The position numbers and the translations under genes are program-made. The notes below the pieces were generated by a model that was given only the letters and a program-made list of their open reading frames with translations, searched no databases and was not told the DNA's origin. This document shows positions 1 to 64,000 of a stretch of DNA of 64,000 nucleotides, in pieces. Source of the DNA: Spirochaetales bacterium (lineage in GTDB: Bacteria > Spirochaetota > Spirochaetia > JABEVK01). Within the stretch, counting starts at the first letter, position 1; each line of letters opens with the position of its first letter. Location of the stretch: assembly GCA_947478845.1 (NCBI GenBank), contig CANJXC010000002.1, forward strand, positions 248,001 through 312,000, read 5' to 3'.

Positions 1-87
1 TCATTCCTTGAAGCTCAGCCCAGACGCAATCAGGAAATTCCTGAGACGGCCTAGGCAAACCACGCCCTTGGAACCCCCAACAACAAT

Positions 88-116
88 TTGACGCCATTGG
101 AAAAACACCCTAGTTT
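88..116 (+). promoter_or_regulatory. Candidate leaderless promoter for the gene at 123
   Basis: TTGACG at 88-93, a 17-bp spacer and TAGTTT at 111-116. The predicted start of transcription falls on the A of the ATG at 123, since six bases separate the hexamer from the ATG. The ATG has no convincing Shine-Dalgarno sequence. The -10 match is modest; support comes from the same geometry at other genes in the window. Confidence 0.4.
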
Positions 117-122
117 GTTGGA

Positions 123-842
123 ATGATATTCTCATCTTCGAGGTTTCTGCTCCGGCTCCTGTTTCTGCTTCTCAGTGGCGTTTTGCCAATGGGACTCAGT
201 GCCCAAATTGCCGTCCAAGCGCCCGTGTTCGCCGCCCGCGAAACCTCGGTGTATCGCCAGACCATTGGCAAAAAGGTTACGACCAACCGGAACGAATTGG
301 TGCTGGTCTCCGAAGGAGGCAAAACCTGGCTGGAGCTCAATGAGCGCGGTGAAAGTACTGAGAGTTTTTCCAAAATTGACACCCGCACCTTGCAACCATT
401 TTACACCCAGACAACCACTACGACCCCAGACTCGCAGGTGCGCAGAACCACCGAGGTGCTTTCCTCAAAGATCAAGGGCACCGGAAACCAGTTTCTGGTG
501 AGCGATATCTCTGCGTTGTCGTTCACGATGCGCGGCTACCCTTTTGCCACTTCGCCGCTGGCTGACCTCATTTTTATCGGATCAACGGGTCCGGGGGCGG
601 GAACTTTCAGCCTTCAGATCAAGGTGCTCGCCGATGAGACCCTTACCGTGCCTGCGGGAAGCTACCTGTGCCATCATGTCGAGTTGACCATAGGCGGAAT
701 TCTGGGAGCTCTGTTTGGCAGTTCCAACCTCTGGTTTTCTGCCACATCACCGTACATGCTGGTGCGCAGCGAGGGCCTGTCGGCCGGGCCGGGTTCCCCT
801 AAGCGTGTAATCGAACTTCAAAGTTACTCCACCGCCAAGTGA
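123..842 (+). CDS. Secreted protein of unknown function, DUF3108-like
   Basis: A 239-residue protein. The N-terminus (about residues 1-28) is a signal peptide with an Arg-containing start, a Leu-rich core and a cleavage-like GLSAQ. The rest is rich in beta-type sequence. It includes a stretch on the conversion of a measured substrate (threonine-rich TQTTTTTP) and a VPAGSYLCHHVEL segment. Small periplasmic DUF3108-type proteins have a similar 'VPAGxFxCxxVxL' motif, so that family is my inference. It ends 15 bp before the convergent modC and has no obvious operon partner. The start is supported by the signal peptide and by a -10 hexamer six bases upstream. No catalytic residues were recognised; a periplasmic location is likely. 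Confidence 0.75.
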   Translation: MIFSSSRFLLRLLFLLLSGVLPMGLSAQIAVQAPVFAARETSVYRQTIGKKVTTNRNELVLVSEGGKTWLELNERGESTESFSKIDTRTLQPFYTQTTTTTPDSQVRRTTEVLSSKIKGTGNQFLVSDISALSFTMRGYPFATSPLADLIFIGSTGPGAGTFSLQIKVLADETLTVPAGSYLCHHVELTIGGILGALFGSSNLWFSATSPYMLVRSEGLSAGPGSPKRVIELQSYSTAK

Positions 843-857
843 ACCCGCTCACCGCCC

Positions 858-1499
858 TTAACGACGATTGACCAGTTTTCCGTCTTTCAATTCCAGCACC
901 TCGGAGCAAAGCGAGGCCATTTCGGCCTTGGAATGGGTGACCAAGAGGGTCGTAACCCCGGTCTCACGCTGGATTTTGGCCAGAAGCTTGGCTAGATCGG
1001 TGCGCATGTCTTCATCAACTGCACTCAGAGGTTCGTCGAGAAGAAGAAGCTTAGGGCGCCGGGCCAAGGCACGGGCCAAAGCCACCCTCTGTTTTTGACC
1101 GCCAGAAAGTTCGTGGGGTTTTTGGCCAGCGTATTTGCTCAACCCAACACGCTCTAGCCAACCAGCGGCGTCGCGGCGGTCCCCGGTGGCATAAGCGGTG
1201 TTGTCGAGGGCGCTGAGGTGGGGGAAGAGGGCATAGTCCTGAAAGACCATACCTACCGACCTCTTTTGCGGGGGACGGTGAAGCGAACTGTCAAACCATT
1301 TTTCGTCGCCGCAACGCAGGAAGCCTTCATCGGCCTGCTCCAAACCAGCGAGACAACGCAACAAAGTGGTTTTTCCGCTTCCCGAGGGGCCCAGCACGCC
1401 GGTAAAGCTACCACCCATCAACGCAAACTCCACTTCAAGGGTAAACCCGGGATAGTGGGGTGTGGCCCGGCGGTGTTTTCGCAGGTAAAACTCGGTCAT
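858..1499 (-). CDS. modC: Molybdate ABC transporter ATPase (short form)
   Basis: ATP-binding subunit that powers molybdate import together with ModB and ModA. At 213 residues it is a single ABC domain: Walker A GPSGSGKTT (about residue 37), Q-loop FQDYALF, signature LSGGQKQRVALARAL and Walker B LLLLDEPLSAVD are all intact. Canonical ModC proteins run to about 350 residues because of a C-terminal TOBE/MOP molybdate-binding domain. That domain is absent here, and the ORF ends naturally after the H-loop (THSK). The ATG overlaps the modB stop as ATGA, so translation is probably coupled. It is the last gene of an eleven-gene molybdenum operon. No terminator is evident before the convergent neighbour. 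Confidence 0.9.
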   Translation of the reverse strand: MTEFYLRKHRRATPHYPGFTLEVEFALMGGSFTGVLGPSGSGKTTLLRCLAGLEQADEGFLRCGDEKWFDSSLHRPPQKRSVGMVFQDYALFPHLSALDNTAYATGDRRDAAGWLERVGLSKYAGQKPHELSGGQKQRVALARALARRPKLLLLDEPLSAVDEDMRTDLAKLLAKIQRETGVTTLLVTHSKAEMASLCSEVLELKDGKLVNRR

Positions 1500-2176
1500 C
1501 GAGATTTGTCCCTGCGAGGCCTTTGCCCAAGCTTGCCTAACAGCACCACGCCACAGTAGCTAACAACCAGCAGCACTGCGGCATAAACGTGAACCTGCGC
1601 GAAGTCTTGGGCTTCGGTGCGCTCGTAGATGGCGATGGAAATAACCTTCGTCACGCCCGGGATGCTGCCACCGATCATCAGAACCACTCCGAACTCCCCC
1701 AGCGTATGGGCGAAGGTGGTTATGGCACCGGCAAGCAAGGACGGGCGAAGCTGGGGCAGCACAATGCGCACAAAGGTTTCTAGGCGCCCCTTTCCGAGTG
1801 TCCAGCTAGCCTCCAGCAGAGCCTCGGGAATACCACGGATCCCAGCGGCGAGCGGGGCGAGCATAAAGGGCAGACCCGCTACGCACGAGGCGAGCACGAG
1901 TCCCGGAAAACTGAACACCAGCCTCAGGCCGAAACTGGATTCCAGCCAACTCCCGAGCGGCGACAGGGGAGAAAGGAACACCAGCAGGTAAAAGCCCAGA
2001 ACGGTGGGTGGCAACACGAGCCCAAGGGAGAATAGGCTCTCAACCCAAAGAACCCAGCGTCCACGAGAACGGGCAAACAACCAGGCCAGTGGAAGGCAGA
2101 CCACCAGCAGCACTCCGACCACCCAGAGCCCGAGGCGAAGCGACAACGCCAGCGGTTGCCAATCAAGGGGGGCCAT
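1496..2176 (-). CDS. modB: Molybdate ABC transporter permease
   Basis: Inner-membrane permease, 226 residues with about five hydrophobic segments. It carries the BPD_transp_1 EAA-type loop near residue 115: EALLEASWTLGKGR followed by a Pro-rich LPQLRPSLLAG segment. The TLGEFGVVLMIGGSIPG stretch further on is typical of ModB/CysT permeases. It starts 14 nt inside the end of modA and ends in a 4-nt overlap with modC, so the three transporter genes are translationally coupled. Family length and motifs are normal. Confidence 0.92.
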   Translation of the reverse strand: MAPLDWQPLALSLRLGLWVVGVLLVVCLPLAWLFARSRGRWVLWVESLFSLGLVLPPTVLGFYLLVFLSPLSPLGSWLESSFGLRLVFSFPGLVLASCVAGLPFMLAPLAAGIRGIPEALLEASWTLGKGRLETFVRIVLPQLRPSLLAGAITTFAHTLGEFGVVLMIGGSIPGVTKVISIAIYERTEAQDFAQVHVYAAVLLVVSYCGVVLLGKLGQRPRRDKSR

Positions 2177-2951
2177 AGCCGGCTCCTGCCAAAACTAACT
2201 GGCCCTCGCTCAAAAGATAATCTACAAACGCACGAGCGGCGGCCGACCCGTGGCCCACCGACCCTTGGGCCAGCACAACCAACGCCTGCTTCAGCGGAGC
2301 GTAAGTCGTCGGATCTAAGGGTAGCCAGCGGTGGCCTTCCTGACTCAGGTAACGGGAAAGATCAGAACTGTACAGGGCTGACTTGTTGACCAGTCCTATG
2401 CCCGTAGCCGTAACGGTGAACTGGACGGCCTGCGTGATGGTTTGCGCCACCACGGCTTTGGGCTTGAGAGCAGGCCATAACCCCGAAGCTTTGAGGGCTT
2501 GCATGGCAGCGCGTCCGTAGGGACTCGTTTCCGGGTTGGCAAGAGCAAATTGGCGAACCAAGGGATCTGTCAGCACGACCAATCCTGATGCCAAATCGAC
2601 TTGCGTGGAAAGCAAGATGAGTTTACCGGTGGCGTACACCTGCGGCGGGCTGAGGGACAGACCCCGTTCGGCAAGGCTCTGAGGAAACTCCTCGTCGGCA
2701 GACAGCAGCAGATCAAAAGGGGCGCCGTTTTGTATCTGCGTGGTGAGGGCTCCGGAAGCGCCGAGCACAAACTCAAGCTCGGAACCAGGGAAGCGCTTTT
2801 GGAACCCGGCCGTGAGGGCCGAGGTCACGGGTGCGAGGTTGGAGGCAGTGGCAATGCGGAGCTTGAATGATGGGATGGGAGCTAAACCCCAAACGCTCTC
2901 GGCCCAGGGGACAAAAACGAGAAGCATCAACACCAGGCCGGGTAGCCTCAT
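2163..2951 (-). CDS. modA: Molybdate-binding periplasmic protein
   Basis: Solute-binding protein for molybdate, 262 residues. It starts with a hydrophobic signal sequence ending near GLAPI. The mature N-terminus IATASNLAPVTSAL and the segments FVLGASGALTTQIQNGAPFD and LLLSADEE match the ModA family (oxyanion-binding Ser/Thr residues and the GAPxDLxxSAD block). There is no lipobox. The start codon overlaps the moeB stop as ATGA. Its location in the Moco operon supports molybdate rather than sulfate as ligand. Confidence 0.9.
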   Translation of the reverse strand: MRLPGLVLMLLVFVPWAESVWGLAPIPSFKLRIATASNLAPVTSALTAGFQKRFPGSELEFVLGASGALTTQIQNGAPFDLLLSADEEFPQSLAERGLSLSPPQVYATGKLILLSTQVDLASGLVVLTDPLVRQFALANPETSPYGRAAMQALKASGLWPALKPKAVVAQTITQAVQFTVTATGIGLVNKSALYSSDLSRYLSQEGHRWLPLDPTTYAPLKQALVVLAQGSVGHGSAAARAFVDYLLSEGQLVLAGAGYGPP

Positions 2952-4057
2952 GTCCTTCCCTCGATCATGTCCTTCAGCTCGGCAATTCCACCGGTGAGGG
3001 ACAGACCTCGGATCGAAGGCGGCAAGGTTCGCACGGCGGCCAAGCTACGCAGGCCGTGGGCACAAACCAGCAGGTAGGTCGTGGAAGGGTCCCAGTTGGG
3101 TTGGGAGGCATGCCACTGGCTCCACCGGGCGTGGATCACCCGGCTGCCGATCGCCTCGAACCACGCCCACTCGTGAGGAAGGATCTCCTGGGGTTCCCGC
3201 AAGTCGATGACTACCTGCCGGTCGACGGGCGCCACTAGGTTCCACGGGGCCTGTTCTCGCAGCGAGGTTGCCGTGAGGGCCTCCAGCCACCGCCAGTCTC
3301 CCTTGCCTCGGGCACAGGCGCAGGCCGGGTCGGGTTTCCACTTCAGCCGCCTCGGGCTGGGGTCAAGGGCGTTGACCACCCAGGTGGAACAACCGGTTGC
3401 GGTTTCCAAGCCCAACAACAGCCGCAAGGCGGTAAGGGCCTGAAAGTTTCCCGCGAGCCCCGCCAAGGCACCCACCACACCCACCTGTGCGCACACTCCC
3501 ACGCAGCCATCCTCGGGAGCCACCTGGTAGAGGCATCTCCAGCATCCGGGCTCGCTCCTGCGAAAGTCGAATGAGTTCACCTGAGCCTCCCACTGGTACA
3601 GCGAGGCCATCACAAAGGGCTTGCCAGCAGAGCGGCAGGCGTCGTGAAGCAGGAACTTCGTGGAAAAGTTGTCACTGCCGTCTACCACGAGGTCTGCCTG
3701 TTCCACTAGTGCGCGTACGTTGGCTGCGGTGACCCTTTCGGCGACGGGCTCGAGGTCAATCCAAGGATTGCTGCCGGCCAGCACCAGGGCGGCAGCCTGC
3801 ACCTTAGAAAGGCCTACGTCGGCCACCGAAAACAGGCTCTGGCGCGGGAGATTGCTGGCCTCCACCGTATCGGGGTCGCAAAAGATCAGCCGTCCCACCC
3901 CGCTGCGCACCAATGCGGCGAGCACCGGACAACCGAGACCGCCCACACCCACCACCAGCACGGTGGAATGCGCTAGGATTTCCTGTCCGTGGGGGCCCCA
4001 ACCGGGTACCCTTAGCTGGCGGTCGTAATAGAGTCGCTGTAGTGTTCGTTCTTCCAT
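2948..4057 (-). CDS. moeB: ThiF/MoeB-type adenylyltransferase with C-terminal rhodanese domain
   Basis: Activates the C-terminal GlyGly of MoaD by adenylation; the rhodanese domain may then supply sulfur. It has 369 residues. Residues about 1-245 are the E1-like domain, with nucleotide motif VVGVGGLGCPV, the conserved DxDxVExSNLxRQ stretch (DPDTVEASNLPRQ), the DGSDNFSTK loop, a zinc pair CWRC plus a downstream CAC, and DGCVGVCAQVGVVG in the catalytic-loop region. Residues about 265-369 form a rhodanese domain with active-site CAHGLRS, which keeps the CxxGxRS pattern. The start lies 46 nt inside moaE. A moaD gene two positions upstream in the operon makes MoeB the better name than ThiF. Confidence 0.88.
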   Translation of the reverse strand: MEERTLQRLYYDRQLRVPGWGPHGQEILAHSTVLVVGVGGLGCPVLAALVRSGVGRLIFCDPDTVEASNLPRQSLFSVADVGLSKVQAAALVLAGSNPWIDLEPVAERVTAANVRALVEQADLVVDGSDNFSTKFLLHDACRSAGKPFVMASLYQWEAQVNSFDFRRSEPGCWRCLYQVAPEDGCVGVCAQVGVVGALAGLAGNFQALTALRLLLGLETATGCSTWVVNALDPSPRRLKWKPDPACACARGKGDWRWLEALTATSLREQAPWNLVAPVDRQVVIDLREPQEILPHEWAWFEAIGSRVIHARWSQWHASQPNWDPSTTYLLVCAHGLRSLAAVRTLPPSIRGLSLTGGIAELKDMIEGRT

Positions 4058-4413
4058 AGGGGAACCCTGGCCTTAATTTCGTCGATGATCCAGCGGCAGG
4101 CCTCGAAGCCTTCGCCCCGGTGGCCGGACGCCACCTCCACCACCACAGCGGCCTCGCCCAAACCAAGGGATCCCACGCGGTGGGCAGCCCTTACGGCGTC
4201 CAGTTGCCAACGCTTCAGGGCCTCGTCGAGGATTCGCTGCCCTTCTTTCACGGCCAATTCGGGGTAGGCCGAGTAGTCGAGAGAGTGCACGGGTCGTCCT
4301 TCGTTGTGGTTGCGAACCCGACCCCAAAAACTCACCACCGAACCGCTCGAGACGGGCACCTTGAACTCCTGCAGGTCCTCGAGGCGTTCCTGGGTGAGAA
4401 CAAAGCGGTTCAT
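4012..4413 (-). CDS. moaE: Molybdopterin synthase large (catalytic) subunit
   Basis: MoaE converts precursor Z (cPMP) to molybdopterin using two thiocarboxylated MoaD subunits. It has 133 residues from the ATG at 4413. That start was chosen because the upstream extension overlaps moaD and the family begins here. Diagnostic blocks are GAVVxFxGxVR-like VVSFWGRVRNHN, HSLDYSAYPELA, the HRVGSLGLGEAAV block and the C-terminal KARVPLWKNEHY, which contains the catalytic Lys (family KxxxPIWKxE). The gene follows moaD with a 1-nt gap, so the two subunits are made together. Confidence 0.94.
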   Translation of the reverse strand: MNRFVLTQERLEDLQEFKVPVSSGSVVSFWGRVRNHNEGRPVHSLDYSAYPELAVKEGQRILDEALKRWQLDAVRAAHRVGSLGLGEAAVVVEVASGHRGEGFEACRWIIDEIKARVPLWKNEHYSDSITTAS

Positions 4414-4414
4414 G

Positions 4415-4666
4415 TCAGCCCCCCGCAACGGGGGGCATGAAGACCACTTCCGCGCTGGCAAGAGGTGCCTCCCAGTCGCAGAACTCGTCGTCTTGAGCCG
4501 CTTTGATCAACTTTGCCTCCAGGGTGAAACCATGCCTAGCAGCCAGTTCCCTCCAGAGTTCGGCCACGTTGGTGGCCTGGGTCTCCAGCGTTTCACCCGA
4601 GCAACCAGCCTCGTTCTGCAGTTGGCCGAAATAGCGCACCTTGAGTGTCACCAGTAACCCCCCCAT
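4415..4666 (-). CDS. moaD: Molybdopterin synthase small subunit (sulfur carrier)
   Basis: An 83-residue ubiquitin-fold sulfur carrier. The C-terminus FMPPVAGG keeps the terminal Gly-Gly that is adenylated by MoeB and converted to a thiocarboxylate. The N-terminus (VTLKVRYFGQLQNEAG) is the usual MoaD start. The GG is the last codon before the stop, so no proteolytic maturation is needed. It overlaps the end of moeA by 19 nt and immediately precedes moaE. Confidence 0.94.
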   Translation of the reverse strand: MGGLLVTLKVRYFGQLQNEAGCSGETLETQATNVAELWRELAARHGFTLEAKLIKAAQDDEFCDWEAPLASAEVVFMPPVAGG

Positions 4667-5814
4667 TGGTGCACCCGGGGTTCGCTGAGCGAGCGGGGTT
4701 CGGCGTCTACTTCGATAAACCCGTCAGAATCCGCGAGTGCCAGAAAATCTCCCGAGCCTTTCCAATCCAAAACCCCGTGCTCCCGGCTCCAAGGCAGAAA
4801 CACCGTCTGGTGACCTGTGGGGGGTTTTAGCCCTTGCACCCTGACCCGAGTTTCTGCCAACGGCCGACCCTCACAGGCCAATAGCCAGGGAAGAACGTAC
4901 CTGCGGAACACAAACAGGCTCGAAACCGGGTTTCCCGGGAGGCCAAACAACACTGTGGAACCCAATTGTCCGCACCATAAAGGCTTGCCCGGGCGCTGGT
5001 CAATCTTGTGAAACAACGTTTGAGCCCCCATTTGCGTGAGCACCTCTGGAACCAGATCCAGCCTTCCTGCGGAAACCCCTCCGGTGAGCACCAAGACCTC
5101 CAGACCAGGCAGCAGTTGTTCCAAGCCCTCTTTCAAGGACTCTCCGTTGTCGGGCAACACGGTTTCTGTGTCGGGTCTGAGGCCCCAAGCCGTCGCCTCA
5201 CCTAGGATGGCGGCCGCGTTGCTTCGGCGGATTTGCCAGCCTAAGGGTTGGTCGCGGACCTCAACCAGTTCATCTCCGGTTGCTGCCAGGGCCCATCGGG
5301 GCCGGCTCACGACGGAAACGGGATCAGTACCGGCGCTCGCCAAACTGTGCAGGTGCGGCGAGCGAAGAATAAGACCCGAGGCGAGCAGTTGGTCGCCCTT
5401 GTGGTAATCGGTACCCTGGTGGTGGACGTGCGAGCCGGGGAGCGGGAGGAGTATCCCGGGCTTCAGGTAAACGGTGTCGCCGGTTCGCTTCGTGTCTTCG
5501 TAGCGCACCACGGCATCGCAGCCTCCCGGCAAAACCGCTCCGGTAGACACCTCGAAGGCCGTAGCGGGGCCCTTCCGTTCTTGGGGTGGTTTTCCGGCCA
5601 TCTGGAGGCCTCGCACGATCCAGGTGCCCAGATTTTCCGAAGCGTCGACGGCGTACCCGTCCATCGCCACCCGATGGTAGGGTGGCCCATCCCGGTCGGC
5701 GAGCACATTTTGCGCAAGACAACGGCCGGCGGCTTGGGCCAAAGGCACTGTTTCGACGCGCCCCACCTGGTGGAGGGTGGCCAGAAGACGGTCGGCCTCA
5801 GCCGTGGAAAGCAT
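4648..5814 (-). CDS. moeA: Molybdopterin molybdotransferase
   Basis: Inserts molybdate into adenylylated molybdopterin. At 388 residues it has the full MoeA length. Conserved blocks: PPYHRVAMDGYAVDA (about residue 43), TGAVLPGGCDAVVRYED, HHQGTDYHKGDQLLASG, a VLTGGVSAGRLD loop and the signature KPLWCGQLGSTVLFGLPGNP near residue 280. The domain IV remainder follows. Start and end overlap the flanking genes by 17 and 19 nt. No MogA/MoaB adenylyltransferase partner is encoded in the window, so that step must be provided from elsewhere. Confidence 0.94.
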   Translation of the reverse strand: MLSTAEADRLLATLHQVGRVETVPLAQAAGRCLAQNVLADRDGPPYHRVAMDGYAVDASENLGTWIVRGLQMAGKPPQERKGPATAFEVSTGAVLPGGCDAVVRYEDTKRTGDTVYLKPGILLPLPGSHVHHQGTDYHKGDQLLASGLILRSPHLHSLASAGTDPVSVVSRPRWALAATGDELVEVRDQPLGWQIRRSNAAAILGEATAWGLRPDTETVLPDNGESLKEGLEQLLPGLEVLVLTGGVSAGRLDLVPEVLTQMGAQTLFHKIDQRPGKPLWCGQLGSTVLFGLPGNPVSSLFVFRRYVLPWLLACEGRPLAETRVRVQGLKPPTGHQTVFLPWSREHGVLDWKGSGDFLALADSDGFIEVDAEPRSLSEPRVHQWGGYW

Positions 5815-6904
5815 GGGCTTCCTCCGGTGTGTTGAAGTTGCGAAGTCGATCGGGCTTCGGCAAGTCGAGCAAAGCGACCGGCGAGTGGATGAGCATCTTT
5901 CTCGGGCAATCGTACCCAGCGGCCAGAAACTGGTAGAGGCGCGAGCGCGCTTTGGGCTCGTACACGGCGCACAGCGGTTCAGGCAGTTCCTCGTGTCCCC
6001 GAAACGCAGTAGCGAAACGGAACGGATTGCGGCCTTGGAGCAAGTGGGCGAGGGTGGCGTGGTCCACAGCGGGCAGGTCGCAAGCCACTACCAGCCAACT
6101 GGCCTCGGGCCGCGCTTGAAACGCCGACAAAAGCCCCGAGAGGGGGCCCAAGCCTAGGTGAGTGTCGTGAATCTGGGGAAGTCCCTGGCGGCCCGCGTCA
6201 TCGGCTTGGTCGGCTCGGCAGCTCACATACACCTCCGGGCAAAACTCCTTCAAAAGGTGAAACATCCTTGTGGCTTCCGGCTGGCCGTGGTAGCTCAGGG
6301 CGGCCTTGTCGCTGCCCATGCGTGTGGAACGGCCCCCGGTTAAAACCAGCCCCAAAAGGGGTCTCATCGCGGTCTGGGCGTCCCAGAACCCCCGAATAAA
6401 AGCGGTAAGGGTTGAGTCATCGTCGCGGCAGAAATACGGCAAATCAAGGCCGTCGGGAGCCGAGGCCCAAGGCCCTGCGTAGGCGAGTACCGTGTTCCTT
6501 TCCAGGGTGGGGTCAGCGAGAATAGCCAGATCGTTGTCCAAAAGCACGATTTTCGGCACCGGGCTGGACTTATGGCCCTCCACCAGAGCAGCATCTTCCT
6601 CAAGGAAGTCTGTGCGGCTCAAAATGCTGTGCATCGGCTCCTGGCTCAGGTGCGCGCGATGATTCCGGTCGCTGATAAACACCGAGTGGGCACCAGCTCG
6701 CGACAACGTATGGGTGTCTTTGCCGGGTTTATCGAGGTCAAAATGGTGGGCATCCCGCTTGATGTAGGCCAGAGAAAGACCCAGCCCGGTTACCAACTTG
6801 GTGGCCAGCGTCGTCTTGCCCGAGTTCTGGTACCCCACCAAAGCGATCTCGTACGGGTGAAACCTCCAGGCAGCCTTTTCAGCGTGCGACATCGGCGCTT
6901 CCAT
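5798..6904 (-). CDS. mobBA: MobB-MobA fusion: molybdopterin-guanine dinucleotide biosynthesis
   Basis: A two-domain protein of about 368 residues. The N-terminal part (about 15-170) is MobB-like, with P-loop GYQNSGKTT and a following DAHHFDLDKPGKDTHTLSRAGA stretch shared with MobB GTPases. The C-terminal part (about 180-368) is MobA, with nucleotidyltransferase signature LTGGRSTRMGSDKAAL, the VACDLPAVD metal site and the ATAFRGHEELPEPLCAVYE block. MobA transfers GMP from GTP to molybdopterin to give MGD, the form used by NarG. Two in-frame starts (6904 and 6892) are possible; the first has a GGGAAG upstream. It overlaps moaC and moeA. Confidence 0.9.
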   Translation of the reverse strand: MEAPMSHAEKAAWRFHPYEIALVGYQNSGKTTLATKLVTGLGLSLAYIKRDAHHFDLDKPGKDTHTLSRAGAHSVFISDRNHRAHLSQEPMHSILSRTDFLEEDAALVEGHKSSPVPKIVLLDNDLAILADPTLERNTVLAYAGPWASAPDGLDLPYFCRDDDSTLTAFIRGFWDAQTAMRPLLGLVLTGGRSTRMGSDKAALSYHGQPEATRMFHLLKEFCPEVYVSCRADQADDAGRQGLPQIHDTHLGLGPLSGLLSAFQARPEASWLVVACDLPAVDHATLAHLLQGRNPFRFATAFRGHEELPEPLCAVYEPKARSRLYQFLAAGYDCPRKMLIHSPVALLDLPKPDRLRNFNTPEEAHAFHG

Positions 6905-7376
6905 GGTCGGACTTCCCACCGCTTTTGTGCACCAGCTCGAGTTGACGCACCACAATTTCGTGGCTCAGGGCCTTGGTCATGTCGTAGAGGGTGAGGGCAG
7001 CGATGGAGGCTCCGGTGAGAGCCTCCATTTCCACGCCGGTTTTGTGCGTGGTTTTAACAGTGCAAAGCACTTCCACTTCATGGTCGCCGAGCACCTTGCA
7101 GGTAATCTCTATGCCGTCGATGGGTAGGGGGTGGCACATAGGAATCAGCTCGCTGGTGCGCTTGGCGCCCTGAATACCAGCGACAACGGCGGTAGCAAAT
7201 ACCGGCCCCTTAGGGCCCACCAAGTCGGAAACCTCCTTAGAGCCTTCCCCGAGCAACTGTGCAAAGACCTCCCGGGGAAAATCGACCACGGCTCTGGCGG
7301 TAGCGGTGCGCCTGGTAACCGCCTTGCCACCCACATCCACCATGGTCGGGAGGCCGTTTTCAATGTGGCTGAGCAT
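6879..7376 (-). CDS. moaC: Cyclic pyranopterin monophosphate synthase
   Basis: Forms cPMP from the MoaA product. It has 165 residues starting at the ATG at 7376, one base after the moaA stop. The longer frame upstream is moaA overlap and was discarded. Family blocks are MVDVGGKAVTRRTATA, GAKRTSELIPMCHPLPIDG (active-site region), EVLCTVKTTHKTGVEMEALT and the LYDMTKALSHEI helix with the catalytic Asp/Lys pair. The C-terminus KSGGKS is also typical. Normal length. Confidence 0.95.
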   Translation of the reverse strand: MLSHIENGLPTMVDVGGKAVTRRTATARAVVDFPREVFAQLLGEGSKEVSDLVGPKGPVFATAVVAGIQGAKRTSELIPMCHPLPIDGIEITCKVLGDHEVEVLCTVKTTHKTGVEMEALTGASIAALTLYDMTKALSHEIVVRQLELVHKSGGKSDHGSADVAR

Positions 7377-7377
7377 A

Positions 7378-8409
7378 CTAACCTCCCACCGCAAACATCT
7401 CGATGCGAGAACTATTGCCCTTGGTTTGGAAGCCAACTCCCCGCAACTGGGAGTACTGGTCGTTTCGGCCACTCCAAAGGCGAGCTAGCCGTCCGGTCAA
7501 CTCGGAGGTGCTTTCGCCGGCGCGCAGGGGCGAGCGCAAATCATAACCTAAAGACGCGAAAAGGCAGGTGTAGAGCCTTCCGTCGGCACCAAGACGAACA
7601 CGGCTGCAGTCGCCACAAAACGGCCTCGTGATCGAATTGATGAAGCCAAGCTCGCCATTACCTTGTGACCAGGACCAGCGCTCACTGGTTTCTCCAGGGT
7701 GGCTCTTGGGTAGAGGAATCAGGTCTCCCAGATTCTCAGACTCCGCTAGGCTTTGCAACCTAGCTAGCACCTCGGCCCCGCTCACCAGGCGATCAGGGCT
7801 CCAGGCGTTGAGGGTACCGACGTCCATGAACTCGATGAACCTCAGATTGAAACCCGGCCTGCGGAAATACCTCGCCAAAGGTTCTACCTGATCATCATTC
7901 TCACCCCTTAAGAGTACTGTATTCAGCTTGACGGCCCCAAACACCTCCCGGGTTGCCTCTATGGCGCTCAGGATGGTTTCCACCCTGTGGCCATTCCCGG
8001 AAAGCGCAGAGAACACATCGGGGTCGACCGCATCGATCGATACGGTGACCGAATCCAGACCTGAAGACCGAAATCTTGACAGCAGCGGTTGAAGGTGAAG
8101 CCCATTGGTGATCAGCCCCACCTCCAGGTCTGGAAATTGGGTCTTGAGGCTTTTCACCAAGTTGGGCAACAGACCTCTCAGCAGGGGCTCTCCACCCGTG
8201 ATTTTCACTTTTTTGAGGCCCAGCGGCCGGGCAGCTTCGACCACCCGAAGGATTTCAGGAAAACTTAACAGCTGCGAGGCGTTTAAAAACGGATAATCAG
8301 CCGGAAACAGTTCGGCCGGGAGGCAGTAACTACAACGGAAATTGCAGTTGTCGGTCACTGAAAGCCGCAAGTCCCGAAGGGGACGCCCGAGGAGGTCAAC
8401 CACGCTCAT
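7378..8409 (-). CDS. moaA: GTP 3',8-cyclase (radical SAM)
   Basis: First enzyme of molybdopterin synthesis. It has 343 residues from the ATG at 8409. The N-terminal radical-SAM cluster is CNFRCSYC, followed by KITGGEPLLR. The C-terminal [4Fe-4S] site that binds GTP is seen as CGDCSRVRLGADGRLYTCLF, with a third Cys at the end of this block. The protein ends in EMFAVGG, keeping the conserved C-terminal GG needed by MoaA. The start overlaps the stop of the fnr-like gene (ATGA), so moaA is read with its regulator. Confidence 0.95.
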   Translation of the reverse strand: MSVVDLLGRPLRDLRLSVTDNCNFRCSYCLPAELFPADYPFLNASQLLSFPEILRVVEAARPLGLKKVKITGGEPLLRGLLPNLVKSLKTQFPDLEVGLITNGLHLQPLLSRFRSSGLDSVTVSIDAVDPDVFSALSGNGHRVETILSAIEATREVFGAVKLNTVLLRGENDDQVEPLARYFRRPGFNLRFIEFMDVGTLNAWSPDRLVSGAEVLARLQSLAESENLGDLIPLPKSHPGETSERWSWSQGNGELGFINSITRPFCGDCSRVRLGADGRLYTCLFASLGYDLRSPLRAGESTSELTGRLARLWSGRNDQYSQLRGVGFQTKGNSSRIEMFAVGG

Positions 8410-9161
8410 AGGCTTTCCGCCTGGCAGAGCTTGTCGATGGCGGTGAAGTTTAACAGCTCGACCCATCCGCGCCCCGAGGTGATCAGGCCGTCTTTTTCAA
8501 AAGACGCCAGAATCCGACTCGTGGTTTCCATGGTAAGGCCCACCATGGCCGCTAAATCCTTTCGGGGGAGATTGAACGGGATCAGTCCAGGGTAGCCAGG
8601 TTTTTTGGGACCCTTGGAAAGTAAAAACTGAAGCAGGTAAGCGACGCGGTGTTCGGCCTGGTAGGCGCTGCAACGGATGAATCGCTCACTGATTTGCCGC
8701 AGGCGGTCGGCCAATTCAGAAAAGAAGGCCGGTGCCAATCGTGTGTCGGCTGTCAGAAGAGGCAACAACCTAGCCAAGTCCATCGCCAAAATGCAGGTGG
8801 TCGTCATCGCCTGCAGAATGTCGGGGTAGGTGTACATTCGCAGGCCATCGAGTTCTGAGGCGGTATAGAGGAAGAAGTCTCCGGCTGTCAGCACATCAAA
8901 AACGACCACGTTGTCTCCCTGAACATGGCGGAATACCTTGAGAGCACCGGTAGCAACGACGCCAAACAGGCCCGCTTGGTACTGTAAAGGTGAAATTTCC
9001 ATCGCCTCCACGAGGCTGCGCGAGGTCAAGTTTTTTTCCAGGCTTTCGAAGGTACTCTCGCCAACGCCTTGCAGGAAAGGAATCCTCCGGATGACACTCT
9101 TGCGGATAACCGGGGAACAGATGCAACCCTTGGGATTAAGAACTTGGTGGTAGCTTTCCAT
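8406..9161 (-). CDS. CRP/FNR-family regulator heading the molybdenum operon
   Basis: A 251-residue regulator with a cyclic-nucleotide-type beta barrel (about 25-140), dimer helix and winged HTH (about 195-235). The recognition helix reads LTMETTSRILASFEKDG. It keeps the E..SR pattern that in E. coli FNR reads TTGAT-N4-ATCAA. Cysteines at 13, 15 and 123 recall FNR's N-terminal cluster and C122, but only three candidate ligands are placed that way, so oxygen sensing through a [4Fe-4S] cluster is uncertain. A candidate -10 (CATACT, 9178-9173) would give a 4-5 nt leader. It is likely to control both the moa-mod operon and narK-narGHJI through the shared intergenic site. Confidence 0.88.
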   Translation of the reverse strand: MESYHQVLNPKGCICSPVIRKSVIRRIPFLQGVGESTFESLEKNLTSRSLVEAMEISPLQYQAGLFGVVATGALKVFRHVQGDNVVVFDVLTAGDFFLYTASELDGLRMYTYPDILQAMTTTCILAMDLARLLPLLTADTRLAPAFFSELADRLRQISERFIRCSAYQAEHRVAYLLQFLLSKGPKKPGYPGLIPFNLPRKDLAAMVGLTMETTSRILASFEKDGLITSGRGWVELLNFTAIDKLCQAESL

Positions 9162-9199
9162 TGCACGACCTTAGTATGAACATACGTCCCTTGAGATCT

Positions 9200-9241
9200 T
9201 TGCGCTAGATCAAGTAATCAAAAGATAACATGCCTTAGAAT
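9200..9241 (+). promoter_or_regulatory. FNR-type box and class II promoter for narK, shared divergent control region
   Basis: TTGCG-CTAG-ATCAA at 9200-9213 matches the FNR consensus TTGAT-N4-ATCAA at 8 of 10 positions. A -10 hexamer TAGAAT lies at 9236-9241, which puts transcription start near 9248 and the box centre at -41.5, exactly the class II FNR position. On the other strand the same box lies about 40 bp upstream of a possible start for the regulator gene (-10 CATACT, 9178-9173). A longer imperfect inverted repeat (CTTGAGATC and GATCAAG) surrounds it. Confidence 0.6.
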
Positions 9242-9262
9242 CGTCCTCAGGGAGAGAAATCC

Positions 9263-10609
9263 ATGAGCATCACGATGCCTCGGGGAAAGAGTTGGTTGAA
9301 CCGCTGGGAGCCGGAAGACGAAGAGTTCTGGAAAACTACCGGAAAGAAAACCGCCAATATCGCCCTCGCCATCACCACGGCCAACCTCTTCTTGGCCTTC
9401 ATCACGTGGTTTGTTGTTTCCGCTCTCGTCGTCAAGCTACCTCAAATCGGGTTCCAGCTGAGCACCGCCGAACTGTTTTGGCTCACCGCCGTGCCGGGGT
9501 TGGCCGCCGGAACCTGGCGACTGGTGCACATGTTTCTGACGCCTATGCTAGGGACCCGACTGGTGGTTTCGGTGGCCACGTTTCTGCTCTTGATTCCGCT
9601 CATCGGGTGGTACTTCGCCGTCCAGGACCCGAACACTTCTTTTTGGGTGCTCATGTTTTTGGCTTTCTGCGCAGGTATGGGCGGCGGCAACTTCAGCTCG
9701 TTTATGCCGTCAACAACGATGTTCTTTCCCAAGAGGAAATTGGGTACTGCACTGGCCATCCAGGCGGGCATCGGCAACCTCGGAGTCTCGGTGGTGCAGT
9801 TTTTGACTCCTTGGATTATTGGGTTTGCGCTGGCCGGAAGCTTGTTCGGGGCACCGCAAAACCTCACCAAGGCCAGCGGCTCCGTGGTACCGGTCTACCT
9901 GCAGAACGCACTCACCATCTATATACCTCTCGTGGTGGTGTTTGGCGGCTTGGCCTGGATAGTACTGAGGTCTGTTCCCATCAAGGCCAACTTTAGAGAG
10001 CAGTTTGATATTTTCAAGAGCGGCCATACCTGGGCTCTCACCAGCCTCTACCTCATGACCTTTGGCGCCTTCTCGGGCCTTTCGGGTACTTTTCCTCTTC
10101 TCATTAAGCAGGTCTATGGAGGTATTCCCAATCCTCCTGATCCGCTGGGGTTTGCCTTCCTCGGTCCGCTGGTGGGAGCTCTGGTGAGGGTAGCCTGCGG
10201 TCCCTTGGCCGACCGCTGGGGCGGGGCAAAACTGACCACCCTTGCTGGAATCGGCATGACATTGAGCTCGGTACTGGTCATGTTTTTCACGGCCAACCCT
10301 ACCGCAGAAATGTTCGTACCATTTGTGGCCTCAATGCTCGGAATCTTCTTTTTTGCCGGGATGGGCAATGCGTCCACCTTTAAACAAATGCCTATGCTGT
10401 TTCCTCCCCGCCAAGGGTCCGGCGTGGTGGGCTTCACGGCAGCCATTGCCGCCTTCGGTCCGTTCATTTACGGCCTGATGTTTGCCTGGGCGTTTGCGCA
10501 GTTCAAGAGCCCCAACTTCGTGTTTATCTGTTCGGCTTTGTTTTTTGGGTTCAACACGGTGCTCAACTGGTGGCTCTACAGCCGCACGGGGTCTAAAAAT
10601 CCTTGCTGA
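9263..10609 (+). CDS. narK: NNP-family nitrate/nitrite transporter
   Basis: A major-facilitator transporter of 448 residues with about twelve hydrophobic segments. The N-terminal cytoplasmic WEPEDEEFWKTTGKK and the helix-5 nitrate signature CAGMGGGNFSSFMPS identify the NarK branch; the second signature is GMGNASTFKQMP in the C-terminal half. It either imports nitrate or exchanges nitrate for nitrite for the cytoplasmic-facing NarG. GGAGAG lies upstream of the ATG. It is first in the narK-narGHJI transcript, 77 bp before narG, and under the FNR-type box. Confidence 0.94.
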   Translation: MSITMPRGKSWLNRWEPEDEEFWKTTGKKTANIALAITTANLFLAFITWFVVSALVVKLPQIGFQLSTAELFWLTAVPGLAAGTWRLVHMFLTPMLGTRLVVSVATFLLLIPLIGWYFAVQDPNTSFWVLMFLAFCAGMGGGNFSSFMPSTTMFFPKRKLGTALAIQAGIGNLGVSVVQFLTPWIIGFALAGSLFGAPQNLTKASGSVVPVYLQNALTIYIPLVVVFGGLAWIVLRSVPIKANFREQFDIFKSGHTWALTSLYLMTFGAFSGLSGTFPLLIKQVYGGIPNPPDPLGFAFLGPLVGALVRVACGPLADRWGGAKLTTLAGIGMTLSSVLVMFFTANPTAEMFVPFVASMLGIFFFAGMGNASTFKQMPMLFPPRQGSGVVGFTAAIAAFGPFIYGLMFAWAFAQFKSPNFVFICSALFFGFNTVLNWWLYSRTGSKNPC

Positions 10610-10686
10610 GAAAATCACCGGTTTTTTGATGGGACGCAATTTGACTTTTCCTACGGGTTCGCACTAGACGCAGCAGGGGGGCAACC

Positions 10687-13600
10687 ATGGCCAATGTTTT
10701 TCTCGACCGACTGAGCTTCTTTCTCCGACCCAAGGAGCCATTTTCCAACCGGCTTGGCAGTGTGGTCCTGGAAGACCGCACCTGGGAGGAACGCTACCGG
10801 GGCCGCTGGCAACACGATAAAATCGTGCGCTCGACCCATGGTGTCAATTGCACCGGCAGTTGCAGCTGGAAAATCTATGTGAAGGGCGGCATCGTCACGT
10901 GGGAAACCCAGCAGACCGATTACCCCCGGACCCGTCCCGACCTGCCCAATCATGAGCCTCGGGGTTGCGCGCGGGGAGCAAGCTATAGCTGGTACATGTA
11001 TAGCGCCAACCGGTTAAAACACCCCCTGGTCCGTGGCCGGTTGCTTAAGCATTGGCGCGAACTGCGGGCCACTTTGGAGCCCGTTGAGGCTTGGAAGGCT
11101 TTGCAAGGCAACTCGGCAAGGCGGTCAGACTATCAGCAGAGGCGAGGTTTGGGCGGGTTTGTCCGCTCCACTTGGGCCGAAGTGAACCAGATCATCGCCG
11201 CCAGCAATATTTCCACCATTCAAACCTATGGCCCCGACCGCATCATTGGCTTCAGCCCCATTCCGGCCATGAGCATGGTCAGCTATGCCGCAGGGAGCCG
11301 TTACCTAAGCCTGATCGGCGCAGTTTGCATGAGTTTTTACGACTGGTATTGCGATCTGCCTCCCTCGAGCCCACAAACTTGGGGTGAACAGACCGACGTC
11401 CCTGAAAGTGCCGACTGGTACAATTCGACGTTTCTGATTGCTTGGGGAAGCAATGTTCCCCAGACCCGTACCCCCGACGCCCACTTTTTCACCGAAGTGC
11501 GCTACAAGGGTGCCAAAACCGTTGCCATCACGCCCGATTATTCCGAAGTGGCCAAGCTTTCTGACCTGTGGGTGCATCCCCAGCAAGGAACTGATGCCGC
11601 CTTGGCCATGGCGATGGGGCATGTGATCCTCAAAGAGTTCCACGTCGACAACCCTTGTGAATATTTCACCCACTATGCCCGTACCACCACCGATCTGCCT
11701 CTTTTGGTGCAACTTCGCCACGATAAGCATCGCGACGCTTGGGTCCCCGATCGTTTCGTGCGAGCCAGCGACTTCGAGTCCCAACTCGGCCAAGCCAGCA
11801 ACCCCGACTGGAAGACGGTTGCCTGGGATGAACTTTCCAACAGTATCTCGGTTCCCAACGGTTCGATTGGCTTTCGTTGGAACCAGAAAGCCGGCGAAGA
11901 CGAGGGCAAGTGGAACTTGGAGTCCAAGGACGGTCGGGGCGGGGAGGTCAAACTGGCCTTGAGTCTCCTTGATCGCCGTGAAGAGGTAGTGACCGCAGCC
12001 TTCCCCTACTTTGGCGGCACAGCCCCCGAAGCCTTCACAGCCAACGATCAGGGTGGGGATGTGTTGCTCCGACCGATCCCGATCATCACCTTGAAACTTG
12101 CCGCTGGCGACACAAAAGTGGCCACGGTGTTTGATCTCTTGGTGGCCCACTACGGTGTTGACCGGGGATTGGGTGGTGACTCTGTGGCAAGGGATTATGC
12201 TGACGATTTTCCTTACACGCCCGCTTGGCAGGAAAAAATCACAGGCGTGCCGGCTCAGACGGTGATCACTTTGGCCCGTGAGTTTGCCGACAATGCGGCC
12301 AAAACCGAAGGCAAATCGATGATCATCATCGGCGCGGCTATGAACCACTGGTACCACAGCGACATGAATTACCGTGGCATCATGAACTTGTTGATGCTCT
12401 GCGGTTGCGTGGGGCAATCCGGCGGGGGCTGGGCCCATTACGTGGGACAAGAGAAGCTCCGGCCGCAAACCGGCTGGGTTCCGCTGGCCTTCGCCACCGA
12501 TTGGAGCCGACCTTCTCGCCAGCAGAACTCCACCAGTTTTTTTTATGCGCACACAGACCAATGGCGTTACGAAAAACTAGGGGTCAACGAAGTGCTCTCT
12601 CCTCTGGCCCAAGACCGCGGCGAGTCTTCGGCAGGAAAAAACCCCAGTTTCATCGATTACAACGTTCGCTCGGAACGCATGGGCTGGCTTCCTTCGGCCC
12701 CTCAACTGAAAACTAATCCCTTGCACGTCGCCAAGGCTTCGGCCGCAGCCGGGCTGGAACCGAAAGATTACGTGGTGAAGAGTTTGAAAGACGGTGCACT
12801 CCAACTGAGTTGTGAAGATCCTGACGATCCCGCCAATTGGCCTCGGGTGATGTTCGTGTGGAGGTCTAACCTCTTGGGATCTTCCGGCAAGGGTCACGAG
12901 TACTTTCTCAAGCATCTGCTGGGGACCAAGAATGGAGTGCAGGGAAAGGATCTAGGTGCGGAGGGCCTGCACCCTCAGGAAGTAATATGGCACGCCGAAG
13001 CACCAGAGGGCAAGCTCGACCTGCTGGTAACCTTAGATTTCCGGATGAGCACCACCTGCCTGTATTCCGACATCGTGCTTCCCACCGCCACCTGGTACGA
13101 AAAGAACGACCTGAACACCAGCGATATGCACCCGTTTATTCATCCGCTCACCGCGGCCGTGGATCCCAATTGGGAAAGCCGCTCCGACTGGGACATCTAC
13201 AAAGGCATAGCCAAGGTCTTTAGTGACCTGGTTCCAGGCCATCTAGGCGTCGAAAAGGACGTGGTTCTCACGCCCCTGATGCACGATACACCCGCCGAAA
13301 TGGCTCAGGCCTTCGGGGTGAAAGACTGGAAGAAGGGCCAGATCGAGTTACTTCCGGGGAAGAGCGCCCCGAGCATCACAGTGGTTGAGCGTGACTACCC
13401 AGCAATCTACCAAAAGTTTACGTCTTTAGGTCCACTGTTGGAGAAACTCGGTAACGGCGGTAAGGGAATCAGCTGGAACACCGACGAGGAAGTGCACTTT
13501 CTCGGCGAACTCAACCGGGCGGTCACGGCCGAAGGCGTAGCCAAAGGCCGTCCGCGCATCGAGACCGACATAGACGCCGCTGAGGTGATTCTTAGCCTAG

Positions 13601-14487
13601 CCCCCGAGACCAATGGCGAGGTCGCCATCAAGGCCTGGGAGGCCCTGAGCAAGCAGACCGGGCGCGAACATGCCCATTTGGCCTTGGGCAAGCAGGACGA
13701 GAAGTTGCGTTTTCGCGATCTGGTGGCCCAGCCGCGCAAGATCATCTCCAGCCCGACTTGGAGCGGTATCGAAAGTGATCATGTGAGCTACACCGCCGGC
13801 TATACGAACGTGCACGAACTCATTCCTTGGCGCACCCTAACGGGTCGGCAACAGTTTTATCAGGACCACCCCTGGATGCTCGACTTCGGCGAGGGTTTGT
13901 GTGCCTACCGGCCGCCGGTTGATCTGAAAACCGTGGCGCAGATGCTAGGCGCCAAACCGAACGGACACAAAGAAATCGCGCTCAACTTCATAACGCCCCA
14001 CCAGAAGTGGGGTATTCACTCCACCTATAGCGACAATTTGTTGATGCTCACCCTGAGTCGGGGAGGGCCATGCGTCTGGATCAGTGAGGTGGACGCCAAA
14101 AAGGCCGGTCTGGTCGACAACGACTGGATCGAACTATTCAACGTCAACGGGGCCATCAGCGCCCGGGCGGTGGTGAGCCAGCGGGTGAACGAGGGCATGT
14201 GCATGATGTACCACGCGCAGGAAAAAATCGTGAACACACCCGGAAACTCCATCACTGGAACCAGGGGTGGCATTCACAACAGCGTCACCCGCATCGTCGT
14301 CAAACCGACCCACATGATTGGTGGCTATGCCCAGCTGAGCTACGGTTTTAACTACTACGGCACCATCGGTACCAACCGTGACGAGTTTGTCCTGGTGCGA
14401 AAAATGGACAAAGTCGAATGGCTCGACGAAACGCTGGCCGAGGCCAGCGCATCGAGAAGCTCGGCTTCCAAAGGAGCACATTCATGA
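10687..14487 (+). CDS. narG: Respiratory nitrate reductase alpha subunit
   Basis: Catalytic Mo-bisMGD subunit, 1266 residues, reducing nitrate to nitrite on the cytoplasmic side of the membrane. The N-terminus has no Tat signal. HGVNCTGSCSWKIYV carries the His and first Cys ligands of the FS0 [4Fe-4S] cluster, with RGCARGASYSWY downstream. FYDWYCDLPPSSPQTWGEQT contains the Asp that ligates Mo in E. coli NarG. The first 300 residues follow the E. coli protein very closely, as I recall it, which fits acquisition of the operon from another phylum. AGGGGGG precedes the ATG. Confidence 0.97.
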   Translation: MANVFLDRLSFFLRPKEPFSNRLGSVVLEDRTWEERYRGRWQHDKIVRSTHGVNCTGSCSWKIYVKGGIVTWETQQTDYPRTRPDLPNHEPRGCARGASYSWYMYSANRLKHPLVRGRLLKHWRELRATLEPVEAWKALQGNSARRSDYQQRRGLGGFVRSTWAEVNQIIAASNISTIQTYGPDRIIGFSPIPAMSMVSYAAGSRYLSLIGAVCMSFYDWYCDLPPSSPQTWGEQTDVPESADWYNSTFLIAWGSNVPQTRTPDAHFFTEVRYKGAKTVAITPDYSEVAKLSDLWVHPQQGTDAALAMAMGHVILKEFHVDNPCEYFTHYARTTTDLPLLVQLRHDKHRDAWVPDRFVRASDFESQLGQASNPDWKTVAWDELSNSISVPNGSIGFRWNQKAGEDEGKWNLESKDGRGGEVKLALSLLDRREEVVTAAFPYFGGTAPEAFTANDQGGDVLLRPIPIITLKLAAGDTKVATVFDLLVAHYGVDRGLGGDSVARDYADDFPYTPAWQEKITGVPAQTVITLAREFADNAAKTEGKSMIIIGAAMNHWYHSDMNYRGIMNLLMLCGCVGQSGGGWAHYVGQEKLRPQTGWVPLAFATDWSRPSRQQNSTSFFYAHTDQWRYEKLGVNEVLSPLAQDRGESSAGKNPSFIDYNVRSERMGWLPSAPQLKTNPLHVAKASAAAGLEPKDYVVKSLKDGALQLSCEDPDDPANWPRVMFVWRSNLLGSSGKGHEYFLKHLLGTKNGVQGKDLGAEGLHPQEVIWHAEAPEGKLDLLVTLDFRMSTTCLYSDIVLPTATWYEKNDLNTSDMHPFIHPLTAAVDPNWESRSDWDIYKGIAKVFSDLVPGHLGVEKDVVLTPLMHDTPAEMAQAFGVKDWKKGQIELLPGKSAPSITVVERDYPAIYQKFTSLGPLLEKLGNGGKGISWNTDEEVHFLGELNRAVTAEGVAKGRPRIETDIDAAEVILSLAPETNGEVAIKAWEALSKQTGREHAHLALGKQDEKLRFRDLVAQPRKIISSPTWSGIESDHVSYTAGYTNVHELIPWRTLTGRQQFYQDHPWMLDFGEGLCAYRPPVDLKTVAQMLGAKPNGHKEIALNFITPHQKWGIHSTYSDNLLMLTLSRGGPCVWISEVDAKKAGLVDNDWIELFNVNGAISARAVVSQRVNEGMCMMYHAQEKIVNTPGNSITGTRGGIHNSVTRIVVKPTHMIGGYAQLSYGFNYYGTIGTNRDEFVLVRKMDKVEWLDETLAEASASRSSASKGAHS

Positions 14488-16055
14488 AAGTTCGCGCACA
14501 AATCGGCATGGTGTTGAATCTCGACAAATGCATTGGTTGCCACACCTGCTCGGTCACCTGCAAACAGGTGTGGACCAATCGTCCAGGCATGGAATACGCG
14601 TGGTTCAACAACGTGGAAACCAAGCCCGGAATCGGCTACCCCAAGGACTGGGAGAATCAGGAAAAATGGAAAGGTGGCTGGAAACGCAAGGGCAACGGCA
14701 AGCTGGTGCCGCGCATGGGTGGCCGGGCCCTGCTGCTGTCAAAAATCTTTGCCAACCCCCATCTGCCACAGATAGACGACTACTACGAGCCTTTTGATTT
14801 CAACTATGCACACCTGCAGTCGGCCCCCGAAATGAAGCATCCCCCTACCGCACGCCCGGTGAGCGCCATCACCGGCGAACGTATGGACAAGATCGTCGGG
14901 GGCCCCAACTGGGAAGAAATTTTGGGCGGCGAGTTTAGCCAACGCAGTCAGGATGCGAACTTCGACAAGGTTCAGAAAGACATCTACGGCCAGTTTGAAA
15001 ACACCTTCATGATGTATTTGCCACGCCTGTGCGAACATTGCCTTAATCCGGCCTGTGTGGCCAGTTGTCCCAGCGGTTCGATTTACAAGCGTGAGGAAGA
15101 CGGCATCGTGCTCATCGACCAGGACAAATGCCGTGGCTGGCGCATGTGCGTGACGGCCTGCCCCTACAAGAAGATTTACTACAACTGGAGCCTGGGAAAA
15201 GCGGAGAAGTGCTTGTTCTGTTACCCACGCATCGAAAGCGGACAGCCCACCGTGTGCAGTGAAACCTGCGTGGGCCGTATCCGTTACCTCGGTGTTTTGC
15301 TCTACGACGCCGACAAAATCAGCCAAGCTGCCTCAGTGGAGAAAGAAACCGACCTGTACCAGGCCCAGTTGAACGTTTTTCTTGACCCGCACGACCCCGA
15401 GGTACAGGCTCAAGCTCGCCTCGACGGAATTGCGGAAAACTGGCTCGAAGCCGCCAAAAACAGCCCGGTCTACAAAATGGCCATGGACTGGAAGATCGCG
15501 TTCCCGCTGCACCCGGAATATCGAACACTTCCCATGGTGTGGTATGTTCCGCCGCTCTCGCCCATTCAAACGGCAGCCCAGCAGGGCGAGCTTGGCATGA
15601 ACGGTGCTATTCCCGACGTGAGCCAACTCCGCATACCCCTGAAATACCTGGCCAATCTGCTCACCGCCGGCGACGAGGCTCCGGTGAAACTGGCTCTGGA
15701 GCGGCTGCTTTCGATGCGGGCCTGGATGAGGCTCAAAAGCGTACTGAAGCAGAACAAACCCGAGGTGCTGGCGGCTGCTGGACTGACGGAGGCACAGGCT
15801 GGTGAAATGTACCGAATACTGGGCTTGGCCGCCTACGAGGACCGTTTTGTGATTCCCACCACCCACCGGGAATATGCCGAAAACGCCTACGATTTGCGCG
15901 GTGGGTGCGGCTTCAGCGATGGCGAGGGTTGCACACCGGGTAGCGGACACGTACCCAAGCGCGCCGATCTTTTTGGAAGCCGTTCCACCGTAGTTCCCGA
16001 CCCGATGAGGATTGTTCCGATGCGCGCTCCAATGAACCCAGGCGGCAACAAGTGA
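14484..16055 (+). CDS. narH: Respiratory nitrate reductase beta (Fe-S) subunit
   Basis: Electron-transfer subunit with four iron-sulfur clusters, linking NarI heme to NarG. It has 523 residues from the ATG at 14484, which overlaps the narG stop (ATGA) behind AAGGAG. Cysteine groups: CIGCHTCSVTCKQVW near the N-terminus; CEHCLNPACVASC; CRGWRMCVTAC, where Trp replaces one Cys and so gives the [3Fe-4S] cluster expected of NarH; and CLFC with CSETC. The remainder is the NarH C-terminal region. Length is normal. Confidence 0.97.
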   Translation: MKVRAQIGMVLNLDKCIGCHTCSVTCKQVWTNRPGMEYAWFNNVETKPGIGYPKDWENQEKWKGGWKRKGNGKLVPRMGGRALLLSKIFANPHLPQIDDYYEPFDFNYAHLQSAPEMKHPPTARPVSAITGERMDKIVGGPNWEEILGGEFSQRSQDANFDKVQKDIYGQFENTFMMYLPRLCEHCLNPACVASCPSGSIYKREEDGIVLIDQDKCRGWRMCVTACPYKKIYYNWSLGKAEKCLFCYPRIESGQPTVCSETCVGRIRYLGVLLYDADKISQAASVEKETDLYQAQLNVFLDPHDPEVQAQARLDGIAENWLEAAKNSPVYKMAMDWKIAFPLHPEYRTLPMVWYVPPLSPIQTAAQQGELGMNGAIPDVSQLRIPLKYLANLLTAGDEAPVKLALERLLSMRAWMRLKSVLKQNKPEVLAAAGLTEAQAGEMYRILGLAAYEDRFVIPTTHREYAENAYDLRGGCGFSDGEGCTPGSGHVPKRADLFGSRSTVVPDPMRIVPMRAPMNPGGNK

Positions 16056-16687
16056 ACCTGACGTTGAAAGCTTTGGGTGCGCTGCTGACCTATCCTGATG
16101 AAACCCTTGTCGCGGCCGTTGCGGAGCTGCGTTCAGTGCTCGAAAACGACGCCAACATCCCCTCCCAACTTAAACCCGCGCTCTGCTCGTTCCTCGACTA
16201 CCTACAGGTCAGCGACCCTTGGGAACTGCAGGAAAGTTACGTGGAGCGCTTTGATTCGGGCCGGTCGACTAGCCTTCACCTGTTTGAGCACGTCCACGGA
16301 GAAAGCAAGGACCGCGGTCAAGCTATGGTGGACCTCAAAGAGCATTATCAGGCCGCTGGGCTCACTTTGGTCCCGGAAGAACTCCCTGATTACCTCCCGG
16401 CCTTCCTTGAGTTCTGCTCGATGCTTCCCCCCGCAGAGGCCGGTGAGTTTCTCGCCAGCTGCTCGGTAATTCTGGACTCGCTGGGAAAACGCCTCGCCGA
16501 AAGGCAAAGTCCCTATGCTGCCGTCTTTCCCGTGTTGATGTCTTTTGCTTCGGCCGACGAGTTTGCCAAGAATACCAACGGGTTTGGAGGCGCCTTGAAA
16601 CCGGAGGCCGACCTCGATACCGAGTGGGCAGAGGAGCCCGCCTTTTCGCACCCTAGAGATTCAGAGCGCCATCAAGGAGCTTGCTGA
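16052..16687 (+). CDS. narJ: Nitrate reductase assembly chaperone
   Basis: TorD-family chaperone that inserts cofactor and assembles apo-NarGH with NarI. It has 211 residues, starting with a GTG that overlaps the narH stop (GTGA). The family region ESYVERFDSGRSTSLHLFEH and GESKDRGQAMVDLKEHYQ (about 68-105) is the most conserved part of NarJ, followed by LPDYLPAFLEFCS. The C-terminal 40 residues are variable in the family. It is not part of the mature enzyme. Confidence 0.94.
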   Translation: MNLTLKALGALLTYPDETLVAAVAELRSVLENDANIPSQLKPALCSFLDYLQVSDPWELQESYVERFDSGRSTSLHLFEHVHGESKDRGQAMVDLKEHYQAAGLTLVPEELPDYLPAFLEFCSMLPPAEAGEFLASCSVILDSLGKRLAERQSPYAAVFPVLMSFASADEFAKNTNGFGGALKPEADLDTEWAEEPAFSHPRDSERHQGAC

Positions 16688-17382
16688 TGGACAATTTCCT
16701 CCAGTTTGCCTTGTTTGTGGTCTACCCCTATTTCACGGTACTTTCTTTTGTTCTCGGCAGTATCCTGCGGTATAACCGGGGACAACTGGGCTGGAAAAGC
16801 GATAGTTCCCAACTTCTGGCCCGGGGCTGGTTGCAGTGGGGAAACAACCTCTTTCACGTGGGAATACTCCTTTTGTTCGCAGGGCATTTCGTGGGCTTCC
16901 TCACACCCTTGCCGGTACTTCACGCGCTCGGAATCTCGCCGCCCATCAAGCAGTTTCTGGCCTGGAGTTTGGGTTTGGCGGCCGGAACCGCGGCCATTAT
17001 TGGAGTCACCATCCTGATCGCGAGGCGCCTTCTGGTGAAAAGGGTGCGGCTGACTAGCCGGGCAATGGATATCGCACTGCTGTTCTGGTTGTTTGGAATT
17101 TTGTGCTTAGGTCTCTATAGCATAACGATTTCTTCGTCAGAGGCTCATCGCGATGGCGAACTTATTGTCAAGTTCATGCACTACGTGCAAGGGACTCTGA
17201 CCTTCCAGCCCGATGCACTGAGCTATATCCTCGATACCCCTTGGGTGTACCGCGCTCACATGTTCATGACCTTCACTTTTTTCCTCATCTTCCCCTACAC
17301 GAGGCTGGTGCATGTCTTCAGCGGCTTCGGCTCGGTCGTAAGCTACCTCGGCAGGGCGCTGCAGTTGGTGCGTCGCAGATAG
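16687..17382 (+). CDS. narI: Respiratory nitrate reductase gamma (cytochrome b) subunit
   Basis: Membrane subunit that oxidises quinol and carries two b hemes. The ATG at 16687 overlaps the narJ stop (TGATG), giving 231 residues; an upstream in-frame TTG is less likely. About five membrane helices are seen. Candidate axial His residues are in NNLFHVGILLLFAGHFVGF and in the late helices (FMHYVQG region and AHMFMTF, with LVHVFSG). The gene ends four bases before the convergent REC-PP2C gene and no terminator is seen between them. Confidence 0.95.
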   Translation: MDNFLQFALFVVYPYFTVLSFVLGSILRYNRGQLGWKSDSSQLLARGWLQWGNNLFHVGILLLFAGHFVGFLTPLPVLHALGISPPIKQFLAWSLGLAAGTAAIIGVTILIARRLLVKRVRLTSRAMDIALLFWLFGILCLGLYSITISSSEAHRDGELIVKFMHYVQGTLTFQPDALSYILDTPWVYRAHMFMTFTFFLIFPYTRLVHVFSGFGSVVSYLGRALQLVRRR

Positions 17383-17386
17383 CCCT

Positions 17387-18598
17387 TTAGTCGTCGCAAA
17401 ACCCATCCGAGTCGCTTTGGTTAAGGGACGGGAGGTGCTCAATCAGTACCAGGCTCAGGTCGTCCGACTTCTGATTGAGGCCGAGTTCGTGGCAGAGGTA
17501 GTTGGCCGTCTCGCTCGCATCCAGCCGTTCCTTCAAGCAGCGGCGGATCACAGCCATCGAGCCATCCGGGTCGTAATCAACCAAATTGAGCCCTTCGGGA
17601 TGGACCCCGTCGGTGAACAAGAGAACCCGAGCGCCGGGAGGAAATGGCAGTATCTCTTGTTTGTAAATAGACTTATCGAAGACGCCCAGAGGATACTGCT
17701 TCGAAGTCGCCGTGATAAAGTCTGGTCCTTTGCCCGCACTCGACTCGACCACAAACGGAGGTTGGCCCGCATTCACCCAGCGTATCATTTGGCACCCTAG
17801 GTCAAACTCCATAGCAAGAAGGGCCACAAACAGCCTTTCGCCACCAGGCTTTACCGTGCAAAGTCGTTTGTTGAACCAGTCGGCGAAGTTCTCGGGCGAG
17901 AAGTTCCCCTCTCGGAGATAGTCAGGGAAATCCGACTCCACGATGGCTTGAATGAGAGCCACCACGTAACGTGCATCGATGCTGTGCCCCGCAACATCGG
18001 CCATGATCAGCAGGAAACGGTCGTCGTCAATCCGCTTCAGGTCGACAAACTCCCCACCAAACTCAAACTCTCCGGAAATAGAACTATGGAGGTCGATCCC
18101 CAGTCGAGGGTCGCGAGGCAGTTGCCCGCGGGCAATGCGGTCGTGAAAGCGGCGGGTGCGTTTGAGCTCCTCCTCCACGTAGGAGTGGTGTTCAAGAGCG
18201 TCTATTCGCTCCTGATGCACTTGCAGGGCCCTGCGAATTTCGAGTGCCAAGCGATCGCGGTCCCACGGTTTGGTCAGAAAGGTCTGGACACCGGCATCCA
18301 AGAAATCTTGCACATGGTCGAGGTTCGCATTGCCGGTAAGAACCAGTGGCACAGTGTTGGGCCAGCGATCGGCCACCACCCTCAAGAAATCGCCTCCCTT
18401 CAAGCCGGGCATTTTGAGGTCGCTCACCAGTATGGCCACCTCGTCCCCCGATTCCTCGAGAAACTCGAGCGCCTCGGCAGCACTATGAGCGGTGGCAGGA
18501 AGCAGATGTTCCTCGCGGCAAAGGTGCCTTACTTCCCTCATCAGTGCGTCGATCACTTCGCGTTCGTCATCGACGAACAGGATGGTTTGTGTTTTCAT
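17387..18598 (-). CDS. Response regulator with SpoIIE/PP2C-type phosphatase output
   Basis: A 403-residue two-domain protein. Residues 1-125 are a receiver, with acidic pair VDDE, phospho-acceptor in LVSDLKMPG and Lys in LTKPWDRDR. Residues about 130-165 look helical and linker-like. Residues about 165-395 are a PPM/SpoIIE serine phosphatase: GGEFVDL (Glu in place of the usual Asp), MADVAGHS, FTDGVHPEG and KSDDLSLV supply the metal ligands. Such proteins normally act on anti-sigma antagonists (partner switching). GGAGGA lies before the ATG, and the start overlaps the stop frame of the decayed kinase upstream. No anti-sigma gene is nearby. Confidence 0.9.
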   Translation of the reverse strand: MKTQTILFVDDEREVIDALMREVRHLCREEHLLPATAHSAAEALEFLEESGDEVAILVSDLKMPGLKGGDFLRVVADRWPNTVPLVLTGNANLDHVQDFLDAGVQTFLTKPWDRDRLALEIRRALQVHQERIDALEHHSYVEEELKRTRRFHDRIARGQLPRDPRLGIDLHSSISGEFEFGGEFVDLKRIDDDRFLLIMADVAGHSIDARYVVALIQAIVESDFPDYLREGNFSPENFADWFNKRLCTVKPGGERLFVALLAMEFDLGCQMIRWVNAGQPPFVVESSAGKGPDFITATSKQYPLGVFDKSIYKQEILPFPPGARVLLFTDGVHPEGLNLVDYDPDGSMAVIRRCLKERLDASETANYLCHELGLNQKSDDLSLVLIEHLPSLNQSDSDGFCDD

Positions 18599-18913
18599 GT
18601 TAGTTCCTCCAACGAGCTTTCAGAAGTCGGTTCCTTGTCAACAGGCAATTGCACGGTAAAGCAGGCTTCCATGCCGGACGTCGACCCCACCCAAGAATGC
18701 CGCCAGAAACCGCGTCGCCAAAACCAAAATCTCCTCGGAACGCTCTCTGATCCGGTCACGGAGATCTTCCCGAAACCCGCTTCCCCGGATGCGGTCGAGA
18801 ACCCCCGCCTGACTTCCTGCATGGCGGCCCTGGGGCCCCGGGGTCAGCCTGTGGGAAAGGGCCCTAAGGTGCAGCTGATCATCATCAACCAAAAGGAGCC
18901 TGTATTCGTCCAT
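18595..18913 (-). pseudogene. Remnant of a hybrid receiver/histidine kinase
   Basis: The first 20 codons encode MDEYRLLLVDDDQLHLRAL, a textbook receiver start, behind a good -10 hexamer. The frame then runs into sequence that resembles parts of a HATPase domain spread over three frames: SGFREDLRDRI (like the GxGI..DRIFEPFF box), GDFGFGDAVSGGILG (like GTGLGLAVSxGI) and STSGMEACFTVQLP (like STPGxGTCFxVxLP). The last frame stops at 18595 with a TGA that overlaps the downstream ATG, as an intact kinase would. I read this as a kinase gene with a large internal deletion and at least two frameshifts. A short orphan peptide cannot be excluded. Confidence 0.6.
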
Positions 18914-18919
18914 AGGGTA

Positions 18920-18925
18920 AGTATA
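18920..18925 (-). promoter_or_regulatory. -10 hexamer for the kinase remnant
   Basis: TATACT is followed by six bases and then the ATG at 18913, the leaderless geometry. The perfect 10-bp palindrome AGTGCGCACT (18925-18934) overlaps its upstream edge and could be an operator. No good -35 is seen. Confidence 0.45.
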
Positions 18926-19031
18926 GTGCGCACTGTGCAATTTTGAGGCAGCAATTTGTTGACAAGCCAGTTGCAGCTTCTGGATTAGACGCTCGTCCTG
19001 TTATCCGCTAAGATGCTTTTCAGAGGCCCTG

Positions 19032-20780
19032 ATGTACCGCTGGTTCTGGAGTTTCCTGCACCCCTACCGATTTCTTATGGCTGGAGCTTTGGTATTGACG
19101 GTGTTTACCAGTGCCCTTGGCATGGTCAATCCGTCTCTCACGGGCATTCTCGTCGACAAGGTGGTTCTGGGGCGCGATTTCAAACTTCTCTGGGTGCTGC
19201 TGGGTTTGCTCCTCGGGGCTACTGTGATCCGCATGGCCTTGCGTTACCTCTTTGTCATGAGTTTTGAGCATGTGAGCCAGCGCCTGGTGAAAAACCTGCG
19301 CGAACACCTGTTCACCCGTATTCAGCATCTGGACTTTGCGTACTTCGACCGCACTCGGACCGGTGACCTCATGTCGCTGATGACCAGTGACCTCGATATG
19401 TGCAGGCACATGATCAGCTGGGTCACCTACCAAAGCTTCGAAAACGCGCTGGTTTTTGTGTTCTCTGTGTCGGTGCTGTTCACCATTCATGCTGGCCTCA
19501 CCGCCATTTTGCTGCTGGCGACACCGTTCATCGGTGTCTCTGCGTATTACCTGATCAAGGAAGTCCGTCCGCAGTTCAGCCTGGTGCGCGCGCAATTCTC
19601 CAAACTCAATTCGGTGGTTCAGGAAAACATCGCGGGCAACCGTGTTGTGAAGGCTTTCGTCCGCGAAGAGGAAGAACTACGGAAGTTCCGGGCCGAGAAC
19701 GACGAATATCGCAACCGCAACCTCGAAGCCTCCCGGGTGTGGGGAAAATACATTCCCCTCATCGAGGGGTTTTCAGGATTGCTCATGGTGATCATGGTGC
19801 TTGGAGGCGGCTGGCTGATCCTGGAACACCAGATGACTGTGGGCTCTCTGGTTGTGTTCACCGGCCTCGTATGGGCCCTCACCCAACCCTTGCGAATGAG
19901 TGGCTGGCTGATCAACGACTTGCAGCGCTTTCTGGCCAGCTTGGAGCGTTTGTTCGAACTGAGCCGGGTGGAGAGTTCTATTCTTGCACCCGAACACCCC
20001 CGTTTGGGAACTGGTCCAACCCGGGGCAAGTTTGAGTTCCGTGGGGTCGATTTCGCCTACGGCGAACAGTTGGTGCTTCAAGGCATTTCCTTCACCGTGG
20101 AATCCGGACAAACCGTGGGAATCATTGGTCCCACCGGTTCGGGCAAGAGCACGTTGATGCGCCTGTTGGCGCGGTTTCAGGACCCGACTGTGGGCCAGGT
20201 GTTGCTCGATGGGACCGACCTGAGGCAATGGCCGGTGGAGGAGGTGCGAAGGTCGGTGGGCTACGCCATGCAGGATGTGTTCCTGTTTTCCGATACCCTC
20301 GAAGGGAACCTGGTTTTTGGGCGCCCCCAGGCCACCGTCGAACAGGCCATCGTGGCGGCTAAGCAGGCGCAAGCGCATGAGTTTATCGCCAAGCTGGAAG
20401 ACGGCTACGACACCATCGTGGGGGAGCGCGGCATAGGGCTCTCTGGTGGCCAGCGCCAGCGAGTTGCCTTGGCCCGACTGCTGTTGGCCGACCCCCCTGT
20501 GATGGTTCTCGACGATACCACCAGTGCGGTAGACCTCGAAACCGAAGAACACCTACAGCAGACGATGCGGCACCTGCACGGGCAGAAAACTGTCTTCATT
20601 GTCGCCCACCGGATTTCTACCATCGCCCACGCTGACCTCATTCTCGTCCTCCAAGAGGGACGTTTGACTCAGTCGGGCCGCCATGAGGACTTGATTCAAC
20701 AACCGGGTTGGTACCGGGACGTCCATTTCCACCAACTCGGTGGAGAAGCCGACCCGCAAGGGGCCACTGTTGGCGCGTAA
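19032..20780 (+). CDS. Heterodimeric ABC exporter subunit with degenerate ATP site
   Basis: A 582-residue half-transporter: six-helix membrane domain (about 1-320), then an ABC domain with Walker A GPTGSGKST, signature LSGGQRQRVALARLL and Walker B MVLDDTTSAVD. The catalytic Glu after Walker B is Asp, as in the degenerate half of TM287/288- and LmrCD-type exporters. The next gene has the canonical Glu, so the two form a heterodimer. Substrate is unknown; drugs or lipids are usual for the family. AGAGG precedes the ATG. TAAGAT at 19009-19014 may be its -10. Confidence 0.92.
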   Translation: MYRWFWSFLHPYRFLMAGALVLTVFTSALGMVNPSLTGILVDKVVLGRDFKLLWVLLGLLLGATVIRMALRYLFVMSFEHVSQRLVKNLREHLFTRIQHLDFAYFDRTRTGDLMSLMTSDLDMCRHMISWVTYQSFENALVFVFSVSVLFTIHAGLTAILLLATPFIGVSAYYLIKEVRPQFSLVRAQFSKLNSVVQENIAGNRVVKAFVREEEELRKFRAENDEYRNRNLEASRVWGKYIPLIEGFSGLLMVIMVLGGGWLILEHQMTVGSLVVFTGLVWALTQPLRMSGWLINDLQRFLASLERLFELSRVESSILAPEHPRLGTGPTRGKFEFRGVDFAYGEQLVLQGISFTVESGQTVGIIGPTGSGKSTLMRLLARFQDPTVGQVLLDGTDLRQWPVEEVRRSVGYAMQDVFLFSDTLEGNLVFGRPQATVEQAIVAAKQAQAHEFIAKLEDGYDTIVGERGIGLSGGQRQRVALARLLLADPPVMVLDDTTSAVDLETEEHLQQTMRHLHGQKTVFIVAHRISTIAHADLILVLQEGRLTQSGRHEDLIQQPGWYRDVHFHQLGGEADPQGATVGA

Positions 20781-22536
20781 CAAGTTCGATGTAGACGAAG
20801 AGTTGAGCGAAGAGTTCAACATCCACGCTGTGCGCCGGATCTTGGCCTACCTTGGCCCGTACCGCGGCATGGTCAGTTTCGCTGTGGTTCTCATGATCGT
20901 CGCGAGCTTTATGGCCCTCCTTCCTCCCTGGCTGATTCAGCAGGCACTCGATGTGGCGTTGCCCAAGGGTGACGTCGGCTATTTGGTAGAGCTTTCCCTT
21001 GCCATTCTGGTGACGGTGGTCGTGGGAGCTGGAGCGTTGTATTTCCGAATCCGGGTCATGAACCGCATAGGCCAGAATGTCATCCATAATCTGCGTGGTG
21101 ATATTTTTGCCCGCTTGCAGGAACTTCCCTTCAGCTATTTTGACTCACGCCCGCACGGGAAAATCCTCATCCGGGTGGTGAACTACGTCAATTCGCTGTC
21201 GGATTTGCTCTCCAACGGGCTGATCAACCTCATCGCCGACCTGTTCAGCCTCGTGTTCATCGTAGGCTTCATGCTGGTGCTCGACCTCCGCCTCACCTTG
21301 ATCTGTCTCACTGTTTTGCCCGTGCTTTTCGCAGCCATCTTGTTGATGCAGCGACGCCAGCGCATGGCTTTCCAAGATCTCAGCCGCAAGCAGTCTAACC
21401 TCAACGCCTACCTGCACGAGAGCCTTTCGGGCATCAAAATCACCCAAAGCTTTGCCCGTGAGGCCGAAACCGAGAGCATTTTCGGCCGGGTGGGCGAGGC
21501 ATGGCGTAGCAGTTGGATGAAGGCCGTGGGAATCATGTTTGCCACTTGGCCGGTGATCGAAATCCTTTCGGTCTTTGGGGTGTGTCTGGTGTACGTGGCC
21601 GTGGTTGACTGGTTCCGCGACGCCATAAGCGTGGGGGTTATCGTGGCCTTCGTGGGCTACATCTGGCGGTTTTGGGCTCCCATCAACACCATCGGGCAGT
21701 TCTACACCAGTTTGGTGCAGTCAGCCGCCTATCTGGAACGGATTTTCGAGACCATCGACGAGCCTTCGGCCATCGTGGACGCCCCCGGCGCCCTCGAGGT
21801 AGCCAAGGTGCGCGGCGAAGTGGAGTTCCGCAGCGTGGATTTCTCTTACGATACGGGTGCACCCGTGCTACGGGCGCTGAGTTTTCACGTGCACCCGGGC
21901 CAGACCATCGCCTTGGTTGGTGCCACCGGCGCGGGCAAAACCACCATCGTCAATCTGCTCAGCCGTTTCTACTCCCCCAGTGCTGGTGTTCTCCTGCTCG
22001 ACGGAGTACCCCTCGATCAGTTCCTTCTCTCGTCCTTGCGTCGCCATGTGGGCGTGATGAGCCAAGACAATTTCCTGTTTTCGGGCACCATTGCCGACAA
22101 CATCCGCTATGGCAAGCTTGAAGCGACCGACGCCGAAATTGAAGCGGCGGCCCGCGCCATCCACGCGCACGATTTCATCGAAAAATTGCCCGAAGGTTAC
22201 AACACGCCGGTGAGCGAGCGAGGCTTGCGCCTTTCGATGGGCCAGCGCCAGCTCATCAGTTTCGCCCGAGCCCTGCTGGCTGACCCGGCGATACTTATTC
22301 TTGATGAGGCAACGAGTTCCGTTGATACCGAGACCGAGCGGCTGGTGCAAAGAGGCTTGGCGCACCTGCTCGACGGCCGCACGAGTTTCGTCATTGCCCA
22401 CCGCCTGAGCACCATACAGAATGCCGACCGCATTTTTGTGATCGACGAGGGCAAGATCGTGGAAGAGGGCAAGCACCGCGAACTTCTCGCCCGCGGTGGT
22501 GCCTACTCGAGGCTCAACGGAGCCGGAGGGCGCTGA
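20740..22536 (+). CDS. Heterodimeric ABC exporter subunit with catalytic ATP site
   Basis: Partner of the preceding gene, 598 residues if the GTG at 20740 is used (41-nt overlap). A TTG at 20770 behind AAGGGG would give 588. Six-helix membrane domain, then Walker A GATGAGKTT, Walker B ILILDEATSSVD with catalytic Glu, and H-loop IAHRLST. Its signature motif is LSMGQRQL rather than LSGGQ. In a head-to-tail dimer that altered signature faces the first subunit's defective Walker B, so one site is degenerate and the other active. Confidence 0.92.
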   Translation: MEKPTRKGPLLARNKFDVDEELSEEFNIHAVRRILAYLGPYRGMVSFAVVLMIVASFMALLPPWLIQQALDVALPKGDVGYLVELSLAILVTVVVGAGALYFRIRVMNRIGQNVIHNLRGDIFARLQELPFSYFDSRPHGKILIRVVNYVNSLSDLLSNGLINLIADLFSLVFIVGFMLVLDLRLTLICLTVLPVLFAAILLMQRRQRMAFQDLSRKQSNLNAYLHESLSGIKITQSFAREAETESIFGRVGEAWRSSWMKAVGIMFATWPVIEILSVFGVCLVYVAVVDWFRDAISVGVIVAFVGYIWRFWAPINTIGQFYTSLVQSAAYLERIFETIDEPSAIVDAPGALEVAKVRGEVEFRSVDFSYDTGAPVLRALSFHVHPGQTIALVGATGAGKTTIVNLLSRFYSPSAGVLLLDGVPLDQFLLSSLRRHVGVMSQDNFLFSGTIADNIRYGKLEATDAEIEAAARAIHAHDFIEKLPEGYNTPVSERGLRLSMGQRQLISFARALLADPAILILDEATSSVDTETERLVQRGLAHLLDGRTSFVIAHRLSTIQNADRIFVIDEGKIVEEGKHRELLARGGAYSRLNGAGGR

Positions 22537-22561
22537 GTCTGAACCCCTTGAAGACGCCGGC

Positions 22562-23461
22562 TCAGAACCGCTGTTCGCGGATGTAGGGTATCCCCAACGC
22601 CTGCGGTGCCCTCGACATTCGATGTTGCGTGCGCCAACCCACCAAAATGAGCACCGCGATGGTTAGCAGGTAGGGAAGCATCTTGAGAAAGTACGGTGGT
22701 ACGGTGCTCCCTGCCAATTGGAGGCGGAAGCCGAGGGTGTCGAGGAAGCCAAAAAACCAGCAAGCCGCCAGGGCTCCTAGCGGGTTCCAGCGCGCAAAGA
22801 TGACTAAAGCGATGGCAATCCAGCCCCGGCCGGTGGTCATACCCTCTATCCACGTGGGAGAAAACACCATCAGGAGGTTGGCTCCACCGAGGCCCATCAG
22901 CATCGAACCCGCGATGACAGCGAAATAGCGCATTCCCTGCACACGGATGCCCATCACGTCGGCCGTTGCTGGGTTGTCGCCTACCGCCTTTAGGTGAAGG
23001 CCGAAACTGGTGTGAAAAAACGCGATCTGCAGTACCACTACCAGAGCTAGGCTCGACAAGGTGAACAGGTCCACCTGACCAAGAACGCCGAAGTCAAACT
23101 TCGGCACCGCGCCGGAAAGCGGAATACCGGTGATAGCCTTGCCGAGGTAGGCCGACAGGCCGCCGCCGAACAGGGTGAGGGCAAGCCCGCTCACAATTTG
23201 GTTGGCACGCAAGGTGACGGTGAGGAAGGCATGAAGCAGGCCAAGGAGTCCACCTACCAGAAGAACCGCCAGCAACGTGACTGGCAAGCTCGAAGTGGCC
23301 AGGTACACCCCGGCCGCGGTAACCGCCCCCATCAACATCAGGCCTTCGGCCCCTAGTTGTATGATTCCTGCTTTCTCGATAAAGATTCCGCCGAGGGTGA
23401 CGAACAAAAGCGGGGTCCCCGAAGCCACCGCCGCAGTGAGCAGTTGAGTGAACAGTTCCAT
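22562..23461 (-). CDS. Nucleoside-type ABC importer permease (second)
   Basis: A 299-residue membrane protein of the BPD_transp_2 family (YufQ/NupQ or sugar-type permeases), with about eight to nine helices. The conserved GGIFIEKAGIIQLGAEGLMLMGA near residue 24 and NPATADVMGIRVQGMRY in the cytoplasmic loop are diagnostic. It follows the other permease with the start overlapping its stop by one base. With the dual ATPase and the Bmp protein it should import nucleosides; the substrate is inferred from the Bmp gene next door. Confidence 0.88.
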   Translation of the reverse strand: MELFTQLLTAAVASGTPLLFVTLGGIFIEKAGIIQLGAEGLMLMGAVTAAGVYLATSSLPVTLLAVLLVGGLLGLLHAFLTVTLRANQIVSGLALTLFGGGLSAYLGKAITGIPLSGAVPKFDFGVLGQVDLFTLSSLALVVVLQIAFFHTSFGLHLKAVGDNPATADVMGIRVQGMRYFAVIAGSMLMGLGGANLLMVFSPTWIEGMTTGRGWIAIALVIFARWNPLGALAACWFFGFLDTLGFRLQLAGSTVPPYFLKMLPYLLTIAVLILVGWRTQHRMSRAPQALGIPYIREQRF

Positions 23462-24519
23462 CAGGCAGCCTCCCTGCGTCGTACCCGGACCTTGCCCAGA
23501 ATACTCCCTGCAATCAGGAAGAACAAAACCGCGCCTTGAAGCAAGTTGCTGATGGAGGATGGAAGTCCGAGCGTCTGCACGCTATAGCCGCCCACAATGA
23601 GTCCGCCAAAGAGCACCGCGCTTACGACGATGCCGAAGGGGTTGAGCCTGGCAATCCACGCAACGATAATGGCGGTGTAGCCGTAGCCGGGGCTAATTCC
23701 ATATAAAAGACGGTGGGCCACACCCGATACCTCAGCCATTCCTCCTAAACCTGCCAAGCCGCCGGATAGTAGCATCACCAGGACGGCATAGCTCTTGATA
23801 TTGACCCCCGCGTGCCGCGCCGCTTCGGAGTTAGCGCCCAAAAGGCGCAGCTCGTAGCCCCATCGGGTCTTCTGCACAAACACCCAGGCGGCGACCACGG
23901 CTACCAGAGCCAGGAGCAACCCCATATGCAAGCGCGAGTTACCCCAAACAGGGAGGCTTTCGGCGGCGGTGAAAGCAGGCGTGCCGGGAAAGTTCTTCCC
24001 GGCCGGGTCGCGCCAGGGTCCGTACACCACAAAGTCGAGGGCCTGAAGCGCCACATAGTTGAGCATGAGGCTGATGATGAGCTCGTTAACTCCAAAGAGA
24101 ACCTTCGGTAGCGCCGTAAACAGGCCCCAAAGCGCACCAGAGGCGATGCCGGCCAACACCATGAGGGGGAGGGCGCTCCACGCGGGCAAACCGGGCAAAT
24201 AAACGGTGATGGCTGTGGCGGCCATGGCTCCGGCCACGAACTGGCCCTCGGCGCCGATGTTCCAAACCTGAATGCGGTAGGCCAGACTCACCCCCAAACC
24301 GCACAGCATAAGCGGTATGGCCTTTACCAGGGTCTCGGTGAGGCCGAACTCGGTGCCAAAGGCTCCTGTGAGCATCTTGGCGTATACGGTGGCCGCGTTT
24401 TTTCCCGTGGCCAGGATGAAAACCGCTACCAGCGAAAAAGCCAAAAGCAACGCCACGATGGTGACCCACCAGGGCGACTCCCGCCCCGAGGGGTCGAGTT
24501 CCAACCGGTACTTGTTCAT
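23461..24519 (-). CDS. Nucleoside-type ABC importer permease (first)
   Basis: A 352-residue BPD_transp_2 permease (YufP/NupP-like). Motifs: LCGLGVSLAYRIQVWNIGAE near residue 75, the ALWGLFTALPKVLFGVNEL cytoplasmic block and the loop NSEAARHAGVNIKSY. About nine helices. The start overlaps the ATPase stop by four bases, and the end overlaps the next permease by one. Works as a heterodimeric channel with the 299-residue permease. Confidence 0.88.
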   Translation of the reverse strand: MNKYRLELDPSGRESPWWVTIVALLLAFSLVAVFILATGKNAATVYAKMLTGAFGTEFGLTETLVKAIPLMLCGLGVSLAYRIQVWNIGAEGQFVAGAMAATAITVYLPGLPAWSALPLMVLAGIASGALWGLFTALPKVLFGVNELIISLMLNYVALQALDFVVYGPWRDPAGKNFPGTPAFTAAESLPVWGNSRLHMGLLLALVAVVAAWVFVQKTRWGYELRLLGANSEAARHAGVNIKSYAVLVMLLSGGLAGLGGMAEVSGVAHRLLYGISPGYGYTAIIVAWIARLNPFGIVVSAVLFGGLIVGGYSVQTLGLPSSISNLLQGAVLFFLIAGSILGKVRVRRREAA

Positions 24520-26030
24520 GTGACGCCCGCCATCATCATTCCCAGTTGTTCGCGGTCGGCTCGCTCGTGGGTCATCTCCCCCATCACCCGCCCGGCGAAA
24601 AGTACCACGATGCGGTCGGCCAGCAGCAGAAGTTCATCGAGGTCTTCACTAATCAACAGGACGCTGCGCCCCTCAGCACGAAGCCCGAGCAGGAGGTTAT
24701 GCACGGCGTCGGTGGCTCCCACGTCGAGGCCCTGGCTAGGGTGGACGGCAATCAGAAGATGAGGACGCTGGTGGATTTCGCGTGCGAACAAGAGTTTTTG
24801 CTGATTACCGCCCGACATCTGCTTCACGGGTGCGTCCAAATGGGCCGTCCGAACGTCGAATTGCTCCACCAACCCCTGACTCCACAGGCGGTTGAGGGCT
24901 GTGCGCAGAAACCCAAGGTTGGCGCGCTCGTCGCTATGGTAGCTTTTCACCAAAAGGTTGTCGACCGAACCCAAGCCGCCAGCCAACCCGGAGATCATGC
25001 GGTCTTCGGGCACGTGGGCAATTCCCTGCTTGATCGAACCGCGTACCGAGGGCCCCTTCCAGCGGAACTCCCGGAAGGTGATGGTTCCGCTCTTCCAAAC
25101 ATGCAGGCCAGCGAGCACTTCGGCCAGCTCTTTTTGGCCGTTGCCGGCTACCCCGGCAATACCCACGATTTCGCCGGTGTTCAGCGTCAGCGAAACCTCA
25201 TCGAGGGCGTGGCGTCCACGGTCGGAGACAACCGTCACTTTGTCCATGATCAACAGGGGCTCCCCAGGCTCGCGGGGTACCCGTGTTTTGGGTGGGGAGC
25301 GGTCTTGCCCTACCATGAGGCGGGCTATCTCCCGCTCGCTAGTTTGCGCCCGGTCGAGCGTGGCAAGCATTTGGCCCTTGCGCATCACCGAGATGCGGTC
25401 GGCCACCGCCATCACTTCCTTGAGTTTGTGGGTGGTAAGAATGATAGTTTTTCCCTCGGACTTGAGCTTTCTCAAGGTGGCAAACAGCTGATCAGCCTCT
25501 GCGGGGGTCAACACCGACGTCGGTTCGTCGAGAATGAGAACGCTGTTGCCGCGGTACAGGCATTTGACAATTTCTACCCGCTGTTGCTCGCCCACCGAAA
25601 GCCGGGCCACAGGGCGGCCGGCCGCAAACGGAAGACCCACCCGGAGGGCCAAAGCCTCAATCTCCCTGGTTTTGCGTTCCATCCAGCGTCGGGTGCGCCA
25701 AAACGGACTGGAGTCACCCAACACAACGTTTTCGGCCGCGGTAAGAGTTTGGACGAGGCGGAAGTTTTGAAACACCATGCCGATGCCGAGTTTGGCCGCA
25801 TCCTTGGGCGAATGGATTTTTACCGCGGTGCCGTTCATGCGGATTTCGCCGCTCGTGGGCCGATACACCCCCGAGAGCATACACATCACGGTACTTTTTC
25901 CCGCGCCGTTCTCGCCCAGGAGGGCATGAATCTCGCCCTTCGCCAAGCTTAAGTTGACGTGGTCGCTAGCTAAGACGGTGCCGAACTGCTTCACCAGATT
26001 GTGGAACTCAACCGCAGGCAAACCGTCCAT
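24516..26030 (-). CDS. Nucleoside-type ABC importer ATPase (duplicated domains)
   Basis: A 504-residue protein with two ABC domains, as in YufO/NupO and RbsA-type ATPases. Domain 1 has Walker A GENGAGKST, signature LSVGEQQRVEIVK and Walker B VLILDEPTSV. Domain 2 starts near residue 255 with the degenerate Walker A GVAGNGQKE usual for the second half, and signature MSGGNQQKLLFAREI. It is the first gene of the ATPase-permease-permease operon, divergent from the bmp gene. Possible -10 TAGGAT at 26051-26046 (minus) with a short G-rich leader. Confidence 0.92.
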   Translation of the reverse strand: MDGLPAVEFHNLVKQFGTVLASDHVNLSLAKGEIHALLGENGAGKSTVMCMLSGVYRPTSGEIRMNGTAVKIHSPKDAAKLGIGMVFQNFRLVQTLTAAENVVLGDSSPFWRTRRWMERKTREIEALALRVGLPFAAGRPVARLSVGEQQRVEIVKCLYRGNSVLILDEPTSVLTPAEADQLFATLRKLKSEGKTIILTTHKLKEVMAVADRISVMRKGQMLATLDRAQTSEREIARLMVGQDRSPPKTRVPREPGEPLLIMDKVTVVSDRGRHALDEVSLTLNTGEIVGIAGVAGNGQKELAEVLAGLHVWKSGTITFREFRWKGPSVRGSIKQGIAHVPEDRMISGLAGGLGSVDNLLVKSYHSDERANLGFLRTALNRLWSQGLVEQFDVRTAHLDAPVKQMSGGNQQKLLFAREIHQRPHLLIAVHPSQGLDVGATDAVHNLLLGLRAEGRSVLLISEDLDELLLLADRIVVLFAGRVMGEMTHERADREQLGMMMAGVT

Positions 26031-26147
26031 AAAACCCCCCAGCGCATCCTATCCAAGGTTAACAGAAATGTCACCCAAATATGCCTTCCCCAACGCCGAC
26101 AAATCTGCCATTCTTCGGAAGAATTTCTGTCTCTTCGAGGAGGAAAA

Positions 26148-27233
26148 ATGAAACTTCGCCTACTGACTCTGGGCCTAACCTTGGCTGCTGGGCTGTTTGC
26201 CTTGGCGTCCTGCGAATCCAAGCCCGTGGCCACCGCTGCCACCAACCCACGTGTGGCCTTCGTCTATATTGGCCCACCAGGCGACGGCGGGTACACCTAT
26301 CAGCACGACCAGGGACGAAAATATCTGGAAGACACGATGGGCCTGAAGGCCGATACTGTGGAAAACGTGCCCGAAGGCGCCGATGCCGAACGGGTGATCA
26401 CTGATCTAGCGTCCAACCACGAGGTGGTCATCACCACGAGCTTCGGATACATGGATCCCACCCTCAACGTCGCCAAAAAGTTTCCTAAAGTCGTATTCCT
26501 CCATTGCTCGGGCTACAAGACGGCGGAAAACATGGGCACCTACTTCGGCAAGAACTTCCAAGCCAGTTACCTTGCGGGTATCGCCGCTGGCAAAATGACC
26601 AAGAAGAACCTTCTCGGTTATGTGGGTGCGTTCCCAATCCCTGAGGTGATCTACAACATTAACGCCTTCACTTTGGGAGCCCAAAGCGTCAACCCGAAAG
26701 TCTCGGTGAGCGTGGTTTGGACCAACACCTGGTTTGACCCTGCCCAGGAGCGCCAGGCTGCTATCAGCGTCCTCGACAAAGGTGCCGACGTGCTATTGGC
26801 TTACCAAGATTCTCCGGCAACCTTGCAGGTGGCCGCCGAACGGGGAGCCATGGCTGGGGGAAACGACAGCGATATGACGAAGTATGCCCCCAAAGCCTAC
26901 CTCACCAATGCCGTTTGGAACTGGGGCCCCTTCTACGTGAAGGCTGTAACGGCCGTCAAGAATGGTAGCTGGAAGACAGAGCAGTATTTGGGCGACATGG
27001 CCGATGGTACCGTGAGTCTGGCCCCGCTAGGCGAAAGTATTCCGGCGGATGTGAAAGCTTTGGTTGCTTCCGCGCAGGACAAAATCATCAAGGGAGAGCT
27101 CGATGTGTTCGCTGGTCCTCTCAAGGACCAGTCGGGTGCCGAGAAGGTTGCCTCCGGTGCCTCACTGGCCATCGGAGACGTGTTGGGCATGAACTGGTTT
27201 GTGGCCGGCGTCGTGGGTAAGATTCCCCAATAA
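26148..27233 (+). CDS. Basic membrane protein (Bmp) nucleoside-binding lipoprotein
   Basis: Substrate-binding lipoprotein, 361 residues from the ATG at 26148 behind GAGGAGG. Signal peptide with lipobox LASC (Cys at about residue 22). The mature protein follows the Bmp/PnrA family: AFVYIGPPGDGGYTYQHDQG near the start, VITTSFGYMDPT, VVFLHCSG, NLLGYVGAFPIPEV, and QDSPATLQVAAERG. PnrA of Treponema binds purine nucleosides, so a nucleoside ligand is likely. It is divergent from its transporter operon and ends at a strong terminator. Confidence 0.92.
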   Translation: MKLRLLTLGLTLAAGLFALASCESKPVATAATNPRVAFVYIGPPGDGGYTYQHDQGRKYLEDTMGLKADTVENVPEGADAERVITDLASNHEVVITTSFGYMDPTLNVAKKFPKVVFLHCSGYKTAENMGTYFGKNFQASYLAGIAAGKMTKKNLLGYVGAFPIPEVIYNINAFTLGAQSVNPKVSVSVVWTNTWFDPAQERQAAISVLDKGADVLLAYQDSPATLQVAAERGAMAGGNDSDMTKYAPKAYLTNAVWNWGPFYVKAVTAVKNGSWKTEQYLGDMADGTVSLAPLGESIPADVKALVASAQDKIIKGELDVFAGPLKDQSGAEKVASGASLAIGDVLGMNWFVAGVVGKIPQ

Positions 27234-27250
27234 AGACTCTGCAGCGCGTC

Positions 27251-27290
27251 GCCGCCGGCTCCCCGTTGAGGGGCCGGCGGCTTTTTTTTA
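27251..27290 (+). terminator. Rho-independent terminator after the Bmp gene
   Basis: GCCGCCGGC and CCCC pair with GGGG and CCGGCGGC around a GTTGA loop, followed by an eight-T run. On the minus strand the stem has no T tract, so it acts only on the plus-strand transcript. The stop codon of the SDR gene lies inside the T tract. Confidence 0.92.
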
Positions 27291-28016
27291 TTTGAGCTTG
27301 AGCAGTTTGCGCAACTGATCTCGCGATTCAATCACATGCATGGGGTCTTGGAGTCCGGGAACCGTGCCGTCGTAGAGCGACTTCACATACTTGGCGAGCT
27401 CTCCCGGAGTCAACCAGTCGGAAGCAATTTGTTCGCCTCGGGCTCGGGTTGCGATGGGGGTCTTGGAAGTCACCGAATACACTTTGACATTAGTGCCCGA
27501 GCATTCGAGGGCCTCCACCCGCGCCATCATCTTCTGCGCCGCTGCCATGATCGACATCAGGCCCGTTTCAGGGTGGGCAAAATCGGCCTCAGGGCCGGTT
27601 AAAGTGATGTAGGTGCCACTGTTCTGGGCATGGAGCTGGCTTAGGAAACTTTGCTGCAAATGAAAATGGGTGGCCAAGTTTTCGCTCAGGAGCTTGTTCC
27701 AGGCGACCAGATCAATCTTGTGAAGACTGTATCCGTAGTAGGAGCTTCCTACCGAAACCACCACCAGATCCAAGGCCTTATGAACTGAGATCACGTGATG
27801 GCGCAGAGCCTCTAACTCCGCAGGTACCGAAAGGTCTGCTTTGAAAACGTGGAGGCGGTCTTCGGCAACGGCAGCCAAACGGGACGCCAACCGGTCACCG
27901 GCTTCCGCTTCTCGCGTGGGAACCCACACGTTCCAACCGCCTTCCAACAGAACCCTGACAATTCCCTCTCCCAAGCCACCGGTCCCTCCGGCAATCAACG
28001 CAGTTTTTGCTGCCAT
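27288..28016 (-). CDS. SDR-fold protein lacking the catalytic Tyr
   Basis: A 242-residue Rossmann-fold protein; the ATG at 28016 is preceded by GGAGGAG. Nucleotide motif ALIAGGTGGLGEG matches TGxxxGxG of classical short-chain dehydrogenases. The usual S-YxxxK triad does not: the Ser strand reads TYITLTGPEA, and the region expected to hold Tyr reads MSIMAAAQKMMARV, with Lys present but Ala at the Tyr position. It could bind NAD(P) without classical SDR catalysis. It follows the OhrR-type regulator by 27 bp and is probably under its control. Confidence 0.78.
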   Translation of the reverse strand: MAAKTALIAGGTGGLGEGIVRVLLEGGWNVWVPTREAEAGDRLASRLAAVAEDRLHVFKADLSVPAELEALRHHVISVHKALDLVVVSVGSSYYGYSLHKIDLVAWNKLLSENLATHFHLQQSFLSQLHAQNSGTYITLTGPEADFAHPETGLMSIMAAAQKMMARVEALECSGTNVKVYSVTSKTPIATRARGEQIASDWLTPGELAKYVKSLYDGTVPGLQDPMHVIESRDQLRKLLKLK

Positions 28017-28043
28017 TAAGCTCCTCCTCACCTGATTGTTAGA

Positions 28044-28511
28044 CTAAGTCATGTTGTTGTTGCATTCCAGCATCTTCCGCAAGATTCTGTCCACCATAGA
28101 TTTAGTTTGCATAGCTTCGCTAAGCTCGAGACGGGAATCGTGAACAAAACTCTCGGGGATTCGAATGGCTTGGCGTCTGAGAGATTCACCTTTCAAAGCC
28201 AAATGAATCTCTGTTGTCCTTTCGTCGAGCTTTCCCCGGCGACGCTCGATAAACCCCGCGCTCTCCATGCGTTTGAGCAGCGGAGTGAGGGTCCCCGAGT
28301 CTAGGTACAGCAATGAACCTATCTCGTTGACCGCCAAGCCGTCTTGTTCCCACAGAATGAGGAGGACCAGATATTGAGGATAGGTAAGGCCGAACTCGTC
28401 CAGAATGGGCCTGTAAGCCCTGGTGATGGCTCGAGAAGCTGCATAAATCGAAAAGCAGAGCTGATTGTCGAGTTTCAGCAGTTCTGGCACCGGGACGCTC
28501 TCGGTTATCAT
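28044..28511 (-). CDS. ohrR: OhrR-type MarR-family peroxide-sensing repressor
   Basis: A 155-residue winged-helix regulator. The N-terminus LDNQLCFSIYAASRAI has the Cys (residue 19) that senses organic hydroperoxides in OhrR, with Tyr residues downstream (FGLTYPQY). The HTH and wing are LLYLDSGTLTPLLKRMESAG and RRRGKLDERTTE. No ohr gene is nearby; the SDR just downstream is the likely regulated gene. The ATG lies six bases after a TATCCT hexamer, so the mRNA may be leaderless. Confidence 0.85.
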   Translation of the reverse strand: MITESVPVPELLKLDNQLCFSIYAASRAITRAYRPILDEFGLTYPQYLVLLILWEQDGLAVNEIGSLLYLDSGTLTPLLKRMESAGFIERRRGKLDERTTEIHLALKGESLRRQAIRIPESFVHDSRLELSEAMQTKSMVDRILRKMLECNNNMT

Positions 28512-28517
28512 CCTCTT

Positions 28518-28555
28518 AGGATACGCCCAGTCAATTCACTTGTCCACAATTTGTG
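28518..28555 (-). promoter_or_regulatory. Promoter and palindromic operator of the ohrR-SDR operon
   Basis: On the minus strand, TGGACA (28546-28541), 17-bp spacer and TATCCT (28523-28518), then six bases and the ATG. The 11-bp palindrome CACAA-T-TTGTG (28545-28555) overlaps the -35 edge and resembles MarR/OhrR operators, so autoregulation is likely. The site is inferred from symmetry alone. Confidence 0.5.
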
Positions 28556-28575
28556 AGCGAGGCCTTACTGAGGGT

Positions 28576-30372
28576 CTACAGAGGGAGGCAGGCCTCTTCG
28601 AGCCACGATCTGGTGCTGGGATCTACCAAAGGCCCAAGTTTTTCGAGCACCTGGGCATGGTAGGCATCCACCCAAGCCCGCTCGTCCGACTCGAGTCGGG
28701 ATACATCGATCAGTGGCCGTTCAAAGGGGCACAGGCTCACGGTTTCCCAACCGAGGAAAGTGCCGAACTCTGACTTCCCAAAGGGCGTCACAATGACGAG
28801 GTTTTCGAGACGGATACCATAATGGCCCACCCGGTAGAGTCCTGGTTCGTTCGACAAGAGCATGCCGGGTTCGAGTACCACATTGATCGGTTCAGCATTG
28901 AGGCGTGGCGGCCCTTCATGCACCGAGAGGTATTGCCCCACGCCGTGACCTGTTCCATGCCCATAGTTCCTCAGCGATTTCCACAGAACTCGACGAGCCA
29001 TCGCGTCAATGCTGTAGCCCCTTGTGCCGGCAGGAAAAGGCGTAAGAGCCATTTGCACATGCGCCTTGAGGACCAGGGTGTAATCTTCCACTTCCTCGGG
29101 CATTGCGGGGCCAACCAGCAACGTCCGGGTCAGGTCTGTAGTGCCCTCGGTGTATTGCGCCCCCGTGTCGATCAAGAACAGCCCTTGGGCGCTCACTGGC
29201 TTCTCTTGGCCCGATGTCAGGTGAAAATGGATGATGGCCCCATTCTCACGGAAGCCGGGAATCGGGGTGAAACTCTCACCACGGAACCCCGCCTGAGCCT
29301 TGCGGAACTCCAAAAGTTTATTGCTGACGGTGGCCTCGGTTTCCCGGCTACGCCCCAAGCTCACGGTTTGGTGGAACCAAGCAAGAAACTGAACCAGAGC
29401 CACCCCGTCCTTTAAGTGCGCTTGGCGGATGAGTTTAAGTTCCCCGGGGCTCTTGAGGGCCTTGGGGCGGGCCACAAGGGAGGCGGCATGGATCAGGTTG
29501 CCTGCAGGGAGCTTCTCTGTCAGCAGGTGGTGCAAGGCCTCGTTGGTTCGCTCTGGAGTTACAAGAGTTTTGGGAGCCGCCTCTGCCACAGGGGGATGAT
29601 CGTACAGATCCTGGTAGGCCTTGAGGGTCACCCCGTCTTCGGCGAGGGCCAGAGCCACTCCCTCGTGCAACCGTGAAGCATCCGTGAAAAGGATGCAACG
29701 GTCGGCTTCGACCCACAGCCAGGCCAAAAACACCGGGTTGTAGGCGATGTCGTTACCTCGCAGGTTGAGGAGCCACGCTATCTCGTCGAGGGCTGTTACT
29801 AGGTAGGCACCGGCGCCGCGGCTCACCAAACTCTGTCGAAGCGCCGCAAGCTTGGTGGCCCGTGGCACCAGACCGGTAACAAACCGCTCGTAATTGAGCA
29901 CCGGCTCGGCCGGCAGCCCGGGTCGGTCGGTCCAGAAGGCGTCGAGGGCATCGTTGGTTGCCTTGAAACTGATGCCCGCGGGCGCGAGTTCTGACCGCCA
30001 GGTTTCCAGCCGCGTGTGCATGAGGGTCTGGGCGTCCGCACCCACCACCGAGCCCCGGTGCAACTGGCCCTTGAGCCATTCCATCGGAGTAGGAGTCTCC
30101 GGTTGCGCCTCTTTCATGAGCACCAGACCCGAGCCCATAAGCTCAGCTTCTGCCTGCAAGAAATACCTCCCATCGGTCCATAGGGCCGCTGCCTCGGCGG
30201 TGACGACCACCAGACCCCAGGAGCCCGTAAAACCACTGATGTAGGCGCGTGTTTCCCACCGCGCGGGGGTGTATTCACTGTCGTGCGGATCGGTACTTGT
30301 TACCACCCACGCAGCCAGACCGCGGGAATGCATTTCGCGTCGCAAGGCAGTCAGTCGTTCGGGAATGGTCAT
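28576..30372 (-). CDS. Xaa-Pro aminopeptidase, long three-domain form
   Basis: A 598-residue M24B metallopeptidase removing an N-terminal residue before proline. Two creatinase-type N-terminal domains (about 1-300) precede the pita-bread catalytic domain. Metal ligands are visible: the two Asp of LIDTGAQYTEGTTDLTRTL, the His in GHGTGHGVGQYLSVHEGP, and the Glu pair in LLSNEPGLYR and GIRLENLVIV. This three-domain layout is found in eukaryotic APP1 and some bacteria and is longer than E. coli PepP. Cytoplasmic, no signal peptide. It is last in a methyltransferase-nudC-pepP unit, 20 bp after nudC. Confidence 0.92.
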   Translation of the reverse strand: MTIPERLTALRREMHSRGLAAWVVTSTDPHDSEYTPARWETRAYISGFTGSWGLVVVTAEAAALWTDGRYFLQAEAELMGSGLVLMKEAQPETPTPMEWLKGQLHRGSVVGADAQTLMHTRLETWRSELAPAGISFKATNDALDAFWTDRPGLPAEPVLNYERFVTGLVPRATKLAALRQSLVSRGAGAYLVTALDEIAWLLNLRGNDIAYNPVFLAWLWVEADRCILFTDASRLHEGVALALAEDGVTLKAYQDLYDHPPVAEAAPKTLVTPERTNEALHHLLTEKLPAGNLIHAASLVARPKALKSPGELKLIRQAHLKDGVALVQFLAWFHQTVSLGRSRETEATVSNKLLEFRKAQAGFRGESFTPIPGFRENGAIIHFHLTSGQEKPVSAQGLFLIDTGAQYTEGTTDLTRTLLVGPAMPEEVEDYTLVLKAHVQMALTPFPAGTRGYSIDAMARRVLWKSLRNYGHGTGHGVGQYLSVHEGPPRLNAEPINVVLEPGMLLSNEPGLYRVGHYGIRLENLVIVTPFGKSEFGTFLGWETVSLCPFERPLIDVSRLESDERAWVDAYHAQVLEKLGPLVDPSTRSWLEEACLPL

Positions 30373-30392
30373 AGTCTCTCCTCTGCCCTCAC

Positions 30393-31193
30393 CTAGAGGG
30401 AGTCATCGTGATAAAAACGTCGGATCAGCCGCCTGGCTAGGCTCAGCGCGGGCGGCATTGCCGGAAGGGCGTCGCGGCGAAACCACCGGGCTTCGAGAAT
30501 CTCTTGGCCGTCGGGAAGGGGCTCTCCGTTCTTCCAAGGTGCGAAAAACCCAGCCATCAACTGGCTGGGAAAAGGCCACGGTTGGCTTTCCACATAAACG
30601 GGAGCTCCCACCAAGACACTCACTTCCTCCTGCACCTCACGCACCACCGTTGCTTCGAGGGTTTCTCCGGCTTCCACGTATCCGGCTAAGCAGCTAAACA
30701 CAGCAGAGGGAGACCGAGCGTGGCGGGCCAAAAGAATCTCGTCGCCACGATGCACCAGCATGATGACACAAGGGCTGATGCGGGGGTAGATTTCCGCTCC
30801 ACAGCCGGGGCAGGTCAGGGCGAACTCCGTGAAACGGCGTTCGGTCGGTCGGCCGCAGGTGCCGCAAAACTGGTGAATTTCCAGCCAATGGGCATATTCG
30901 ACGGCGCGTGCCAAAGCGCCTGAGTCCAACGCGTCTGCTTGGGCTAACACCGACCGCAAGGGCTGCACTTCACTACCCTCAGGACGTTCGGACACCACCA
31001 GAACCCATCTCGCGCGCTTGTCAGCGCTTTCGCCAAGAAAAAACTCACGCACCAGAGCCACCGGTGGAAGAACTTTCCGTGGCCACCAAAGCTGGCCGAG
31101 CGAAGTGCACACGGAAGGTTGCGGCAGTGTGGCGAGCAGCACCAGACAAAAATCGTCGGAATCGGGCACAGCAACCCGGCTGAAATAGCGCAT
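30393..31193 (-). CDS. nudC: NADH pyrophosphatase / NAD-capped RNA hydrolase
   Basis: 266 residues from the ATG at 31193, chosen because it is the first start after the neighbouring gene. Zinc ribbon CGTC...CPGC (about 122-145) followed by a Nudix box (G-x5-E-x7-REVQEEVSV) in which all key Glu residues are present. The SQPWPFPSQLMAGF motif just after it is the NudC-specific sequence that gives NADH/NAD-cap selectivity. It sits 11 bp downstream of the methyltransferase gene. Confidence 0.93.
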   Translation of the reverse strand: MRYFSRVAVPDSDDFCLVLLATLPQPSVCTSLGQLWWPRKVLPPVALVREFFLGESADKRARWVLVVSERPEGSEVQPLRSVLAQADALDSGALARAVEYAHWLEIHQFCGTCGRPTERRFTEFALTCPGCGAEIYPRISPCVIMLVHRGDEILLARHARSPSAVFSCLAGYVEAGETLEATVVREVQEEVSVLVGAPVYVESQPWPFPSQLMAGFFAPWKNGEPLPDGQEILEARWFRRDALPAMPPALSLARRLIRRFYHDDSL

Positions 31194-31204
31194 GCCTAAA
31201 TCTA

Positions 31205-31849
31205 CTACCGCTTGATCCACAGCTCCAAGTCCCCCGAGCCAATGGAACGTGTCTCCTGGCGGTGCCAACCTACCGGGAGAGGAATCCCAATGCCGTGATA
31301 GCTCACGACGCGGGTTCCGGCTTTCGCTTCCTCGAGCTTGCGACGCACCACCCGGGTCAAGTCAAAGTAGTGCCCACTTCCGAGTTCGATCTCATGGTCG
31401 ATGATCTGCCTTTCGCGAGGCGTGTCCTCTAAAAGGTTCTCGTAAAAGGGGTTGTAGAAGTAGAAGCCATCGAAAAGACCCCAGTCTAGTGCCTGCATGT
31501 CGCCACAGAAGAACTCGACCCGGTTCATGGCCTCGGTGTGGCCAGAAAGCAAACCCTTGGCCCGTCGGGCCTCTTCGTCCAGTCGTGGCCGCAGCTCAAT
31601 ACCCGTAAAAACGCCCTCGCTGGCAAGAGCTGCGATCAGGCAGAACTTCCCACAGCCCGAGCCAACATCGAGCACTCTGAACCCCGGTTCGGTAACCAGC
31701 ATGCGGGCGGCCTCAAGAGCCACAGGTACCGGTGTCCAATGGGTTCGGCTCAGGTCGTAAAGGTCGTGCGGGTAGAGGGCATCGAAGGTCGATTCCAATA
31801 CCGATACTCGCTGGCTCAACCTGCTGACAATGCGCTCCAACCTGACCAT
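31205..31849 (-). CDS. Class I SAM-dependent methyltransferase, substrate unknown
   Basis: 214 residues from the ATG at 31849; the longer upstream frame overlaps the divergent promoter and was rejected. A helical N-terminus (VRLERIVSRLSQRVSVLEST) may dimerise. The SAM motif is VLDVGSGCGKFCLIAA near residue 78, with acidic GIELRP about 22 residues on. The segment FYFYNPFYEN occupies the motif IV position (NPF in place of NPP(Y/F)). No family specificity could be recognised. CAAGAT sits six bases before the ATG, a weak -10. First of three genes with nudC and pepP. Confidence 0.82.
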   Translation of the reverse strand: MVRLERIVSRLSQRVSVLESTFDALYPHDLYDLSRTHWTPVPVALEAARMLVTEPGFRVLDVGSGCGKFCLIAALASEGVFTGIELRPRLDEEARRAKGLLSGHTEAMNRVEFFCGDMQALDWGLFDGFYFYNPFYENLLEDTPRERQIIDHEIELGSGHYFDLTRVVRRKLEEAKAGTRVVSYHGIGIPLPVGWHRQETRSIGSGDLELWIKR

Positions 31850-31892
31850 GGCGCTATCTTGACCCCCCCGAGCAGTTTTGTCGACTCGGAAG

Positions 31893-31921
31893 TTGAAAAA
31901 AGTTTCGTGGCGCGATAAATT
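31893..31921 (+). promoter_or_regulatory. Promoter for the outer-membrane/lipoprotein pair
   Basis: TTGAAA (31893-31898), 17-bp spacer, TAAATT (31916-31921). The predicted leader of about 19 nt contains GGGGAGG before the ATG at 31947. Confidence 0.55.
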
Positions 31922-31946
31922 GAGGAAAAGTGTTGGGGAGGAATGT

Positions 31947-32606
31947 ATGAGGAGATTAATCCTACTATTGGCGAGCCTGATTTTGCTCGCTTCAACGGCG
32001 TGGTCGGACGAGTTTGAGCTCGGGATGGGTGTAGCCGTTGCAGCGGAAAAGAACGACGCTGCAGCGGTCAACAGCACCCAAGACAACAACTTGTACGCGT
32101 TGCGCTTGGCCTACAATTGGCTGAACTTTGTGAACTTTTCGCTGGACTCGATTGTGCTTCCACCGGCCAGTGTTCAACAGATGACCGGTAGGTTCACTTT
32201 TGACCCCAAGACCGGAAACCTTTCGGTCGTTCAGGGGATCTACCGGCCGGGCATGGTCAACATGATCGATGTGGGCATCAAGTTTGCCCTCTTCGATTTC
32301 ATCATCTTGGGCGTCCAAGTTGGCGGCAATAGCCTCTACATCTACCACATGGATAAACCAGAAGACAAACCCCTGTTCGCTGGAATCAACACGGATCTCG
32401 GGGCCAATATCAAGGCTACGGTGGGTATGAAGTTCAACCACAACTTGGGCTTGGAGATTGCTATGTACTCGATACAGCCGTCGCTGGAAACCTCAGGGTA
32501 TGTGCTCGGTGGCTTGATTTCTGAGGATACCAAGATCCGGCGTATCGCTAGTGGGCAACTCTTAAGAAATGCTGCCTTTGGCGCGGTTTTTGTCTTGTAC
32601 CTGTAA
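31947..32606 (+). CDS. Putative outer-membrane or secreted protein of unknown function
   Basis: 219 residues from the ATG at 31947 behind GGGGAGG. A clear signal peptide (LILLLASLILLASTAWSDEF) is followed by alternating hydrophobic and polar stretches, such as LYALRLAYNWLNFV, NMIDVGIKFALFDFIILGVQ and AFGAVFVLYL, with an aromatic residue near the C-terminus, as in small beta-barrels. No family was recognised. The lipoprotein gene follows within 11 bp, so the pair probably works together in the envelope. Confidence 0.75.
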   Translation: MRRLILLLASLILLASTAWSDEFELGMGVAVAAEKNDAAAVNSTQDNNLYALRLAYNWLNFVNFSLDSIVLPPASVQQMTGRFTFDPKTGNLSVVQGIYRPGMVNMIDVGIKFALFDFIILGVQVGGNSLYIYHMDKPEDKPLFAGINTDLGANIKATVGMKFNHNLGLEIAMYSIQPSLETSGYVLGGLISEDTKIRRIASGQLLRNAAFGAVFVLYL

Positions 32607-32616
32607 GGAGATAAAA

Positions 32617-33834
32617 ATGAAAACACCTACCATGAAGTTTCAGTCCCTTGCCGTCCTTTCCGTGCTGATGGCCTTCTTTTTGACCAGTTGCGATGCCGTG
32701 TTGGAGAGTTTTTACCCAGAGTTTGCCAAAGGAGGAAAACTGGCCTCCGGTTCGCTGACGGTGGACTTGAATGTTGATTCCAAACTTTCGGGTAACGTGA
32801 TTGTTGCTCTGGTTCCGCTTTCAATGGTCAACGGACTCAAGGTCCCGGACCCTTACACCATCGTCAAGTCCGAACTGATCCGTCTCGACTCCGGCCATGC
32901 GATTCAAAGCTCTTTCACGCTCGACCCTACCCGCGAATATAAATTGGTTGCCTACATCGCCGACGCACAGGGCTACCCGAACAAAGACTGGGAAGGTTCG
33001 ACGCAGATCTTTGTCAACGGCAAGCCGATCTTTCAGAGCAGCGACGTGACGGGCACCGTGCACGGTTCACTTTCAGGAAACAGCAAGGCTGAACAAGGCT
33101 TGTATTTCCTCTTTGCCAAACCGGGAGACACAAACACTTCGAACAGCGCCTGGATAGGCCAACCACCCGTAGTCGATCTCAATTCAAAGCTCGAGTTTTT
33201 CAGCCTGCAAAGGATGTACCCGTTTGATAACTCCCAGCTGCCGGCCATCACCAGCATCAGCTACAGTCTGAGTTTAATCGGAGGTGCAACGGTTAGCGGC
33301 GACATCACCGGTTACGATCCCCACGGGGTTTTCATCGCGCTCGCCGGCACAAACATCACGTTCACCAATGGAGTCTACGACCTGGTTGTGGGCTATACGA
33401 TTGGGAACACGAGCGCTGAGGTGACCACGACGTTTATCGTCGGGGCTCCAGGCGGCTATCAGCCCTACGCGCCGTTTCAGGTTCAGGTGGAGGTGAGACA
33501 CTGGGACTCCAACTATGCTCGGGGTAACGTTTACTATTACGATCCTTCGTCGCACCAAGTTTACCCGGCCGGTGAGGTTTTTAACCCTGGCAGTGGCCAG
33601 ACAGCCGAGGCGCCTAGCGTTAATCTCACCTACATTCCGGGTGCCTACTTCCTCGTGGATCTGTACGACGGCGGTGGGAATTACCAAAAATCGCTCTTCA
33701 ACCCCTTGAACGGCCCACCGGGCTACTACGACTACACGACGAATGCCCTTCCCTCCGGATCCCCTCCCGTTGAGCTCAACCTGCCAAGTTCCTACAACAG
33801 TGCAACGGTAGTGCACACTTCGCTCACGATGTAG
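32617..33834 (+). CDS. Lipoprotein of unknown function
   Basis: 405 residues from the ATG at 32617 behind AAGGAG. Lipobox LTSC with Cys near residue 25. The mature part is rich in Gly, Ser and Tyr with beta-sheet periodicity. After an opening stretch (ASGSLTVDLNVDSKLSGNV) that looks like a carboxypeptidase-regulatory or PEGA-type fold, I cannot name a family. No catalytic motif is seen. It ends 34 bp before a perfect hairpin terminator and forms a two-gene unit with the preceding envelope protein. Confidence 0.78.
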   Translation: MKTPTMKFQSLAVLSVLMAFFLTSCDAVLESFYPEFAKGGKLASGSLTVDLNVDSKLSGNVIVALVPLSMVNGLKVPDPYTIVKSELIRLDSGHAIQSSFTLDPTREYKLVAYIADAQGYPNKDWEGSTQIFVNGKPIFQSSDVTGTVHGSLSGNSKAEQGLYFLFAKPGDTNTSNSAWIGQPPVVDLNSKLEFFSLQRMYPFDNSQLPAITSISYSLSLIGGATVSGDITGYDPHGVFIALAGTNITFTNGVYDLVVGYTIGNTSAEVTTTFIVGAPGGYQPYAPFQVQVEVRHWDSNYARGNVYYYDPSSHQVYPAGEVFNPGSGQTAEAPSVNLTYIPGAYFLVDLYDGGGNYQKSLFNPLNGPPGYYDYTTNALPSGSPPVELNLPSSYNSATVVHTSLTM

Positions 33835-33867
33835 CCGAAGCAGCTGCTCAAGGCTCTCAGTTCATCA

Positions 33868-33903
33868 GAGGCTAGCCCCCAAGGGCTAGCCTCTTTTCTT
33901 TCC
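33868..33903 (+). terminator. Rho-independent terminator of the envelope gene pair
   Basis: GAGGCTAGCCC and GGGCTAGCCTC form an 11-bp perfect stem with a CCAA loop, followed by TTTTCTTT. It ends just before the promoter hexamer of the next gene. Confidence 0.88.
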
Positions 33904-33911
33904 CCTTATGG

Positions 33912-33917
33912 TATCTT
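33912..33917 (+). promoter_or_regulatory. -10 hexamer for the amidohydrolase gene
   Basis: TATCTT is followed by seven bases (CTTTCTT) and the ATG at 33925. There is no Shine-Dalgarno sequence, and the region upstream is the preceding terminator, so a nearly leaderless transcript is likely. Confidence 0.4.
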
Positions 33918-33924
33918 CTTTCTT

Positions 33925-35475
33925 ATGCAAAATACCGTTTGGACCAATGCCCGCATCCACACCCTCGACCCCCTCCTCCCCGAGGCCTTTGCGATGGTGA
34001 GCCGTGGGCAGAAGCTTTTGTACGTGGGAGACGAGAGTGGCGCCGTGGATAAAGCCGGGCCCGCCGCCCTTCGCATCGACCTCGGTGGCCTCACCGTAGT
34101 GCCGGGCTTCAACGACAACCACCTGCACGCGGTGATTTTTGGCGATCAATTGGGCTCGGTAACGCTGGAAGGGCTTAATGCCGAGGCCATTGTGGCCAAG
34201 CTCAGCGCCGCCTATCCCTCCCCTGTTCCTGGTGAGCTCATCGTGGCGTACAACTGGGACCTCCCAGCTTGCCCTCATCCACACAAGTCGCTTCTCGACC
34301 ACGCCTTCCCCAATAATCCTGTCTTGCTGGCGCAATTTGGAGGTCATGGTCAGTGGTTGAACTCAGCCGGACTGGCCGAGATTGATCTGGAAGACCTGCA
34401 AAAACGCAACCCCACCGGTGAAATTGAGCGCGACGCCTCGGGAGAGCCCACCGGATTAATCCGCGAGATGTTCGACAACCCCTTGGGCAATAGGCACTTC
34501 GACGACCTGTTTCGTAAGGCCAGCGTCCGCGAGCCGCGCGTTTTGCGTGCCCTGGCGGAGTTTGCGAGGCTGGGCATCACCAGCATCCAAGACAACAGCT
34601 GGTACTTGCCCATGGTGCGTCAGTTCACCAAGTTGCGCCGCGAAGGACGACTGACCGCCCGGGTGTCGTGCTGGACCTACGCCACCAAGCCCGAGGCCCG
34701 CATCCTGATGGCCCTGGGAAATTACGATTTCCATTGGGTGCGCCAGGGGCCATGGAAGTACTTTCTCGACGGAACGTTTAGCACTCGCACAGCGGCGCTC
34801 CATGAACCGTACGAAGGCCAGCCCGACAACCGGGGGCAGGGGCACAGCAAAGAAGAAATTGTGCCCATCCTTCGCTTTTTGGCTAAGACGGGCCGCCAAG
34901 GCGCTTTTCATGCCATCGGCGACCGGGTGATCAGCAACTTCATCGAGGCCGCAAAAGAGGTTCAGGAGGAGTTCCCTCACTTTCGGACCTTGCGTATGCG
35001 CTTGGAACACGCCCAGTTAATACGCCCCGAGGATATTGCCTCCCTTCGTGCGCTCGGCATCCTGATTTGTGCCCAGCCTTCGGCCCTCTCGACCCCCGAA
35101 AAAGACCTTGCCTTGGTGGGAAAAGAGCGTGCTCTGGGCGCCTACCCCTACCGCTCGCTCCTCGATGCCGGAGTTGACCTGAGTTTTGGCAGCGATATCC
35201 CCGGCGAGCCGAGCTGTAATCCGCTCGAGGCGATTGCCCGCGTGAGCACCCGCCCGGGCCCCGAACGCATCACCCCCCGCGAAGCCTTGGAGGCCTACAC
35301 CGTGGGAAGCGCCTGGGCCGAAAAGGAAGAAGACTGGAAAGGGCGACTCAAGGCCGGTATGTACGCCGACTTCGCCGTGCTCGACCACGACCTTTTGGCC
35401 CTTGACCCCACCGCTATCGCCGCCATCAAGGTGGTCCGCACCGTGGTGGGGGGCAAAACCGTTTACTTAGCCTGA
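33925..35475 (+). CDS. Metal-dependent amidohydrolase, YtcJ-like
   Basis: A 516-residue Amidohydrolase_3-type enzyme. Metal-site features: HxH in FNDNHLHAVIFGD, a His in AFHAIGDR (about residue 325), another in RMRLEHAQLIRPED, and the Asp in LSFGSDIPGE. The N-terminal NARIHTLDP and C-terminal DFAVLDHDLLAL strands make the composite beta-sandwich. Substrates are unknown for most of this group. No signal peptide, so cytoplasmic. It stands alone between a terminator and the convergent esterase. Confidence 0.88.
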   Translation: MQNTVWTNARIHTLDPLLPEAFAMVSRGQKLLYVGDESGAVDKAGPAALRIDLGGLTVVPGFNDNHLHAVIFGDQLGSVTLEGLNAEAIVAKLSAAYPSPVPGELIVAYNWDLPACPHPHKSLLDHAFPNNPVLLAQFGGHGQWLNSAGLAEIDLEDLQKRNPTGEIERDASGEPTGLIREMFDNPLGNRHFDDLFRKASVREPRVLRALAEFARLGITSIQDNSWYLPMVRQFTKLRREGRLTARVSCWTYATKPEARILMALGNYDFHWVRQGPWKYFLDGTFSTRTAALHEPYEGQPDNRGQGHSKEEIVPILRFLAKTGRQGAFHAIGDRVISNFIEAAKEVQEEFPHFRTLRMRLEHAQLIRPEDIASLRALGILICAQPSALSTPEKDLALVGKERALGAYPYRSLLDAGVDLSFGSDIPGEPSCNPLEAIARVSTRPGPERITPREALEAYTVGSAWAEKEEDWKGRLKAGMYADFAVLDHDLLALDPTAIAAIKVVRTVVGGKTVYLA

Positions 35476-35543
35476 AACTCGACCCACTCGAGGTCGACCG
35501 CGGGCTCTGTCAAAGGATGAAACCTGACAAAGCCCGGCACGCG

Positions 35544-36287
35544 TTACAAGCTGTGGAGAAACTTCGCCGATTCTTGGGCGATGCGGCCCAGGTCGTGGTC
35601 CATGGTGGCGACGTGGTAGCTGTTGTCGAGCCAAATGAGCTCCTTCTTGGCCGAAGCGAGCTGATCGAGAGTCCAAGTGGCCGAGCGCAGGGGAACCACG
35701 TGGTCTTCCTTGCTCTTAAAGATGAGCACCGGCATTTTGAGGCCGGCTACCTGAGGCTTGAGCTGGTTGACCAGCTTGCGGCATTCATCCACTCCCCCGG
35801 TGGGCGTCATGGCGTAGGCCGGCTCTTTCACACCGGGAGCCTTGATATCCCCGGCGACGGCGGGAACCCCCGCGAGAAGCAGCCGGATCAAGGGCGCAAA
35901 AGGCACCCGGATGTCGTCGAAGAAAATCAGGTGATTCACGAGCACCAAGCCGGCAAGTTCCGGGTGTTTGGTGGCCAGATTCAGCGTGAGCGCGCCACCG
36001 AGCGAAAGTCCGACCACGGCAACGCGCTTGCACCGTTTGGCAAGGGCCTGGTAGGCGGCTTCCACCGCGGCCTCCCAGTCCTGCCAACGCACTTTGTTCA
36101 GATCGGTCCACACCGTGCCGTGGGCTGGCAGAAGGGGCAGGGCCGCCGTCCAACCTCCCGCAGTGTTCAAAGCTTGCGCGAGTTCCAACATCGAACCCGG
36201 TGTACTGGTGAAGCCGTGCACCACCAGAAGCCCGAGGTCGGTGCTTCCCGCAATGTCAAACGGCCGTGCTGCTTCTTCAAATGTCAT
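35544..36287 (-). CDS. Alpha/beta-hydrolase, carboxylesterase or monoacylglycerol lipase-like
   Basis: 247 residues from the ATG at 36287 behind AGAGG. The oxyanion region is LLVVHGFTSTPGSM, the nucleophile elbow GLSLGGAL, the Asp in FKSKEDHVVPL and the His in NSYHVATMDHD, which is the typical ending of Est30/bMGL-type carboxylesterases. Intracellular. It is divergent from glpK, 50 bp away, and a role in releasing glycerol from acylglycerols for GlpK is an attractive inference, but not proven. TAGAAT at 36312-36307 may be its -10. Confidence 0.88.
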   Translation of the reverse strand: MTFEEAARPFDIAGSTDLGLLVVHGFTSTPGSMLELAQALNTAGGWTAALPLLPAHGTVWTDLNKVRWQDWEAAVEAAYQALAKRCKRVAVVGLSLGGALTLNLATKHPELAGLVLVNHLIFFDDIRVPFAPLIRLLLAGVPAVAGDIKAPGVKEPAYAMTPTGGVDECRKLVNQLKPQVAGLKMPVLIFKSKEDHVVPLRSATWTLDQLASAKKELIWLDNSYHVATMDHDLGRIAQESAKFLHSL

Positions 36288-36325
36288 ACTTAACCTCTGT
36301 TCTCCCATTCTAAACCCAAAAGTAG

Positions 36326-36331
36326 TAGGAT
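36326..36331 (+). promoter_or_regulatory. -10 hexamer for glpK
   Basis: TAGGAT, then six bases, then the ATG at 36338. No Shine-Dalgarno sequence, and no clear -35. Geometry matches the other leaderless candidates in the window. Confidence 0.42.
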
Positions 36332-36337
36332 GGAACC

Positions 36338-37852
36338 ATGAGCGAAAAATACATCGGAGCCCTCGACCAGGGAACCACAAGCACCCGCTTCCTGTTGTTT
36401 AACGCCGCCGGAGTTCCCGCAGGTTTCGACCAGGTGGAACACCAGCAAATCACCCCCCAGCCCGGCTGGGTAGAGCACGACCCCGAAGAGATTTTGGCCA
36501 AAACCCTGCAGGTGATTGCCGGGGCCTACGCCAAGTCGGGAATCTCGGCCTCGCAGGTGGTGGCCATGGGCATCACCAACCAGCGGGAAACCACCGTCGT
36601 CTGGGACAAAACTACGGGCAAACCCGTGTACAACGCCATCGTGTGGCAAGACATGCGTACCGATGCCTTTTGCCGCGACATCGACCGTCGTCACGGGCCG
36701 GCTATACGCGAAAAAACCGGACTTCCGGTGCAACCCTATTTTTCGGCCTCCAAAATCCGCTGGATTCTCGACCACGTGCCCGGTGTGCGGGAACGCGCCG
36801 AGAAAGGTGCGCTTTTGTTTGGCACCATCGACACCTGGCTGATCTGGAAGCTCTCGGGCGGCCCCAACGGCGGGGTGCACGTTACCGACGCCACCAACGC
36901 GAGCCGGACTCTCCTGCTCGATCTGAAAACCCTTCAGTGGGACCCCTGGCTGCTCGAGGTGTTCGGAATCCCGGCACAGTTGCTCCCGCAGGTGAAATCC
37001 TCGAGCGAGGTGTACGCCGAGGCCACGCTTCTGCCGCACCCCCTTCCCATTGCTTCGGCCATCGGCGATCAGCAGGCAGCCCTCTTCGGCCAGGCCTGCT
37101 TCGAAAAAGGCGAGACAAAGAACACCTACGGGACCGGTTGTTTTTTATTGATGAACACAGGCAGCGAAATGGTGCGTTCGCAAAACGGCCTGCTCACTAC
37201 CGTGTGCGCCCTTCTGCCTGGCGAAGCTCCGCAGTACGGGCTCGAAGGTTCCGTGGCCATGGCCGGGGCGACCGTGCAGTGGCTGCGCGACAATTTGGGA
37301 ATTATAGGCGAAAGCGCCGAGGTGGAAACTCTCGCAGCCTCGGTAACCGACAACGGAGGAGTGTACTTTGTACCGGCCTTCAGCGGGCTTTTTGCGCCCT
37401 ACTGGCGTCCCGATGCCCGGGGAGCCGTGGTTGGCCTCACAAGGTTTGCAACCAAGGCCCACATTGCCCGCTCTGCGCTCGAGGCCGTGGCCTACCAGAC
37501 GCGCGACGTGCTCGAGGCCATGGAACGCGATTTCGGCGGCAAAATTCCTGCGCTCAAGGTTGACGGCGGCATGACGGCCAACAATCTGCTCTTGCAGTTT
37601 CAGGCCGATATCCTCGGTGAGCGGGTCATCCGGCCGGTCGTTGCCGAAACCACCGCGCTGGGGGCGGCCTACGCAGCGGGCCTTGCCACTTGGTTTTGGA
37701 AAAACAAGGCCGAACTGCGCACCCAATGGGCCATCGACCGCCGCTGGGAGCCTCGCATCGAGGCCTCCACCCGTGCGGCCCTGTATTCCGGCTGGAAAAA
37801 GGCCGTGGAAAAAAGTCTGGGTTGGGTAGACTCGCCCGAACAAAGCTCATGA
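36338..37852 (+). CDS. glpK: Glycerol kinase
   Basis: Phosphorylates glycerol to sn-glycerol-3-phosphate. 504 residues, the family length. FGGY-kinase blocks: [15 protein letters not shown] at the N-terminus, [37 protein letters not shown] (adenosine loop) and [20 protein letters not shown] in the C-terminal domain. No glpF is present, so glycerol must enter by another route or diffusion. glpA follows after 16 bp. Confidence 0.97.
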
Positions 37853-37868
37853 CCACGGTAAAGTGCCC

Positions 37869-39362
37869 ATGAACTACGATGTTATTGTTGTTGGTGCCGG
37901 GGTGGTGGGAGCTCTTACCGCCCGGGAACTGGCTCGCTACGAATTGAAGGTACTGGTGCTCGAGGCCGAAGCTGACGCGGCTATGGGAGCCACCAAGGCC
38001 AACTCCGCCATCGTGCACGGTGGTTTTGCCGAAGGCTCCGACACCCTCAAGGGCAGGCTCTGTGTTCTTGGCCGCAGGAAGTTCGCCAGCCTCGAGGCCG
38101 AACTCAATTTTGGGTTCCGGACCACTGGTAGTCTTGTTTTGGGCTTTTCCGGCAGTGGCGAAAGGCTCCAAGCGCTCTACGAAAAGGGCTTGGCCAACGG
38201 TGTCACCGATTTGGAACTCTGGAGTGGCCAACAGGTACGCGCCCACGAGCCGGCGGTGAATCCCGAGGTCGAGGGTGCCCTCTGGTGCGCGGGAGCGGGG
38301 GTTTGCAGTCCTTGGGACCTAGCACTGGCGGCTTTGGAAAATGCCATGGCCCATGGGGTTGAGGTGAAGTTGAACCAGCCTGTTACCGCCGTGGCAAGGC
38401 CCGAACCGGGAGCCTGGAGGCTCTCGACGCCCAAAGACAGTTACAACACCCGCTTCGTGGTCAATTGTGCGGGCTTGGGCGGGGGGCACCTGGACGCTCT
38501 TGCTGGTCTTTACGACTCCGCACTGACTCCCCGCTCGGGGGAATACCTCGTGTTTGCGCAGGGCACCGGCAGCTTGGTGAACTCGGTGCTTTTTCAACTT
38601 CCGGGTCCACTGGGCAAAGGGGTTCTGGTGGGGCCCACCTACCAGGGCAACCTCCTTGTAGGGCCCGATGCCCGCAATGAAGACTCAGGGCGCCACACCC
38701 ACACCGACCGCCTGCGGGCCATCGTGGAACAGGCCAACCGGGTGGTGAGCGGCATCGACCTCAAGAAGGCCATCCGCAGCTTTACGGGGGTAAGGTCGAT
38801 GGCGCCCGGGGGCGACTTCCTCGTGGGCCCAGCCAACTCGCAAACCCACCAGGGCTGGCTGCGCGCGGTGGGCATTCAGAGCCCGGGCCTCACGGCCTCG
38901 CCGGCGCTGGCCGAACTTCTGGTGACGAATCTTGCTCAAGAGGGCCTAGGTTTGGTTCCCCGAGCTGGTTTTGACCCCACCAGGCGGGCGCTGCCTGTGC
39001 ACCTATCCCGCCGGCCAGCACCGCTGAGTTTTGCACAGGCAGAATCGCTGACCAAGCTGGAGCCGGGAAACCCCGAGCGGATGGTGTGCCGCTGCGAGCA
39101 AGTGCGCGAATGCGATCTCGCTGAGGCGTTTTCGCGGGGAGTCCCTGTTTGCACGGTAGATGGACTGAAACGGCGCACGCGGGCGGGCATGGGTTGGTGC
39201 CAGGGCAAGTTTTGCCGCCCCCGGGTGGCTCTTTGGCTTCAAGAGCAGTTGGGTACCCCCGTAGAACCGGTGGAAGAAGCGCAACGCTCGGGCCTTCATC
39301 GCGTGCAGGGACGCGATTTCCTCGGGCTGCGGCCGCCGTCTGACCAGGGGAGGGCTCAATAG
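37869..39362 (+). CDS. glpA: FAD-dependent glycerol-3-phosphate dehydrogenase with [2Fe-2S] BFD domain
   Basis: 497 residues from the ATG at 37869. The N-terminal FAD site is VVGAGVVGALTARELARY, and HGGFAEGSDTLKGRLC is a conserved GlpA/Dao block. Residues about 398-470 are a BFD-type [2Fe-2S] region with CRCEQV at the start and CQGKFC near the end. This is the GlpA layout, but GlpB and GlpC subunits are missing. It resembles stand-alone proteins of the lactate/malate or HcnC type, so electron acceptor is unknown. Ends in a 7-bp overlap with the convergent slyX. Confidence 0.88.
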   Translation: MNYDVIVVGAGVVGALTARELARYELKVLVLEAEADAAMGATKANSAIVHGGFAEGSDTLKGRLCVLGRRKFASLEAELNFGFRTTGSLVLGFSGSGERLQALYEKGLANGVTDLELWSGQQVRAHEPAVNPEVEGALWCAGAGVCSPWDLALAALENAMAHGVEVKLNQPVTAVARPEPGAWRLSTPKDSYNTRFVVNCAGLGGGHLDALAGLYDSALTPRSGEYLVFAQGTGSLVNSVLFQLPGPLGKGVLVGPTYQGNLLVGPDARNEDSGRHTHTDRLRAIVEQANRVVSGIDLKKAIRSFTGVRSMAPGGDFLVGPANSQTHQGWLRAVGIQSPGLTASPALAELLVTNLAQEGLGLVPRAGFDPTRRALPVHLSRRPAPLSFAQAESLTKLEPGNPERMVCRCEQVRECDLAEAFSRGVPVCTVDGLKRRTRAGMGWCQGKFCRPRVALWLQEQLGTPVEPVEEAQRSGLHRVQGRDFLGLRPPSDQGRAQ

Positions 39363-39565
39363 TGGGGTGGACGCTCGTGCTCCGGCAGCGGAGCCTGCTC
39401 GCCGGTGGCCAGAGTTCGTAGCTTCTGCCCGAGCGTTTCTACCAGGTTCTCGAGCCTGTCGAGCTGTTTCTGGTGCCCGTAAATCAGTTCGCTGAGTTGA
39501 CCGATGATGTCGTCTTGGTAGGCATTTCGGGTCTCCAGCTTCTCCAGTCGCTCTTGGTCGGTCAT
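39356..39565 (-). CDS. slyX: SlyX family protein
   Basis: 69 residues; the ATG at 39565 is preceded by GGAGG, and the upstream ATG extension was rejected. It is a coiled coil of heptads (RLEKLETRNAYQDDIIGQL) ending in the PPHY that is the hallmark of SlyX. Its function is unknown in all organisms. It lies between convergent glpA and the divergent radical-SAM gene. Confidence 0.88.
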   Translation of the reverse strand: MTDQERLEKLETRNAYQDDIIGQLSELIYGHQKQLDRLENLVETLGQKLRTLATGEQAPLPEHERPPHY

Positions 39566-39611
39566 AGCGCCTCCGATGGCATAAGGTAGCAAAAAAACGC
39601 ATGATGGTCAG

Positions 39612-40322
39612 GTGCTTCCTTCCACCTTTGGACTGGTCAAAACCACGCTTCTCGATTTCCCCTCTCTGGTGGCCGCCGTTGTGTTTACCCCTGGCTGCAA
39701 CCTGCGTTGTCCGTGGTGCCAGAATCCGGGGCTGGTGCACGCCCCGTGGGAGACCACTCTGGTTTCCCTCCCGGAGGTCTTGGAGTTTCTGACCAAGCGC
39801 AAGGGTGTTCTTCAGGGGGTGGTGCTTACCGGCGGTGAGCCTTTGTTCCACCCCCACTTCGAAACCTTGGTGTCCGAGATTCGGGCTCGGGGGTATCAGC
39901 TGAAACTCGACACCAATGGCACCTTTCCCCAAAGGCTGGAGCGCTTGGATGCTGCGCAAATTGACTACGTAGCCATGGACCTCAAAAACGCCCCTTCCCG
40001 CTATGCTCTTTCGGCGGGTCTTCCGGTAGCCTCTCCGGTTTTGGCCTCGAGCCTTCAACTGCTGGCCGAACGCTGGCCGGGGCGCAGCGAAGTTCGCCTC
40101 ACTTGGGTGCCTGGGCTCAACCGGCTCGAGGACTTAGGCGAGTTGGCCAGTTTTGTCCGAAAGGCAGTTTCAGAAGCCGGCGTGACTTTTTGGGTACAGG
40201 GGTATCGTCCCGGGGCCGTCCTCGACCCCTTGCACGCTGGTACCCGGGCTACCACCGACGCCGAACTCGAGGCCGTCGTAGACGCCTTGGCAGAGCTAGG
40301 GGTGCCGGCGAGCAGACGCTAG
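39612..40322 (+). CDS. Radical-SAM activating enzyme, anaerobic ribonucleotide reductase type
   Basis: 236 residues from a GTG at 39612, which is preceded six bases upstream by CATGAT. N-terminal VKTTLLDFPSLVAAVVF and the radical-SAM cluster CNLRCPWCQN match the NrdG2 / PflA-like activase family; VVLTGGEPLFH follows. It should generate a glycyl radical on an NrdD-type or pyruvate formate-lyase-type partner, but none is in the window. The 9-bp gap to the convergent cysE holds nothing. Confidence 0.85.
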   Translation: MLPSTFGLVKTTLLDFPSLVAAVVFTPGCNLRCPWCQNPGLVHAPWETTLVSLPEVLEFLTKRKGVLQGVVLTGGEPLFHPHFETLVSEIRARGYQLKLDTNGTFPQRLERLDAAQIDYVAMDLKNAPSRYALSAGLPVASPVLASSLQLLAERWPGRSEVRLTWVPGLNRLEDLGELASFVRKAVSEAGVTFWVQGYRPGAVLDPLHAGTRATTDAELEAVVDALAELGVPASRR

Positions 40323-40331
40323 CTTATGCCC

Positions 40332-41228
40332 CTAAATGGAGTAGTTGGGCACCGGGAACTCGCGCTCAGCCACCAGGTGCTCCTGAGGTTTGTTCAAAAT
40401 AATCGAGGCCGGAGGCACCGACTCGGTAATCCACACGTTGCCGCCTATGGTGCTCAGGCGACCTATGACCGTATCACCGCCCAAGATAGTGGCCCCCGCG
40501 TAGATGGTCACTTTATCTCCGATGGTCGGGTGCCGCTTTTTGCGGGCCTCTTTTTTTCTCACCGACAGGGCCCCGAGGGTGACACCTTGGTAGAGTTTAA
40601 CATCATTTCCAATGACGCAGGTTTCTCCCACCACAATGCCGGTGCCGTGATCGATGTAAAAACGCTTGCCGATGACCGCGCCCGGATGGATGTCAATACC
40701 GGTTTTGCGGTGAACTAGCTCGCTCATCATGCGCGGAATTAAGGGAACCCCTTGCTGGTAAAGCACATGGGCAATCCTGTGAACCAAAATCGCTTCGATA
40801 CCGGGATAGGCGAGAATGATCTCCTCGCCCGACCGGGCCGCCGGGTCGCCTTCGAGCATGGCGGCTACGTCTTCCTGCATGGCCTTGCGGATGGAAGGGA
40901 TTTCCTTCAGCAGAAAAAATACCGGAGCTTCGGCATTGTTGCAGTCCCCGGGCTGGCCTCCGAAACAAAGTGCCTTGTTCACCTCGCCGATGAGCCCCTT
41001 GGCCACGCGGAACACGTGCTCTGCCGTGGCGTACGGGAGCTCTTTGCTGTCTATTGCTAGAGTTTCGTAAAAGCCGGGGAAGACCAGACTCTGCAAGTCG
41101 CGCAGCAGAATCTGTACCGCCTCCATCGAAGGCAAGTTGTTGCCTTCAAGGTGGTTGATACCACCCACTTCGGCGTACGAGTCAAGGATGGACTTCACAA
41201 TGGCATCGACAGGCTCTTTGAACGGCAT
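40332..41228 (-). CDS. cysE: Serine O-acetyltransferase
   Basis: 298 residues. C-terminal hexapeptide-repeat (left-handed beta-helix) domain with GIDIHPGAVIGKRFYIDHGT, IVVGETCVIGNDVKLYQGV and the HPTIGDKVTIYAGATILGG strand. It carries the catalytic His pair of the family (DIHPGA and FYIDHG). The N-terminal ~150 residues are the helical dimerisation part. It makes O-acetylserine for cysteine synthesis. The ATG follows TAGCTT by six bases and has no Shine-Dalgarno sequence. Confidence 0.95.
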   Translation of the reverse strand: MPFKEPVDAIVKSILDSYAEVGGINHLEGNNLPSMEAVQILLRDLQSLVFPGFYETLAIDSKELPYATAEHVFRVAKGLIGEVNKALCFGGQPGDCNNAEAPVFFLLKEIPSIRKAMQEDVAAMLEGDPAARSGEEIILAYPGIEAILVHRIAHVLYQQGVPLIPRMMSELVHRKTGIDIHPGAVIGKRFYIDHGTGIVVGETCVIGNDVKLYQGVTLGALSVRKKEARKKRHPTIGDKVTIYAGATILGGDTVIGRLSTIGGNVWITESVPPASIILNKPQEHLVAEREFPVPNYSI

Positions 41229-41234
41229 ACCTTA

Positions 41235-41263
41235 AAGCTAGTTTAATTTCTCTGACTGGGCAA
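41235..41263 (-). promoter_or_regulatory. Leaderless promoter of cysE
   Basis: TTGCCC (41263-41258), 17-bp spacer, TAGCTT (41240-41235), six bases, ATG. The match in spacing makes this one of the better leaderless candidates. Confidence 0.5.
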
Positions 41264-41304
41264 CGGTGTTCATTTCTGTTATCTTGACGCTCCGGAGGAA
41301 CCGA

Positions 41305-42165
41305 ATGAGTTTTCGCACCGAGGTGGCCGGTTACGTTGAGTTGGCCAAGCCGCGCATCACCACGTTGCTATTAATTGTCGCCTTGGCCAGTTACGCAATC
41401 GCGGCGGGCAGCAACTTTGCCTGGTGGAGTTTCTTCGTTGTATTTGCCAGCGTCGGTGCCCTCGGTACGGGCATTTTCTCCCTTAACCAATGGATGGAGC
41501 GGGTGCCAGACAAATTGATGGCACGTACCGCGCGACGCCCTATTCCCTCGGGGAAAATCCCCGAAGCGATGGCGTTCTGGTTTGGGATGACCTTTACAGT
41601 GATCGGGATAGGAATAAGCGCTTGGTGGGGCAACTGGCTCACCGGTGTCATTTCGCTGTTGGTGGCCTTGAGTTATCTGCTGGTGTACACGCCCCTCAAG
41701 TACAAAACGCCCTACCACACCGCCCTCGGTGCCCTGCCCGGGGCGGCGCCCCCACTGGCGGGTTGGGCCATAGCTACCGGAACCCTCGACCTTTATGCCT
41801 GGGTGCTCTTCGGGGTGCTTTTTTTGTGGCAGTTTCCGCATTTCCTCTCCATCGAGATGATGTACCGCGAAGACTACGCGAAGGCCGAAATCAAAGTTCT
41901 GCCCGTGGTGGATGTCAAAGGCTTTCACGTCGCCTGGCAGGTGGTTGTACCCACCCTTGCCTTGATAGCCTTGGGCTTGGTGCCTTTCCTGATCGGCGTC
42001 GGTAGCTGGATAACCTCGGTACTGGCTTGCGGCCTGGGAGTCTTCTTCCTCGTGTTTGGTATCCGCGCGGTACGCACCCGCGAAGTTCTGCATGCCCGCC
42101 ACCTGCTTCGCGCGTCGGTGCTGTATCTGCCACTGGTGTTCCTCGTGTTGTATTTCCATCCTTGA
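41305..42165 (+). CDS. ctaB: Protoheme IX farnesyltransferase (heme O synthase)
   Basis: Integral membrane prenyltransferase that makes heme O, 286 residues from the ATG at 41305 behind GGAGGA. Key blocks are AKPRITTLLLIV in helix 1, NQWMERVPDKLMARTARRP (the Mg/farnesyl-diphosphate site of CtaB) and YTPLKYKTPYHTALGALPGA. About nine helices. CtaA and oxidase subunits are not in the window. It precedes a DOMON fusion gene which has its own promoter starting at ctaB's stop. Confidence 0.95.
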   Translation: MSFRTEVAGYVELAKPRITTLLLIVALASYAIAAGSNFAWWSFFVVFASVGALGTGIFSLNQWMERVPDKLMARTARRPIPSGKIPEAMAFWFGMTFTVIGIGISAWWGNWLTGVISLLVALSYLLVYTPLKYKTPYHTALGALPGAAPPLAGWAIATGTLDLYAWVLFGVLFLWQFPHFLSIEMMYREDYAKAEIKVLPVVDVKGFHVAWQVVVPTLALIALGLVPFLIGVGSWITSVLACGLGVFFLVFGIRAVRTREVLHARHLLRASVLYLPLVFLVLYFHP

Positions 42166-42190
42166 CAAGTGTATGCCTGTGTTTTATTTT
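42162..42190 (+). promoter_or_regulatory. Promoter between ctaB and the DOMON fusion gene
   Basis: TTGACA (42162-42167), 17-bp spacer, TATTTT (42185-42190). The -35 overlaps the ctaB stop codon. The leader of about 41 nt carries GGGAGGT seven bases before the GTG start. It is the best sigma-70-like promoter in the window, so the gene need not depend on ctaB read-through. Confidence 0.6.
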
Positions 42191-42237
42191 CGATAAAAGG
42201 CCTTCTGGGTCGCAAATCTTCCGCTGGGAGGTCCTGA

Positions 42238-43176
42238 GTGGATCAACTGTTTTATAATGTGCTGGCCTTGGTCGGCTTCGCACATCCCATGCATCCCGTG
42301 CTCATCACTATGGTGGTGGGGCCGGTCATCGCCTCCTTCCTGTTTGCGGCGGTGGCATTTTTCTTAAAGAAACCTGAGTTTTTCAAGACAAGCCGACAAC
42401 TAACCGTCGTAGGGTTCATTTTTTGGTTCCCCACGGTGGCCGTTGGTATCATCGACTGGGCCCACTTCTATGGTGGCTCTACCAAGATGATGGAAATCAA
42501 CGTCAAACTCATTTTGGCGGGCATCCTTTTCCTGGCGCTTTTGGGCAACATCCTGCTTTTTAAGAAAGGTCAGGAGCAGCCGTTGATTCCGCTGGTTTTG
42601 ACCCTGCTTGGTACCCTTTTGGTGAGCGCCCTAGGCTACTACGGTGGCGACATCGTGTTCGGTGGCTCCCCGAAAACCGAGGCAGCTCCCGCTGGAGCAG
42701 GAGCCGTGGCCACCACCACGGCCGATGGGTTCAAGGAAGTGAAGCAACAAGGCTACACCCTCAACTGGAAGATTCACGACAACGTTATTGACGTGAAGTT
42801 GGGCTTTGAGACCAATGGCTGGGTGGGCTTCGGCATTGGTAAAACTGGCATGATGGAAGGAAGCCACATTGTCCTTGGGTTTGTGCTCGACGGCAAAGCT
42901 ACGGTGGTAGACCACTTTGGTTACGCCAAAGACAAGCACGGACCGCAAGACAAGGTGGGCGGAAAGGATACCCTCACCGCTCGCGACGCTACCTTCGCGG
43001 GGGGCATCACAACCATCAGCTTTACCATGCCCCTGAGCACCGGTAATCCGAAAGACCCTGTGCTGATGGCCGGTGAAGCCTACAAGATCATTTTGGCCAA
43101 CGGTGGCCAAGACGCCCAAGACCTCGAGACCTATCACGGCCGCGAAGGCCGCATCATCTTCGACCTGACTCTGTAA
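42238..43176 (+). CDS. DUF2231 membrane domain fused to a DOMON domain
   Basis: 312 residues starting at a GTG behind GGGAGGT. Residues 1-140 contain four hydrophobic helices with His-rich starts (GFAHPMHPVLITM) in the DUF2231 style. After an Ala/Gly linker, residues about 160-312 look like a DOMON domain: LNWKIHDNVIDVKLGFET, GWVGFGIGKTGMMEGSHIVLGF and a final GRIIFDLTL strand. DOMON domains often bind heme b or sugars. The conserved Met (GMMEG) and His could be ligands, but this is inference. It may be a membrane-tethered b-type cytochrome, in line with ctaB upstream. A good terminator follows. Confidence 0.8.
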   Translation: MDQLFYNVLALVGFAHPMHPVLITMVVGPVIASFLFAAVAFFLKKPEFFKTSRQLTVVGFIFWFPTVAVGIIDWAHFYGGSTKMMEINVKLILAGILFLALLGNILLFKKGQEQPLIPLVLTLLGTLLVSALGYYGGDIVFGGSPKTEAAPAGAGAVATTTADGFKEVKQQGYTLNWKIHDNVIDVKLGFETNGWVGFGIGKTGMMEGSHIVLGFVLDGKATVVDHFGYAKDKHGPQDKVGGKDTLTARDATFAGGITTISFTMPLSTGNPKDPVLMAGEAYKIILANGGQDAQDLETYHGREGRIIFDLTL

Positions 43177-43192
43177 GCGTTCTCGAGACAAG

Positions 43193-43224
43193 AAAAAGGC
43201 CGCCCTGCTGGGGCGGCCTTTTTT
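43193..43224. terminator. Bidirectional terminator between the DOMON gene and glyA
   Basis: AAAAAGGCCGCCC, loop TGCTG, GGGCGGCCTTTTTT. A-rich and T-rich arms let it serve both convergent genes. Confidence 0.92.
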
Positions 43225-43239
43225 ATGGTTGGTCGGAAA

Positions 43240-44481
43240 TCAGTCGAGCCCGGGGACGGGGAACTTGGCGCAAAGGGCCGCCACTTCGGCATTAATTTTG
43301 CCCAATTCGGCTTCGTCCTCGGCGGCCTTCAGCGCGCGGTCGATCCAAGTGGCTATTTTTTCCATTTCAGGGGCACCAAAACCACGACTGGTCACTGCAG
43401 GGGTACCTAGGCGTATGCCGCTTGGGTCGCTGGCCTTTCGGGTTTCACCCGGCACGGTGTTGTAATTGAGCACGATTCCGGCCTTTTCGAGCGCGGTGGC
43501 CGCAATTTTGCCGCTGACGCCCTTGTTATTGAGGTCGATGAGCATCAGGTGGTTGTCGGTACCGCCGGAAATCAGGTTGAAACCCCGTTTGGTGAGCGCC
43601 GCGGCGAGAGTTTTGGCGTTGGCGACGACGTTGGCGGCGTAGGTACGGAAGCTCGGTTCGAGGGCTTCTTTGAGCGCCACGGCAAGAGCAGCGGTGGTGG
43701 CATTGTGCGGCCCGCCCTGCAAACCAGGAAACACCGCTTTGTCGATGGCCTTGGCGTGCACTTCTTTGCACAGAATCATGGCTCCGCGCGGCCCGCGCAG
43801 CGTTTTGTGGGTGGTAGTGGTCACCACATCGGCATAGGGGATGGGGCTCGGATGCGCTCCCCCGGCCACCAAGCCCGAGATATGAGCCATATCCACAAAC
43901 AAAAGCGCCCCGCACTCATCGGCAATGGCGCGGAAGCGGGCGAAATCGAGCTGGCGGGGGTAGGCCGAGTGGCCGGCGATGAGAAGCTTGGGTTTGTGCT
44001 CCAGGGCTAGGCTGCGAACTTCGTCGTAATTGATCAGTCCGGTCTTTTCATCGAGGGAATAGTGCACCCCTTTGAGCCATTTGCCAGTGAGGCTTGCCTT
44101 GCTGCCGTGAGTGAGGTGACCACCATGACTCAGGTTGAGCCCTAGAATGGTATCGCCCGGTTGGCAGAAGGCAAAATACACCGCCAGGTTGGCCGGCGAG
44201 CCGGAATAGGGCTGAACATTCACGTGTTCGGCACCAAAAAGCTTCTTGGCACGCTCGATGGCCAGCAGTTCCACGGCGTCGCAGTTGACCTGGCCTTGGT
44301 AGTAGCGCGCCCCGGCGTAGCCTTCGGAGTACTTGTTGGCGAAGACCGAGCCCGAAGCCTCGAGCACGGCCTTCGATGCGTAGTTTTCACTGGCGATAAG
44401 CCGAATCGTCGACTTCTGGTAGGCTTCTTCAGCACGTATCATTGCAAACAGGGCGGGGTCTTGGGTGGAGAGGGCACTCAT
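43240..44481 (-). CDS. glyA: Serine hydroxymethyltransferase
   Basis: PLP enzyme interconverting serine and glycine with tetrahydrofolate. 413 residues from the ATG at 44481; the longer frame lacks family residues upstream. Conserved parts: RLIASENYASKAVLEASGS, NKYSEGYAGARYYQG, HGGHLTHG, DMAHISGLVAGGAHP and VTTTTHKTLRGPRGAMI with the Schiff-base Lys. The ATG has no Shine-Dalgarno and is four bases from the predicted transcript start. Confidence 0.97.
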   Translation of the reverse strand: MSALSTQDPALFAMIRAEEAYQKSTIRLIASENYASKAVLEASGSVFANKYSEGYAGARYYQGQVNCDAVELLAIERAKKLFGAEHVNVQPYSGSPANLAVYFAFCQPGDTILGLNLSHGGHLTHGSKASLTGKWLKGVHYSLDEKTGLINYDEVRSLALEHKPKLLIAGHSAYPRQLDFARFRAIADECGALLFVDMAHISGLVAGGAHPSPIPYADVVTTTTHKTLRGPRGAMILCKEVHAKAIDKAVFPGLQGGPHNATTAALAVALKEALEPSFRTYAANVVANAKTLAAALTKRGFNLISGGTDNHLMLIDLNNKGVSGKIAATALEKAGIVLNYNTVPGETRKASDPSGIRLGTPAVTSRGFGAPEMEKIATWIDRALKAAEDEAELGKINAEVAALCAKFPVPGLD

Positions 44482-44491
44482 AGTGCGCCTG

Positions 44492-44497
44492 AGTATA
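44492..44497 (-). promoter_or_regulatory. -10 hexamer for glyA
   Basis: Minus strand TGTTATACT, an extended -10 with TG one base upstream of TATACT. TTGTTT lies 18 bases further upstream. The predicted leader is four bases. Confidence 0.55.
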
Positions 44498-44524
44498 ACA
44501 AACGCCCTAAAAAGGAAACAACCC

Positions 44525-44869
44525 CTATTCGTTGTCGCGTAGGCGCCCCCGGGTCTTCTCGAGAGCCTTGAGGAACTCTCCGGTATCCACGGGTGTTTCC
44601 TTGGGGGCTTCCTGCTTCGGGCCAGCAGACTTTTTGAGGGGAATCGACAGGGTTTTGTTGAGCATTTCCAGCTCAAAGAGAACTTTACCTTGAAGCTCCG
44701 TGAGCTTGCGAAGCCGTTCGAGGGCTTCACTCTGGCCGGTAAACCAAAGCCAGAACGGCCGGAACAGCATCAGGGTCACCAAACCCACGAAAAAGCACAC
44801 CGCGAGGAACAGCCCGTAGTGGAGCAACCAGGCAATCACTTCGGTGGGGAAGACTTTGGAAAGTTCCAT
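44525..44869 (-). CDS. Small membrane protein of unknown function
   Basis: 114 residues from the ATG at 44869 behind GAGGTG. One or two hydrophobic segments near residues 12-40 (VIAWLLHYGLFLAVCFFVGL then a second), followed by a charged helix (EALERLRKLTELQGKVLFEL) and a Lys/Glu/Pro-rich tail. No family is recognised. It overlaps the upstream unknown gene by a few bases, so the two form an operon. It may anchor something at the membrane. Confidence 0.7.
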   Translation of the reverse strand: MELSKVFPTEVIAWLLHYGLFLAVCFFVGLVTLMLFRPFWLWFTGQSEALERLRKLTELQGKVLFELEMLNKTLSIPLKKSAGPKQEAPKETPVDTGEFLKALEKTRGRLRDNE

Positions 44870-44871
44870 CT

Positions 44872-45321
44872 TCACCTCACAAGGGGGGGAGTCAGGGGGA
44901 CAAGTTGCGACAGATAGCTCTGCCAGGCCTCTAGCGTGAGGGGCGGGGAACGGTCTTCAAAGTCTGGTTCTATCCATTCCTCAATTTCAGGGACAAAGGG
45001 AAGGGGACCCGCCACATGGGTCTGCAGCTCCACCCCGCCGAGCCTCCCGGCCGCGGTCCATTCGAAACGAAAATGGTCGTTACCCTGCACACCGGAAAAG
45101 TCGAGCATCAACAGGTCGGTCGTGGGTTCATCGTCCTCGAGCCCGGAAAAGTCCAGGTAATAGAGGCCCCGTTGGGGGTCCCATTCGGCAAAGCAGACCA
45201 ACGAGCTCTCAAGCGACTTATAGAGCTGGGAGTACGAAATGCGCGTGGTGCACTTCCAAATTCCTTCCTTTTTTTGAAAGGTATCGAGCACCACGGCCAA
45301 AGTTTTTGCCGCGAGGGTCAT
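44872..45321 (-). CDS. Protein of unknown function
   Basis: 149 residues, acidic at the C-terminus, no signal peptide and no helix. Sequence such as RISYSQLYKSLESSLVCFAEW and LYYLDFSGLEDDEP suggests an alpha/beta fold of regulatory or binding type, but no family is recognised. It is the first gene of a two-gene unit with a small membrane protein. The ATG follows TACGCT by six bases, so a leaderless transcript is expected. Confidence 0.65.
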   Translation of the reverse strand: MTLAAKTLAVVLDTFQKKEGIWKCTTRISYSQLYKSLESSLVCFAEWDPQRGLYYLDFSGLEDDEPTTDLLMLDFSGVQGNDHFRFEWTAAGRLGGVELQTHVAGPLPFVPEIEEWIEPDFEDRSPPLTLEAWQSYLSQLVPLTPPLVR

Positions 45322-45327
45322 ACTTCA

Positions 45328-45333
45328 AGCGTA
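45328..45333 (-). promoter_or_regulatory. -10 hexamer for the gene at 45321
   Basis: TACGCT, six bases (TGAAGT), ATG at 45321. No clear -35. It fits the leaderless spacing. Confidence 0.35.
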
Positions 45334-45383
45334 GTGCGAAGCAGGCCAGATTGCACGAACAAAAACACCCGGAAAAAACAGCA

Positions 45384-45414
45384 TCGACAGTTTTAGTTAG
45401 TTTCGGGTTATAGT
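45384..45414 (+). promoter_or_regulatory. Candidate promoter upstream of the lipoprotein array
   Basis: TCGACA (45384-45389) and TATAGT (45409-45414) with a 19-bp spacer. It lies 20 bases before the ATG at 45434, with a GGGGGGTG Shine-Dalgarno in between. The spacer is long, so support is moderate. Confidence 0.35.
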
Positions 45415-45433
45415 CAGGTTTGGGGGGGTGAAG

Positions 45434-45754
45434 ATGTTGGACTTCGTTCGCAGGCTCTTGCTGGTTTCTTACACGGCTTTGATGTTGGCGGGATGCTCGT
45501 TGCCCCAAGCTCCGGCCCCCACTTTGAGCTATCAGGCCAACGGCGGCAACGGGTTGGTGTCAAAACCCCGAGCCTTCCCTGGCCGCGTAGCCTTTGTGGC
45601 CTCCACAGTTACCTTGGTGCGCGAGGGTTATCAGTTTGCCGGCTGGAACACCAGCCCCGTTGCAACCGGCCCCGACCTCGTCGGTGAGGTTTTCCTCGCC
45701 GGTGATACCGTGCTGTACGCCCGCTGGGTAGCCGATGACAGGGTTTCGCCCTAA
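45434..45754 (+). CDS. Small lipoprotein with one InlB/Flg_new-type repeat
   Basis: 106 residues from the ATG at 45434; a GTG six bases upstream is less likely. Signal peptide with lipobox LAGC (Cys about residue 21). The mature part is one Listeria-Bacteroides (InlB B-type) repeat: LSYQANGGNG, YQFAGWNTSPVATGPD and LYARW mark its beta strands. It is a free-standing single module, the smallest member of the array. Confidence 0.8.
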   Translation: MLDFVRRLLLVSYTALMLAGCSLPQAPAPTLSYQANGGNGLVSKPRAFPGRVAFVASTVTLVREGYQFAGWNTSPVATGPDLVGEVFLAGDTVLYARWVADDRVSP

Positions 45755-45806
45755 TCCACTAGAAAAAGTGAGAAACTTGGGCTATACTCTCCTCAGTGGG
45801 TATGAT

Positions 45807-46559
45807 ATGAACCGGTTCAATCCGATGCTGGTTGCGGCCCTGCTGTTTGGGACCCTAACGTTCTCTTCCTGTGTGCTTCCTTTGGGGGCGCCCGCGGGGG
45901 GCCTTTCTGTACACGTAAACTTCCCACGCCAACTTTCTGCTGCTTCCGGGTTTACTCTTGCCGATTTGGCCTTTTGGGAAGTCGTGGGCAGTGGCCCGGC
46001 TGGAGCCGTGCTTCAGGCGGATTACACCAAAACCACCACTCAGGCCGACGTGACGGGGTTGGTGCCCGGTGAATGGGCCATCACTGTCAACGCAATGGAT
46101 GCTACGCGTGAGCGTATTTTGACCGGTTCCACCGTGGTCACTCTTGTGGCGGGCCAGCCCAACGTGGTCGACATTGCCCTGAAAAACGCGAATAGCGTTG
46201 TGGTGACCGTGAACTTCGCTGACCCCCAGCAACCGGTTTTGGCAATCAACCGCACCACCAACAACGTCAGCGTGAACTCAGAGAGTAACCTGGTGGTATT
46301 TGATTCCTCCAGTGCCTCATTGTTAAGCCTTAAAGTGACCACCGAGTTCGACAGCTATGCGTGGTACCTCAATAACGTGGAAACTCCGGTTTGTTCTGTG
46401 GCAGAGTGCGTGCTCTCCGGCCCGGGCCAAGTAGAACTGCCCGCTGGCACCTCGACTTTTCTGCTGGTGGTTGGGAAGGGTGGCCAGTATTACTCCCAGC
46501 AGTTCTGGGTGACAGATGTGTATGTTGTTCCCACGGAGACTCTGGGGATAAAGGGATGA
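45807..46559 (+). CDS. Lipoprotein, array member A
   Basis: 250 residues from the ATG at 45807. Lipobox FSSC, Cys at about residue 22. The mature protein has an N-terminal part (GLSVHVNFPRQL..., TGLVPGEWAITVNAMD) related in pattern to the other members, and the C-terminal ~100 residues end with FDSYAWYLNNVETPVCS, LVVGKGGQYYSQQFWVTDVY. That C-terminal module recurs in members B and C. It has no InlB-type repeat. TATACT at 45783-45788 gives a 12-nt leader. Its stop overlaps the next ATG. Confidence 0.82.
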   Translation: MNRFNPMLVAALLFGTLTFSSCVLPLGAPAGGLSVHVNFPRQLSAASGFTLADLAFWEVVGSGPAGAVLQADYTKTTTQADVTGLVPGEWAITVNAMDATRERILTGSTVVTLVAGQPNVVDIALKNANSVVVTVNFADPQQPVLAINRTTNNVSVNSESNLVVFDSSSASLLSLKVTTEFDSYAWYLNNVETPVCSVAECVLSGPGQVELPAGTSTFLLVVGKGGQYYSQQFWVTDVYVVPTETLGIKG

Positions 46560-48085
46560 AGAAGTTTGTTCTTCTGGCCTTTGGCGCCATGCTGGTCTTT
46601 AGTTCGTGCACTTCGCCTACCAATCCACCATCGGAATCAACGCTCGTCCTTCATGTTACGGGCTCGGCTCGCACGATTACAGCTAAACTTCCCGCGGTCG
46701 ACCACTACTCGGCCATGCTGACTTCTGAAGCAGGAGCGGTGATCGAAGTAAAGGCCTTGAGCCAAGAGACCCCGATTGCTTTGACAAAAGGAACTTGGTC
46801 GGTGCTCATCCGGGCTTTCGATCAGGCGGGCGAGCAAATTGGGGAGGGGTTGTCTAAGGCTACCATCGTTGCCGGCCTGAACACCCTCGTGGTGGCGGTC
46901 AGCCCGCTGCGTCGCGTCACTGGCAGTTTCGATATCGTTGTCATGTTTTCCGAGGCGGCGACAGGGCTCGACTTTCTGTTGACGCCATGGCCCAACGCGA
47001 CACCGGGTACGCTTCCCTCCAACGCGATCACCCTGTCTTTGCCGCCAGTTAGCGAGGCAGTTGCTTTGGTTGCTGATACCGGCCTGTTAAAAAGTGGATC
47101 CTACACATTCGACCTCACCACGAAAAAAGCAGAGTTCAAAGGTACGCTCACTAGCGGCGATTACTTGATAATGATGTACCCGACCAGCGAGTCCGGAAGC
47201 CGGCTTGCAACCTACGGCGAGATACTCAAGATTTACGATTATGGTGCCGCAGCACAAACCTTGAACCGCCCGAGCTTCTTTGTGAACTTCGATGCCGGCC
47301 GAGGCACCCTTGCGATGGACCCTCAGCCCATTCCCTTTGGTCTTTCCAGTGCTTTGACCCCTCAAAAGTTCACCCCTCCCCTCGGCGAAGTGTTTGCAGG
47401 TTGGAAAGAAGGCAACGCGACCACCCTGATCTCTGACGAAGCCTCCTACACGATGAAATCTGATCATGACGTTACGCTCACAGCGCAGTGGGTTGTTCCG
47501 GAGTTGCATTTTGAACTTCAGGGTGGAACTTCTTCGATTGCAAACCTGCCAATACCCGTCGGCACAATCCGAACTTTGCCCGATCCGGGCAATGCGCCAC
47601 CCACACCCTTCACACTCTTTAAAGAGTGGAACACCCTGCCAGATGGTAGCGGCACCTCCTACCTTAATCCCACAGGTTTGTCCTATGCGATGTTTTACGA
47701 CGCTCCTCCTGTGTTGACGCTGTACGCGCAATGGATCTACCGACATCAGGCGGTCTTTAGCGTTAGTTTCGCATTGCCCAACCATCCTGTACTTTCGGCA
47801 GGCAATCTTTCAGACCCAAGCGCTGCTTTGTTGACCGACAACGTGGTGAAGTTTAGTTCCCGAGGAGAGTCTGCGGTCGTCTTGCAGCTTTCACAAGGCT
47901 TTGACAGTTATGACTGGTACATCGACGGCATCAGGAACTCCTCGCTCTGGGGGAGTAGCAGGTGTGTTTTGGCGGGGAATGGAAAATTAATTCTGAGTGC
48001 ACTGAGGTCCACCTTCCTGGTCATCGTGAGCAAGAGCGGCGAGTATTACTCTAAAGAGTTCTGGGTAATGGACGTGGACAAATGA
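46556..48085 (+). CDS. Lipoprotein, array member B, with two InlB-type repeats
   Basis: 509 residues from an ATG that overlaps the stop of member A (ATGA) behind AAAGGG. Lipobox FSSC. Domains: a conserved N-terminal region (about 25-235) with LVLHVTGSARTI, VDHYSAMLTS, ALTKGTWSVLIRAFD and GSFDIVVMFSEAATGLDFLL; repeat 1 (about 238-320) inside a near-identical DNA segment; repeat 2 ending LTLYAQW; then the C-terminal module (FDSYDWYIDG... YYSKEFWVMDV). A surface or periplasmic role is inferred; no enzyme motif is seen. Confidence 0.85.
   Translation: MKKFVLLAFGAMLVFSSCTSPTNPPSESTLVLHVTGSARTITAKLPAVDHYSAMLTSEAGAVIEVKALSQETPIALTKGTWSVLIRAFDQAGEQIGEGLSKATIVAGLNTLVVAVSPLRRVTGSFDIVVMFSEAATGLDFLLTPWPNATPGTLPSNAITLSLPPVSEAVALVADTGLLKSGSYTFDLTTKKAEFKGTLTSGDYLIMMYPTSESGSRLATYGEILKIYDYGAAAQTLNRPSFFVNFDAGRGTLAMDPQPIPFGLSSALTPQKFTPPLGEVFAGWKEGNATTLISDEASYTMKSDHDVTLTAQWVVPELHFELQGGTSSIANLPIPVGTIRTLPDPGNAPPTPFTLFKEWNTLPDGSGTSYLNPTGLSYAMFYDAPPVLTLYAQWIYRHQAVFSVSFALPNHPVLSAGNLSDPSAALLTDNVVKFSSRGESAVVLQLSQGFDSYDWYIDGIRNSSLWGSSRCVLAGNGKLILSALRSTFLVIVSKSGEYYSKEFWVMDVDK
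47268..47499 (+). repeat. 232-bp near-identical repeat, copy 1 (in member B)
   Basis: Identical to 48802-49033 except A/T at 47357 and 47482 (partner positions 48891 and 49016), with no gap. It encodes one complete InlB-type module. Just outside it the two genes diverge strongly. The first difference changes Thr to Ser; the second is silent. Confidence 0.97.
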
Positions 48086-48092
48086 GGCGCAA

Positions 48093-49379
48093 ATGACAAA
48101 ACTTGTGGCCCTAGAAATTGGAGTACTTCTGTTGCTCACGTCGTGTACCGGAATCATAAGCACCTTAAATGAAACAACCCTCTTGGTGCATGTGAAACAA
48201 TCGGCACGCACAATAGAGGCAACGCTCGGTGCTGTAACACATTATGAAGCGAAATTGACGCCTGATCCTGGTCCTGACCGGGGTGATATCGAGGTATCAA
48301 ACCTGAACCAGGAGGATCCGATCGTTCTGGCAACTGGTTGGTGGACCGTTCTGGTATCGGCCTTTGATGGGAATGGTCATAAAATTGGTGAAGGCTGGGG
48401 GCGAATCGAGGTTAAGGCCGGCACCAACAGCGTCTCAATTTTGACCGGTCCGCTGAAAAGATCGACCGGCAGCTTTGATGTGGTAATAGAATATGCCGAA
48501 GTAGCCACTGGGCTCGAGTTCATCTTGTCCCCGTGGCCCGATCAGTCTGAAAACTTCCAAACGACAGCTCTTCAGTTGATTCCAACCACCGAACTATTAC
48601 CACTGACCGTTGACCAGAGTTTCCTGACAGATGCTACATACAAACTTGATCTGAATAACCATCGGGCCGAGTTCAAAGGAACTTTGAAAAGTGGAGACTA
48701 CATGCTGTTGGCCTTCCCAACGACCAGTTCGGGCCGGAAGGGAACCTACGGCGAGATTCTCAGAATTTACGACTTCGGCGCAGCTGAATCGACCTTGTCC
48801 AGCCCGAGCTTCTTTGTGAACTTCGATGCCGGCCGAGGCACCCTTGCGATGGACCCTCAGCCCATTCCCTTTGGTCTTTCCAGTGCTTTGTCCCCTCAAA
48901 AGTTCACCCCTCCCCTCGGCGAAGTGTTTGCAGGTTGGAAAGAAGGCAACGCGACCACCCTGATCTCTGACGAAGCCTCCTACACGATGAAATCTGATCA
49001 TGACGTTACGCTCACTGCGCAGTGGGTTGTTCCACAGTTGACCTTTACTTGGAGTTTTGCCCTGCCCGACGACCCCGAGCTTTTAGTTTCTACAGGGTCT
49101 GGAAACTCAAGCTCAACTGATCTCGTTGTGTTCAACTCGAAAGAGGGCACCCTGGTGATTTTGACGGCGAGCAGTAACTTTGGCGTAGGTACCAGCTATG
49201 CGTGGTACGCCAATGGCGACTGGAAAAACCCAGTCTCTTTGAGCAAGGATTGTATTCTGGTCGGCTCCAAACCAGACGTAACCCTCGACGCCGGAACCTC
49301 GAGATTTTTGGTGGTCGTGAAAAGCCCTGATGGCCGGTATTACTCCAAAGAGTTCTGGGTTAAGGATCTTGGGAAATGA
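48093..49379 (+). CDS. Lipoprotein, array member C, with one InlB-type repeat
   Basis: 428 residues, seven bases after member B. Lipobox LTSC, Cys near residue 18. Same layout as B but shorter: N-terminal family region (LLVHVKQSARTIEATL, VTHYEAKLTP, LATGWWTVLVSAFDGNG, GSFDVVIEYAEVATGLEFIL), one InlB-type repeat lying within the near-identical segment, then the C-terminal module ending YYSKEFWVKDLGK. Diverges clearly from B in the N-terminal region while sharing the same repeat DNA. Confidence 0.85.
   Translation: MTKLVALEIGVLLLLTSCTGIISTLNETTLLVHVKQSARTIEATLGAVTHYEAKLTPDPGPDRGDIEVSNLNQEDPIVLATGWWTVLVSAFDGNGHKIGEGWGRIEVKAGTNSVSILTGPLKRSTGSFDVVIEYAEVATGLEFILSPWPDQSENFQTTALQLIPTTELLPLTVDQSFLTDATYKLDLNNHRAEFKGTLKSGDYMLLAFPTTSSGRKGTYGEILRIYDFGAAESTLSSPSFFVNFDAGRGTLAMDPQPIPFGLSSALSPQKFTPPLGEVFAGWKEGNATTLISDEASYTMKSDHDVTLTAQWVVPQLTFTWSFALPDDPELLVSTGSGNSSSTDLVVFNSKEGTLVILTASSNFGVGTSYAWYANGDWKNPVSLSKDCILVGSKPDVTLDAGTSRFLVVVKSPDGRYYSKEFWVKDLGK
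48802..49033 (+). repeat. 232-bp near-identical repeat, copy 2 (in member C)
   Basis: Direct-orientation copy of 47268-47499 with two substitutions and a constant offset of 1534 bp. Recombination between the copies would remove or duplicate one gene's length and fuse B to C in frame. Confidence 0.97.
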
Positions 49380-49386
49380 CGCTGCT

Positions 49387-51429
49387 ATGAGAAAGCTCAT
49401 TGCGCTGGCGCTCGGTTCACTCCTTTTCCTCACCTCGTGTGCTCAAGTTATCAACTCTGTGTTTGATGCGACTTTAGCAATTCACGTGACGAGTTTTGCG
49501 CGCACCCTAGAGGCAACACAGACCGAAGCTCTGGCGACAGTTGATCATTATTCAGCGACCTTGACCTCGACTTCCGGTGGTGGAGTAGTCCAGATTGACG
49601 ACCTCAATCAAGCTAAAACGATAGCATTGACCACAGGTCCGTGGAGTGTCGTGGTTAAGGCCTACGCACGGCCAGGGAATGCCGACAGTGACCAGATTGG
49701 TGAGGGAAGGCCTGAAAACGACCCCATCACTGTGGTTTCCCGTGAAAATAGCATCAATGTTAAGCTTGGCCCGGTAAGAAAGGGATACGGGAGCTTCGAC
49801 CTCACGGTTGACTACTCGGAAGAGGCCACAGGAGTCGATTTTTCACTGATGCCGTGGCCCAACACAGATGAGAGTGCGGTTTTTGGTGTCGTGACGGCGA
49901 CGACTACGAGTGCGGGCACGATTCCTCCAAAGACTGGCTTCCTGCAAAATGCGAGTTATACCCTCAACCTGCGAGATACCCTCGCCGAGTTCAAAGGGAC
50001 TCTTAGGAGTGGGGATTACCTAGTGCAGATCACCACCCATACTTCCTCTACTTCCTCAGGTAACTCGACCACCTACAGTGAGATTTTGAGGGTCTACGAT
50101 AATATTCCCGTCAAACGGACTCTGACCCATCCCAGCCATAATGTTAAGTTCAACCCTGGTCTGGGTACGGGAACAGTTGTGACCCAGCCCATACCGTTTG
50201 GCATGTCGAGTGCACTGGTGAGTTTTGGTACCCTGGGGTTTGGTGCTCCCAACGCCTCCGGAAAAGTATTTGACGGGTGGAAACAAAGCACCTCAATCAC
50301 TTTAATTGCTGACGAGGCATCTTATTTTATGCAGTCTACTGAGGATGTGACTTTGACAGCTCAGTGGCGAGATCCTGTGGTGATTCTTTACAACTATGAC
50401 GGAACCCTTGAACTTGCTCGTCCGGTGGTTACCAATCGCATAACTGCGGCTCTCACCAATAGCGGAGGTTCGCCGCCTTCTAGCTCGATGGTCTTTGACG
50501 GTTGGTACCTCGGGGTTAGCGGTGCCGGTGTACGCTACGGCACGGGTAGCACCTACACGATTCCGATGACCGTGACGAGCGATGTAAAGCTGTATGCGAA
50601 CTGGTTAGCCTTGGTAACTCTGCACTTTGACGGAAATGGCGCAAATGGTGGTTCGATGACAGATCGCCTATTGACACCGGGGCAAACGATTACTTTGGCC
50701 TCGAATGGGTTTACAAACTCAACGGCGAGCATATTTGGAGGCTGGACTATCATCAAGGGCGGTACGGTGGCCTACGCAAATGGCGCCTCGTTTACCATCG
50801 GTAATTCAGCAGTTACCTTGTACGCAAAGTGGTCCTCAGTTCCGGTGTATGCTTTGAACGTCAGTTCGTCAAACACCACTTACGGTACCGTGAGTGTGCA
50901 GGAAGGGGCTGGGCCATTCACCGCAGGAACCTTGATACACCTAACCGCCACCCCACTTGCCAATTATGCCTTTGTTAATTGGGAGGGAGATATCAGTGGA
51001 GTTGCAGGAGCTCGAAGTGCTGTAACGACCCTCACTATGCCTTCGGAGGCCGTGACTATCACAGCTAACTTTAGCGTTCCTTCCACTGGCGCTCTTTCCT
51101 CCACTGACCGGAGGTCTTACGGACGTGGGGCCAACTTCTACGCAGATATCTATTCATTTACAATTTCTACAGCCCAAACAGTGACGATCTCGATGGTCGC
51201 TCCGGGGAAAGATAGCTTTTTGTACCTTTACAAGAACTCGTGGCAAGGTGGTGATTTCATCGCACTGAACGATGACTCAGGTGGTACCTTGGACTCGATG
51301 ATAGGCCCAATCTCGCTAGCGCCCGGCACTTACTTTGTGGACGCAACATCCTATGGACAACTTGCTACTTTCAGTTACACATTGACTGCGAGCTCGACCT
51401 CTGGAGCAATTGCGTTGACTCAGTACTAA
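49387..51429 (+). CDS. Large lipoprotein, array member D, with repeats and a PPC domain
   Basis: 680 residues from the ATG at 49387, seven bases after member C. Lipobox LTSC. Same N-terminal family region as B and C (LAIHVTSFARTLEATQ, VDHYSATLTS, LTTGPWSVVVKAYARPG, GSFDLTVDYSEEATGVDFSL). Then three InlB-type repeats ending LTAQW, LYANW and LYAKW, and a divergent InlB repeat (IHLTATPLANYAFVNWEGD). It ends with a C-terminal PPC-type domain (FYADIYSFTISTAQTVTISM, FLYLYKNSW, APGTYFVDATSY). The C-terminal module of A-C is absent, replaced by PPC. Confidence 0.85.
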   Translation: MRKLIALALGSLLFLTSCAQVINSVFDATLAIHVTSFARTLEATQTEALATVDHYSATLTSTSGGGVVQIDDLNQAKTIALTTGPWSVVVKAYARPGNADSDQIGEGRPENDPITVVSRENSINVKLGPVRKGYGSFDLTVDYSEEATGVDFSLMPWPNTDESAVFGVVTATTTSAGTIPPKTGFLQNASYTLNLRDTLAEFKGTLRSGDYLVQITTHTSSTSSGNSTTYSEILRVYDNIPVKRTLTHPSHNVKFNPGLGTGTVVTQPIPFGMSSALVSFGTLGFGAPNASGKVFDGWKQSTSITLIADEASYFMQSTEDVTLTAQWRDPVVILYNYDGTLELARPVVTNRITAALTNSGGSPPSSSMVFDGWYLGVSGAGVRYGTGSTYTIPMTVTSDVKLYANWLALVTLHFDGNGANGGSMTDRLLTPGQTITLASNGFTNSTASIFGGWTIIKGGTVAYANGASFTIGNSAVTLYAKWSSVPVYALNVSSSNTTYGTVSVQEGAGPFTAGTLIHLTATPLANYAFVNWEGDISGVAGARSAVTTLTMPSEAVTITANFSVPSTGALSSTDRRSYGRGANFYADIYSFTISTAQTVTISMVAPGKDSFLYLYKNSWQGGDFIALNDDSGGTLDSMIGPISLAPGTYFVDATSYGQLATFSYTLTASSTSGAIALTQY

Positions 51430-51638
51430 CCCCCCCCGCGTCAGGAATGCGGAGGGTGGAGTCTGCCCTTAGGGCAGACTCCAGTTCTTCGGCGCAGCCG
51501 AAAACGGCCACCCCGCAGCACTCCGACCCGGGGACGCCTTAGGGTGTTCCCGGGGGACGCCCCGAGTTTAACTAGTTCTTCGCTTGCAACCTCAAGCACG
51601 AGCCTCCTCACCCCTGTTATCACGGGCAGGAGCGTGCG
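51430..51638. other. Hairpin-rich intergenic region
   Basis: No gene is seen. It holds an 11-bp perfect stem with a TTA loop (GGAGTCTGCCC and GGGCAGACTCC, 51458-51482), a second hairpin TTCGGC-GCA-GCCGAA just downstream, and GGGGACGCC twice. There is no T tract, so these are not classic terminators. A GCAGGAG Shine-Dalgarno lies before the next ATG. Short palindromes next to an Rpn/transposase gene could mark a mobile element edge. Confidence 0.6.
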
Positions 51639-52640
51639 ATGCCCAGAGCCCCCCTTGACCCCCTGAGCCCCCAGAATTACCCTAAAAAGATGAGGATCAA
51701 GGGGTATTCTGATTTGTTCATCCGTTGGCTTTTTGGGGCCGAGGAGAACAACGAGTATTTGCTATCGTTTCTCAATGCCCTGCAGGAGTACGAGGGGCAA
51801 ACGCCCTTGAGGTCGGTGCTGGTGCGTAACCCGTTTTTGTTGCAGCGTGCCTACGACGACAAGCTGGCGGTGCTCGATGTTTTGGCCGAAGCGGAGGATG
51901 GGTTGCAGTTCAACGTCGAGGTGCAGGCCAGCAACCATGCCGGCTTTGAGGAACGCACCCTGTACTATTGGGCACGGGTGTATTCGGGGCAGATTGATTC
52001 GAGCGACAAGTACACCAAGCTCAACCCGGTGGTGGGAGTCAACATTGTCAATTTTGTGCTATTTCCCGGCATTTCGCGACCTGTGAACACCTTTCACCTC
52101 ACGCACGACCAGAACCCAGAGCTGCGTTTGACAGAGCACCTGACGGTGCATTACTTGGAATTGCCTAAACTGCGCGCCGAAGCCGTGCCCGAGCGCAAAC
52201 TAGAACGATGGATGGCCTTCTTGAAACACGAAGGCGAGGAGGGTTTTGATATGAAAGTTTTGTTGCATCAAGACAACGACCTGCAGAAGGCGCACGACCG
52301 CTACCACTACTTTGCCTCCGACGCGGATGCCAAGGCCCGCTGGGAGTCGCACTGGAAGTGGCAAATTGACCAAAACCAGGCGCGCTACGACGCACAGCAG
52401 GCCGGTTTGGCAGAAGGCCGCGCCGAGGGCCTAGAGGAAGGCCGCGCCGAAGGTAAAGCCGAAGGTAAAGCCGAAGGTAAAGCTGAAGGTAAAGCTGAAG
52501 GTAAAGCTGAAGGTAAGGCTGAAGGTAAAGCTGAAGGCCGGCTCGAACTTGCACAGGAATTGGTCGCCAAGGGTCTCGCGCCCGAACAGGTGTCGCAGCT
52601 GACGGGCATTCCTGTGGCCAGGTTAACGCAGCAAAGCTGA
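51639..52640 (+). CDS. Rpn-family PD-(D/E)XK nuclease/putative transposase
   Basis: 333 residues. N-terminal start KMRIKGYSDLFIRWLFG and the catalytic region KLAVLDVLAEAEDGLQFNVEVQ follow the PD-(D/E)XK transposase family (PF12784 type), with Asp at the LDV and Glu-x-Gln of NVEVQ. FEERTLYYWARVYSGQI is also typical. After residue 245 a low-complexity helix rich in Glu, Gly and Ala begins, including seven near-perfect AEGK units. The last 35 residues (LAQELVAKGLAPEQVSQLTGI) resemble the HTH-like tail of many Rpn proteins. Some family members promote recombination; transposition is unproven. Confidence 0.88.
   Translation: MPRAPLDPLSPQNYPKKMRIKGYSDLFIRWLFGAEENNEYLLSFLNALQEYEGQTPLRSVLVRNPFLLQRAYDDKLAVLDVLAEAEDGLQFNVEVQASNHAGFEERTLYYWARVYSGQIDSSDKYTKLNPVVGVNIVNFVLFPGISRPVNTFHLTHDQNPELRLTEHLTVHYLELPKLRAEAVPERKLERWMAFLKHEGEEGFDMKVLLHQDNDLQKAHDRYHYFASDADAKARWESHWKWQIDQNQARYDAQQAGLAEGRAEGLEEGRAEGKAEGKAEGKAEGKAEGKAEGKAEGKAEGRLELAQELVAKGLAPEQVSQLTGIPVARLTQQS
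52446..52529 (+). repeat. Seven tandem 12-bp units in the Rpn-family gene
   Basis: Consensus GCYGAAGGTAAA, seven copies, with one A-to-G variant; the next unit is partial. Each unit adds AEGK, so changes in copy number stay in frame and lengthen the helix. Slippage would vary length without killing the gene. Confidence 0.95.
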
Positions 52641-52678
52641 CTCACCTCGAAAGGCTTCCCAGCGCGCCGTTTTTTGGG

Positions 52679-52684
52679 TATCCT
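52679..52684 (+). promoter_or_regulatory. -10 hexamer for the putative glycoside hydrolase gene
   Basis: TATCCT, seven bases, GTG at 52692. It supports the GTG start over the upstream TTG and predicts a leader of about one base. Confidence 0.38.
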
Positions 52685-52691
52685 CGGCGTC

Positions 52692-54497
52692 GTGAAACCT
52701 TTCTTACTTCTGCTGCTCACCTTCGCTCTCTTTCCGGCCTTGCAGGCCCTTCCCGCGCGCGTAATCGACACGCAAGCCCACCTTGACCGCAATGACTTCC
52801 TGATAATTCCGGGCTTTGACGCTCTTCAGGGGGCGGGGTTTCCCAGCCGCGTTCTAGGAAGCAATCCCACCGTGGTTCAGCGGCCGCTCACGAGTTTTGC
52901 CTCGCCTAGCGATGCAATATGGACCATCACGACCCCCTACGAGGGCTTCACGAGCACCGACAAGGGCCGCAGCTGGACCAAGGTGCTCGACCGCGAGGCC
53001 TTTCGGCCGGGGGCCAATTTGTCGGCGTTGGCTGCCAACCCCGGTTTGCCCGGTTCGCTGGCCGCTGGTACCACCTTTCATGGCCTTTATCTGACCACGG
53101 ATAACGGAAAGTCGTGGAAGAATCCGGAAGATTTCGAGACGGCTTACGGCTACAACGACGGCGCCCGTGAGCCCATCAATGCGCTGGCTTGGTCGGCCAA
53201 AACGCCTGCTAACCTGTGGGCCTTCGCGGGCAAAGAAGGTAGCCACCTGTGGCAACTCGACACCACCACTGGCAAGCGCACGATGTGGGCTTTTCCCGGG
53301 GGCTCTTACCTCGAGCTCCCCGAGGCTTTGGCCAGTCACCTCGAAGGAACCACCGAGATCCTCGAGGTGCGCACCCGCACCGCCTGGTGGCGAGGGGAAG
53401 CGGGCACCGACAAATGGACCAAGCTCGAAGACCGCACCGACGTGCCCGAATGGGATGCCGCCAAGCGCTCCCGCATGGAAAAATCAAAAGACAAACTGGC
53501 CTTTTATGTGAGCGCCTATCAGGCGGCCCGGCCTGAGCTGCTCGGGGGCCACCTCGACTTTATGGCCAAAACCGGTCTCAACGCCGTGGTGATCGATTTC
53601 AAAAACGACTTTGGCGAAATTAACTACGACAGCAAGGTAGCCTTCGCGGTGAAAGCCAAACTGGCCAAGCCAGTTTTTGATGCCGTTGCCCTGATCAAAA
53701 AAGTCCACGACCGAGGGTTTTACCTCATTGCCCGCGTGGTGGTGTTTAAAGACAACCGCCTGTACAAGTACAACGACTTCCAGTACGCCCTGTACGACAG
53801 CGCCACCAAGAAACCTTGGGGCAACCTCGTGGATGGGGTGCAGAAGGAGTTTTGGGTCGACACCTACAACCAAGACGTGTGGGCCTACAACATCGCTTTG
53901 GTGCGCGAACTGCAAGACCTAGGTGTGGACGAGATTCAGTTTGACTACATCCGTTTTCCTTCGGATGGTCCGGTGAACCGCATCGTCAACCGCGCCAAGG
54001 TGGAGGGCATGAGCCGCATGGACGCGCTGGAAGGCTTTTTGAAAGGCGCCCGCGCGGCTCTCAGTATTCCTTTGTCAGTGGATATTTACGGCTACAACGG
54101 ATACTTCATTACCGACCACCTGGGGCAAAACCTCACCATGATCAGCAAGTACGTCGACGCCATTAGCCCGATGTTTTACCCCTCGCACTTTTACCGCTCG
54201 TTTTTGCCCAAATACAGCTACCTCGACCGAGCGCAAATTATTTACCAGGACGGTAGCGACCGCACCTGGATGAGCACCGGGAGGCGCGTGCACGTGCGTC
54301 CGTGGGTGCAAACCTTCCTGCTCGGCGGTGAGCTCAAGTTCGACGACAACACCATCAGAGCCTACGTCGACCGCCAGTTGATCGGCGTGCAAAAGAGCAA
54401 GGCCAGCGGGTTCCTGTTATGGAACTCCTCCAACCGCTACTACATGGTGACCAAACCCGTTACGCCGTTTGCCACCCTCACCACGTTGCCTTACTGA
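52692..54497 (+). CDS. Secreted putative glycoside hydrolase (DUF4015) with Asp-box domain
   Basis: 601 residues from GTG 52692. Signal peptide of about 20 residues (LLLLLTFALFPALQAL). The N-terminal ~200 residues have two Asp boxes, STDKGRSW and TTDNGKSW, as in BNR/sialidase or Ycf48-type beta-propellers. Residues about 265-590 match DUF4015: LGGHLDFMAKTGLNAVVIDF, NDFGEINYDSKVAF, LIARVVVFKDNRLYKY, the ELQDLGVDEIQFDYIRFPSD segment, and SPMFYPSHF. That family has a TIM-barrel GH fold (PF13200). A substrate cannot be named. The azlC start overlaps its stop. Confidence 0.85.
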   Translation: MKPFLLLLLTFALFPALQALPARVIDTQAHLDRNDFLIIPGFDALQGAGFPSRVLGSNPTVVQRPLTSFASPSDAIWTITTPYEGFTSTDKGRSWTKVLDREAFRPGANLSALAANPGLPGSLAAGTTFHGLYLTTDNGKSWKNPEDFETAYGYNDGAREPINALAWSAKTPANLWAFAGKEGSHLWQLDTTTGKRTMWAFPGGSYLELPEALASHLEGTTEILEVRTRTAWWRGEAGTDKWTKLEDRTDVPEWDAAKRSRMEKSKDKLAFYVSAYQAARPELLGGHLDFMAKTGLNAVVIDFKNDFGEINYDSKVAFAVKAKLAKPVFDAVALIKKVHDRGFYLIARVVVFKDNRLYKYNDFQYALYDSATKKPWGNLVDGVQKEFWVDTYNQDVWAYNIALVRELQDLGVDEIQFDYIRFPSDGPVNRIVNRAKVEGMSRMDALEGFLKGARAALSIPLSVDIYGYNGYFITDHLGQNLTMISKYVDAISPMFYPSHFYRSFLPKYSYLDRAQIIYQDGSDRTWMSTGRRVHVRPWVQTFLLGGELKFDDNTIRAYVDRQLIGVQKSKASGFLLWNSSNRYYMVTKPVTPFATLTTLPY

Positions 54498-55165
54498 TGC
54501 CCTTGCACCTATTTCGCACCTCGCTCCCGGTGGCCTTCGGGTACATCCCTTTGGGCATGGCTTTCGGGGTACTTTTGCAGGCGCAAGGCTACGCGTGGTG
54601 GTGGTCCACCGTGATGAGTGTGCTCATTTACGCCGGCTCGGCGCAGTTTCTCGCGGTGGGTCTTTTGGCGGCCGGGGCTGGGCTGGTTGATGCGTTTCTG
54701 GCCACCTTTTTGCTCAACTTGCGCCACGTGTTTTATGGCCTTACAGTGATCGAGCGCTACCGGTTGCTGCGGGGCTGGAGGCAGGGCTACGCTACCTTTG
54801 CCCTCACCGACGAAACTTTTAGCCTGCTGGCTGGAATCGGCGCCCACCCTTCCGACGACCGTCGTTTTGTGCTGGGCCTCTCAGCGCTCAACCAGAGTTG
54901 GTGGGTGCTGGGGTCTACCTTGGGCGCTCTTTTGGGCCAAAGCTGGCACCTTCCCACCAAAGGACTCGAGTTCTCGCTCACGGCCCTGTTCGCCGTGCTG
55001 TTCGTGGAGCAGGTAAAGCGTCGCCCCGAGCCGTGGCCTCTGCTGGTCGCCCTTGGGGCTGCTGCCGTCTGCCTCGCGTTTTTGCCGGGGAAGGCCTTCC
55101 TGCTGGCGGCCATTTCGATCAGCGTGGTGGGCCTGATGCTCTTGCCCGACAAGGAAAGCGCATGA
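54497..55165 (+). CDS. azlC: Branched-chain amino acid exporter, large subunit
   Basis: 222 residues; ATG 54497 overlaps the previous stop (TGATG). AzlC-family membrane protein: SLPVAFGYIPLGMAFGVLLQ at the start, the block YAGSAQFLAVGLLAAG and NLRHVFYGLTVIERYR. About seven helices. It works with AzlD to export branched-chain or related amino acids. Start chosen over a longer frame in the overlapping gene. Confidence 0.93.
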   Translation: MPLHLFRTSLPVAFGYIPLGMAFGVLLQAQGYAWWWSTVMSVLIYAGSAQFLAVGLLAAGAGLVDAFLATFLLNLRHVFYGLTVIERYRLLRGWRQGYATFALTDETFSLLAGIGAHPSDDRRFVLGLSALNQSWWVLGSTLGALLGQSWHLPTKGLEFSLTALFAVLFVEQVKRRPEPWPLLVALGAAAVCLAFLPGKAFLLAAISISVVGLMLLPDKESA

Positions 55166-55500
55166 GAACCGACCTCGAAGTTTTAGCCTTTGTGGCCGTC
55201 CTCGCCTTGGCTACCATGCTCACCCGGTTTCTGCCGTTCTGGATTCCCGCAAGGTTTACCCAAAATCGACTGGTCAACGTGGCCAAACGAAGCCTTCCGG
55301 CCGTGATTCTGCTGCTACTCACCATCTATAGCCTTAAAGACACCAAGTTCACCAATCTGCCTTGGGGCTTACCGGAAATGGTATCGCTGGCAGTGGTTCT
55401 TGCTCTCCACGTGTGGAAAAAGAACGCCCTGCTGAGCATCGCCGCTGGCACAGGTCTGTACATGGTGTGGTCCAACGGTCTTCTTTCCGGCCTTTTCTGA
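55162..55500 (+). CDS. azlD: Branched-chain amino acid exporter, small subunit
   Basis: 112 residues; the ATG at 55162 overlaps the azlC stop (ATGA) and follows AAGGAAAG. Four hydrophobic segments and the conserved [13 protein letters not shown] and [14 protein letters not shown] stretches identify AzlD. The gene is much shorter than the open frame around it, but the start is fixed by the overlap and the family length. Confidence 0.9.
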
Positions 55501-55517
55501 GCTACGGTGTTTCGTGG

Positions 55518-55523
55518 TACACT
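55518..55523 (+). promoter_or_regulatory. Extended -10 hexamer for deoD
   Basis: TGGTACACT: TG one base before TACACT, then six bases and the ATG at 55530. The -35 is poor, as allowed for an extended -10. Confidence 0.48.
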
Positions 55524-55529
55524 CAGGTC

Positions 55530-56234
55530 ATGAGCATTCACATTTCGGCCCAAAAGGGCCAAATCGCCGAGGCCATTCTGCTTCCCGGTGACCCGCTTCG
55601 GGCTAAGTTCATCGCCGAGACCTTTTTGAAAGACGCCGAGTGCTTCAACCAAGTGCGCGGCATGCTGGGGTTCACCGGCACCTACGAGGGCAAACGCGTT
55701 TCGGTGATGGGCACCGGTATGGGCCAGCCGTCGCTGAGCATTTACGTCAACGAGCTGATCCGCGACTACGGCGTCCAGACCTTGGTTAGGGTAGGCACCT
55801 GCGGTGGCCTCACCGAAAAGGTGAAAGTCCGCGACCTGATTCTTGGGCTAGCGGCCTCCACCGACTCGGCGGTGAACAGGCAGCGCTTTCGGGGCATGGA
55901 CTACGCGTCGGCCCCCGATTTTCTGGTGCTCAAAAAAGCCTACGAAACGGCCCTGGAACGCAAGATTCCCGTCCACGTGGGAAAGATTCTCAGCAGCGAC
56001 TCGTTTTACACCCCCGACCCCGAGGCCTGGAAACTGTGGGCCTCCTACGGATGCCTTGGCGTCGAGATGGAATGCTGCGAGCTCTACACGCTGGCGGCCC
56101 ACTACGGCGTGCGCGCGTTGACGGTTCTCACCGTGAGCGACCACTTGGTGACCCACGAAGAAACGACCAGCGAAGAGCGCCAACTGAGCTTTGGCAAGAT
56201 GATTGAGGTGGGTTTGGCCGCAGCCTTGAGCTGA
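55530..56234 (+). CDS. deoD: Purine nucleoside phosphorylase
   Basis: Splits purine nucleosides with phosphate to base and ribose-1-phosphate. 234 residues from ATG 55530, the DeoD length. Motifs: [40 protein letters not shown] (phosphate loop), and [13 protein letters not shown] with the nucleoside-binding Glu/Met; SDHLVTHEE carries the catalytic Asp. Functionally it pairs with the Bmp nucleoside importer elsewhere in the window. Confidence 0.95.
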
Positions 56235-56251
56235 CCGAAAGGAGTGCCTTG

Positions 56252-57139
56252 ATGAGCGTTATCGAAATCCAGCATCTGACCAAAAACTACGGCAAGGCCC
56301 GAGGTGTTGTCGACTTGAGTTTTTCGGTAGAAAAGGGCGAGGTTTTCGGTTTCATCGGCCCCAACGGAGCGGGAAAATCCACCACCATCCGCACCCTGCT
56401 CGGGCTCATCCACCCCACCTCGGGAAGCGCCACCTTGTTCGGCAAATCGGCCTCCAAAAACCCTGAGGTGTTGCGCAGCGTAGGCTACCTACCGAGCGAA
56501 GTGTTTTACGACGAGGGCATGAAAGTGATCGATCTGCTGAAGTACTCGGCGAGTTTTTACCGCAAGGACTGCACAGCTCGCATCCAGCAGTTAGCCGAAA
56601 CTCTCGACCTCGACCTCAAGCGAAAAATCGACGACCTTTCGTTTGGCAACCGCAAAAAGGTGGGCATCGTGCAGGGTTTGCTCCACGAGCCTGAGCTGAT
56701 CATCCTCGATGAGCCCACCGCCGGCCTCGACCCGCTGATGCAGCAAACGTTTTTTGACCTTATTGCGCAGGAAAACAAGAAGGGCGCTACAGTGCTGCTT
56801 TCGTCGCACATTTTGGCCGAGGTGCAGAAAATGTGTCAGCGGGTTGCCCTGATCAAAGACGGCCGCCTCATCCAGCTCGAAAAAATCAGTACCCTGAAGG
56901 CCAACGCCGTGAAGCGGGTTTCGCTGGGGTTTCAGGGGGCGGTCAATACCGCGCTGGCCACCCAAGCCGGGGTGAGCAGTTGGGCCGTCAACGGGAGCGA
57001 GGCGAGTTTCTTGTACCGCGGCAATATCAACCTCTTGGTGCAAGGCCTTTCCAAGGCCTCCCTGACCAACCTCAGCGTGGTGGAGCCCGATTTAGAAGAG
57101 ATTTTTCTCCATTACTACACCCCAGGAGCCTCGAGGTGA
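56252..57139 (+). CDS. ABC-2 type exporter ATPase
   Basis: 295 residues from ATG 56252 behind AAAGGAG; the TTG three bases upstream is unlikely. Walker A GPNGAGKST, signature-like LSFGNRKKVGIVQGLL and Walker B LIILDEPTAGLDPL are present; the signature departs from LSGGQ but matches the family's SxGN(R/K)KK form. Followed by two permease genes, it forms a typical three-gene ABC-2 exporter; the cargo is unknown (lantibiotic- or drug-type in relatives). Stop overlaps the next start. Confidence 0.92.
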   Translation: MSVIEIQHLTKNYGKARGVVDLSFSVEKGEVFGFIGPNGAGKSTTIRTLLGLIHPTSGSATLFGKSASKNPEVLRSVGYLPSEVFYDEGMKVIDLLKYSASFYRKDCTARIQQLAETLDLDLKRKIDDLSFGNRKKVGIVQGLLHEPELIILDEPTAGLDPLMQQTFFDLIAQENKKGATVLLSSHILAEVQKMCQRVALIKDGRLIQLEKISTLKANAVKRVSLGFQGAVNTALATQAGVSSWAVNGSEASFLYRGNINLLVQGLSKASLTNLSVVEPDLEEIFLHYYTPGASR

Positions 57140-57936
57140 ACCTTTTGTTGCACGAAGTTCGTTCTATGCTCGCTTCAGCGGTGATCTGGGCCGCGGTGCT
57201 TTGCGCGCTCGCCGGCCTCTATTTGGTGCTTTTTGCGGGAATTGCGCGCGATGCCGACACGTTTAAAAGGATTTTTGCAGCCTACCCGGTGGCCATTCAA
57301 CATGCCCTTGGGGTGACTATCGACAGCGTGGCCTCGCTACCAGGGTTCTACACCATGGTGCTCACCTTCGTGACACTTGCGGGAGCCATACAGGCCACCA
57401 ACGCGGGGGTGTCGATCCTTTCCAAGGAATCGCGCGACGGGACGGCAGATTTTTTGTACACCAAGCCCGTGTCTCGTTTTGGGCTGGTGAGCGCCAAGTT
57501 GGGGGCGGTTCTGCTGGTGCTTTTGGCCACCGACGCGGTGTACTCGGTGGTGTCGGGCCTAATCCTTGCCGGCGCCCAAGCCTCCTCGGGGGTCGTCTCT
57601 GACCCCGCAATTTTCGTGCTTTTGAACTTAACCTTGCTGGCGGTCCAGTTGATGATGTTCTCTATGGGGCTGGCGGTTTCGCTGCTCTTCCGCCGGTTGC
57701 AGAGTGTGCTCCCGGTATCTCTGGGGCTGGTGTTTGGCCTGTATTTGGTAGGGGCTTTGGTCAATACCGACGAGGCGGCCCGGTGGCTTTCGCCGTTCAA
57801 GTACTTTGACCTGCACGAGATAACCGCCAAGGTGGCCTTCCAGAGCGACTCGCTACTGGCGGCTTTGGCGCTGATTGCTTTTGGTGTGGTGGCGGCCTAT
57901 GTTGTAACGCTCCGGAGGGACCTCCATGTTCGCTAG
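57136..57936 (+). CDS. ABC-2 type exporter permease 1
   Basis: 266 residues from a GTG at 57136 that overlaps the ATPase stop (GTGA). Six hydrophobic segments; helix 1 is VIWAAVLCALAGLYLVLFAG. GVSILSKESRDGTADFLYTK is the conserved ABC-2 loop and is repeated in the next gene in a related form. Together the two permeases make the channel. Confidence 0.85.
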   Translation: MNLLLHEVRSMLASAVIWAAVLCALAGLYLVLFAGIARDADTFKRIFAAYPVAIQHALGVTIDSVASLPGFYTMVLTFVTLAGAIQATNAGVSILSKESRDGTADFLYTKPVSRFGLVSAKLGAVLLVLLATDAVYSVVSGLILAGAQASSGVVSDPAIFVLLNLTLLAVQLMMFSMGLAVSLLFRRLQSVLPVSLGLVFGLYLVGALVNTDEAARWLSPFKYFDLHEITAKVAFQSDSLLAALALIAFGVVAAYVVTLRRDLHVR

Positions 57937-58741
57937 CGCCGTTTTTTGGCGTGAACTGCGCGCCGAGCTCAAAGCTCTGCTCATCTGGAGCCTCGCCATG
58001 GTGCTGTTGGTGGTTAGCGGCATGACCAAGTACACGGCCCTGAGCGCCGCGGGAGCCACAGGAGCCTCAGTGACCGACCTTTTGGCGCAGATGCCCGAGT
58101 CTCTGCGGGCCCTGCTCGGTTTCGGCACTCTCGATGTAGCCTCGCTGGTCGGCTATCTGGTGATGCTGATGCTGTACTTTGAACTGACTCTGGCAATCCA
58201 TGCTGCCCTTCTGGGCGCCGGCATTTTGTCGAAAGAGGAACGCCTGAAGACCGTGGAGTTCCTGTACGCCAAGCCTATTTCCCGCACAGGAGTGGTCATG
58301 GCCAAGTTCGCCGCCGCGCTGGTGCAGTTGGTGGTGCTCAATCTGCTCACCCTTGTCACCACCCTTGGCGTGTTGCCGGCCTACAACCATGGGCCCGATA
58401 TTTCGTCGCAGGTGCTCAACCTTTTTGCGAGCGTGGCCTTTGTGCAGGTGGTGTTTCTTACCCTGGGTTTTGCCCTTGCTTCGGTACTTCGAGACTCCCG
58501 TAAAGCCGGGGCGTGGGCAACGGGGTTGGTGGTGGGTACCTACCTCGTCGACCGCATGGCCCCGCTTTCGCCCCCGCTGAAGGCTCTCGATGCCGCCTCG
58601 CCATTTTCTTGGTTTCAGCTGGACTCACTGGCCTCGGGCGAGGCACTCCAAGGGCTTTCGATGGTAGGCGCAAGCCTGCTGGTGGTCGGTTTGGGGGCCC
58701 TTAGTTTGTGGGCGTTTCCGCGTCGCGATTTGCGGACTTAA
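57926..58741 (+). CDS. ABC-2 type exporter permease 2
   Basis: 271 residues; ATG 57926 overlaps the previous gene by 11 nt behind GGAGGGA. Six hydrophobic segments, with the loop GAGILSKEERLKTVEFLYAK in the same place as GVSILSKESRDGTADFLYTK in permease 1, so the two are paralogues. The end overlaps the convergent MFS gene by 41 nt. Confidence 0.87.
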   Translation: MFASAVFWRELRAELKALLIWSLAMVLLVVSGMTKYTALSAAGATGASVTDLLAQMPESLRALLGFGTLDVASLVGYLVMLMLYFELTLAIHAALLGAGILSKEERLKTVEFLYAKPISRTGVVMAKFAAALVQLVVLNLLTLVTTLGVLPAYNHGPDISSQVLNLFASVAFVQVVFLTLGFALASVLRDSRKAGAWATGLVVGTYLVDRMAPLSPPLKALDAASPFSWFQLDSLASGEALQGLSMVGASLLVVGLGALSLWAFPRRDLRT

Positions 58742-59918
58742 GCAGAGCAAAGCCCCCTCCTGCAACAACTAGCAGCGCAACAGAGCCCGCCCACACGCCG
58801 CCTAAGCCCACGGTTTGCGTCACCCAGCCGCTCACCACTGGTGCCACCACGTAGCCCAAACTACTGGCGAAGCCCACGTAAGCCTGAAAGCGGGCCCGCA
58901 GTTCCGGCGGGCTCTGTGTGGTAACAAAATCGCCCTCGTGCACCGAATACAACACCTCGCCGGCGGTCCAAACTACGGTGGAGATGAGCACCCAGGTCAG
59001 GTTGGGGTGGAACAAATAAATCACCAGGCCCGCTGCCGCCACAAAAAGAGCCAGCGCCATCGAGGGCAGGTTGCGCCAGCGCCGCGTAAGGCGCAGCACC
59101 AAGGGCATCAGCACCACCACTCCCAAAGCGTTGACCCCCCACACCAGGCCAAACACGGGCGGCCCTTGCTCGGCACCGAAGCTTTCCACCAGTTGCAGCG
59201 CTAGCGTGAAGTTCATCTGCGAATACACCACCGAATACGACAAAAGCAGAAGCGCGTAGGGAAACAGCAGTGGGTGACGCACAAACTGCGCCAAGGAAGA
59301 GACTTCGTTTTTGGGCCGAGATTCCTCTTGGCCACGACTCGCTGGTACAACCGGGTGGGTGTTTCGGGGCACGTACTTCAGCACCACCGCCAGCGCCAAG
59401 GCGGTGCTCAGCGCGTCGAGCCAAAAGAGCCACGAAAGTGCGTTGTGAAACAGCCAACCGGCCAACAACGGGCCGAGGGCTACCCCGAGGTTGATGCCGA
59501 AATAGCTCAGGCTGAAGGCTTCCCGCCGGGTGGAAGGGGTGCTCAGGTCGCCGACCAAGGCGTTAACGAGCGGCCGCATGGCACCAAAGAAAAAGCCCGC
59601 TACCACTAGCACCGCCGCGCTGGCAAGCTCGCGCGGGGCACAGCCTGCACCGGCGATCAGCAGTGCGCTCGTGGCCAAAAACACCACCAGCACATCGCGA
59701 CGGCCATAGCGGTCGGCTAATTTTCCGGCCAACAACCCCCCGAGGCTGCCCAACAAGGTGGCTAGGCTCACCGTTGCCCCAGCGGCAGCAGGCGCCAGGC
59801 CCAACACCTGCGTGAGGAGCAGCGTCAGGAAGGGTACCACGAGGTCGCCGGCCCGGTTGATCACCTGCGTGAAAAACAGGGCTTTGACCCCGCGTGGGAG
59901 TCGGTTCCAACTGAACAT
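58701..59918 (-). CDS. Major-facilitator-family efflux transporter
   Basis: 405 residues, about twelve helices. The loop between helices 2 and 3 is GKLADRYGRRDVLVVF, the standard MFS motif A (GxLxDRxGRR). The central RPLVNALVGDLSTPSTRREAF stretch is like MdtH/YfkF-type drug or metabolite pumps. Substrate unknown. The ATG is preceded by TATAGT at the leaderless distance. Confidence 0.9.
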   Translation of the reverse strand: MFSWNRLPRGVKALFFTQVINRAGDLVVPFLTLLLTQVLGLAPAAAGATVSLATLLGSLGGLLAGKLADRYGRRDVLVVFLATSALLIAGAGCAPRELASAAVLVVAGFFFGAMRPLVNALVGDLSTPSTRREAFSLSYFGINLGVALGPLLAGWLFHNALSWLFWLDALSTALALAVVLKYVPRNTHPVVPASRGQEESRPKNEVSSLAQFVRHPLLFPYALLLLSYSVVYSQMNFTLALQLVESFGAEQGPPVFGLVWGVNALGVVVLMPLVLRLTRRWRNLPSMALALFVAAAGLVIYLFHPNLTWVLISTVVWTAGEVLYSVHEGDFVTTQSPPELRARFQAYVGFASSLGYVVAPVVSGWVTQTVGLGGVWAGSVALLVVAGGGFALLKSANRDAETPTN

Positions 59919-59924
59919 GGCTTC

Positions 59925-59930
59925 ACTATA
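59925..59930 (-). promoter_or_regulatory. -10 hexamer for the MFS gene
   Basis: TATAGT, six bases (GAAGCC), ATG at 59918. Good -10, no strong -35, no Shine-Dalgarno. Confidence 0.45.
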
Positions 59931-59953
59931 CCCGAAGCGGGGCCGGGTATTTT

Positions 59954-60073
59954 GTGGGGCATTGCTATACCCAACTCACCGATGTGCAGCAAGAAATCAA
60001 TGGCCTGATGACACCCGACCGCAAGCCCAAGGTGGACCCGGCCAAAGTGAAGGCCCTTCTCGACGCAAAATGA
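59954..60073 (+). CDS. Possible small ORF
   Basis: 39 residues from GTG 59954 to TGA 60071-60073. The peptide ends GLMTPDRKPKVDPAKVKALL, more like a real protein's C-terminus than noise, but the start codon is weak and no upstream gene joins it. It could be the remnant of a decayed gene. Low confidence. Confidence 0.2.
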   Translation: MGHCYTQLTDVQQEINGLMTPDRKPKVDPAKVKALLDAK

Positions 60074-60343
60074 ATCGTACCAATAGGGTGGCGCCAATAA
60101 CCTCAGACTCTGCTTGATAAACCAGTGGATGCCCACAGAAGAGGAAGACTCGACGCCGAACCACAATAATGCCCTAGACGATTACAGCGAGTTTTGCGGT
60201 TCTTGGACCGCGGCCGAGTTGCGCGATTTTGAGTCCGCTTCGCGCAGCAACACCGTTGTCGATTCAGAGGACTGGAACTGAGCGCCAGGGTGGGTCCGGC
60301 GAAGTAGTATACGCCCCCCCGGTCTCAGCCAGAACCCGCAAGG
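60074..60343. other. Intergenic stretch before alaS
   Basis: About 270 bp holding only the short acidic ORF at 60129-60281 and the upstream edge of the alaS promoter. No RNA gene, terminator or repeat is seen. Confidence 0.5.
60129..60281 (+). CDS. Possible small acidic protein, antitoxin-like tail
   Basis: 50 residues from ATG 60129 to TGA at 60279-60281. It is acidic throughout (EEED, DDYSEFCGSW) and ends VDSEDWN. The pattern W.xxEL.xFE...VDxEDW resembles the C-terminal toxin-binding tails of some type II antitoxins, but no DNA-binding part and no toxin are present. It may be a fragment. Lacks a Shine-Dalgarno. Confidence 0.35.
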   Translation: MPTEEEDSTPNHNNALDDYSEFCGSWTAAELRDFESASRSNTVVDSEDWN

Positions 60344-60372
60344 TTGCCCACTCGCCCCGTTTTGGCTACAAT
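60344..60372 (+). promoter_or_regulatory. Promoter of alaS
   Basis: TTGCCC (60344-60349), 17-bp spacer, TACAAT (60367-60372). The predicted leader before ATG 60383 is four bases. Confidence 0.62.
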
Positions 60373-60382
60373 AGGGGCTACC

Positions 60383-62188
60383 ATGACAGCCGCCGACCTC
60401 CGCCGAAAATACCTCGAATTCTTTCAATCCAAGGGCCACGCCGTGATCTCTGGCAAGAGCCTCATCCCCGAAAACGACCCCACGGTGCTGTTCAACACCG
60501 CGGGTATGCAGCCTCTGGTGCCCTACCTCTTGGGCGAAAAACACCCCTTGGGCAACCGTTTGGTCGACGTGCAAAAGTGCGTACGTACCGGCGACATCGA
60601 CGAGGTAGGCGACCCCAGCCACCTCACGTTTTTTGAGATGCTGGGCAATTGGAGCCTAGGCGACTACTTCAAAAAAGACGCTATCGCCTACAGCTACGAG
60701 TTCCTCACCAGCAAACAGTGGCTGGGCATCGACCCGAAAAAACTCTGGGTCACCGTATTTGCTGGCGAACCCGGGATCCCGCGCGACGAGGATTCCGCCG
60801 ACCTCTGGAAAAGCCACGGCATTCCTGAAAGCCGCATCAGCTACCTCCCGCGGAAAGACAACTGGTGGGGCCCGGCCGGAGCCACAGGACCGTGCGGCCC
60901 CGACAGCGAAATGTTCTACGACACCGGCCGCGTGTGCCCCAAGGGCGAGGGGTGCGAGGGCCCCGCGTGCAACTGCCGCAAATGGCTGGAAATCTGGAAC
61001 GATGTGTTCATGCAGTACAACAAGGATTCAGACGGCAACTACGTTTTGTTGGCGAAGCCCAACGTCGACACCGGCATGGGAGTCGAACGCACCAGCACCA
61101 TTTTGCAGGGCAAGCTGTCGGTGTACGAGACCGAGCTATTCACTCCGATCATTGCGGCGGTTGAAAAGGCCTCAGGCTACCGCTATGGCACCGATGAAGC
61201 CCACGACACCTACGTGCGCGTAGTTTGCGACCACGTGAAGACCAGTTGCTTCATCCTCGGCGACGACCTGGGCGTGAAGCCTTCCAATGTCGGTCAAGGC
61301 TATGTGCTGCGTAAACTTATCCGCCGGGCCGTGCGCAACGGGCGCAAACTTGGGGTCACCGAGCCTTTCCTCAAAGGACCCGCCGCTGCTGTGCTCGCAA
61401 TCTACCGGGGCGTGTACGACGAAATTGTCGATCGGGCTAATTTGATTTTTGAAGAACTCACCCACGAAGAAGAGCGCTTCTTGAAAACCCTGGAACACGG
61501 TGAAAAGGAATGGGAGAAAATGCTTCCTGGCTTGATGAAAAACCCTCAAAAGGTGGTTTCGGGCCGCACCGCGTTCAAACTCTACGACACCTACGGCTTC
61601 CCCGTGGAAATCACCACCGACCTGGCCACCGAAAACGGCCTTACCGTCGACCGCGCGGGCTTTGATGAGGCCTTTTCAAAGCACCAGGAACTGAGCAAAG
61701 CGGGCGCGGACAAAACCTTCAAGGGTGGCCTTGCCGACCACAGCGAAATGACCACTGCCTTGCACACCGCCACTCACCTCATGCACAAGGCCCTCCAAAT
61801 GGTACTAGGCGACCACGCTAGGCAGAAGGGCTCTAACATCACCCCCGAACGACTGCGTTTCGACTTCAGCCACGAAGCCAAAATGACCCCCGAGCAGGTG
61901 GCCGAGGTGGAGCAAATCGTCAACACCCAGATCCAGCGTGGCCTGCCGGTTACCATGACGATGATGAGCCTACAGGACGCAAAAGCCCAAGGGGCCATGG
62001 CCCTCTTTGGTGAGAAATACGAAGAAACCATCAAGGTGTACCGCATCGGCGACTTCAGCATGGAAGTCTGTGGAGGACCCCACGTTGAGAACACCGAGGG
62101 TATGGGCCACTTCAAGATTCAGAAGGAAGAGGCCAGTTCGGCCGGGGTGCGGCGCATCCGCGCCGTGCTCGAGCACCAAGCTCCATGA
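60383..62188 (+). CDS. alaS: Alanyl-tRNA synthetase without the C-Ala domain
   Basis: 601 residues from ATG 60383. Class II core: motif 1-2 region (NPHxxFFEM-type LTFFEMLGNWSLGDYF), TGPCGPDSEMF and motif 3 DTGMGVERTSTIL. The tRNA-recognition region follows, then the editing domain with zinc motifs HTATHLMH and CGGPH. The DHHA1/C-Ala domain (about 250 further residues in E. coli) is missing: the stop follows the editing domain. There is a Cys cluster (CPKGEGCEGPACNC) in the catalytic domain. The short form is known from spirochaetes. Stop overlaps the next ATG. Confidence 0.94.
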   Translation: MTAADLRRKYLEFFQSKGHAVISGKSLIPENDPTVLFNTAGMQPLVPYLLGEKHPLGNRLVDVQKCVRTGDIDEVGDPSHLTFFEMLGNWSLGDYFKKDAIAYSYEFLTSKQWLGIDPKKLWVTVFAGEPGIPRDEDSADLWKSHGIPESRISYLPRKDNWWGPAGATGPCGPDSEMFYDTGRVCPKGEGCEGPACNCRKWLEIWNDVFMQYNKDSDGNYVLLAKPNVDTGMGVERTSTILQGKLSVYETELFTPIIAAVEKASGYRYGTDEAHDTYVRVVCDHVKTSCFILGDDLGVKPSNVGQGYVLRKLIRRAVRNGRKLGVTEPFLKGPAAAVLAIYRGVYDEIVDRANLIFEELTHEEERFLKTLEHGEKEWEKMLPGLMKNPQKVVSGRTAFKLYDTYGFPVEITTDLATENGLTVDRAGFDEAFSKHQELSKAGADKTFKGGLADHSEMTTALHTATHLMHKALQMVLGDHARQKGSNITPERLRFDFSHEAKMTPEQVAEVEQIVNTQIQRGLPVTMTMMSLQDAKAQGAMALFGEKYEETIKVYRIGDFSMEVCGGPHVENTEGMGHFKIQKEEASSAGVRRIRAVLEHQAP

Positions 62189-63150
62189 ACCGCCGTATTG
62201 TCATCACCGCGGCCCGTGCTGCGGTTGTTGAGTTGCAGAAATTGACTCTCCCACCATCGGGCTCAGTGCGGGTAGCCAACACGATCAGTGCCCTTTCTGC
62301 GGGCAGCGAAGGCTTGGTCTGGCGGGGAGAAATGCCCGAAGGCCTGGCCCTCGATACCGTTTTGCCCGGTTATCAGGACGGGTTCCTTTACCCCGCCTGT
62401 TATGGATATTCCGCCGTAGGTCGCATCGAAGCGGTGGGCCCGGGAGTGAATAAGGCCCTCTTGGGACGCCGGGTGTTCACGTTCACTCAGCACCAAAGTT
62501 TCTGTGTAGTGCCCCAGCATGAACTCGTGTTCCTCCCCGATTCGCTCAGTGATGACGATGCCGTCTTCTTGGCAGCTATGGAGACAGCCGTGAGCCTCGT
62601 GCACGACGCGGCTCCCGTAGCCGGCGACCGTGTGGCCCTTTGGGGATTAGGCGCGGTAGGCCTCATCACGGCGTCGCTCCTGGCAAAGTTTCCTGTGAGC
62701 CTGACGGCTGAGGATCCTTTGCCGTCGCGTCAAAAGGCCGCATTGGCAGCAGGGGTGACAGTTGCCGCCCCTGGGCCGGCCTCTTGCGATGTTGCGCTCG
62801 AGCTTAGTGGCAACCCATTGGCTCTCTCCCAAGCCCTCGTGGCCACAACCTTCTCGGGGCGGGTGGTTCTGGGGAGTTGGTACGGAACCAGGCCGGTAGC
62901 TCTCGAACTGGGAGGCAGTTTTCACCGCTCGCGCATCCAGCTCCTTGCCAGCCAGGTGAGTACCGTCAGCCCCGAACTCAGCGGGCGCTGGACCAAGGCC
63001 CGGCGCCTCGAATATGCCTTGGAATGCTTACAAGTGGTGCGACCGTCGCGGTGGATTACCCACCGCTTTCCCCCCAACCAGGCCGTTCAGGCTTACCAGC
63101 TGGCCGGGGAGTTTCCGCAAGACTGTCTGCAGGTTGTGTTTACCTTTTAG
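62185..63150 (+). CDS. MDR-superfamily zinc-free alcohol dehydrogenase-like protein
   Basis: 321 residues; ATG overlaps the alaS stop (ATGA). N-terminal GroES-like domain (about 1-130) with AVGRIEAVGPGV, then a Rossmann domain with VALWGLGAVGLITASLLAK. The catalytic zinc Cys and His of ADHs are absent; ATMETAVSLVHDA marks the hinge. Similar proteins occur in secondary metabolism and as quinone reductase-like enzymes. Substrate unknown. Overlaps the convergent gene by 11 nt. Confidence 0.85.
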   Translation: MNRRIVITAARAAVVELQKLTLPPSGSVRVANTISALSAGSEGLVWRGEMPEGLALDTVLPGYQDGFLYPACYGYSAVGRIEAVGPGVNKALLGRRVFTFTQHQSFCVVPQHELVFLPDSLSDDDAVFLAAMETAVSLVHDAAPVAGDRVALWGLGAVGLITASLLAKFPVSLTAEDPLPSRQKAALAAGVTVAAPGPASCDVALELSGNPLALSQALVATTFSGRVVLGSWYGTRPVALELGGSFHRSRIQLLASQVSTVSPELSGRWTKARRLEYALECLQVVRPSRWITHRFPPNQAVQAYQLAGEFPQDCLQVVFTF

Positions 63151-63982
63151 CCTGTTGTGCCATTTGGCCCAATTCGCCTCGAATTACCCCCATCGTCTTA
63201 GGCCCGTGCAGGCTCTCCTCGACTGGCTTACCGAATTGGACCCTCAAGGTGGTTGCGGCCACTTTTCCCCGCCTCGCCATATGGGCTAACTGGAGGATGG
63301 CGCCGGCCCACTCACGGTCGGCACTTTTGCGATGAAACCGAGTCACCCAAGGGTCAACATAGCGTTGCAGCCTTACCCCCGAAACCAAAATTGGGATCAA
63401 CTTAAGTCCGGGTACCCTCCTGGCCAGAAACGTGGGACTTTCAGACCAGTGCTCGAAGGTTGGAGGAGGGTCTGCCCACGCCGGATCAGGTTCTATTTTG
63501 CCCGCCGGAAAGGTGAGCACCGAACCTCCGCTTTTCAGGTGCTCGACCGTTTGCCTCAGCAAGGCGGTCGTCCCGGAACCATCGAGGGCCAAGGTGAGCA
63601 GACGCTCATGAAGGTTCTCCAAGGCCCCAAGCACAGGGCGGTCAAGGGCGAGAATCTTCAAGCGAGGGTCGGAAATAAGGCTAAAAACAGCCAGCGCGTC
63701 GCCCAAGCCGGGATGGTTGCACACAAAGAGGGCCGGACCGACCGGCGGCGGGTCAGCAACCACGCGGCAATGCAAGCGGGCGATAAACCACTTCGAAGCT
63801 TCCTGAAGCCCATCACGACCCACACGCAGGTCGAGTTCCTCCAACAGGCTTGCAAACTCTGACACCGGGCCGTCAAAAATGCGCCTTATGGATGGAAGCC
63901 GTCGTGCCAAGCCCACGAGACCGATAGCCTTGAGAACATCGTCAAGATTTTCGTCTCTCAGTCTTCTTCGTTTGCGATCCAT
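63140..63982 (-). CDS. PlsC-like lysophospholipid acyltransferase
   Basis: 280 residues. CNHPGLGDALAVF fits the HX4D acyltransferase motif (His and Asp four residues apart), and FPAGKIEPDP is the second motif (FPEGT-like). No helix strongly predicted at the N-terminus, which starts with a basic MDRKRRRLRD. Acylates a glycerophosphate or lysolipid acceptor; the exact substrate is unknown. ATG is six bases after TAAACT. Confidence 0.82.
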   Translation of the reverse strand: MDRKRRRLRDENLDDVLKAIGLVGLARRLPSIRRIFDGPVSEFASLLEELDLRVGRDGLQEASKWFIARLHCRVVADPPPVGPALFVCNHPGLGDALAVFSLISDPRLKILALDRPVLGALENLHERLLTLALDGSGTTALLRQTVEHLKSGGSVLTFPAGKIEPDPAWADPPPTFEHWSESPTFLARRVPGLKLIPILVSGVRLQRYVDPWVTRFHRKSADREWAGAILQLAHMARRGKVAATTLRVQFGKPVEESLHGPKTMGVIRGELGQMAQQAKR

Positions 63983-63988
63983 ACGTTA

Positions 63989-63994
63989 AGTTTA
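63989..63994 (-). promoter_or_regulatory. -10 hexamer for the acyltransferase gene
   Basis: TAAACT, six bases (TAACGT), ATG 63982. The -35 would lie beyond the window end. Confidence 0.4.
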
Positions 63995-64000
63995 TTCTAC

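Follow-up and report, generated by a model that had tools for sequence, protein, structure and literature searches.

Near-identical InlB-type modules in two old tandem lipoprotein genes of a Spirochaetales bacterium point to a recent gene conversion

How two neighbouring lipoprotein genes that are otherwise strongly diverged come to carry the same stretch of coding DNA is the question raised by this locus, which lies in a window of 64,000 nucleotides (the whole stretch of DNA that was analysed) from a Spirochaetales bacterium. The two genes, here called A and B, contain copies of a 232-nt tract that are in register at an offset of 1534 and differ by two mismatches and no gaps. One of the mismatches (position 47357, A/T) turns ACC (Thr) in gene A into TCC (Ser) in gene B, while the other (47482, A/T) is silent. 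An earlier reading made from the letters of the window alone (the sequence-only reading) had described two gapless copies with one Thr/Ser and one silent difference, which was right to the base. The first mismatches beyond the edges of the tract are found at 47267 on the left and 47500 on the right. A repeat search of the entire 64-kb window returned no direct repeat of at least 60 bp besides the A/B pair, and matches to the tract in the 2.99-Mb genome were confined to these two places. The background repeat rate was taken from 352 kb of a single contig, the one that carries the array, which had no other repeat of at least 100 bp above 90% identity. The features of the locus are listed in Table 1.

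Table 1. Positions of the array genes, the shared tract and the adjoining nuclease-family gene in the window.
Feature	Coordinates	Strand	Description
Gene E	45434..45754	+	106-aa lipoprotein-like ORF; one Flg_new (InlB-type) repeat, PF09479 30.2 bits
Gene D	45807..46559	+	Lipoprotein; N-domain weakly related; C-terminal domain as in A and B; without module
Gene A	46556..48085	+	Lipoprotein; N-domain, then the tract as module 1, then a second module-like stretch before the C-terminal domain
Left flank in A	47199..47267	+	69 nt, about 71% nt identical to B; weak sign of a possible older exchange
Shared tract, copy in gene A	47268..47499	+	A codons 239-314 plus edges; 99.1% identical to 48802-49033
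Gene B	48093..49379	+	Lipoprotein; the tract (module 1) lies between N-domain and C-terminal domain
Shared tract, copy in gene B	48802..49033	+	Same 232 nt, read in the same phase as the A copy
Gene C	49387..51429	+	Lipoprotein; N-domain, diverged module 1, more InlB-type modules, weak PPC-like C-terminus
PD-(D/E)XK (Rpn/PDDEXK_2) nuclease-family gene	51639..52640	+	Adjoins array

Both copies are part of an array of five head-to-tail ORFs on one strand in the order E-D-A-B-C, in which A, B and C are intact tandem ORFs. Co-transcription is likely, given a 4-nt overlap of D with A and gaps of 7 nt at both A-B and B-C. A scan for promoters and terminators returned sites no more numerous than in shuffled sequence. 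All five genes start with what reads as a lipoprotein-type signal and cysteine, with lipobox ends, read by eye, of ...VFSSC (A), ...LLTSC (B), ...FLTSC (C), ...TFSSC (D) and ...LAGC (E). The N-terminal domain and the InlB-type module are common to A, B and C, while the C-terminal domain is common to A, B and D. The nuclease-family gene next to the array has a long EGKAEGKAEG repeat run close to its C-terminus, and genes of the Rpn family occur in four places in the genome. The genome also contains three matches to the FlaA family (PF04620), for which none was found in 14 control genomes; given what is known of this family, this suggests a spirochaete.

The tract had been equated with exactly one InlB-type module, and the profile matches make this reasonable. 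TIGR02543 (curated cut-off 20.95 bits) matched residues 279-312 of A with 21.8 bits, above the cut-off, and residues 278-311 of B with 20.4 bits, slightly below it, both within the tract, while the match in C reached 43.6 bits and was also above the cut-off. Pfam models matched the module weakly. A search of the tract against Rfam matched no family, and the PDB sequence search returned chance antibody matches only. Structure prediction for residues 1-322 of B gave a mean pLDDT of 45, with the module at about 25-35, values too low for the model to be used.

Synonymous divergence inside and outside the tract, a comparison that had been proposed as a check, separates the two regions clearly. Between A and B the N-domain has 48% amino acid identity, a nucleotide identity of 0.538 and a pS of 0.78 (synonymous sites saturated), in line with the strong divergence of the flanking coding sequence that had been claimed, and the 60 codons adjacent to the tract have a pS of 0.75. 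In contrast, the tract itself has a nucleotide identity of 0.991, with one replacement and one synonymous difference in 54.3 sites (dS 0.019). A and B use the same codon for 70 of 71 conserved residues in the tract, compared to 31 of 94 upstream. None of 20,000 codon-column permutations reached a 232-nt run with two mismatches, the maximum being 59 nt. Judged by these comparisons, chance or ordinary shared descent can be excluded as the cause of the identity. The alignments demonstrate that A and B are otherwise old paralogs, anciently diverged on the N-terminal side, and that recent common descent is confined to the tract, with the C-terminal side being non-collinear and diverged.

The reading that we regard as highly probable is that a single recent non-reciprocal gene conversion replaced the resident homologous module 1 between the old tandem paralogs A and B. 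The recent gene conversion that had been claimed is thus well supported, with a tract dS close to zero against saturation outside, sharp edges, and gene C excluding conservation as discussed below. The starting point would be two old tandem paralogs in which an InlB-type module follows the N-terminal domain. RecA-type homologous recombination would have copied module 1 of one gene, about 232 nt, over the homologous resident module of the other, either by gene conversion or by two exchanges of equal outcome between sister chromosomes. The copied stretch would have been bounded by the loss of A/B collinearity on the right and by the module start on the left. The likely net result would be the domain homogenisation of two co-oriented, probably co-transcribed lipoproteins with their frames intact. 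We infer this recombination route, as well as replacement instead of insertion. To the right of the tract comes the second module-like stretch in A but the C-terminal domain in B, and the right edge falls where it does because collinear homology between A and B ends there. The left edge is located at the module start within continuing homology. In the 69-nt left flank 10 of 15 codons of conserved residues are identical. This is a higher share than the 31 of 94 found farther upstream (post hoc Fisher test, p=0.02) and perhaps reflects a faint older exchange. With a GC3 of 0.605, the tract falls between the upstream values of A (0.63) and B (0.53), which does not clearly favour either direction of copying. 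Some points count against conversion. The tract corresponds to a domain, which is not required of a random conversion tract, and only its right edge is accounted for. Furthermore, paralogs with about 60% nucleotide identity offer RecA little uninterrupted identity, and the event may therefore have required an earlier unseen exchange or a route independent of RecA. According to the coordinates, a crossover between the direct repeats in A and B would remove 1534 bp and fuse the two genes in frame, with a predicted hybrid product of about 429 aa.

Alternatives to this reading concern the assembly, selection and the origin of the module. It is very hard to credit that one gene's module was misbuilt from reads of the other, even though the assembly is a draft of 22 contigs, since there are two differences between the copies, exact identity extends over 124 nt at most, the flanking sequence is unique on either side and a contig of about 353 kb passes through the array. 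The least plausible of the explanations weighed here is strong purifying selection on the module protein or its DNA (e.g. a hidden RNA or an antisense gene) that keeps old copies alike. The tract copies do overlap with antisense ORFs (232 and 134 aa), which is mechanically expected in GC-rich coding DNA, but there is no Rfam family match to constrain the DNA, and silent sites of the module that hardly vary between A and B are saturated between either of them and C. The module of C has a pS of 0.80 against A and 0.82 against B at 57% amino acid identity (A-C nucleotide identity about 60%), and selection on the module therefore cannot explain the identity of the A and B copies. More weight, although still little, can be given to a domain duplication in which A or B lacked the module and received a copy by non-homologous or microhomology-mediated insertion. 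The edges of the tract coincide with those of the module, and D, with N- and C-terminal domains but no module, provides a module-free form in the array. However, C, whose distance to A and to B is about the same, carries a homologous module and linker residues at the same junction ('TLxxPS' before the module, 'QPIPFGxSSAL' and 'DVTLTAQW' within it). The ancestor of A, B and C therefore most likely had the module, which is the more parsimonious assumption, and the event was most likely a replacement. Of the wording 'gene conversion or module duplication' in the sequence-only reading, the conversion is well supported, while duplication in the sense of an insertion is the less likely part.

Orthologs of A, B and C were found neither in the two same-genus genomes (G001 and G002) nor in four other same-family genomes, where the matches were distant relatives of the N-domain or of InlB-type modules. 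Among 395 same-class genomes there was no close relative of A, B or C, the best match outside their own genome reaching 28% identity across a part of the protein, and a contig scan beyond this genome returned distant InlB-type repeats in other phyla only. The genes that flank the array, 44872-45321 on the left and a DUF4015 gene (52674-54497) on the right, stand directly next to each other, in divergent orientation, in two sister-genus genomes (G003, L046; G005, L045). Because these genes are adjacent there, the segment 45434-52640 (array and Rpn gene) is either a lineage-specific addition or was lost elsewhere. In G001 the left gene follows a hydroxymethyltransferase gene, as it does here, but is then followed by unrelated genes, and the DUF4015 gene is flanked by different genes in both G001 and G002. 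In another same-family genome (G006), an ORF of 1327 aa contains an exchange-like patch between two InlB-type repeats (L042, 3954-4144 and +675). The patch spans 191 nt with 21 mismatches between more divergent flanks (0 of 5,000 shuffles) and is weaker than the A/B case; given this patch, exchange may recur in such InlB-type modules.

Several other repeats and gene pairs were observed. G002 contains two adjacent lipoprotein-like ORFs (L040, 3312-4409 and 4462-6471), the second of which distantly matches the N-domain of A to C; read by eye, both have this domain, followed in the second by NHL-like repeats. A 1013-aa lipoprotein-like ORF (G000:C2:62835-65873) has repeats of about 144 bp with roughly 80% identity in its 3' part, and a tandem pair of paralogous membrane-protein genes (G000:C2:348386-350143) is about 80% identical at the DNA level. 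About eleven tandem repeats of 234 bp with ~88% identity are present on a Flavobacteriaceae MAG contig (L011, 381-2945).

Two further readings would make the tract one outcome of a dedicated or mobile system. That the array belongs to a programmed system of antigenic or phase variation, continually shuffling modules among surface lipoproteins, appears highly improbable. Tandem surface-type lipoproteins with a mosaic domain order and one recent exchange, an adjoining Rpn-family nuclease gene, and the occurrence of antigenic variation in spirochaetes, as in TprK (PMC10063172), speak for it. Against it, the genome holds two copies of the tract, a single event is seen, and all genes of the array are intact. 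No silent partial donor copies and no cassette archive were found, all protein matches within this genome falling in the array. The array is also free of G-quadruplex motifs; a G-quadruplex-like run is present only downstream on the minus strand at the start of the Rpn gene (about 51642-51682). The likeness to antigenic variation or adhesin diversification drawn by the sequence-only reading is not borne out by two tract copies in intact same-strand ORFs. It is very unlikely, if marginally less so, that the lineage-specific array and the Rpn-family gene form a mobile island whose nuclease drives RecA-independent module exchange, with A/B hybrids being appreciably frequent. The Rpn family has been a subject of work on RecA-independent transfer in E. 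coli (PMC5350276) and on phage defence (PMC10327210). Given the four genomic places of such genes, the position of one beside the array is suggestive at most.

We return to gene conversion between duplicated genes, a known and ordinary process of which the tract would be a new example, and current understanding is unchanged by it. The locus offers a clean natural case of exchange at the scale of one domain between lipoprotein genes in tandem, from a lineage that has been little studied and is probably spirochaetal, with gene C as an internal control that excludes selection, and indicates that such exchange happens without a cassette archive. It also advises caution, as lipoprotein genes of the array are risky as single-locus markers. 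Compared to the Listeria-Bacteroides or InlB B-repeats (TIGR02543, PF09479 and PF18998), the copied unit scores as a member of the family, weakly in A and B and better in C and E, but A and B have one module in common while the remaining parts of the proteins differ. Segmental gene conversion in TprK draws on 53 silent donor cassettes (PMC10063172), and conversion among tpr genes (TprK, PMC10063172; tprC/tprD, PMC6197692) is likewise a non-reciprocal segmental copying between paralogous surface-protein genes. Whereas TprK has its cassette archive, none was found for A and B, and both partners are complete genes. The closest precedent is provided by the modular genes TP0856/TP0858 and TP0136 of Treponema pallidum subspecies (PMC6197692), in which neighbouring paralogs have identical same-frame stretches inside diverged sequence; the short identical in-frame modules of TP0856/TP0858 were ascribed by the authors to intra-strain recombination. 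Those modules measure about 35-42 nt, belong to a FadL-like beta-barrel family and are variable among sequenced strains (PMC6197692), whereas the exchange between A and B covers 232 nt and one InlB-type module, affects lipoproteins and is known from one genome. By analogy, the A/B case would work like TP0856/TP0858, without the archive that defines TprK.
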